Assembly: GCA_018652625.1 (NCBI GenBank)
Contig: JABIBT010000008.1
Span: 1 to 35,067, forward strand
Length of the DNA: 35,067 nucleotides
Source of the DNA: Candidatus Woesearchaeota archaeon
Lineage (GTDB): Archaea > Nanobdellota > Nanobdellia > SCGC-AAA011-G17 > PNOQ01
Direction: 5' to 3'
The notes under the pieces were generated by a model. That model saw nothing but the letters and a program-made list of their open reading frames with translations. It had not been told where the DNA came from and made no database searches. Shown here in pieces: positions 1 to 35,067 of the stretch; position 1 is the first letter of the stretch, and each line of letters opens with the position of its first letter. The translations under genes and the position numbers were made by a program.

Positions 1-2
1 AT

Positions 3-122
3 AGAATGGATTTAGCTCTTACTTTTACTTATCAAAAGGGATCCAGTGGCATCCTGCATAGAAAGAATGGTACATTAGTTACTCAAATTGTGGAGGCTCC
101 TTCTGGGGGCCCTAGCCTATAA
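3..122 (+). CDS. 3' end of an unidentified protein (truncated by window start)
   Basis: Open frame from position 3 reading ...RMDLALTFTYQKGSSGILHRKNGTLVTQIVEAPSGGPSL then TAA at 120-122; no start visible. Confidence 0.5.
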   Translation, partial: RMDLALTFTYQKGSSGILHRKNGTLVTQIVEAPSGGPSL

Positions 123-158
123 AGAAAATCTTTTATAGTTTGTTTTTAATTGAGTTTT

Positions 159-455
159 ATGGATAATAAGGAAATTGCTAGAGAAAGGATAAAGAAATTA
201 TTTTCTGAAGCAGATGAGGTTTTTTCTAAAGATAAAAAATTGGCTAATAGGTATATTAATTTGGCTAGAAAAATAGCTATGAAGTTTAATTTAAGAATGC
301 CTCGTGGATATAAAAGAAAATTCTGTAAACATTGTTATTCTTATTTGAAACCTGGAAAAAATTTAAGAGTTAGAACAAAAGGAAAGAATGTTGTTTATTA
401 CTGCTTGGAATGTAAAAAGTTTATGAAATTTCCTCTTTCAAAGAAGGGAAAGTAG
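159..455 (+). CDS. rnp4: RNase P protein component 4 (Rpp21/Rpr2 family)
   Basis: Basic N-terminal helix region (ANRYINLARKIAMKFNLRMP) followed by zinc-ribbon CKHCYSYLKPG...CLECKK; ATG at 159 preferred over the TTG at 150. Confidence 0.88.
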   Translation: MDNKEIARERIKKLFSEADEVFSKDKKLANRYINLARKIAMKFNLRMPRGYKRKFCKHCYSYLKPGKNLRVRTKGKNVVYYCLECKKFMKFPLSKKGK

Positions 456-834
456 TCCACCATTTATTTTTTATCCAGTCTTTTTCTAATTTTAATAGAA
501 AACCAAAACCCCTATTCTTTAATTCCCTATCTACTATTCCTCCTTGATGAGGGTGTATAAATTGTTTTGGTAATGGAGAATGAAACCCGTGCATATAGTG
601 TATTAATTCATGAGCTATTGTAGTGTCTATTATAAATTCTGGAACCTGCTCATTTCTAAATAAATTGTTTATAACTATTTCTGTAGATCCATCTTTTTGC
701 TTTTTTATATGGCCAAACTTTGTTTTCCAATTTCCTTTAAATTTTATGTTTACACTGTTTAATCTTTTTACTTCTGGCATTAGAACATTCCAAATTTTTT
801 CTAATCTAAGTTGTAGCCATAAATCTGATCTCAT
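421..834 (-). CDS. SprT-like zinc metalloprotease-fold protein
   Basis: HELIHYMHG (HExxH) motif with downstream H and conserved layout of SprT-like proteins. Confidence 0.75.
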   Translation of the reverse strand: MRSDLWLQLRLEKIWNVLMPEVKRLNSVNIKFKGNWKTKFGHIKKQKDGSTEIVINNLFRNEQVPEFIIDTTIAHELIHYMHGFHSPLPKQFIHPHQGGIVDRELKNRGFGFLLKLEKDWIKNKWWTTFPSLKEEIS

Positions 835-887
835 AAAATTATTTTAGTTCTTTGTGTTTTAAAAGATTATTAAAAAGAAAAGTATAT

Positions 888-1085
888 TTAGAACTTTTTA
901 AATTGAGACACTTTTTCTAATAAGTCTATGTGTCCAAGGAATAATGCTCTACAACAATACCTTTCTAACCCCAATTCATCAAAAACTTTTTTAGGATCTT
1001 TTCCCTGTTCTATTTGTTTGTTGTATTCTTCCCATAATTGCCCTATAGGTTTTCCACAACTGAAACATCTTATTGGTATTATCAT
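888..1085 (-). CDS. rpo10: DNA-directed RNA polymerase subunit N (Rpo10)
   Basis: MIIPIRCFSCGKPIG...RYCCRALFLGHIDLL, diagnostic of Rpb10/RpoN. Confidence 0.97.
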   Translation of the reverse strand: MIIPIRCFSCGKPIGQLWEEYNKQIEQGKDPKKVFDELGLERYCCRALFLGHIDLLEKVSQFKKF

Positions 1086-1086
1086 T

Positions 1087-1479
1087 TTATCTGTAGGATT
1101 TTTGTCTTTTTGCTCTAGCTTTAGAATCGTTAGGTTTACACATTTCTTTTCTTCTTGTGTCGGCGACTAATAAATGTCTGTCGTAGTCTAAAAACTTTTT
1201 TTTCAGAGTTTTATTTGTTTCTACTAAACATCTTGCTATTGCCAATCTTGAAGCTTCTGCTTGAGATGACCATCCTCCTCCATGAACGTTTATATTAATA
1301 TTAAATTTTTTAACTTGATCTCCAGCCAATATTAATGGTTCCATTATCTTCATTCTTGCAATTTCCGGAGTATGATTTTCTAATAATATTGAATTTACTC
1401 TAATTATGCCCTTTCCTTCTTTTAATGTAGCTTTAGCTATTGAAGTTTTTCTTTTTCCGTTTTTATGAATAGCTTTCAT
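1087..1479 (-). CDS. rps9: 30S ribosomal protein S9 (uS9)
   Basis: GKRKTSIAKATLKEGKG...HGGGWSSQAEASRLAIARCL...DSKARAKRQKSYR. Confidence 0.97.
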   Translation of the reverse strand: MKAIHKNGKRKTSIAKATLKEGKGIIRVNSILLENHTPEIARMKIMEPLILAGDQVKKFNININVHGGGWSSQAEASRLAIARCLVETNKTLKKKFLDYDRHLLVADTRRKEMCKPNDSKARAKRQKSYR

Positions 1480-1880
1480 CTTTTCAATTGCTCACATAAG
1501 TCTCCGATTTTAGTATATTTAAAAGTTTTACTTTTTGTTATATTTGCTAAATCTATTTTTTCTTTTGAAAATTTTTCAGGAATTCCTATGTAACACATTA
1601 TGTTCTTAAACGCTTTCTTGCCCTTTTCCTGCTTGTATGGAAGCATACCTCTGATTGCCCTTCTAACAAATCTATCTGGCATTTTTGGTAAGTATGGCCC
1701 CTTTAATGGAGTTCCACGTTTGTCTTGTTCTTTATACTTTTTATAAATAGTAACTTTATCTCCAGTTATTACTGCTTTTTCACAGTTAACTAAATCTATG
1801 GTTTCTCCTTGTAGTACCCTCTTTGCAACAACTGTACAAAATCTTCCTAAAATCGAATCCGTTACATCTACAACTACCAT
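1476..1880 (-). CDS. rpl13: 50S ribosomal protein L13 (uL13)
   Basis: ILGRFCTVVAKRVLQGE...GPYLPKMPDRFVRRAIRGMLPYK. Confidence 0.97.
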   Translation of the reverse strand: MVVVDVTDSILGRFCTVVAKRVLQGETIDLVNCEKAVITGDKVTIYKKYKEQDKRGTPLKGPYLPKMPDRFVRRAIRGMLPYKQEKGKKAFKNIMCYIGIPEKFSKEKIDLANITKSKTFKYTKIGDLCEQLKR

Positions 1881-1881
1881 T

Positions 1882-2223
1882 TTAACCTATAATTCTGATA
1901 TTTTTCCCCTTTGGGTCTTTTTTTAATAAATCCTGAATTGAAATTAAATTATTTTTTAACTTTTCTTTTGCTTTTTCTGTTTGCGAAAAAGATGCTACCA
2001 ATATCTTATGATTTAAGTTTCCAGTTCCTAAAATTTTTCCAGGAACCATTACTACTTCATTCTCTTTTGTATGCTTATCTAATTTATCCAAATTAACTTC
2101 TCTAGTTTTCCTTGTTGATTTTTCTAATTCTTTTGCTATTCTTTTCCAAAAATTAGACTTTTCAGTATTAGAATGTTCTTTTAATTTTTCTATGAGGTTT
2201 TGTTTGTGGATATTTGTTTTCAT
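1882..2223 (-). CDS. rpl18e: 50S ribosomal protein L18e (eL18)
   Basis: Synteny between L13 and Rpo3 and motif VVMVPGKILGTGNLNHKILVASFSQTEKAKEKL. Confidence 0.93.
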   Translation of the reverse strand: MKTNIHKQNLIEKLKEHSNTEKSNFWKRIAKELEKSTRKTREVNLDKLDKHTKENEVVMVPGKILGTGNLNHKILVASFSQTEKAKEKLKNNLISIQDLLKKDPKGKNIRIIG

Positions 2224-3029
2224 TTTTTAAGTATTTTTTTGATTGTTTTCTTTTTTGAGCTTCCTAGTTTCTTAGAAAATTCATCAAGCTTGTAATCAAG
2301 TTCATTTATAGCATTTGTTAACATTTCTTTTGGTTCTAATTGACCAAATGGTTCTATTGTGAATATAAATTCTCCTTTTGAATATTCTATTTTTATTAAT
2401 TCTTGAGATATGGAATCAATTGCTTCATATAAATTATTATCTAGAATTGAGTTTTCATCTAGTTTATTTCCTTTTAGTGATTTTTCTGGAAGAATATTTT
2501 TGTATTTTTCTATCAATTTTGAATCATTATTTAATTTGATTTTTGGTTTATGTTTGTAAACAACTAATCCTGGAGAAAATTTCATATGATCTTTTCCTTT
2601 TCCTAATTCAATTGTTGCTACTAACTTTATTTCTTGTTCACCTGTTAATTTTACTATTGGAATATTATCAAATACAGATTTTACTTCTGGATCTTTAGAT
2701 TTTAATTCTGATGTGTATATTGTTTTTGGTCCCTTTACTTCTAAAGACAAAGTAGTCTGACATTTCGCGCACCCCTTTCCTTTACAAGTGCACCTCTCCT
2801 TTAAATTATATGATTTTGAATCTGTTTTTATTGGAACTAACCCTAACCTATGTGAAAGTATTTCATCATACAAGGCAGAATCATTTTTGGATATCTCAAC
2901 TTCAGTTATTGCCATCACCGGAGTTTCTGCTATAATAGATCTTCTTAGTGTGTTTGCTTCTATTTCGTTTATACCAGAAATTTCAAAAATGAATTTTCTA
3001 TCGTCCTGCTTTATTTTTTTTATTTCCAT
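2220..3029 (-). CDS. rpo3: DNA-directed RNA polymerase subunit D (Rpo3)
   Basis: NTLRRSIIAETPVMAI, RLGLVPIKT, Cys cluster CTCKGKGCAKCQ, synteny. Confidence 0.96.
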   Translation of the reverse strand: MEIKKIKQDDRKFIFEISGINEIEANTLRRSIIAETPVMAITEVEISKNDSALYDEILSHRLGLVPIKTDSKSYNLKERCTCKGKGCAKCQTTLSLEVKGPKTIYTSELKSKDPEVKSVFDNIPIVKLTGEQEIKLVATIELGKGKDHMKFSPGLVVYKHKPKIKLNNDSKLIEKYKNILPEKSLKGNKLDENSILDNNLYEAIDSISQELIKIEYSKGEFIFTIEPFGQLEPKEMLTNAINELDYKLDEFSKKLGSSKKKTIKKILKK

Positions 3030-3031
3030 GT

Positions 3032-3436
3032 TTATACTCTTCTACCCCTTCTACCGCCCTTTTTTCTGCATCCATCATGTGGCACCGGAGTTATTTCCTC
3101 TATGTTTCCAATTTTGAGACCTGCTCTGGTTAATGTACGTATTGCTGCTTGTGCTCCTGGTCCTGGAGACATTGGCCCATTGTGTCCACCCGGGGCACGA
3201 ACCTTTATATGAACAGCATTTATTCCCTTTTCTATTGCGTTTTCTGCTGCCATTCTTGCTGCAGACATTGCTATAGTTGGGCTAGATTCTAATCTATGTA
3301 CTTTTGTTAACATTCCACCAGAACTTTTTGTTATAGTCTCTGATCCAGTTATATCCGTAATATGAATTATTGTATTATTATAAGATGAGTAAATATGTGC
3401 TACTCCCCACTTTAATTTTTTACCTTTATGCATCAT
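3032..3436 (-). CDS. rps11: 30S ribosomal protein S11 (uS11)
   Basis: [22 protein letters not shown]...[19 protein letters not shown]. Confidence 0.98.
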
Positions 3437-4160
3437 TTTTTGTTTCCTTTGGGAGATCTTTTGTTAGTTCTTTTTTTGATTGTTCTACAACTTCATCTGC
3501 TACCTTTTCAGCTGCTTTTTCTGGCATTTTCTTTTCTAACTCTTCTTTTATTTCTTCCTTAACTTCTTCCTTTACTTTTTCTTTAACTTCTTCTTTCTTC
3601 TTTGGCTTTAAGATTTTTTCTTTTTTCTCTTTTTCCAATTTCTCTTTAACTGTCCTTTCTGGATGGTCTGCTTTTGAAATTGAAGAAAGTGGACTAAATT
3701 TGATTTTTGATTCTTCATTTTTTGAAACTAAGAAAGAAGGAGCAGTGACTTTTTTGCCATCTACCGAGATATGGCCGTGTGTAATAAATTGTCTAGCTTG
3801 ATTTGTTGATCTAGCAAATCCATTTCTGAAAACGATAGTTTGTAATCTCCTTTCTAAGAAGTCTTTTACTTTTAAATCTAGGATATCTTCAATTTTTGAA
3901 TCTTTTGAGATTATATTATATCTGAGTAATTTATTCATTAATTGTTCTCTTTCTTTTGCACTTTGTTCTGAACGTACATTAGCAACAATTTTTTTTACTT
4001 GATTTCTTGCAGATCTTAATTTTGAGGCATATTTCCAAATTTCTTTTTTGTTTTTTAGACCATACTCTCTAAGAATCTCTTTTTCTTCTATTATTCTTTC
4101 TCTCTGCCAGGGATGAAATGGCGTTTGATATTTCTTTCTTATTCTTTTAGTCTGGCCCAT
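3426..4160 (-). CDS. rps4: 30S ribosomal protein S4 (uS4) with an extra ~70-aa charged C-terminal extension
   Basis: [13 protein letters not shown]..., S4 RNA-binding domain [42 protein letters not shown]; the extension after ~aa 175 is K/E-rich. Confidence 0.96.
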
Positions 4161-4161
4161 T

Positions 4162-4611
4162 TTATTTCTTCTTTCTCTTTACTCCAAGAGACTTCCCTTT
4201 TCTAAAATTAGATTTTGTTCTTTGCCCTCTTACAGGTAATCCAGATCCGTGTCTAAATCCTCTATACGACTTTATTTTTCTTAATCTTTTTATATCAAAA
4301 TCTTTTCTTAATTTTAAATCGGATACAGTTAAATGTAAATCTTCTCCAGAATCATAATCTTTTTGTCTGTTTAATAACCAAGAAGGAATGTTGTGTTTTT
4401 TTGGTTCTTTTATTATTTCTTCTATTTTTTTTATTTCTTGTTCTTTTAGAGAACCAGTTTTTTTATTTTTATCTAATTTATTAACATAACATATGGCATT
4501 TGCCATGGAAAAATTTACTCCCTTTATTCTTGTTAGGGTATGAGATATAGGTTTATCTCCCGCTAAATCTGTAGAAGCTATTCTTACAATGTATTTTAAT
4601 TTCTCTTCCAT
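4162..4611 (-). CDS. rps13: 30S ribosomal protein S13 (uS13)
   Basis: [34 protein letters not shown]...[25 protein letters not shown]. Confidence 0.98.
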
Positions 4612-4652
4612 TCTCTGTTTTTGATGTTAGTACGCCCTTTTTAAAGCTTTTG

Positions 4653-5216
4653 TTAGATTTGTACAAATAATTTACGTTTATCCTCGTCGTTTAGTTCTGC
4701 AAAAATTCTCCTTACTACTACTTGCATCGGGTCAGGGATTAACTTTACCCTTTCTTTTATATCTTCGAAGCTTTTGAACTCTTTTTCTTCTCTTTTTTCT
4801 AGTATTTCTGTTGTGTGTTTCTTTCCTATTCCCGGTAGTAATTCTAATTGATGCATTCTTGTATTTATTGGACCAGCTTGATTGAAGAAATCTATAAATC
4901 TTTGCTCGTTTTTTGAGATTAATTCTTTTACTACAAAGTCTAATTCCATCCTAGCAGTCTGGGTTAATTTTGAAATTGTGATTTTTCCAATTATATGGTG
5001 TATTTTTTCCCTTTCTTCTCCACCAATATAGGCTTCTTCGTAAGGTTGTAAAAATTTTCCTTTTTTTGGAACTAATTCTAGAAGTGTAAAATGATCACGA
5101 CCTACAGCTTGAGCTATGGGAGACTTTTGATGTAATGGTCTCCTGTCTGATGGATATCCGTTCGGGAGGAAATCCAAAATAATTGCATGGTCTTCCTTTG
5201 TTGCTGGCCTTATCAT
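4653..5216 (-). CDS. DUF655 family archaeal protein (nucleic-acid-binding, HhH-like)
   Basis: DFLPNGYPSDRRP...HQLELLPGIGKKHTTEILEKREEKEFKSFEDIKERV; standard location next to Rpo4/L21e. Confidence 0.9.
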   Translation of the reverse strand: MIRPATKEDHAIILDFLPNGYPSDRRPLHQKSPIAQAVGRDHFTLLELVPKKGKFLQPYEEAYIGGEEREKIHHIIGKITISKLTQTARMELDFVVKELISKNEQRFIDFFNQAGPINTRMHQLELLPGIGKKHTTEILEKREEKEFKSFEDIKERVKLIPDPMQVVVRRIFAELNDEDKRKLFVQI

Positions 5217-5224
5217 TTTTTTTA

Positions 5225-5554
5225 TTAAGCATGTTTTTTCACTATTTTCATTATTTTGTCTAAATCCTCTTGCTTTAGTGTAAGGTTTTCACCTGAGAGG
5301 ATGGTTCTTAAGCTGTCAATGTCTGTTGGTAATATATTGATTATCAGTGTTATGTGTTTTTCTTTTAATCTTGTTATTCCTGCAGATTCTAATTCTTTCT
5401 TTAATTCCTTATATGTTTTTGTTTTTGTAACGTTATTTAGATATTCCTCTACTTTTTTTGCTCTGAAATTTAATTCTTTATCTCGCTTTTTCATTGCATC
5501 TATATTTCCTTTCATTTCAGGAATATTTATTGGGATTTGTTTAATTATTTCCAT
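5225..5554 (-). CDS. rpo4: DNA-directed RNA polymerase subunit F (Rpo4)
   Basis: Size, helical HRDC-like C-terminus (LTLIINILPTDIDSLRTILSGENLTLKQEDLDKIMKIVKKH), synteny L21e-Rpo4-DUF655. Confidence 0.85.
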   Translation of the reverse strand: MEIIKQIPINIPEMKGNIDAMKKRDKELNFRAKKVEEYLNNVTKTKTYKELKKELESAGITRLKEKHITLIINILPTDIDSLRTILSGENLTLKQEDLDKIMKIVKKHA

Positions 5555-5556
5555 TT

Positions 5557-5844
5557 TTACCTTCTCTTTAAGTGGGATGGGTGAGTTAAAATTGATTTTA
5601 TTTTGTTCCCATCCTTTATTTCTACATAATAATTTGAACCTTGTTTATTTTTGATTATTCCTGCTTTTCCATGAAATCTTGGATTGTATAATCCTTTTTG
5701 AATTGCTGGTTCTGCTACTAAATATACTAAGTCTCCAGTTTCGAAGTTCTGGAAGAACCTTCTAAGGCTAATCTTTCCTTTTGTTCTGACACTTTTTTTT
5801 AATTTGTGCCTTGTTTTCCTTCTTAAACCGCCTATTCGTTTCAT
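5557..5844 (-). CDS. rpl21e: 50S ribosomal protein L21e (eL21)
   Basis: GGLRRKTRHKLKKSVRTKGKISLRRFFQNFETGDLVYLVAEPAIQKGLYNPRFHGKAGII. Confidence 0.97.
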   Translation of the reverse strand: MKRIGGLRRKTRHKLKKSVRTKGKISLRRFFQNFETGDLVYLVAEPAIQKGLYNPRFHGKAGIIKNKQGSNYYVEIKDGNKIKSILTHPSHLKRR

Positions 5845-5895
5845 TTTTGTATACCTTGAAATAATGGGAATTATGTTGCTTTATAAATGTTTTTG

Positions 5896-6165
5896 TTAGT
5901 CTAGAAATTCAGATAATGACCGGTCTAAAGCGAAAAATAAGTTAGGATTTTCTGATTCTGATTTTTTTGTTTCAGAAGTTTCTAATTCTACTTTTATTTT
6001 GTATTTTGAATCCTTTACTAAGGTTACTGTTATTTTTTTGAAATCTTTTTCTTTTTCTGAGATTTTTTTTGTGTAGTTTCCAACTACCTTTTTAATTACT
6101 ATTAATAGCCCTCTATCCACGTCTTCAAAGTTCTCTAAATTTATGTTTCCACCTAATTCTATCAT
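5896..6165 (-). CDS. Hypothetical protein with possible HPF/RaiA-like beta-alpha-beta-beta-alpha layout
   Basis: ORF; segment order MIELGGNINL / helix / KKITVTLVKDSKYKIKVELET / NLFFALDRSLSEFLD. Confidence 0.7.
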   Translation of the reverse strand: MIELGGNINLENFEDVDRGLLIVIKKVVGNYTKKISEKEKDFKKITVTLVKDSKYKIKVELETSETKKSESENPNLFFALDRSLSEFLD

Positions 6166-6214
6166 ACTACTATCTTTAGGGTATGTTTGATTTAAGCTTT
6201 TCTATTGATTAGAA

Positions 6215-6556
6215 TTAATCATATTGTTCCAAGTCTAAATTCATGTCTCTTTGTATGATTATTGGCGAATCTTGAACTATTCTATATATTTTTGAATCAT
6301 CTGAGGATTCTTCAATTGCCACCTGTCCAGGTAGTTCTTCAATTACTCCTAGTTCTTGTAGAATTTCTAAATCCTCTTGCCTATACTGGTCATTATTAAT
6401 CAAATTTTTTTCCGCAAATGTGTTAAAAGCATTTTCGACATCCCTTAAACTAAACTTAGCTGCATTTAGGTCGCTCATTATACGGTCTAATAATCCAAAT
6501 GCTTTAGTTGTTTCTTTTTCTTGAATTATTTCTATACTGTCAAAAGTTTTTACCAT
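6215..6556 (-). CDS. Hypothetical protein
   Basis: 113-aa ORF in a gap between conserved genes on the same strand. Confidence 0.65.
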   Translation of the reverse strand: MVKTFDSIEIIQEKETTKAFGLLDRIMSDLNAAKFSLRDVENAFNTFAEKNLINNDQYRQEDLEILQELGVIEELPGQVAIEESSDDSKIYRIVQDSPIIIQRDMNLDLEQYD

Positions 6557-6620
6557 TTTTCTAATTTTATCGGTTATTGTTTATTTATAAATCTTTCTAT
6601 TTGTTATTACTATATAATAG

Positions 6621-8300
6621 TTATATTTTCTTTATTACATATGGCCCTTCTTTTTTGTAACCTAATTTATAGTAATATTCTCTTACTCCAACTCCAGAAA
6701 TAACTACTATTTTATCCTTACCTTCTTTTTTTGCAATTTCTTCTGCTGTCTTCATCAATTTTTTCCCGTATCCCTTGTGTTGGACAGTTCCACTTTTTTT
6801 TAATCCTATGGAGGTTCCGTAAACATGTAATTCTCTTATTAATGCAGATTTTTTTGTTATTTCTTTTCTTAACGATTCTGAAGGAAAACGCATCCGTATA
6901 AATCCAACCAATAAATCATTCTTTGTGTCTTCTGCAGAGATAAAAAATTCTGTTCCTTTTGAGGCTTTATACTTTTGAGTTTTTATTTTAACTTTTTTCC
7001 AATCTATCTCTTTACCCATAGGCTCTCTACAACGTATGCAATTACATTTTACATCATATTTTTGGAATAAATATTGTCTGAAGTTTGTCATTTCTACTCC
7101 AGCTACCCATTGTTTTGTTGGAATGTCTCTTTGAATCCTCATAATTCTACAATATTTTGGAACATGTTTTTTGAATTTGACTAATAATTCTGCTGCATCT
7201 TTTATTGATAGTGGTTTAAATTTTCCTTCTTTGTATTCTTTGTATAATATTGTTCCTTTGCTAACCATTGTTGGATATATCTTTAACATGTCTGGTTTGA
7301 AATCTGGATTTTTGAATAGACTTATCATTCCTTCTAAATCTCTTTTTTTTGAGGTTAATGGTAATCCTGGCATGTAATGTATGGCTACTTTGAATCCCAA
7401 ATCTTTTAATATTCTTATGGAATCTTTTGTGTCTTTTACTGTGTGGCCCCTATTTACTTTTTTTATAACATCTTCATATACAGATTGTACTCCCAACTCT
7501 ATTCTAGTTGTTCCAAGTTTCAACATATGATTTCCATGATCTAGTAAGCCCCAATCTGGCTTTGTTTCAATACATAATGCAACACATCTTACTTTTGCTG
7601 TTTCATTTATCTTTTGTTCTTTTGTTAATGTTGTTTTTCCTTTTAACTTTAGAAGTTTTTTTTGTATTCTTAGTGTTCTTTCTTTATCTGAAAAGTTTTC
7701 TGTTGGAAGTTCATACACGTCTTTGAATTTTGTGTAATTTAATTCTCCATTTTTGTTAAAAAATAATCCTGAAAAATCGTTCAATGCTTTGAATGTAAAT
7801 TTTATGAACTCTTCTTGGTATTTTTTTGGAAATGAAGGAAATGTTCCCCCCATAATAATTAGTTCAATTTTTTCAAAATTATGGCCTAGGAGAACATATT
7901 GTTCTAATCTGTTAAATATTTGTAGATAAGGATCAAAATTATTTCTTATAGCTCTCATGGTTGCCGGTTCTCCGCCAGTGTAAGACTGTGGAACATTCCC
8001 GAATGTTGAATTTGGGCCACCTGGGCAATAAATACATTTTCCGTGTGGGCACGAAATGGGTTTTGTCATTATTGCTAATGGTGCCACCCCAGAAATTGTT
8101 CTTACTGGTTTTGTTAAAAGTCTTGGTTTTAGTAACTTTATTTTATTTTGTGGAGCATGGATTAAAATATCTATAAAACTTGGAAGTCTTTTTGGTTTAT
8201 GTTTTTTTGCTAGTGCGTCCCTTAGTTTTATTATATCTTTTTTATCTTTTAGATCTTTATCTAAGATTTCTTTTATTAGTAATTTACAAAATTTTTTCAT
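6621..8300 (-). CDS. elp3: Elp3-like tRNA uridine(34) acetyltransferase (radical SAM + GNAT)
   Basis: CPHGKCIYCPGG radical-SAM Cys motif, KPDWGLLDHGNHMLKLGTTRIELGVQSVYEDVIKKVNRGHT, C-terminal GNAT HKGYGKKLMKTAEEIAKKEG. Confidence 0.97.
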   Translation of the reverse strand: MKKFCKLLIKEILDKDLKDKKDIIKLRDALAKKHKPKRLPSFIDILIHAPQNKIKLLKPRLLTKPVRTISGVAPLAIMTKPISCPHGKCIYCPGGPNSTFGNVPQSYTGGEPATMRAIRNNFDPYLQIFNRLEQYVLLGHNFEKIELIIMGGTFPSFPKKYQEEFIKFTFKALNDFSGLFFNKNGELNYTKFKDVYELPTENFSDKERTLRIQKKLLKLKGKTTLTKEQKINETAKVRCVALCIETKPDWGLLDHGNHMLKLGTTRIELGVQSVYEDVIKKVNRGHTVKDTKDSIRILKDLGFKVAIHYMPGLPLTSKKRDLEGMISLFKNPDFKPDMLKIYPTMVSKGTILYKEYKEGKFKPLSIKDAAELLVKFKKHVPKYCRIMRIQRDIPTKQWVAGVEMTNFRQYLFQKYDVKCNCIRCREPMGKEIDWKKVKIKTQKYKASKGTEFFISAEDTKNDLLVGFIRMRFPSESLRKEITKKSALIRELHVYGTSIGLKKSGTVQHKGYGKKLMKTAEEIAKKEGKDKIVVISGVGVREYYYKLGYKKEGPYVIKKI

Positions 8301-8324
8301 AGGTTTTGTAAAAAAGAAGTGCTT

Positions 8325-8828
8325 TTATTTGTTTCGGAATATTTTAGGTATTTCTTTTTTTCTTTCTTTTCGCCATTCTTCTATTTCTTTAGGCTTTTGC
8401 CAACTTTCATATTTCGATTTTGCTTGCGTGGTTAAATCAGTAATTATTGATTCTGCATTTATTTCATCTATATTTGATGTTATTTCTAATACTCTTTCAT
8501 CCCAAGCTAATCTTTCTTTACCTTTCTTTTCTAAAAGAAAAGGACTTATTAATTCCCCGTTTGATAAATCTACATAAATAGTATAAACTCCTCCCTTTAT
8601 TGAAGAATCTATTGACCAATATCCAGATGAAAATGCTCTATTATAACTATCTGAATATCCTCCCCTTCCCTGTGCTTCAAGTGCTAGATTTGGGACCTTT
8701 AGCCATAATCCTGATTGAGATAAAGAGTATTCGCGAATTGATATTACTAATTGTCTTTCTAGTGAAGAATATTCATCAAGAAGTTTTTCTAGTGCAACCC
8801 TCTTTGAATGTATGTCTGGAGTGAGCAT
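8325..8828 (-). CDS. Hypothetical protein
   Basis: ORF; ATG at 8828 (MLTPDIHSKR) sits ~27 nt downstream of a TATA-like element (TTATATAA at ~8850-8857), which favours it over the upstream TTG. Confidence 0.65.
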   Translation of the reverse strand: MLTPDIHSKRVALEKLLDEYSSLERQLVISIREYSLSQSGLWLKVPNLALEAQGRGGYSDSYNRAFSSGYWSIDSSIKGGVYTIYVDLSNGELISPFLLEKKGKERLAWDERVLEITSNIDEINAESIITDLTTQAKSKYESWQKPKEIEEWRKERKKEIPKIFRNK

Positions 8829-8903
8829 ATTTTTGAGAAATGTCAATTATTTATATAAGTTTTGTAATAGTAATCTTTAAAAATGACCTTTTTTTAAGAA
8901 TTC

Positions 8904-9170
8904 TGTAGGATAGCTGGGTGGTTAGCCCTCACTTGTACCGCAAACGGGCTATATGGCGGAGTGAAGCCTAATTGAGGCTGAGAAGTTAATTATCGGTCTC
9001 AGTTTGGACGTTGATCCTTTGTCTTACAGGGTTAATGTCTTAGAGAACTAAGTCAGGCCAGGAATGGAGCAGCTTTAATCTTTGATATTGGCGCTTGTGA
9101 GTAGCAAAGGGGAGGAAGAACTGGGGTTAAGCTGGTAGTTGATTTCTTTGTCGATTTTAGGTGTCCTGCA
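8904..9170 (+). ncRNA. ffs: Archaeal signal recognition particle (7S) RNA
   Basis: Helix 8 core GTCAGGCCAGGAATGGAGCAGC at ~9052-9072 with GGAA tetraloop; termini TGTAGGA (8904-8910) and TCCTGCA (9164-9170) pair with one G-U; no ORF; T-rich tail follows. Confidence 0.92.
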
Positions 9171-9173
9171 TTT

Positions 9174-9707
9174 TTATTGTAATGCTATTTCTATTCCTAC
9201 CTTAAATTTATCTCTTCCGGGTTCGTTATAATCTCGGTTATTAAAATAATTTCTTTTATATTGGAATAATAATGAATATCTATCATTTAATTTTTTTATT
9301 AATTCTGCTCTAAGATAACATCCTGGAATCAATCGTTTCATGTGATTTGTAGTGTCTGCTATTTCTGGATAAAATTCTTCAGTTAGTACTAACTGTTCAC
9401 CGGCTCCGAAACCTAGTCCTAAGGAATAATTTTTAGTTAATTTTCTTTCTAACATTAAATCTATTAGATGTTCTTCGTTTGTTCCTTCTGCTGTAAAAAA
9501 TAAACCAAATTTTCCTTGATAATTTTCATTAAGTTGTTTATTAACGCTAAATCCTAATTCTATATTTGCGTGAACTTTACTGGCCCCCAAACCACAATAA
9601 ATAGAATAATCTCCAGTATCTAAATCTATAGTTCTTGGTACTGCATTTGTATTTGCTGATAAGAAAAGTAATAATGTGGCTGTTTTTATTTTATTTGATA
9701 AATTCAA
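9174..9707 (-). CDS. Secreted protein with predicted outer-membrane-type beta-barrel pattern
   Basis: N-terminal signal peptide (IKTATLLLFLSANTNA) and repeating strand-turn-strand motif KQLNENYQGKFGLFF / RKLTKNYSLGLGF / KKLNDRYSLLFQY. Confidence 0.75.
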   Translation of the reverse strand: MNLSNKIKTATLLLFLSANTNAVPRTIDLDTGDYSIYCGLGASKVHANIELGFSVNKQLNENYQGKFGLFFTAEGTNEEHLIDLMLERKLTKNYSLGLGFGAGEQLVLTEEFYPEIADTTNHMKRLIPGCYLRAELIKKLNDRYSLLFQYKRNYFNNRDYNEPGRDKFKVGIEIALQ

Positions 9708-9744
9708 TGTTTAAATGAAAGGGGAGATTAATTTAAATAATTTT

Positions 9745-10194
9745 TTAAAATTCTGCTAAAATATCACTTAAACTTTGAGCTAGAATATTATACATTTTTT
9801 GTATTGTTAACTCATATATTGCTTCTTTTAGTGGCCCTGTACAATGTGGGAGAATTTCTGTTGTAAATGTTGATCCTTTTTCTAATTTACAGTCCATAGA
9901 TTTTCCTTCGAAAAGTTTTGCTGTATCTGGATCTGTTTCAATTGGCATATCGACCAAAGTTACTCTTGTTTTACATTGGTTATTTTCTTTTCCTGTTATT
10001 TGATATATAAAAGTTGAACCTTCATCCATTACTGTTAGTTTTGTTTTTTTACAATTTTCTAGATGTCTATTATAACATGATTTATCTTCTTCACAATCAA
10101 ACTCATAGGAATAATATAATATGCCTATTGCAAAAATAAGAATTACTATAATTGGTATTAAAACAATACTCCTCCTCTTTTTCTTCTTCTTCAT
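9745..10194 (-). CDS. Membrane-anchored Cys-rich extracytoplasmic hypothetical protein
   Basis: Lys/Arg-rich N-terminus then single TM (SIVLIPIIVILIFAIGILYYS), then 7 Cys in the soluble part. Confidence 0.75.
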   Translation of the reverse strand: MKKKKKRRSIVLIPIIVILIFAIGILYYSYEFDCEEDKSCYNRHLENCKKTKLTVMDEGSTFIYQITGKENNQCKTRVTLVDMPIETDPDTAKLFEGKSMDCKLEKGSTFTTEILPHCTGPLKEAIYELTIQKMYNILAQSLSDILAEF

Positions 10195-10235
10195 ATAAAA
10201 GAAAAAAAGGAGTTATTGTTTTATTAAGTTTTCGA

Positions 10236-11495
10236 TTATAGGTCTGCCTTTGTTATTATTTTGACTTTCATCGATCTTTGAACTTTTGAAGACATTGCAA
10301 CCAAATTCTTTATTCCTACTCTTTCTGAGAGTTTTACTAAATCTATGTCTATTTCTCCATCAAAGATTACAGTATTTATTCCAGATTTTAAAGATTTGAT
10401 TGTTGTTGCCAATTCAGAAGTTGGAACTTTTCCTAGAATGTTTGTGTCTTCATCTAATATGTAAGCTCCCCTTGTACCAACTAAGTCATCTATCATTTCT
10501 TTGTATAATTTTGTTTCTGTAGGTGTTATTCTTGCTTTTCTTATTGGAGGTCTTGCACTCGTCTCTGTTTTATATTTCGTTGCTGTAGTTGTTCTTGTTG
10601 TTCTTGCTGCTGTCCTCGGTGCAGTAGTTCTTCTTTCTGAAGTTTTAGCTGTTGTAGTAGATCTGGTTATCTCTAATTTTGATTGTTCTGCAGCTACTTT
10701 ATTTCTCAATGCTTTATTTATTTCTTTTTTTGTTAGCTCTTCCACTTCTTTTCCATCTGGTGCTTTTACTATGTAATCTATTTCTGCTACGCTCATTATT
10801 TCTTTTATAATTAAATCTCCGCCTCTGTCTCCATCCACAAAAACCGTTACTTCTTTTCTTTTACTTAAATCGATAATTGTCTGAGGTACAGATGTCCCAT
10901 TTAATGCAATTGGATTTTTTATTCCATTTTTCAGTAAAGTTAGTACGTCTGCCCTTCCTTCAACTACGATTATTTCATCAGATTCTTCTATAATTGGTCC
11001 TGCTGCTAACCTATCTTTTCCATATTCTATAAGTTCCATCATTCTTACTGAATGTGAAACTTCTTCTGTTATTTCTTGAGAATCGGGTAAAACATTGTCC
11101 GTAAATTCTCTCAAAAGTTCTTTTGCCCTGTCTACAACATAAGCTCTTTTAGATGTTCTTACATCTTCTATATTTTTTGATACTACCTTGGCATTACATG
11201 GACCAATTCTTTGTATTGTCTCCAATGCCGCTGCAATAATCGCTGTTTCAGCTTTGTCTAAACTTGACGGAATTATTATCTCTCCGCTAGCTTTTCCACT
11301 TTTTGTTGTTAAATTTACTTCGATTCTACCTATTTTTCCATTTCTTTGAAGTTCTCTTAATTCTAAGTCTTCTCCAAGCAGGCCCTCTGTTTGACCGAAT
11401 ACTGCTCCGATTACGTCAGGTCTGTCTACTGTTCCTTCAATTGTGATATTAGAGTGAACTATATATTTAGCTGCTACTAAGCCAATTTTTCCCAT
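10236..11495 (-). CDS. dnaG: Archaeal DnaG-like primase
   Basis: KYIVHSNITIEGTVDRPDVIGAVFGQTEGLLGEDLELRELQRNGKIGRIEV; Toprim IIVVEGRADVLTLLKNG...VFVDGDRGGDLI. Confidence 0.97.
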   Translation of the reverse strand: MGKIGLVAAKYIVHSNITIEGTVDRPDVIGAVFGQTEGLLGEDLELRELQRNGKIGRIEVNLTTKSGKASGEIIIPSSLDKAETAIIAAALETIQRIGPCNAKVVSKNIEDVRTSKRAYVVDRAKELLREFTDNVLPDSQEITEEVSHSVRMMELIEYGKDRLAAGPIIEESDEIIVVEGRADVLTLLKNGIKNPIALNGTSVPQTIIDLSKRKEVTVFVDGDRGGDLIIKEIMSVAEIDYIVKAPDGKEVEELTKKEINKALRNKVAAEQSKLEITRSTTTAKTSERRTTAPRTAARTTRTTTATKYKTETSARPPIRKARITPTETKLYKEMIDDLVGTRGAYILDEDTNILGKVPTSELATTIKSLKSGINTVIFDGEIDIDLVKLSERVGIKNLVAMSSKVQRSMKVKIITKADL

Positions 11496-11613
11496 TTTAT
11501 TTTCCTCCTATGCTTTTAAAACCTAAAAAGAACAAGTTCGTCGTTTTATTTAAACGATTCCTTAACAAATAAATGTAATGTTTTAAATGAATATGATTTT
11601 TTGTTCTTTAAAG

Positions 11614-11697
11614 GTTTGTAGCCCGATATTAACCCCAAAGCTCATAGCTTGATGTTACATCGTTGGCTCCATTTGGTAAATTCTCTTACCGGGCCTT
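11614..11697 (-). ncRNA. Candidate structured ncRNA, H/ACA-sRNA-like
   Basis: Own TATA box on minus strand (TTTATAAA 11719-11726) ~25 nt upstream; closing stem GCCCGGT/ATCGGGC directly followed by T-ACA; inner stem CCAAA/TTTGG. Confidence 0.45.
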
Positions 11698-11735
11698 GAT
11701 AGAAGGTTTTGATTTTCGTTTATAAAGGTTTGGAT

Positions 11736-12233
11736 TTACTTAAATTTATGTAGATTTAGATATGATTTTGTTCTGTGAAATATATCGTGAGCATCATCAA
11801 TTAGCTCTTTTTCGTATCTTTCTCTTCTTCCAGTTGATATAAATTTATCAAATATTGCTCTTGTGAATTTCATAATTGGGTTGTTTTCCCATTTTTGTTC
11901 ATAATCTGTTTCTATTGATGCTTCATACTTGATAGTCAGGTTTCCGTTTACTGTTTTTCCTTGTTTTGTTTCTATAGTTTTATAATTTTTTAGAGAAATT
12001 GATAAGTTTATGAGATATCTTGAATAATTATCTATATATTTTTGTCCTTCCCACTTTATTTTTACTGATTTTCTCTCTCCTTTTATTATATCTTCATATT
12101 CTCTTTCATAGAAATTGTAATTGTGGAGATCAAACCATGCCTTTAGAGTTCTGTACAACTCTATCATGTTGAACTGGGCCTCTTTTTTTATTACTAATTT
12201 ATCTCCCCTAATTATCCAATCTTGTTCTGGCAT
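11736..12233 (-). CDS. Unknown family protein, paralog 1 of 3
   Basis: FNMIELYRTLKAWFDLHNYNFYEREYEDIIKGERKSVKIKW shared pattern with the next two ORFs. Confidence 0.8.
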   Translation of the reverse strand: MPEQDWIIRGDKLVIKKEAQFNMIELYRTLKAWFDLHNYNFYEREYEDIIKGERKSVKIKWEGQKYIDNYSRYLINLSISLKNYKTIETKQGKTVNGNLTIKYEASIETDYEQKWENNPIMKFTRAIFDKFISTGRRERYEKELIDDAHDIFHRTKSYLNLHKFK

Positions 12234-12271
12234 ATATAAATTTTAGAAAATGGAATATATAAAGTTTTTCT

Positions 12272-12781
12272 TTAGTATTGGTGCATTGTTAAGAATGATT
12301 TTATTTCATCGTGGAAAGCATACGTTTTTGCATATAATTCTATTTTATAATCGTCTATTCTATCTTTTATTATAAACTTTTCATAGATGGATTGGCCCAA
12401 TCCCTTTCTTTCTCCCCATTTTTTACTTCTGTCTGTTACAATATTTGATTTTATTCTTAGTTCTACTTCTCCACGCTGTATTTTTATTTTTTTCCCTTCT
12501 TTTTCTATTTCTATATCTTTTAAACCCAAAATAAAAAATCCAATTCTGAGATGATATGCGAAATAGTCACTTTTGTTTTTTTGAGCACTCCAACGTATTT
12601 CTATTTGTTGTGATTCTCCTTTCATTCTTTGTGCAAATTTTTCTTCCTGAAAATTATTATCTTGATCTCCATATCCTTGGTAGTCTAACCAAAACTTCAT
12701 GTGTTTATATAGCTCTCCCAGATCAAATATTCCTCTCCACTTCATTTTGATTTCTGGGACCACAGTAATTGTATCTTGCAT
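12272..12781 (-). CDS. Unknown family protein, paralog 2 of 3
   Basis: FDLGELYKHMKFWLDYQGYGDQDNNFQEEKFAQRMKGESQQIEIRWSAQK. Confidence 0.8.
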   Translation of the reverse strand: MQDTITVVPEIKMKWRGIFDLGELYKHMKFWLDYQGYGDQDNNFQEEKFAQRMKGESQQIEIRWSAQKNKSDYFAYHLRIGFFILGLKDIEIEKEGKKIKIQRGEVELRIKSNIVTDRSKKWGERKGLGQSIYEKFIIKDRIDDYKIELYAKTYAFHDEIKSFLTMHQY

Positions 12782-12816
12782 ATCTTAAATTTTGTTGATG
12801 AAGTTTATAAGTTTTT

Positions 12817-13299
12817 TTATCTGAAGAATTCTAATACTTCTTTTGCTGTTTTCTGAAGATCTTTTACTTCCTCTAAAAGTTTAAGTTTATTTTTTGTTAT
12901 ATTCTCTTTGATTAGAACATTGGTGTATAGTCTGAATAAAAGATTTTTAATTCTTGATGAGGACCATTGCTCTCTGTAGTCTAGAACTACACTGGCAGTA
13001 AATGTTATTTTTGAGGTTCCTGAAACCAGGTTGTCTGAAGCAGGATGTAGTTCTTTAAATCTAAATTTTATTACCATATCATATTTCATAAAATCTGTTA
13101 TTTCTCTTTCTGCTTTCCATATTAATCCTATCTCATCACCTATATCTATTTTTTTATGTTGGTGATCTGCTTCTAAGAAATCATAGCCGTTTTCATCTAG
13201 CCAAGCATGCATTGTTTGATATAGCTTTTCAAGATTAAAAACACCTTTGTGTCTTATTTGGTATCCTTCGCTTACTTGGGCTTTTATTTTCTTACTCAT
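12817..13299 (-). CDS. Unknown family protein, paralog 3 of 3
   Basis: FNLEKLYQTMHAWLDENGYDFLEADHQHKKIDIGDEIGLIWKAERE. Confidence 0.8.
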   Translation of the reverse strand: MSKKIKAQVSEGYQIRHKGVFNLEKLYQTMHAWLDENGYDFLEADHQHKKIDIGDEIGLIWKAEREITDFMKYDMVIKFRFKELHPASDNLVSGTSKITFTASVVLDYREQWSSSRIKNLLFRLYTNVLIKENITKNKLKLLEEVKDLQKTAKEVLEFFR

Positions 13300-13335
13300 A
13301 GAATAGAGAATAAAAATAATAGTTAATAAATGTTT

Positions 13336-13761
13336 TTATCTTCCTTTTATCCTGAATTTTTCTATAAATATATCATATAAATCTGGTTGAATCTTTAGAA
13401 CGTCCTTGTAGGTTAGTAGTCCAACTAGTTTTTCTCCATCTGTTACAGGAAGTCTTCTTACATTTTCTCTTGACATAAAGTAAATTGCGTCGTATAAATC
13501 TAAAGTTGGAGAAATTTTAAGCATAGTAGTAGACATAATATCTTTTGCTTTAGATTTTTTTATATTTAATTCATTTGTAATTGCTTTATTTACGAAATCT
13601 TTTTCTGTAATTATTCCTAAGAGTTTTCCATTTTCTTCTACAATAAGGCTCCCAACATCTCCTTTAATCATTTTAGCTGCACACTTCAGTAAGTTCTCTT
13701 CTGGGCCTACAACTATTGGAGATTTTGTCATTGCATCCATAACTTTTATGCCAGTTTTCAT
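13336..13761 (-). CDS. CBS-domain-pair protein
   Basis: [51 protein letters not shown]...[50 protein letters not shown]. Confidence 0.95.
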
Positions 13762-13866
13762 CTTAATTTTATACTATTTTTTGAATTAATAAGTATATTG
13801 GTGATGAGTTTTTTTAGATTTCTTATTCAAAACCTTTATAAATGGACTTGGATTTCTCGGATTAGA

Positions 13867-15471
13867 ATGGCAGACGATAAACAACCAGTATACATCTTAT
13901 CTGAAGGAAATCAGAGGACTTATGGGAAAGAAGCTCAGAGAAACAATATTATGGCTGCTAAGTTAGTGGCTGAGACAGTAAGAAGTACCTTGGGCCCTAA
14001 GGGAATGGACAAAATGCTGGTTGATTCTATGGGCGATGTTGTTATTACAAATGATGGTGTTACAATCTTAGAAGAAATGCAAATTGAACATCCTGCAGCT
14101 AAAATGATTGTTGAGATTGCTAAAACTCAAGAAGATGAAGTTGGAGATGGTACAACTAGCGCGGTTGTTTTTGCTGGCGAATTATTAAAAAATGCTGAAA
14201 GTCTATTAGAAAAGAATATTCATCCTACTATTGTTGCTAAAGGTTTTAGATTAGCAGAAAGTAAAGCTCAGGAAATTTTGAATGAAATAGCAGAAGATGT
14301 TTCTTTAGATAATGAGGATATACTTGAAAAAATTGCTATGACTGCTATGACAGGAAAAGGTGCAGAAGCTTCAAAGGAAAAGTTAGCTAAATTAGCTGTT
14401 GGTGCTGTAAAGCAAGTTTTAGATGATAATATAGATTTGAATAATATTAAAGTTGAGAAAAAAGTTGGTGGCGGTGTTGAAAATTCTGAATTAATACAAG
14501 GAATTGTTTTAGATAAAGAGAAATTACATTCAAGTATGCCTTCTAAGATTAATGATGCTAAAATTGCATTGATTAGTGTTCCTTTAGAAATAAAAGATAC
14601 TGAAATTGATGCTAAAATTCAAATTACATCTCCTGAGCAGATGCAAAGCTTTATTGAGCAAGAGGAAAATATGTTGAGAAGTATGGCTCAGAAAGTAATT
14701 GATTCTGGTGCTAATGTTTTAATATCTCAAAAAGGAATTGATGATTTGGCTCAACATTATTTAGCTAAGGCCGGAGTTTATGCTGTTAGAAGAGTTAAGC
14801 AATCAGATATGGAAAAATTGATTAGAGCTACTGGTGGAAAAATTGTTAGTAACTTGAAAGATTTAAGTGAATCTGATTTGGGTAAATCTGGTTTGGTTGA
14901 AGAAGTTAAAATTGGAGATGAAGAATTTACTTATGTTACTAATTGTGAAAATCCAAAAGCTGTTACGTTTTTAGTTCGGGGTGGAACTGAGCATGTTGTT
15001 GATGAAGTTGAAAGAGCAATTCAAGATGCTTTGGGTGATTTAGCAGCAGCTTTGAAAAATGGAAAAGTTGTTGGCGGTGCAGGTGCTCCAGAAATAGAAT
15101 TGAGTAAAAGATTAAGAGAATTTGCAAATACTTTAAGTGGTCGTGAACAATTAGCTGTTTTAGCTTTTGCAGAATCTATGGAAGCGATTCCAATTACTCT
15201 GGCTGAAAATGCAGGTATAGATCCAATTGATATTTTGACAGAGTTAAAAGCTAGACATGATTCTGGAGATAAATGGGCAGGTATTGATGTCTTTTCTGGA
15301 AAGGTTGTTGATTCCTGGAGTGCGGGTGTAATTGAGCCTTTGAAAATTAAGACTCAGGCTATAAAGAGTGCAGCCGAGGTTTCAGAGATGATTTTAAGGA
15401 TAGATGATGTGATTGCTTCTGGAAAAGGAAGTGGTCAAGCTCCGATGCAACCTCCAATGGGTTATGAGTAA
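13867..15471 (+). CDS. thsA: Thermosome (group II chaperonin) subunit
   Basis: [42 protein letters not shown] 13867 (MADDKQPV) lies ~25 nt after TTTATAAA, so the upstream TTG at 13798 is unlikely. Confidence 0.98.
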
Positions 15472-15502
15472 GATTTATAAAATTCTATTTTCAATTTAAA
15501 GT

Positions 15503-16135
15503 ATGTTTTTCAAGAAAAAAGAGGATTTTTTGAAATTTTCTACAAAGATCAAGAAATTTTTAGACGTGGGCAATTTTGATTCTGCTATTGCCCGTTATAC
15601 TGAATTTGAGAAAAGGTTTAAGAAATTAGATTCTGAAAAGAAAGAAGAGTATCGGGAAGAGTATGAATCTGTGGTTAAACAATTATTGATTTATATGAAA
15701 ATTCGTGATTTGAATGTAATCATTAATGGGGATGATGTGGTGTTGATTAATAGTTCTTTAAATTATTTGAAAGATATACAGGAGGATACAATTGGAATGC
15801 CTGAAAAATATTCTAATTTCGTTAAAAACAAATATCTTGGATTTTATAATAGGTATAGCTATAAGTTGGCTTTACTAGAATTGAATAAATCTTTAGATAG
15901 AGTTTACAAATTAAAAGACGAACAAAATTATGATATGGCTTTAGAATTCTTTCCAGAAGTTATGAAGAAGTATCGAGAGTTGGAGGAGTATTTGCCCGGA
16001 GAGTCTAAGAAGGTTTTTGGAAAACTTATAGAGTTAAGAGAAGAACTTAAACTTGATTTGATGGAATTTAGGGCACATAGTCCGGTTGCTGAGGTGAATG
16101 TGAAAACTTTGAAACGAAGTTTGAAGAAAAAGTAA
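15503..16135 (+). CDS. Hypothetical helical protein
   Basis: 210-aa ORF with ATG; Lys/Glu-rich, predicted mostly helical. Confidence 0.75.
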   Translation: MFFKKKEDFLKFSTKIKKFLDVGNFDSAIARYTEFEKRFKKLDSEKKEEYREEYESVVKQLLIYMKIRDLNVIINGDDVVLINSSLNYLKDIQEDTIGMPEKYSNFVKNKYLGFYNRYSYKLALLELNKSLDRVYKLKDEQNYDMALEFFPEVMKKYRELEEYLPGESKKVFGKLIELREELKLDLMEFRAHSPVAEVNVKTLKRSLKKK

Positions 16136-16167
16136 GTTATATTAATTAAAGAATACTCTCTCTTTTT

Positions 16168-16590
16168 ATGGATTGGAATTTAGAGGATTATGGATTTGAT
16201 GAAGAAGGACTTAAGGGAAGGATTTTGGGTTCTTTTGAAGATAATGGCATTGCCCCAGTTGAAGATGTTTTAAAGATTAATTATGGGAGAAAAGGAGTTG
16301 TTGAAGTTTCTTATGTTGCAGATTCTGTTGATGTTAAATTTGATATTAATTTTGAATTAGAGGAAGGTTGGAAGTTTGAAGGAAATCAAATTAATTTATG
16401 GCTTTATTGTGGTGGAGAAGAATTGGGGACCAAAGTAGATAGGGCAATGCAAAGTTTGGCTAATAAACTTAAGTTAGGTAGAGTTTTAGTTAGTGGTCTT
16501 GATGATGAAGATGAGAAGTTTTGGCTTGAAAAGAGAAGTTATGAGTCTGCGGGTAGTGGAACCATGGGTATAAAATTAATAGATTTCTAA
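16168..16590 (+). CDS. Hypothetical protein
   Basis: 140-aa ORF, ATG, no overlap with other genes. Confidence 0.7.
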   Translation: MDWNLEDYGFDEEGLKGRILGSFEDNGIAPVEDVLKINYGRKGVVEVSYVADSVDVKFDINFELEEGWKFEGNQINLWLYCGGEELGTKVDRAMQSLANKLKLGRVLVSGLDDEDEKFWLEKRSYESAGSGTMGIKLIDF

Positions 16591-16627
16591 TAGTAAATTA
16601 TATTAATGTTTTAGTGTTCACTTTTTT

Positions 16628-17773
16628 ATGGTTTTTAATGTGGTGTTTAGGGAAACTGGATGTTGTCTTCCTGAGAGGATTGTTTCTAATTCTGATTTTG
16701 AAGACTATGAATTTTATACTTCCGAGGGAAAGCCAGAGATCCAGCCTACTGCTCAAATTATTAGAAAGGCTGAAAGGAGATTTGGGATTAAAGAAAGAAG
16801 GTTGGCTAGAGAGGATCAAGTTGCTTCTGATTTGGGTGCAATAGCTGTGGCAAATTCTGGAGTTGATACTAATTCTTTGGATATGATTATTGGAGCATCA
16901 AACTATGGAGATATGGTGGTTGGAGATGTTGGTTATCCTACTTGTGATTTTGTTCCTAGTTTGGCTTCGAGGGTTGCTAGAAAAACCGGGCTTGTTGGGG
17001 AAGGGAAATACTTTAAGAGTTTTGATTTAATTGATGCCTGTGCAGGAGGTTTAGAATCTATGTTTGTTGCTGAGATGTACATTAGAAATAATATGTTTTC
17101 TGAAATTAATAAAGCTGGCGTTGTAGCCATGGAAACTTTATTTAGAGTTGGAGATACTTCTAGTAAAGATATATTGCTTCTTGGTGAGGGGGGAGCGTTT
17201 GTTGCTCTTGAAGGAGTTGAGAGTGATAGAAAAGAGGGCATTCTTTCTTGTGCTACTCAAACTGTTCGTTATTTTGTTCCTAAACTTGGAATAGATTCGA
17301 AGATGGAGCCCGTTACTGATTGTTCAAAGTACATTACATCTGGAGTGCCAAATAATCCTGCTTTGAGAGATGGACGTCGCTGCTTTAAAATGCTTGGACC
17401 TTTTGTTAAACAGGTTGCTAGTGAATATGTCCCGCTTGTTGCTAGAAGGGCAATGGAAAGGGCCGGAGTTGGTGTTGATGAATTAAAACTACTTATTTTT
17501 CATCAAGCGAATGCAGATATGGTTAATGATATGGCCTTAGGAAGTGGGGTTAGGGCGGATGATCTTGACAGGAAAGTCCCAATAACTAATGATTGGCTTG
17601 CTAATCAATCTCTTGTTTCTACTCCAACTATATTGGATCTTGTTTATAGGGGTAAGTTAACTAGTCCTAAAAGTCATGTTTATAGTATTAATCCTGGAGA
17701 TAAAATATTAATTGCTACTGTTGGTGGGGGCATTAGTGCTAATGCTATGGTGTATCAGGAACCTATGCGTTAG
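16628..17773 (+). CDS. Beta-ketoacyl-ACP synthase III-like (thiolase-fold) protein
   Basis: DACAGGLE (catalytic Cys), LLIFHQANADMVNDMA (His), LANQSLVSTPTILD (Asn region), GDKILIATVGGGISANAMVY. Confidence 0.9.
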   Translation: MVFNVVFRETGCCLPERIVSNSDFEDYEFYTSEGKPEIQPTAQIIRKAERRFGIKERRLAREDQVASDLGAIAVANSGVDTNSLDMIIGASNYGDMVVGDVGYPTCDFVPSLASRVARKTGLVGEGKYFKSFDLIDACAGGLESMFVAEMYIRNNMFSEINKAGVVAMETLFRVGDTSSKDILLLGEGGAFVALEGVESDRKEGILSCATQTVRYFVPKLGIDSKMEPVTDCSKYITSGVPNNPALRDGRRCFKMLGPFVKQVASEYVPLVARRAMERAGVGVDELKLLIFHQANADMVNDMALGSGVRADDLDRKVPITNDWLANQSLVSTPTILDLVYRGKLTSPKSHVYSINPGDKILIATVGGGISANAMVYQEPMR

Positions 17774-17803
17774 TTTTATAAGTTTTAGTTAAAGGTTAGT
17801 TTT

Positions 17804-18916
17804 ATGTTTAAATTTTTAAAAGATAAATTAAAGGATGCTGCTAAGAAGTTTTCTAAAGAGGCAGAGGAAGTTACTGAAGAACCTAAAGTTGAAGAAAAAG
17901 TAAAAGAAGAAGTTAAAGAGGAAATTAAAGAAGAGTTAGAAGAAGTTTTAGATGAGAAGACTTCTGAGAAAGTTGCTGAAGAAGTGGTTAAAGAATCTAA
18001 GGAAGAAATTATTGAAGATATTCCAAAAGAAGAACCTAAAAAGGAAAAGTTAAGTTTTAAAGAAAAATTAAAAAAAGCTGTTTCTAAGAAAATTTCTAGC
18101 AAAAAGTTTGAAGAGTTGTTTGATGAGTTAGAGTTATCATTATTAGAAGCTAATGTTGCTGTTGAAGTTATTGATAGATTAAAAGAAGGTTTGAAGATGG
18201 AAATTGTTGATATTCCTATTAAAGGGAAGGTTGATGAGTTTATTTTAGAGAAGTTAAAAGATAATATTAAAGAGTTGTTTAAGGAAGAGTTAGATTTAGT
18301 TGAAGTTATTAAGAAAAGTGAGAAACCTTATGTTATTGTATTTTTGGGTGTGAATGGTTCTGGAAAAACTACTTCTATAGCTAAAGTTGCTAAATTGTTG
18401 CAGAGTAATGGTTTAACTTGTGTTTTGGCTGCTGCAGATACTTTTAGAGCTGCTGCGATAGATCAGTTACAGTTACATGCTGATAAGTTAGGAGTTAAGA
18501 TGATTAAGCACGATTATGGCTCGGATGCTGCTGCTGTAGGTTTTGATGCTATAAAACATGCTAAGAATAAAGATGTTGATGTGGTTTTAATTGATACTGC
18601 TGGCAGAATGCATTCTAATTCTAATTTAATGGATGAGTTAAAGAAAGTTATCAGGGTTGTTAATCCTAATTTTAAGATATTTGTTGGAGAGTCAATAGTT
18701 GGTAATGATTGTATAGAGCAGAGTAGGAAGTTTAGTAGTTCTGTTGGTGTGGACGGTATAATATTATCTAAGGCTGATGTTGATGAGAAAGGTGGAACTG
18801 CTATTTCGATTTCTTATGTTGTTGATAAACCCATAATTTATTTGGGTACTGGGCAGGGCTATGGGGATATTGAGAAGTTTTCTGTTAGTAAATTGATGGA
18901 TAGTTTGGGGCTTTAA
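17804..18916 (+). CDS. ftsY: SRP receptor FtsY with an N-terminal charged extension
   Basis: GVNGSGKTTSIAKVAKLL, AADTFRAAAIDQLQ, DTAGRMHSNSNLMDEL, SKADVDEKGGTAIS, YLGTGQGYGDIEKF. Confidence 0.97.
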   Translation: MFKFLKDKLKDAAKKFSKEAEEVTEEPKVEEKVKEEVKEEIKEELEEVLDEKTSEKVAEEVVKESKEEIIEDIPKEEPKKEKLSFKEKLKKAVSKKISSKKFEELFDELELSLLEANVAVEVIDRLKEGLKMEIVDIPIKGKVDEFILEKLKDNIKELFKEELDLVEVIKKSEKPYVIVFLGVNGSGKTTSIAKVAKLLQSNGLTCVLAAADTFRAAAIDQLQLHADKLGVKMIKHDYGSDAAAVGFDAIKHAKNKDVDVVLIDTAGRMHSNSNLMDELKKVIRVVNPNFKIFVGESIVGNDCIEQSRKFSSSVGVDGIILSKADVDEKGGTAISISYVVDKPIIYLGTGQGYGDIEKFSVSKLMDSLGL

Positions 18917-19260
18917 AATAATTTTTCTAACTCTTTTTTTACTTTCTCAAATGTTTTATCATCAAGAACCCCTATTTTCTTTTTAACTAATGATTTGTTT
19001 AGATTTATAATTTTATCAACTTTAATTCTGCTCGTAGTTGGTAGTTTTCCTTCAATTAAATTTTTACTTTCTATTAATACTGAGCATCTTGCATCTTTTA
19101 AGTTGGAAGTTATCCCACAAACTATGAAATCTTCAGTATTAAAATTATAAGTATCATTGGAAACAATTAAAACGGGTCTTTGTTTGATGGTTGTAAGATC
19201 TGTAAATGGTAAGGGAATTATTAAAATGTCTTTTTGTTTAAATTGTGTCCCAGATGTCAT
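18913..19260 (-). CDS. PemK/MazF-like toxin
   Basis: KQKDILIIPLPFTDLTTIKQRPVLIVSNDTYN...DFIVCGITSN; overlaps an AbrB-type antitoxin ORF. Confidence 0.88.
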   Translation of the reverse strand: MTSGTQFKQKDILIIPLPFTDLTTIKQRPVLIVSNDTYNFNTEDFIVCGITSNLKDARCSVLIESKNLIEGKLPTTSRIKVDKIINLNKSLVKKKIGVLDDKTFEKVKKELEKLF

Positions 19261-19492
19261 CTTCTTTGCTACTCCAGAATTTTTTTAATGAAATTTCACT
19301 TAATTTTAGTAGATCTTTGAAATCATCTTCCATTTTTTTTGATATTTTTTGAGTTTTTTCCAGTAAAATCTTTCCATTTGATTCCATTACTATTAATTCG
19401 TCACCTTGATTTATTCCTGCTATTTCTCTTATGTCTAGAGGGATTGCTATCTGTCCTTTTTCTGAAACTTTTATTGTTTTTATGGAAGTCAT
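19238..19492 (-). CDS. AbrB/MazE-like antitoxin (SpoVT-AbrB domain)
   Basis: TIKVSEKGQIAIPLDIREIAGINQGDELIVMESNGKILLEK. Confidence 0.92.
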   Translation of the reverse strand: MTSIKTIKVSEKGQIAIPLDIREIAGINQGDELIVMESNGKILLEKTQKISKKMEDDFKDLLKLSEISLKKFWSSKEDDIWDTI

Positions 19493-19500
19493 TTTTAATA

Positions 19501-19516
19501 GTAAGAATTTTCTTAC
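19501..19516. promoter_or_regulatory. Inverted repeat, probable TA operator
   Basis: GTAAGAA-TT-TTCTTAC (7-bp arms) between minus-strand TATA (CCTTATAA 19524-19517) and antitoxin ATG (19492). Confidence 0.65.
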
Positions 19517-19648
19517 TTATAAGGTTTTTGGTTGTAAGCCCTAAGTTGGGTTATTTGTTTTACTGTAGTCCCTAAGTTTTGAATTCAAAATAACTTTCTT
19601 TTTATCTTTTTAATTACATTTATAAATCATAATTCTCTCTAAAATTCT

Positions 19649-20992
19649 ATGGTTATGGACAAATTAAGTTCAACATTGAAAAACACCTTAAGCAAAATCA
19701 CAGGTGCTACTTTCATAGATGAGAATTTGGTTAATGAAATTGTTAAAGATATTCAAAGAGCTTTACTTACTTCTGATGTTAATGTTAAACTAGTTTTTGA
19801 GCTATCTAAGAATATTAAAGAAAGAGCGTTAAAAGAAAAAGCACCAAAGGGTGTAGGACAAAAAGAATTCTTAGTTAAGATTGTTTATGACGAACTAGTA
19901 AAGTTCCTAGGAAAAGAAAAAAAAGGAATTAAAATTACAAAAAAACAACCGTTCAAAATTATGTTAGTTGGTTTGTTTGGAACTGGAAAAACTACAATAG
20001 CAGCAAAATTAGGAAATTATTATACAAAAAGAGGGCATAAGGTTGCTTTAGTAGGTTTAGATGTTTATAGGCCGGCTGCAATGGATCAATTAGAACAGTT
20101 AGCAAAGTCAATAAACATACCATATTACATAAATAGAGAAGAAAAAAACCCAAAGAAAATTTGGAAATCTTTGAAAGATGAAGTAAAGAAATATGATATT
20201 GTAATTGTAGATACTGCGGGAAGAGATGCATTGTCAGAAGATTTAGTTAAAGAAATTGAAGAATTAAATAAAGAAATCAAACCAGAAGAAAAGTTACTTG
20301 TAATAAATGCAGATATTGGTCAAACTGCAGAATCCCAAGCAAAAAAATTCCATGAGTCTTGTGGTATTACTGGAGTTGCAATTACTAAGATGGATGGAAC
20401 TGCAAAAGCTGGTGGAGCTTTGTCAGCAGCAGCAATTACTGGAGCGCCTGTTAAGTTTTTAGGCGTAGGTGAAAAAGTAGATGATATTGAAGAGTTTAAT
20501 CCTGAAGGTTTTGTTTCTAGATTGTTAGGAATGGGAGACTTGGAAGCTTTATTAGAAAAAGTTAGAGTTGAAATTGATGAAGAAACTGCTGAAGATTTAG
20601 GAAAGAAGTTTTTGAAAGGAGAGTTTAATTTTTTAGATTTATATGAACAAATTCAAGGAATGAAAAAATTAGGTCCCATGAATAAGATTATGGAAATGAT
20701 TCCTGGAATGAGTGGGATGAAGATTCCTAAAGATATGTTGGATGTTCAAGATTCTAAGTTGAAGAAGTGGAAATTTATTATGCAATCAATGACAAAGACA
20801 GAATTAGAAAATCCGGATTTGGTTTTTAATAGGAAAAGAATTGATAGGATTGCAAAGGGTGCGGGTTGTACTGCTACTGAAGTTAGAGAATTGCTTAAAC
20901 AGTATAGACAAAGTAAGAAAATGATGAAGATGATGAAAGGCGATCCTAATAAATTAATGAAGAAGTTTAAAGGTAAGATTCCTGGAATGTGA
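19649..20992 (+). CDS. srp54: Signal recognition particle 54 kDa protein (SRP54/Ffh)
   Basis: GLFGTGKTTIAAKLGNYY, DVYRPAAMDQLEQLA, DTAGRDALSEDLVKEI, Met-rich M domain ending MKMMKGDPNKLMKKFKGKIPGM; TATA TTTATAAAT at ~19619. Confidence 0.98.
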   Translation: MVMDKLSSTLKNTLSKITGATFIDENLVNEIVKDIQRALLTSDVNVKLVFELSKNIKERALKEKAPKGVGQKEFLVKIVYDELVKFLGKEKKGIKITKKQPFKIMLVGLFGTGKTTIAAKLGNYYTKRGHKVALVGLDVYRPAAMDQLEQLAKSINIPYYINREEKNPKKIWKSLKDEVKKYDIVIVDTAGRDALSEDLVKEIEELNKEIKPEEKLLVINADIGQTAESQAKKFHESCGITGVAITKMDGTAKAGGALSAAAITGAPVKFLGVGEKVDDIEEFNPEGFVSRLLGMGDLEALLEKVRVEIDEETAEDLGKKFLKGEFNFLDLYEQIQGMKKLGPMNKIMEMIPGMSGMKIPKDMLDVQDSKLKKWKFIMQSMTKTELENPDLVFNRKRIDRIAKGAGCTATEVRELLKQYRQSKKMMKMMKGDPNKLMKKFKGKIPGM

Positions 20993-21026
20993 GGTTTTAT
21001 ATATTCTTATTTTAAGGTTTAAGTAG

Positions 21027-21644
21027 GTGATAATGATGAAAAAAATAATATTAATGTTTGTAATTTTTTTGATTAGCTTTAGCCCTGCTTTTGCTGTTCC
21101 AAATAATGAATCTGCTACTAATAACGGAAACCAATATGGAACTTTGACAGCAGTTTCTACTGGGGCCTATACTAGTCTAAATGGACAAGAAATGAGTATA
21201 GAACAAATTCAGAATAGAAATAGATTAAGAGTTGGGGAGTACTTTGCCGAATATTCTTTAGAGTTGCAAGAGGAAAGATCTTTGACTGGAGAAAGTAAAT
21301 TAAAAGCAACATTGTCAAATGGGCAAAATGCTGAAATAAAAGTGATGCCCGATGTAGCAGCAGAAAGAGCTTTAGAAAGATTGAAATTAAAAGTTTGTCA
21401 AGAAGAAGAAGGTTGTACTATTGAGTTGAAAGAAGTTGGCCAAGGCGATCAAATCCAACCAGTATATGAAGTTCAAGCAAGAAAAGAAGCAAGAATGTTG
21501 GGAATGTTTAAAACTCAAATGCAAGTTCGAGCTCAAGTTAATGCGGAAACCGGTGAAGTGATTCGAGTTCAGAAACCTTGGTGGGCATTTTTAGCTTCAG
21601 AGAGCGATGAAATTGAAGAAGACGAGTCAGCAACTTTAGAATAA
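21027..21644 (+). CDS. Secreted hypothetical protein
   Basis: Signal peptide MKKIILMFVIFLISFSPAFA; the rest unknown. Confidence 0.75.
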   Translation: MIMMKKIILMFVIFLISFSPAFAVPNNESATNNGNQYGTLTAVSTGAYTSLNGQEMSIEQIQNRNRLRVGEYFAEYSLELQEERSLTGESKLKATLSNGQNAEIKVMPDVAAERALERLKLKVCQEEEGCTIELKEVGQGDQIQPVYEVQARKEARMLGMFKTQMQVRAQVNAETGEVIRVQKPWWAFLASESDEIEEDESATLE

Positions 21645-21706
21645 TTCTTTTTTATTTTTTTTACGTAAAGTATTTATATCCTGTGTAACTTACCTATTTA
21701 ATTAAA

Positions 21707-22006
21707 ATGGAAGGAGCTAGATTTGTTGACCCAGAAATTTGCAGAGATTATCTAATTTATGGCAAGATTAAGACTATTGGTTCCCTTAAATCTACGTTGT
21801 ATGGATATAAAGCTGGATGTTTAGAGGATGCTGAATTTGGGTGGAAAGAAGTATGTAGGCGTGCGGAAGAAAGTTTTTTAGCTAATGCCACTGCAATGGG
21901 GGCCGATATTGCTGCTCATTTTAAGACAGTATGTGTTAAAAATGATCTTGAAGGGTTTATTATGTTAAGAGGCGAAGCTTATAAAACAATAGAGCCCGAA
22001 AATTAA
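21707..22006 (+). CDS. Hypothetical protein
   Basis: 99-aa ORF with ATG and upstream TATA-like TTTATATCC. Confidence 0.65.
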   Translation: MEGARFVDPEICRDYLIYGKIKTIGSLKSTLYGYKAGCLEDAEFGWKEVCRRAEESFLANATAMGADIAAHFKTVCVKNDLEGFIMLRGEAYKTIEPEN

Positions 22007-22086
22007 ACAATCTTTATTTTAATATTTTTAAATAGAAACACTAAAAAGTATTAGTTCTTTCCCATTTTTACTCAAAAACATAAAAA

Positions 22087-22719
22087 ATGAGTGAAATTAT
22101 ATTGCCAACAAGTGAAGAAGTTCAAAAATGGATGATTTTCACATTAAAACATTCTTGTCATGTTGAATATTTCTTGAAAGAGCTAGGTTTAGGCGATAAT
22201 GATCCCGAAAGACCGCATGAGTTGATTGGTCCTGGAAATAAATATGGATGGGACGTAATAAAGGGGTTTGCACTTTTATATAGGAGGCCAAAAGTTGATT
22301 GTAAAACATATATAATTCCTGCTTTAAAATTACATGGGCAACAGCACCACCATAGGATGTGGGAGAATCCTGATCCGAGTGATGAAACAAAACAGAATCC
22401 GGAAGCTTCAGATGAAGATATGTATGTTGGCGCGGTTGATGCTAATTGTTCTTTGTTAGAGAATAGAGAATATCAAGGGGGAAAACATAGTTATGAAGAG
22501 ATAATGGAAGTTGCTAAAAAGAATCCTCCACATAAGGCTCCTTGGATGTTAAAGCTTGTTCCTCAGATGCAGAAGTTAGAGCAACCAAAGCTAGAATTAA
22601 TTACCTCGTTGCATGATTTCCCCAATATTGGATTGCCTGGAGATATTTTTGATCTGATTGGGAGTAGAACAAGAGAAACGATTGAAATGCTTAATTTCGA
22701 GAGAGGATATAGTTTATAA
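22087..22719 (+). CDS. Hypothetical His-rich protein, possible metal-dependent enzyme
   Basis: HSCHVEYFL, HGQQHHHRMWENP, conserved-looking Asp/His residues. Confidence 0.65.
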   Translation: MSEIILPTSEEVQKWMIFTLKHSCHVEYFLKELGLGDNDPERPHELIGPGNKYGWDVIKGFALLYRRPKVDCKTYIIPALKLHGQQHHHRMWENPDPSDETKQNPEASDEDMYVGAVDANCSLLENREYQGGKHSYEEIMEVAKKNPPHKAPWMLKLVPQMQKLEQPKLELITSLHDFPNIGLPGDIFDLIGSRTRETIEMLNFERGYSL

Positions 22720-22742
22720 ATCTCTAATATTTTGTTTTTTAT

Positions 22743-23354
22743 ATGAAAAAAATACTTTATTCTGGAGCCGAGGCCCATTTATACTTAGAGAAGGATAGAT
22801 TAGTCAAGGAAAGAATTTCTAAAGGATATAGGCATGAATTTATTGATAATGCTAAAAGAAAATATCCAACAAGAAAAGAATTTAAGATTTTATTGAAAGG
22901 AAAGAAAATAGGAATGGATGTTCCTGAAGTTTTTGAAGTTGATGATAAAGAAATGAAAGTAGTTATGGAATTTGTTAAAGGAGATTTACTAAAAGAGACA
23001 TTAGATAATTATTCTAAAAAGAAGAGAGAAGAAGTTTGTAAGAAAATTGGAATTCAAGTTGCTAAGATGCACGATAATCAGATAATCCATGGGGATTTGA
23101 CAACAAGTAATATGATACTAAAAGAAGAAAAAGTTTTTTTTATTGATTTTGGCTTAGGTTTTATTTCTCATAAAATTGAAGATAAGGCCGTTGATTTACA
23201 TTTACTTAGACAGGCTATGGAAAGCAAGCATTTTAAGTATGAAAATAATTTCGAATTGGTTTTAAAAGGTTATAAAAAATCAAGTAATTTTAAGGAAACT
23301 TTAGAGAGATTAGAGAAGGTAGAGCAAAGAGGAAGGTATAAGAGAAAAGCTTAA
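22743..23354 (+). CDS. bud32: Bud32 kinase (KEOPS component)
   Basis: GAEAHLYLEKDRLVKERISKGYRHE, IIHGDLTTSNMIL, FIDFGLGFISHKIEDKAVDLHLLRQAMESKH. Confidence 0.96.
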   Translation: MKKILYSGAEAHLYLEKDRLVKERISKGYRHEFIDNAKRKYPTRKEFKILLKGKKIGMDVPEVFEVDDKEMKVVMEFVKGDLLKETLDNYSKKKREEVCKKIGIQVAKMHDNQIIHGDLTTSNMILKEEKVFFIDFGLGFISHKIEDKAVDLHLLRQAMESKHFKYENNFELVLKGYKKSSNFKETLERLEKVEQRGRYKRKA

Positions 23355-23381
23355 AAGTTGAATATTTTCCTTAATTCTTAT

Positions 23382-23454
23382 AGCCCTGTAGTGTAGTGGC
23401 CAAGCATCTATGGTTTTGGTCCATAGGACCCAGGTTCGAATCCTGGCGGGGCTA
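23382..23454 (+). tRNA. tRNA-Gln (anticodon TTG)
   Basis: Acceptor AGCCCTG/CGGGGCT, anticodon arm TATGG-TTTTGGT-CCATA, T-loop GGTTCGAATCC. Confidence 0.95.
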
Positions 23455-23521
23455 TCCCTTATTTTTTATTAGTTTTGTATAAGTTAAAAACCTTTATTAA
23501 TCAAATTTGTCTTTGTTTTAT

Positions 23522-23722
23522 ATGAAAATCAAAGAATACGAGGGGAAAAGATTTGCTGTGACCATAAGAAGGGATACTATGAGAAGAAGATATGTATTGT
23601 CCACCTTTGAATCTGATGGTGGAATGGTAGATCAAAATGAGCCCTTGTATACGGAAGAGTTTGAGAAACATTATGGTTTTTCTCCAGAGTGGCCCCATGA
23701 AACAATTGAGGATAAAATTTGA
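23522..23722 (+). CDS. Small hypothetical protein
   Basis: ATG 23522, MKIKEYEGKRFAVTIRRDTMRRRYVLSTFESDGG... Confidence 0.6.
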   Translation: MKIKEYEGKRFAVTIRRDTMRRRYVLSTFESDGGMVDQNEPLYTEEFEKHYGFSPEWPHETIEDKI

Positions 23723-23776
23723 TATTAATTGGTTTTCATAAAGCTTATATATTTATTATTCTTTAGTTATTTTAAA

Positions 23777-24034
23777 ATGGCAGAAGAAAAACAAATCGGA
23801 AAGGTTTTTAGTTTTTTTAGTAAGATTGGCGTAGCAGCGATTGAGTTAAGCGATGATAATTTGGCTTTGGGGGAAAAAATTCGTATAAAGGGGGCAACAA
23901 CTGATTTTGAACAGGAAGTTGACTCTATGCAGGTAGAAGGGAAAGAAGTTCAGGAAGTTGGTCCCGGAAAATCAGCAGGCATTAAAGTTAAAGATAAGGT
24001 TAGACCGGGAGATTTGGTCTATAAACTTTTATAA
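23777..24034 (+). CDS. Small translation-elongation-factor-like protein (EF-Tu domain-2-like beta-barrel)
   Basis: IGKVFSFFSKIGVAAIELSDDNLALGEKIRIKGATTDFEQEVDSMQVEGKEVQEVGPGKSAGIKVKDKVRPGDLVYKL. Confidence 0.85.
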   Translation: MAEEKQIGKVFSFFSKIGVAAIELSDDNLALGEKIRIKGATTDFEQEVDSMQVEGKEVQEVGPGKSAGIKVKDKVRPGDLVYKLL

Positions 24035-24094
24035 TCTTTTTTCTTTCTTTTTTCAAAAGTTTTATAAATAGATAATTTTCTCTCTTTGCTAAGG

Positions 24095-24139
24095 ATAAGT
24101 CGGTTTTGGCTTACTTATACCCGGAAGATTAATTCTGGG
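24095..24139 (+). promoter_or_regulatory. Two-hairpin leader of rps15
   Basis: ATAAGT(24095)/ACTTAT(24118) and CCCGGAA-GATTAA-TTCTGGG (24120-24139), between TATA (24061-24070) and ATG 24151. Confidence 0.5.
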
Positions 24140-24150
24140 TTTGTTAAAAA

Positions 24151-24606
24151 ATGGCACGTATGTACTCAAGAAGGAAAGGAAAAAGCGGAAGTACTAAGCC
24201 CACAGATAAGAAAAAGAAAACGTGGATGAAGTATGATGCTAAAGAAGCAGAGAGTTTAGTTTTAAAATTATCTAAAACTGGACTAACAAAATCTCAAATA
24301 GGTTTGGCTTTAAGAGATTCATATGGTATTCCAGATATTAAGATTATAACTAAAAAGAGCATTAGTAAAATTCTAGAGAAAAATAAACTAGAGGCAGAGT
24401 TGCCAGAAGATTTGAATGCACTAATTAAAAAAGATATTCAGTTAATTAAACATTTTGAGTCAAATAAACAAGATATGCCTGCTAAAAGAGGTATAAGATT
24501 GACAGAGAGTAAAATTAATAGATTAGTTAAGTATTATAAGAAAAAAGGTAGATTACCAAAAGATTGGGTATTTGATAAAGATAAAGCTAGATTGTTAGTA
24601 GGATAA
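24151..24606 (+). CDS. rps15: 30S ribosomal protein S15 (uS15)
   Basis: MARMYSRRKGKSGSTKP...LTKSQIGLALRDSYGIPDIKIITKKSISKIL...LTESKINRLVKYYKKKGRLPKDW. Confidence 0.97.
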   Translation: MARMYSRRKGKSGSTKPTDKKKKTWMKYDAKEAESLVLKLSKTGLTKSQIGLALRDSYGIPDIKIITKKSISKILEKNKLEAELPEDLNALIKKDIQLIKHFESNKQDMPAKRGIRLTESKINRLVKYYKKKGRLPKDWVFDKDKARLLVG

Positions 24607-24607
24607 A

Positions 24608-25225
24608 ATGGCTAAAGATAAAAAAGGAAATAAAAAGGAAAAAAAGAAGAAAATCATTAGAAAGACTAATGTTGCCATTAAAAAGAAAAAGAAAAAATGG
24701 GTAAGTTTAATGGCCCCAAAAGAATTTGGTGGCGGAGAGCTTGGAGAAAGCCTTGTTGTTGATCCTAAAGATTTAGTTGGAAGAAATGTTATTACGAGTT
24801 TATCTAATCTGAATAGAGGTAAGAATTTTGCTATAAAAATTATTTTTAGAGGGAAGGAAATAATTGATGGAAATTGTTTATGTGAGCCCATGGGTTATTA
24901 TGTTTTGAATAGTTTTGCTAGAAGAGTTGTTAAGAAAGGTAAAACTAAAATCTTTAAATCTTTGAAGTTGAAAACTAAGGATAATGTCGATGTTGTCTTG
25001 AAAATTGTTCTAGTTACTAGAAGAAAAATTACTGGTGGAGTTTCTGCAAAGGTTAGAGCAGAGCTTGATAGTTTTTTAAGTGAAACTGTTAAGAAAGCTG
25101 ACTTTATGTTCACATTAGATTCGATTATAAATTATAGTTTCCAGAAAAAGATTAAGGAACAGATGAAGGGTATATATCCTGTTGGTTCTTTGGAAATTGT
25201 TATGTTTAGAAAGGTTTTTAAATAA
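24608..25225 (+). CDS. rps3ae: 30S ribosomal protein S3Ae (eS1)
   Basis: KKKKWVSLMAPKEFGGGELGESLVVDPKDLVGRNV...VGSLEIVMFRKVFK. Confidence 0.92.
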   Translation: MAKDKKGNKKEKKKKIIRKTNVAIKKKKKKWVSLMAPKEFGGGELGESLVVDPKDLVGRNVITSLSNLNRGKNFAIKIIFRGKEIIDGNCLCEPMGYYVLNSFARRVVKKGKTKIFKSLKLKTKDNVDVVLKIVLVTRRKITGGVSAKVRAELDSFLSETVKKADFMFTLDSIINYSFQKKIKEQMKGIYPVGSLEIVMFRKVFK

Positions 25226-25246
25226 ATTCTTTGTGTTTTAATTTAT

Positions 25247-25318
25247 GCCTCAGTAGCTCAGTGGTAGAGCATTTGGTTTGTAACCAAAAGGTCGTGGGTT
25301 CAAATCCCCCCTGAGGCT
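25247..25318 (+). tRNA. tRNA-Thr (anticodon TGT)
   Basis: Acceptor GCCTCAG/CTGAGGC, anticodon arm TTTGG-TTTGTAA-CCAAA, T arm GTGGGTTCAAATCCCCC. Confidence 0.95.
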
Positions 25319-25357
25319 TTTACAATATATCATCAAGTAAATATAACTTTTTAAGTT

Positions 25358-25373
25358 AAGTGAGTATTCACTT
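25358..25373. promoter_or_regulatory. Inverted repeat immediately upstream of pyrG
   Basis: AAGTGA-GTAT-TCACTT ending 2 nt before the ATG at 25376. Confidence 0.4.
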
Positions 25374-25375
25374 TT

Positions 25376-26959
25376 ATGGTTACTAAATGGATAGTTTTTT
25401 CTGGTGGAGTTATCTCTGGTTTGGGAAAGGGAATTGCCTCTGCTAGTGTTGGTGCATTGTTATCTAAAAAATATAAGATTATTTCTCTTAAGTGTGATGG
25501 CTATTTGAATGTTGATCCTGGAACTATGAATCCGGTAGAACATGGAGAAGTTTTTGTTCTTGAAGATGGTGGAGAAGTGGATATGGATTTTGGCCATTAT
25601 GAAAGATTTCTCAATATTAATTGTAAATCTGAGTGGAATCTTACTATGGGAAAGGTTTTTGATATTATTAGAAAAAAAGAGAGGAAAGGAGATTATCTTG
25701 GGAAGACTGTTCAATATGTTCCGCATGTTACTAATTTGATAAAAGATTGGTGGCTTAGTGTTGCTGAAAGGGAAAAAGCAGATATTGTTCTTTTGGAAAT
25801 TGGTGGAACTGTTGGAGATATAGAAAATGAACTTTATATTGAAGCAGCTAGACAATTAAAAAATCATGTTGGTGAAGATAACATTATGTATTCCCACCTA
25901 ACGTATGTTCCTCTTCCTTTTGGAGTTAAAGAACAAAAAACTAAACCTACTCAACAAAGTGTAAATCTTTTAAGACAAAGAGGAATAATACCAGATTTGA
26001 TAATTGGAAGATGTTCTAAACCTCTTACTGACCATATAAAAGAGAAAGTTGCTACTTATTGTGATGTAAAAAAAGAAGCGGTAATTTCTGGAGTGGATGT
26101 AGATTGTGTTTATAAAATTCCTTTAGTTTTTGAGAAAGAAGGAATCTTGAAAATAATTAAAGATAAACTTAAGATGAAAGTTAGTTCTGATTTAAGAAAG
26201 TGGAAGACTCTTGTTGAAAATATTGGAAAAGGTAAACTTGTCAGAATAGCTATTTGTGGGAAATATATGAAGTTAGAAGATTCTTATGCAAGTGTTGTTG
26301 AGGCGTTAAAACATTCTGATGCACATCTTGGTTGTAAGGTAGAAATATCTTTTATTGAAACTTCTGGCCTTAAAGATGCTAAAAAAGTTCTTGAAAATAT
26401 TGATGGAGTAATAGTTCCTGGAGGATTTGGAAAAAGAGGTTCTGAGGGAAAAATTAAGATTATTAAATATTGTCGTGAAAATAAAATTCCTTTTTTAGGC
26501 CTTTGCTATGGATTGCAATTAGCTACGGTTGAATTTGCTAGGAATGTTTGCGATTTGAAAAATTCAAATAGTACTGAAATAGATGAAAAAACAGAAAATC
26601 CAGTAATTGATATTTTACCAGAACAAAAAGAGGTTTTAGATAAGGGGGGAACTATGAGGCTTGGTTCTTATCCTGCCATATTAAAAAGAAATACTAAAGT
26701 TTTTAGTTTGTATGGTTCGGAAAAGGTTTCTGAGAGACATAGGCATAGATATGAAGTAAATCCAGAGTATTTGGAAATTTTAGAAAGTAATGGTTTGGTT
26801 TTTTCTGGAATGTCTCCCGATGGAAGGTTAGTTGAGTATATTGAATTAAAAGATCATCCTTTTTTTGTGGGTTGTCAAGGACATCCTGAATTGAAGTCTA
26901 GTTTACTTAGTCCTGCACCACTTTTTTATGGTTTTGTTAAGGCTGCTTTAGGAAGGTAA
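25376..26959 (+). CDS. pyrG: CTP synthase
   Basis: KWIVFSGGVISGLGKGIASASVGALL, DPGTMNPVEHGEVFVLEDGGEVDMDFGHYERF, glutaminase GLCYGLQLA. Confidence 0.98.
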   Translation: MVTKWIVFSGGVISGLGKGIASASVGALLSKKYKIISLKCDGYLNVDPGTMNPVEHGEVFVLEDGGEVDMDFGHYERFLNINCKSEWNLTMGKVFDIIRKKERKGDYLGKTVQYVPHVTNLIKDWWLSVAEREKADIVLLEIGGTVGDIENELYIEAARQLKNHVGEDNIMYSHLTYVPLPFGVKEQKTKPTQQSVNLLRQRGIIPDLIIGRCSKPLTDHIKEKVATYCDVKKEAVISGVDVDCVYKIPLVFEKEGILKIIKDKLKMKVSSDLRKWKTLVENIGKGKLVRIAICGKYMKLEDSYASVVEALKHSDAHLGCKVEISFIETSGLKDAKKVLENIDGVIVPGGFGKRGSEGKIKIIKYCRENKIPFLGLCYGLQLATVEFARNVCDLKNSNSTEIDEKTENPVIDILPEQKEVLDKGGTMRLGSYPAILKRNTKVFSLYGSEKVSERHRHRYEVNPEYLEILESNGLVFSGMSPDGRLVEYIELKDHPFFVGCQGHPELKSSLLSPAPLFYGFVKAALGR

Positions 26960-26990
26960 GTTTTTTAAACTTTTAAATTAAATTTTTATT

Positions 26991-27365
26991 ATGAATTGGA
27001 AAAAAGAAACTGCTAGAGATTTGTTAGCTTTAGGAAGTATTCCTTTTTTTATTTTGGTTATGGCTAGATCTTTGGTTGGAGAGTACTATTTATTTATTTT
27101 TCAAACTTTAATTGCTTTAGTTTTCATTCATTTTATTGGCTGGAAATTAGATTTCAATAGACATTTAGCTAGAATGTTAGTTTTAGTTTTTTTCACTGTT
27201 TTATTTTATAATCAATTTATTTATTCTGTTTTTTCTGTTTTAGTTGGTTTGATTACTCTACTTAGTTTGTTTTATTTGAAAGAACCTGTGAAAAAAATTG
27301 GTTTTGGAATACTATTGGGAGTTTTAGCTAGTTTACTTGGTTATTACTTGGCTCCGTTAATTTAA
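26991..27365 (+). CDS. Small integral membrane protein (about four TM segments)
   Basis: Hydrophobic segments throughout a 124-aa ORF with ATG. Confidence 0.7.
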   Translation: MNWKKETARDLLALGSIPFFILVMARSLVGEYYLFIFQTLIALVFIHFIGWKLDFNRHLARMLVLVFFTVLFYNQFIYSVFSVLVGLITLLSLFYLKEPVKKIGFGILLGVLASLLGYYLAPLI

Positions 27366-27395
27366 TAAATAAAATATGACCTATTATTCTATTCT

Positions 27396-27469
27396 GAGCC
27401 TGTAGCTTAGCCTGGTGGAGCGTCACGTTGACTTCGTGAAGGTCGCCGGTTCGAATCCGGCCAGGCTCA
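27396..27469 (+). tRNA. tRNA-Val (anticodon GAC)
   Basis: Acceptor GAGCCTG/CAGGCTC, anticodon arm TCACG-TTGACTT-CGTGA, T arm GCCGGTTCGAATCCGGC. Confidence 0.95.
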
Positions 27470-27512
27470 TTTTAACGAAAAGTTTTATAAAGATAAAAAG
27501 AGGTTTTTAAGT

Positions 27513-29489
27513 ATGCAAAAAAGAGGCCAAGTAACTATTTATATTATTCTGGGAATTGTCATTTTAGTAGTGTTTGGATTAATCTTTTTTTTAAGAAATG
27601 AAATAGTAAAAAATGATTTCCAAAGTCAGTTAGCTAGAGTTAAAGTTCCTGAACAGATTCAACCAATAAAGAACTATGTTGATGAATGTTTGGAAGAAAC
27701 TATTATGTCTGGAGCCAGAAATATTGCATCAAAAGGGGGATATTTAGAAGTTCCTTTTGAAGACGTTCCTAGATCTGTTTTAAATCCTTTTTCTAATTCT
27801 TTAGAACTTGGGAGTTCGGGAGTGGCATATTGGTACTATAAAAGTGCAAACAATTTGGATAAAACCCAGGTTCCAACTATTGAAAGTATGGAAGAAGATT
27901 TAGAGGAGTACATTAATGATAATTTTGATTTCTGTTTGAAAGGTTTGGATAGATATTGGGAAGAAGGTTTTGAGATTTCTTATGAAGAAGATGTAACTAG
28001 TGAAGTTAATATTGAAGATTCGCATATAGAAGTTAAAGTTTTTACCCCAACAGATATTAAAAAAGATGATGTTGGGAAATATTTTGATCAACATTTAGTA
28101 GATGTGAATGTAAATTTAGGAAAATTATACAATTTGGCTGTGGATGTTTTTGAGGAAGAGAATGAGAACAAATTTTTAGAACATAAGACTATAGATATAA
28201 TGGTTGTTTATGATGAGATTCCCTATTCCAATACAGAATTTACTTGTAACAGATTGATATGGCAAAAATCTGAAGTTGCTAAAGATTTCAAAGATATTAT
28301 TAATTTAAATTTGGGGGCTTTGAGATTAGAAGGTTCTGATTATACTAAAACAAAAGAAGATAATGGTTATTTTGAAGTAGATGTACGTGCAGACGAAGAT
28401 ATTTCTACAAATTTTCAATATTTAACAAACTGGCCATTTGAATTGGATGTTTCTCCAAGCAAAGGAGATGTTTTGATGGGTGATGCAATAACTCAGGAAA
28501 ATTCAGATATTTATAAATATTTGAATTTATTTTTCTGTCTTAATAACTACCATTTTGTTTATGATGTTAAGTATCCTGTTTTGATAAGTTTGGAAGATGA
28601 TGAAGGATTTAGTTTCCAATATGCAACAATGGTTGTTGTTGATAATAACTATCCTGGAACTTATCCTGGAGAGATTATGAATTATGAATCCACTGGTGTT
28701 CTTGGAGAAGAGTTTTGTGGTAGCGGAATAAATACGATAAACGTTATGGCTGTAGATTCTGGTGATACTAGATTGTTGGAAGGCGTTGATATTAGTTATA
28801 GTTGTTTTAGTTCAAGCTGTTATGTTGGTAGAACTGGCTCTAGCGGAGAATTATCTAAGAAGTTCCCTGTGTGTGTTAATGGAAGAGTGTACGCAGATAA
28901 AGAAGGATATTATTCGGCTAGTGAAACTCTAAGCACAAATGAGGAATCTCAAATTTCTTTAGTTTTGGAGCCATACTATACTTTGGATTTAGAGATTAAG
29001 GTTGCTGATTTAGATACTGGTTTTATTAGAGAACTTAGTAATGATGAAAGTGTAATATTCCAATTTGAAAATGTTAACAATGGGTATAAAACAATGGTTA
29101 CTAATGAAGCAGATGAAGTTACATTAGTTGCTGGAGAATATGAAATTTTGACTTATTTGTTAAGGGCTGGAGATGCCGTAAAGATTGAGGGAGAAACTCA
29201 CGTTGAGTGCGTGGATGTTCCAAGATCCGGATTGTTAGGAATTATTGGACTTAATAGGGAAGAATGTTTTGAAGTCTCAAGCGAAGATAGTGAAGTAGAC
29301 CAGTTTGTTTCTGGAGGCTCTGCTTTTGAGTTTGGTTTTAGACATAATGATTTAATAAATTCAAATAAACTTACTTTGTATGCTATGCAGGACTTTGTTC
29401 CAACGAAACATAGTGAAATGTTATCAATTTTAAATAATATTCCTGGAAATAACTTAAGAGGAGGATTTGTTTACCCCGAGTTAGAATGA
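27513..29489 (+). CDS. Large extracytoplasmic protein with pilin-like/class III signal N-terminus
   Basis: MQKRGQVTIYIILGIVILVVFGLIFFLRNE: K-R-G-Q followed by a hydrophobic helix; 658 aa. Confidence 0.8.
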   Translation: MQKRGQVTIYIILGIVILVVFGLIFFLRNEIVKNDFQSQLARVKVPEQIQPIKNYVDECLEETIMSGARNIASKGGYLEVPFEDVPRSVLNPFSNSLELGSSGVAYWYYKSANNLDKTQVPTIESMEEDLEEYINDNFDFCLKGLDRYWEEGFEISYEEDVTSEVNIEDSHIEVKVFTPTDIKKDDVGKYFDQHLVDVNVNLGKLYNLAVDVFEEENENKFLEHKTIDIMVVYDEIPYSNTEFTCNRLIWQKSEVAKDFKDIINLNLGALRLEGSDYTKTKEDNGYFEVDVRADEDISTNFQYLTNWPFELDVSPSKGDVLMGDAITQENSDIYKYLNLFFCLNNYHFVYDVKYPVLISLEDDEGFSFQYATMVVVDNNYPGTYPGEIMNYESTGVLGEEFCGSGINTINVMAVDSGDTRLLEGVDISYSCFSSSCYVGRTGSSGELSKKFPVCVNGRVYADKEGYYSASETLSTNEESQISLVLEPYYTLDLEIKVADLDTGFIRELSNDESVIFQFENVNNGYKTMVTNEADEVTLVAGEYEILTYLLRAGDAVKIEGETHVECVDVPRSGLLGIIGLNREECFEVSSEDSEVDQFVSGGSAFEFGFRHNDLINSNKLTLYAMQDFVPTKHSEMLSILNNIPGNNLRGGFVYPELE

Positions 29490-32400
29490 AAGATAAAATA
29501 GTAATGGCAATGTTTTGTATCTTTTTGATAATTTTTAGTAGTGTGAATGTTAGTGCTTTAAGTTTTGGAGGAAATGAGAAAGATGATTTGGGGGAGATAG
29601 TTCTAATCAACGTTGCAAATCCAGAAGATATGAGAATTAGTGCTGATTATGTGAGGAATAAAAAATTTCCATTAATTATACAACTAACCGGAACTACTTT
29701 GGAGAGTTTTTTATGGGGAAGTGATGGTTCTGAAGAGTTAACTACATTATTTGGTGGACTTAACATAGAAAGAATTCATATTGATAGAGATAGACTATCT
29801 AGATATGTTTCTGGAGTAAATGAAGTGGCTCCAGATGGAGGGTATTTTGTCAATCCGGATGGTAGCGTGGATTTAGGATATGTAAAAGTTGATATAAGAA
29901 AAATCCCAAAAGAAGAGGATTTACCCGATAGAATAGATTTAAATTTTACTGCTGAGATTTATTTTGATACCGATTCTAGCTTTAGCGTTTTTGGAAAGCA
30001 GGATTTGTTTTTGGAGTTGGATTCTAATAAAGATGATGGAGAAATTGGAAGTAGTGTTTGGGATGGAAGAGCAAGAATAGTTTTTTTGGAAATTAAAGGA
30101 GATAAAGCAACTTTCCAAGTTTATGATGGTGCCAATAGGAAACTAGGTGGTCCTTTTACTTTAAGACCTGGGCAACAACAAATACTTAGATTGAATGATG
30201 GTCCGGCATTTTTGGATAATCAAGTTAGATTTAAGCTGCAAGGAGTATATGGTTCTGAGAAAAAGGCTGAACTTAATATCTATAGAAATGGAAAATCTAT
30301 AGAAGTTACTTTAGTTGAAGGGATGAACCTTTATAGTGGAAGCGATTGGATTCTTGAAGATATAGAAAGAACCCAAGTGGAGTTAAGAAATTCTAAAACT
30401 AGAGAAAAAGTAATATTAAGTAAAGCAGATTTGGGAACACTAAAAATAGATGTTTGTGATGGTGTTAAACGTTTGGAGGTGGAGGATAATAAGGTATTTT
30501 TAGAAGAGTTTGATTTTGTTAAAGGTGAAGACTTTGAAGAAAAATTGAAGAGTGAGAGTATTAGTTTTTATTGTAGTGCTATTGATGAATATAAGAAAGC
30601 TTTGGAATTTTCTTTGGGCGAAGAATCTGCTGAATTGAAATTTAAGATTGCTGGTTTATATGAGCACCTTGGTGATACGGTTGCTGCTTTGGAAAATTAT
30701 GAAAGTATATCTTCTGGTTCTGAATTGTTTGAAGATGAGAAGATTCAAAACAAAATTAGTTATATTAGTGTTTTAGTTTCTGAAGAGATTACAAATTATA
30801 AAACATTAGATGATGGAGTTAATGTTTATTTGAAAGAAATTTCTTCAGAGGAAAAAGAAGGCACATATTTTGATTATGTTGAGGTGGTTGATGGTGTTCG
30901 ACAAAGTGAAAAAAGAGGTATGTTAAATGGAAAATCGATTATCAAGGGTAGTGGTGGAGATTGGTATGTTGATAGAATAAGGCCAGATGAAATTATTTTA
31001 GTTAAAAAATATGATGACAAAAAGAAAGAAGATTTGAAAGAAAGAGTAGATATTGGAGAAAATATTTTAGAAAAAGACATATTGATTGATATTAAAAATA
31101 TAAAAACTCCGTATAGTGTGGTTGTTAGTGCAATTCCTGGAGATGGTAGAAGTTATGGTGTGAGTCATTTTCAAGTTCATATTCCTGTTGAAAAGAGTGC
31201 TATACAGTGGACTCCTGAGCAAATTGACAATATGATTGAGAAGACACACAAAGCTATTGAAGATCTTGAGAACATTATGGATAAGTTAGGGAGTTTTATT
31301 AAAGGAATGAAAGCTGCTTGTTTTGGAATTTATAGTATCTTATTAATTAAGAATTCTTTCTTTAAAGATAGTGGAGCTAGGAAACAAGTCATTGAAGAAA
31401 GAGCAATATTATGTAAAAAAGAGATAAGTAGTAATGATCCAAGTTTACCATATAATCGGTTTGAAGATTGTATGGAGCATCACGTTGATGCAGATGAAGC
31501 TAAAATAAAAGATTTGACTAATATTAAAAAAGAAACAGATGAATTGTTTACAGGATTTAAGTCTACTGATGTTGAAAAAGTAAATAAAGTTGCTCAAAAG
31601 ATGGGTGTTGATAGTGAAGAATTAAATAACTTAATGAAATATAGTGATCAGACTGGAGTTACTTCGAAGGAAATTCAAAGATTGACTGAATTATCTTTGT
31701 ATGATAATGCTAAGTTTAAGGAAGAATGGGAGGGATATTCTGATAAAATTGATAAAGCGGTTAAACTTGATGAAAGAATAAAGTTTAATGAAGTTTCAGA
31801 GGATGATAAAGAGAGAATTCAAACTCTTGCTGCTCCGATTTTTGACTCAAGTAAACAAACAAAGATTGTTGGAATGGAAGGTCAAAGTACTATTCAAAAA
31901 GTAAATGCAAAATATTCTGATTCCAGTGGAAATGTCTATGAAGCCGGTTCTTTGACTATGGGAAAGGATAAATTTTATACAACTGGGGTGGATGGAAATG
32001 TAGTTGAGTTACAACAACGTATGGATGATTATGATGTGAATGTAGTTGAAATTGATGGTTTTTCTGTGTTTAGGGGAGAAGATGATAAATATTATTTATA
32101 TGATGGAAAAATAAATGAGCCGTATGCAAAAAGTTATTCTTCTTTGGGAGAGGAAAGAAAATTAGAAATAAATAAAGATGGAAAGTTATGGATTTTTCCG
32201 TTTAGATCAAAAACTACAGGTACTATATATGAAAAAATAGATAATGATTATGCAAACTATGTTGTTGTTAATTATGGAAAAACGGGTGGAATCCAATCCT
32301 ATACAATACATAATGTTGGCCCAAATGGAGAAATAGATTTTCCAAATAGTGTAGATGACAGTGTAGTTGCTCATATTTTAAATGTAGGCGATACCCGTAG

Positions 32401-35067
32401 AAATATGGATAGTGGGGGAGATAGGGACAACTCGTTGAAGTTGGCTCTTGAAATAGATTCTAAATATAAAACCTTGTCTGCAAGTAGATTAAATGAAGGT
32501 AAGAATGTTTTATTTGATGGGGTTTCTTATACTGTAAGTAGTGCTGCTTCAAGATCTATTGGAGAAACGACTTCCCAATGTACCAATTATATGAGTAAGG
32601 GGGACTGTGCATTGTTGTATAATTTTTGTGATCCGGTTATGTGCCCTGCTTCAAGATTTGATTTAGGAAATAGGTGGGATATTGATAATGTTGTTCAGAC
32701 TGGAATTATTGGAAGTTTGTTTTTAGGAATGCCTAATTGGATTGTTATTAATCCTGAGAAAGGGGAAAATATCTTCCCACCAATCTGTTTAACTGGAGTA
32801 CATGCTGGTTTGGATAATGTAAGAAGTAAATTTGAAGGCTTTGAAGATTGTTTACAAAAAGCAAAAACAGAAGGAAGAGATGTAGGAATTTGTAATACTA
32901 TTAAAAGTATTTATATGTGTGAAATTTTTTGGAGAGAAGGACTGGCTATTTTTGGAAGTCTTGGTAAATTAGCTGATGTTATTTCTGAAAAGGTATTTGG
33001 AATCTTTGGTGGGGATGGATGGGAATATACTAAGTGGCAAGGTTCTTGGAATGAATTAAAAGATAATGTTAATTTCTTTACTTCAGAATATGCTAGAAGT
33101 GCGTTTGCTTCTTATCATGCTAGAAGTTTAGGAGAATTTGGAGGAGAGATTTGTAGGGCCGCCATTTATGGTAAGGTTCCTGGAACAGGAGATTTTATTG
33201 GAGAGTTGTTGGAACCAGATAGTCCTTACCAGTTTACTGGATGGTTTGATGAGTTAGAGTATTCAGATGTTGATCAAGGAAAATCTATTTATAGGGTTTA
33301 TTATCATATCTATGCTGGAAGAGATGAAGATGTAGAATTTTTAGTTTATTTGAAAGGAGCAGGATTAAGTAATTTATATGTCACAAATCCAGAAAGAGGA
33401 GTTAGAAGAGAAGTTTTACAAGAGGGGGAATATGCCGATAGAAGTTATACAATAACTGGAGATTCTGGTTATAATACAATGTGTATTTTTATTAATGGAA
33501 AAGAGTATTGCGGATTTGGTAAGGTTTCTAGCACTTTTTCTAGTAAATATTTACAAGATATGATGTTAGAAGATGATTTGAATAGAAAGGACATTGATTC
33601 TGCTGAAGAGTGTATGCCAGATAGTTTACATTTAACACCTTATTTGCCTGGAGTTCCTACTCCTCCGGTGCCTGGAGCTGGTGCTATGAGCCAGAGTGGA
33701 GTTATTAGAAAGTGTGCTATGAATGATCCGGATGGGTATGGAAGTAGATGGGTTAAAGTTGGAACTTGTGGTACAGATGAACAAGGCAATTCTTTAGGGA
33801 TGTGTTATTTGGATTATGAGAACAGTGCGGACTTTAATGATTTAAAGAAAAAAGATGAGATTGCTAAAGAATGGATAGAGAAACAAATTAAAGATGGAGT
33901 TACTGATGATTCTCTTAATGAATTTAATACTATTCTGGATAAAGAAGATGAAAAGGTTGACTATCTTATAGAGGAAATTAAGAGCAAATTTAAAGTTGAT
34001 AAAATTAATCGGTTGTTAGTTTATCCAGCTTATTATTTAGATAGTGCAGATAGTATAAAAGACTCTGGAATCTATATACGAAGCCATACTAAAGTCGGGG
34101 ATATTTATGCTGCTTTGGGAAAAGTTTTAGAAATTAAAAAAAGTTTGGTTGATGGTGGTGGAGAAAGTGATGATGAAGAGATGAAAGAAGGAGAGCTTTC
34201 TGAATCTGATTATATTAAGGTTAGGATTAGTAAAGAGGGAATATTTAAATCTGGAACTGGATTTATTTATGAGGGTGGAGAATGGAAGATAAATTATATT
34301 TCTGCTTTGCCTGGCTACTCTTTCTATAGTGATGATATTGAAACTGGATTGAAGGGGATATATCATGAGATTAATAAACTTGAGGAAAATGGGGATGGGG
34401 GGAATCTGATTGTTGAGGATTATAATGGTGAAAGATATGGTTGGTTCCCAACATACTATTTTGATAGTTATGATCATTTCAAGAGGATTTTTACAAATAT
34501 AGAAAAGTTGGATTTTAATGATTATTTAGATATAAATTGTATTTATTTTAATCCTGAAAACAATGATGAATTTAAAGTTAGAGTAATTAGGAATAATGCA
34601 ATGGATGAAAATTTTAAGTTTAAGGAAGGGGCTTGGGAAAGTTCAACATTGCGTGATGATTTTGATGAAGGTTTAGAAGATCTATGGGAATTTATTGAGG
34701 AAAGATACACTCAAGAAAATTCAGATGGGATAAAGGTTACTTATGAAAATGAAGATAAGGAAGTATTGGTCCCATTTTATTTGTTTAAAAGTTTGGATGA
34801 TTTAAGAAAAGGTTTTTGTTATTTTGGTTCTGGAGAAATAGTAGAGATTCCTTTTTTTGAGTTATTGGCTCAAACTGAAGAATTAATTGAAGAAGAAGGA
34901 TTGACTAGTGAAACTCAAAGGTCTTTGGATGCATTATATGGTGCTGCTGAAGATATAATCTGTTCAGATGATGATGTTTTAAATAAGTTGATAGAGTTTA
35001 GTGATTCCCTCCAAGATAATTCTTTTATTGGTCCACTGGAAGTTGAAGAGATTCAAGAAGAGATAGA
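29486..35067 (+). CDS. Giant secreted protein, at least 1860 aa, truncated at window end
   Basis: Frame read by eye from ATG 29486 with no stop seen to 35067; signal peptide MKDKIVMAMFCIFLIIFSSVNVSA; TPR-like segment AIDEYKKALEFSLGEESAELKFKIAGLYEHLGDTVAALENYESI; Cys-rich segment. Not in the supplied ORF track, presumably because it lacks a stop in the window. Confidence 0.9.
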   Translation, partial: MKDKIVMAMFCIFLIIFSSVNVSALSFGGNEKDDLGEIVLINVANPEDMRISADYVRNKKFPLIIQLTGTTLESFLWGSDGSEELTTLFGGLNIERIHIDRDRLSRYVSGVNEVAPDGGYFVNPDGSVDLGYVKVDIRKIPKEEDLPDRIDLNFTAEIYFDTDSSFSVFGKQDLFLELDSNKDDGEIGSSVWDGRARIVFLEIKGDKATFQVYDGANRKLGGPFTLRPGQQQILRLNDGPAFLDNQVRFKLQGVYGSEKKAELNIYRNGKSIEVTLVEGMNLYSGSDWILEDIERTQVELRNSKTREKVILSKADLGTLKIDVCDGVKRLEVEDNKVFLEEFDFVKGEDFEEKLKSESISFYCSAIDEYKKALEFSLGEESAELKFKIAGLYEHLGDTVAALENYESISSGSELFEDEKIQNKISYISVLVSEEITNYKTLDDGVNVYLKEISSEEKEGTYFDYVEVVDGVRQSEKRGMLNGKSIIKGSGGDWYVDRIRPDEIILVKKYDDKKKEDLKERVDIGENILEKDILIDIKNIKTPYSVVVSAIPGDGRSYGVSHFQVHIPVEKSAIQWTPEQIDNMIEKTHKAIEDLENIMDKLGSFIKGMKAACFGIYSILLIKNSFFKDSGARKQVIEERAILCKKEISSNDPSLPYNRFEDCMEHHVDADEAKIKDLTNIKKETDELFTGFKSTDVEKVNKVAQKMGVDSEELNNLMKYSDQTGVTSKEIQRLTELSLYDNAKFKEEWEGYSDKIDKAVKLDERIKFNEVSEDDKERIQTLAAPIFDSSKQTKIVGMEGQSTIQKVNAKYSDSSGNVYEAGSLTMGKDKFYTTGVDGNVVELQQRMDDYDVNVVEIDGFSVFRGEDDKYYLYDGKINEPYAKSYSSLGEERKLEINKDGKLWIFPFRSKTTGTIYEKIDNDYANYVVVNYGKTGGIQSYTIHNVGPNGEIDFPNSVDDSVVAHILNVGDTRRNMDSGGDRDNSLKLALEIDSKYKTLSASRLNEGKNVLFDGVSYTVSSAASRSIGETTSQCTNYMSKGDCALLYNFCDPVMCPASRFDLGNRWDIDNVVQTGIIGSLFLGMPNWIVINPEKGENIFPPICLTGVHAGLDNVRSKFEGFEDCLQKAKTEGRDVGICNTIKSIYMCEIFWREGLAIFGSLGKLADVISEKVFGIFGGDGWEYTKWQGSWNELKDNVNFFTSEYARSAFASYHARSLGEFGGEICRAAIYGKVPGTGDFIGELLEPDSPYQFTGWFDELEYSDVDQGKSIYRVYYHIYAGRDEDVEFLVYLKGAGLSNLYVTNPERGVRREVLQEGEYADRSYTITGDSGYNTMCIFINGKEYCGFGKVSSTFSSKYLQDMMLEDDLNRKDIDSAEECMPDSLHLTPYLPGVPTPPVPGAGAMSQSGVIRKCAMNDPDGYGSRWVKVGTCGTDEQGNSLGMCYLDYENSADFNDLKKKDEIAKEWIEKQIKDGVTDDSLNEFNTILDKEDEKVDYLIEEIKSKFKVDKINRLLVYPAYYLDSADSIKDSGIYIRSHTKVGDIYAALGKVLEIKKSLVDGGGESDDEEMKEGELSESDYIKVRISKEGIFKSGTGFIYEGGEWKINYISALPGYSFYSDDIETGLKGIYHEINKLEENGDGGNLIVEDYNGERYGWFPTYYFDSYDHFKRIFTNIEKLDFNDYLDINCIYFNPENNDEFKVRVIRNNAMDENFKFKEGAWESSTLRDDFDEGLEDLWEFIEERYTQENSDGIKVTYENEDKEVLVPFYLFKSLDDLRKGFCYFGSGEIVEIPFFELLAQTEELIEEEGLTSETQRSLDALYGAAEDIICSDDDVLNKLIEFSDSLQDNSFIGPLEVEEIQEEI

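Follow-up and report, generated by a model that had tools for sequence, protein, structure and literature searches.

A family of giant secreted DPANN proteins with a conserved chassis and exchangeable hydrolase modules at two ports

The reading frame that opens at ATG 29486 encodes, on sequence comparison, one member of a large and conserved family of giant secreted proteins in Woesearchaeota and Pacearchaeota. The family is widespread in DPANN archaea and its members carry swappable enzymes that cut bacterial cell walls, a hint that the archaea may attack bacteria or attach to them. The explanation that we favor, and hold to be reasonably probable, is that the giant is a Sec-secreted surface chassis, presumably stabilized by disulfides, which would carry exchangeable, mostly peptidoglycan-cutting hydrolases at two ports and bring them to bear on the envelope of neighboring bacteria. 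The chassis would probably be tied to the archaeal surface through a co-encoded partner, predicted to be a membrane-anchored stalk of beta domains with a pilin-like N terminus.

A truncated giant gene and its relatives

As the sequence-only reading had proposed, the giant frame is open to the edge of the window (the whole stretch of DNA that was analyzed, 35,067 bases). Re-translation from ATG 29486 gave 1860 codons without a stop, for which the probability by chance is about 10^-67 (31% GC, 0.080 stops per random codon), and homologues align over most of the 1860 aa. The window is an entire contig of a 658-kb, 87%-complete genome in 36 contigs, and because the contig itself ends at 35067, the stop codon and true C terminus are absent from the assembly. 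The gene (29486..35067, +) is thus complete at the N terminus and truncated at the C terminus. Its absence from the ORF track is real and has a trivial cause, since a frame without a stop runs off the contig. No second match to the giant was found within its own assembled genome. An assembly artefact was ruled out for the family, members of which are present in complete chromosomes, and a very large secreted protein in a small-genome DPANN archaeon is confirmed. Pfam and NCBIfam matched no family in the visible 1860 aa, S-layer families included, which agrees with the earlier impression that no standard catalytic domain is present; neither an S-layer nor a housekeeping protein is indicated.

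Protein searches matched the giant in 9/9 genomes of its own family, at 33-39% identity for most, and in 80/103 genomes of its order. Across the phylum, a core profile matched 188 of 371 sampled genomes, generally once per genome, and matches in distant families were weak (E around 1e-5). The contigs of GTDB species genomes gave no match when searched with the single giant sequence; an alignment-based scan of these genomes gave 261 loci, of which 80 were kept, with Woesearchaeota, Pacearchaeota, and Nanoarchaeota among them. The complete chromosome of GW2011_AR20 (CP010426.1) is one of the 80 kept loci with the core. Complete homologue ORFs (n = 52) range from 825 to 3227 aa with a median of 2060. 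Separately, one family of the order (f3; G010, G014, and G015) gave weak core matches only (E 1e-8 to 1e-13) in ORFs of 1008-1214 aa, possibly a much diverged short form of the giant.

The chassis and its upstream partner

The chassis keeps a conserved order of signal peptide, N block, TPR/helical region, and Cys core. By hydropathy, residues about 1-24 (29486..29557, +) are the sole strongly hydrophobic segment of the window giant, and the segment is kept at the N terminus of homologues, in line with the signal peptide first read from the letters; it is of Sec type. Four constant blocks follow. The N block (residues 26-310; 29561..30415, +) was recovered in 57/69 giants by iterated profile and had no significant match to the PDB by sequence. 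The TPR-like block (residues 362-406; 30569..30703, +) rests on an aligned block and on TPR matches in homologues (Pfam TPR_2 in six, best E 1.6e-6); the TPR-like stretch noted earlier therefore holds for the homologues but falls below threshold in the window copy. The conserved helical block (residues 545-668; 31118..31489, +) is present in 66/69 giants. Last comes the conserved core (residues 901-1490; 32186..33955, +), with a mean column identity of 31% in a 60-sequence alignment. Its heart, spanning Cys 1032-1145 (32579..32920, +), contains a conserved, hydrophobic, glycine-rich stretch, VVQTGIIGSLFLGMPNWIV, and 13 of the core's cysteines are invariant across the 60 homologues. This confirms the Cys-rich central segment picked out by the sequence-only reading, and no other part of the protein is as conserved.

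An AF2 model of the core gave a C-terminal beta domain of high confidence (residues 1249-1348; 33230..33529, +; block means about 80-97) and modeled the helical Cys-rich part poorly. The beta domain is probably Ig-like, with weak Foldseek matches to ApaG and GH2 beta-sandwich domains. In Foldseek searches of the PDB and of viral models, the core had no match at E <= 0.001 and weak beta-sandwich likeness at most, and as far as these tools show it is an unrecognized fold. PDB matches to designed toroids were set aside as meaningless, being limited to a single helical stretch of 41 residues, and a tape-measure identity was dropped, having come from one weak Pfam match in one homologue.

Immediately upstream of the giant lies a gene for a 658-aa partner (27513..29489, +) with a pilin-like N terminus, whose long ectodomain is rich in beta structure and has conserved cysteines. 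The product starts MQKRGQVTIYIILGIVILV, and the stop of the gene overlaps the start of the giant gene in an ATGA at 29486-29489. A survey for co-occurrence with the upstream gene, which had been suggested as a check, found the partner directly upstream and on the same strand in all 55 order loci with at least 1.5 kb of upstream sequence. In a second, overlapping set it was upstream in 65/66 loci, and in the one exception the giant gene is apparently broken into two frames. From this synteny we infer that the partner may bind the giant and retain it at the cell surface.

The partner's N terminus, MQKRGQ followed by VTIYIILGIVILV, is of prepilin type, with a short basic leader, a G/Q junction, and a hydrophobic helix (KRGQ and then a hydrophobic stretch), and Q6 is at least 90% conserved. 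Typical type IV pilins carry a Glu at +5. This residue is absent from the mature partner, where most members read QVTIFI.... The N terminus thus resembles those of archaeal prepilins, and its processing and assembly as a pilin are putative. In the AF2 model (pLDDT 85.4), an N-terminal helix (residues 4-42, 39 residues) precedes a long ectodomain of beta domains, which gave partial matches to CnaB/Ig-like pilin and adhesin domains. Genomes of the window's family contain T2SSF-type platform genes (9/9) and an A24 prepilin peptidase (8/9).

On the 3' side, the giant gene is followed in 30-35 loci, within a few bases in 30, by a gene for a polytopic membrane protein (about 260 aa, range about 220-300), including L047, L050, L053, L056, L057, L061, L062, and L064; it was not seen beside the giant in the window's family. 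One of these proteins was searched against NCBIfam and matched no family. Other genes of the window were also recorded. A RIO/Bud32-like small kinase (22743-23354, +; Pfam RIO1, E 3e-15) has a conserved place 5' of the cassette in some relatives (a cluster of seven loci). On the opposite strand, a MazEF-type toxin-antitoxin pair (18913-19260, -, and 19238-19492, -; PemK_toxin E 7e-19, MazE_antitoxin E 2e-8) sits between two genes for SRP-type GTPases, which by their reading are ftsY (17804-18916) and srp54 (19649-20992). Three consecutive genes of 160-169 aa at 11736-13299 (-) look by eye like tandem paralogues and have no Pfam match.

Modules at two ports and their likely targets

Catalytic modules occupy two variable sites, the gap between the N block and the TPR block (port 1) and the C terminus (port 2). 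At port 1, the two blocks are 33-52 residues apart in most of the window's family and about 60-750 apart elsewhere; most homologues outside that family carry inserts here, which in some include an SLT, M23, or metallophosphoesterase domain. Judged by block spacing, port 1 of the window copy (residues 311-361; 30416..30568, +) is empty. Pfam assigned SLT (9), metallophosphoesterase (3), phage-lysozyme-like (3), glucosaminidase (2), and M23 peptidase (1) domains in 57 N-terminal/middle regions, and SLT (9), GDSL lipase (4), Amidase_3 (2), 3D (2), and Amidase_2, NlpC/P60, and VanY (1 each) in 59 C-terminal regions, where the figures for NlpC/P60, VanY, Amidase_2, and glucosaminidase are counts over alignment members and not per locus. 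Those SLT, metallophosphoesterase, and M23 domains whose position was mapped fall within the N block-TPR gap.

With an SLT profile built for this analysis, 20/69 proteins were positive, and the presumed catalytic Glu, read by eye, is kept in all 20. The AR20 giant, L053, has its SLT domain at residues 381-486, and this domain matches the solved proteins MltE and MltC as well as the T7 gp16 transglycosylase. The core tree requires at least four changes in SLT at port 1 and at least five at port 2, and therefore modules are gained and lost on a chassis that is retained. Many homologues have no recognizable hydrolase, and several long inserts match nothing. A CHAP/NlpC-like sequence seen by eye in L052 fails Pfam and was not counted. 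In a woesearchaeal genome that also holds L021, the giant gene of L043 (7932-13007 and upstream) is divided among several neighboring frames, and an SLT-like piece, INPVIDVESGGDSKAVSCTGPAGLMQLS, has a short frame to itself, as in a split gene or one with frameshifts.

In the window copy, the last 370 residues (C-terminal linker modules, residues 1491-1860; 33956..35065, +) are homologous to the stretch that precedes SLT in relatives. They align weakly (17-25% identity) with this stretch in L015-L017, and the contig stops shortly before the point equivalent to the start of their SLT; port 2 of the window copy would start just past the contig end. The core tree groups the window copy with SLT-bearing relatives (SH-aLRT 94); L013 and L014, which are closest to the window giant by identity and have no recognizable hydrolase, fall outside the clade of the window copy and SLT-bearing members (support 98). 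Because of the alignment with L015-L017 and the grouping in the tree, the missing C-terminal part likely carries SLT. No SLT was found on any assembled contig of the window genome.

Mur ligase domains were found in 0/9 genomes of the window's family and in 5/103 of the order, leaving 98/103 without; such domains were found in 12/14 control genomes. Since these cells make no peptidoglycan, their wall-cutting modules imply foreign walls as targets. These are likely bacterial cell walls, given homologues with peptidoglycan hydrolases in organisms without Mur ligases, and the bacteria concerned may be living ones. The GDSL and metallophosphoesterase modules are not wall-specific. The earlier idea that the giant is a host-contact or surface factor stands in part: the giant is a plausible host- or prey-contact factor. 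The companion idea of an export machine found no direct support.

Of the competing explanations, the one that survives best, though we think it unlikely, is a mainly structural or adhesive surface protein, such as an S-layer-like or host-attachment scaffold, on which hydrolases are secondary decorations that aid binding and not attack. The chassis is far commoner than any single module and many members lack a recognizable enzyme, the partner is likened to pilin and adhesin beta domains, and a probably Ig-like domain lies within the core. However, intact catalytic motifs and the repeated, independent gain of wall hydrolases with unrelated folds argue for selection for cutting, and the protein is generally single copy per genome with no Pfam S-layer match. 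Less probable again is a nutritional enzyme system, in which the modules would digest the peptidoglycan, lipid, and phosphate esters of dead bacteria without contact-dependent attack; GDSL lipase and metallophosphoesterase modules do occur alongside the wall hydrolases and peptidoglycan scavenging by Pacearchaeota has already been proposed (PMC11537232, in the passages searched), but a conserved chassis of 2000 aa and an always-linked, pilin-like partner exceed the needs of a free digestive enzyme. We give the least credence to a machine of type IV-pilus kind for export or DNA uptake, in which the partner would be a pseudopilin and the giant would span the envelope as a channel or tape like T7 gp16. 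The pilin-like N terminus, the T2SSF and prepilin peptidase genes, the likeness of SLT to T7 gp16, and the hydrophobic glycine-rich stretch of the core speak for it. Against it are a core with no predicted transmembrane helix, a partner with a 600-aa ectodomain and no Glu at +5, and the finding that conserved neighbors of the cassette include neither a pilus ATPase nor a platform gene.

Our preferred reading, an exchangeable set of hydrolases on a secreted surface chassis, can be taken further, though only tentatively. The giant and its pilin-like partner might form a dedicated two-component DPANN apparatus for breaching bacterial envelopes, in which a new-fold, Cys-rich core would serve in delivery or docking and lineages would re-arm by swapping hydrolases at the two ports. 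If this were true, the bacteria that serve a lineage as host or prey would be predictable from its modules. For uncultured Woesearchaeota and Pacearchaeota, the widespread, generally single-copy cassette is a concrete marker with which to ask whether they live on bacteria or attack them, and it supplies defined proteins to express, localize, and assay, with a core fold that matches nothing solved.

Comparison with known systems

Giant DPANN proteins with a transglycosylase domain are already known. Castelle et al. 2021 (PMC8204110) described fam00969, a set of DPANN proteins that reach 3,000 aa, contain a murein-like transglycosylase domain, and are widespread among Pacearchaeota and Woesearchaeota, for which attachment to bacterial walls was suggested; Vigneron et al. 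2022 (PMC9723730) cited a similar gene in AR20 and proposed predatory Woesearchaeota. In the passages searched, fam00969 shares with the giants its size, predicted extracellular location, taxonomic range, and SLT in some members. The present proteins agree in length (1860+ aa here, 825-3227 aa in the 52 complete homologues) and in the occurrence of Woesearchaeota and Pacearchaeota among the 80 loci with the core. SLT itself is absent from the visible 1860 aa and the assembled genome, and in related genera it is C-terminal, just past the equivalent point. Because the AR20 giant (CP010426.1), a member of the present family, carries SLT, and a transglycosylase gene of AR20 is the one cited in those passages, the two families are very probably the same. 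They differ in description: fam00969 is a category described through SLT, whereas here SLT is one of several modules, placed at two ports and missing in many members, and the constant parts are the chassis and the pilin-like partner. The passages searched mention neither the two-port architecture nor a constant core nor a pilin-like partner linked to the giant, and all three appear to be unreported.

Strock et al. 2025 (PMC12352652) reported that archaeal hydrolases kill bacteria and noted many homologues in Nanoarchaeota. Those enzymes, as described in the passages searched, likewise belong to archaea without peptidoglycan and direct catalytic domains against bacterial walls, with Nanoarchaeota rich in them. 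They are, however, modular enzymes picked by a known wall-binding domain, for example a halophile M23 enzyme, whereas the present giants mostly have no recognized wall-binding domain.

A further likeness is to the internal virion protein gp16 of T7, a giant transglycosylase of the phage ejection apparatus. It, too, joins an SLT domain to a long body. The sequence match is confined to SLT, no similarity was found beyond it, and no phage genes were seen as conserved neighbors of the cassette.

Bacterial polymorphic toxins also swap enzymatic modules at the C terminus of an otherwise constant secreted chassis, as seen here in the homologues; in the window copy the truncation hides this feature. 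No module-specific immunity gene was seen beside the giant, and the downstream gene, where present, encodes the same family of membrane protein whatever the module. Unlike those toxins, the present family has a second, internal exchange port, and its apparent targets are cell walls that the producer itself lacks.
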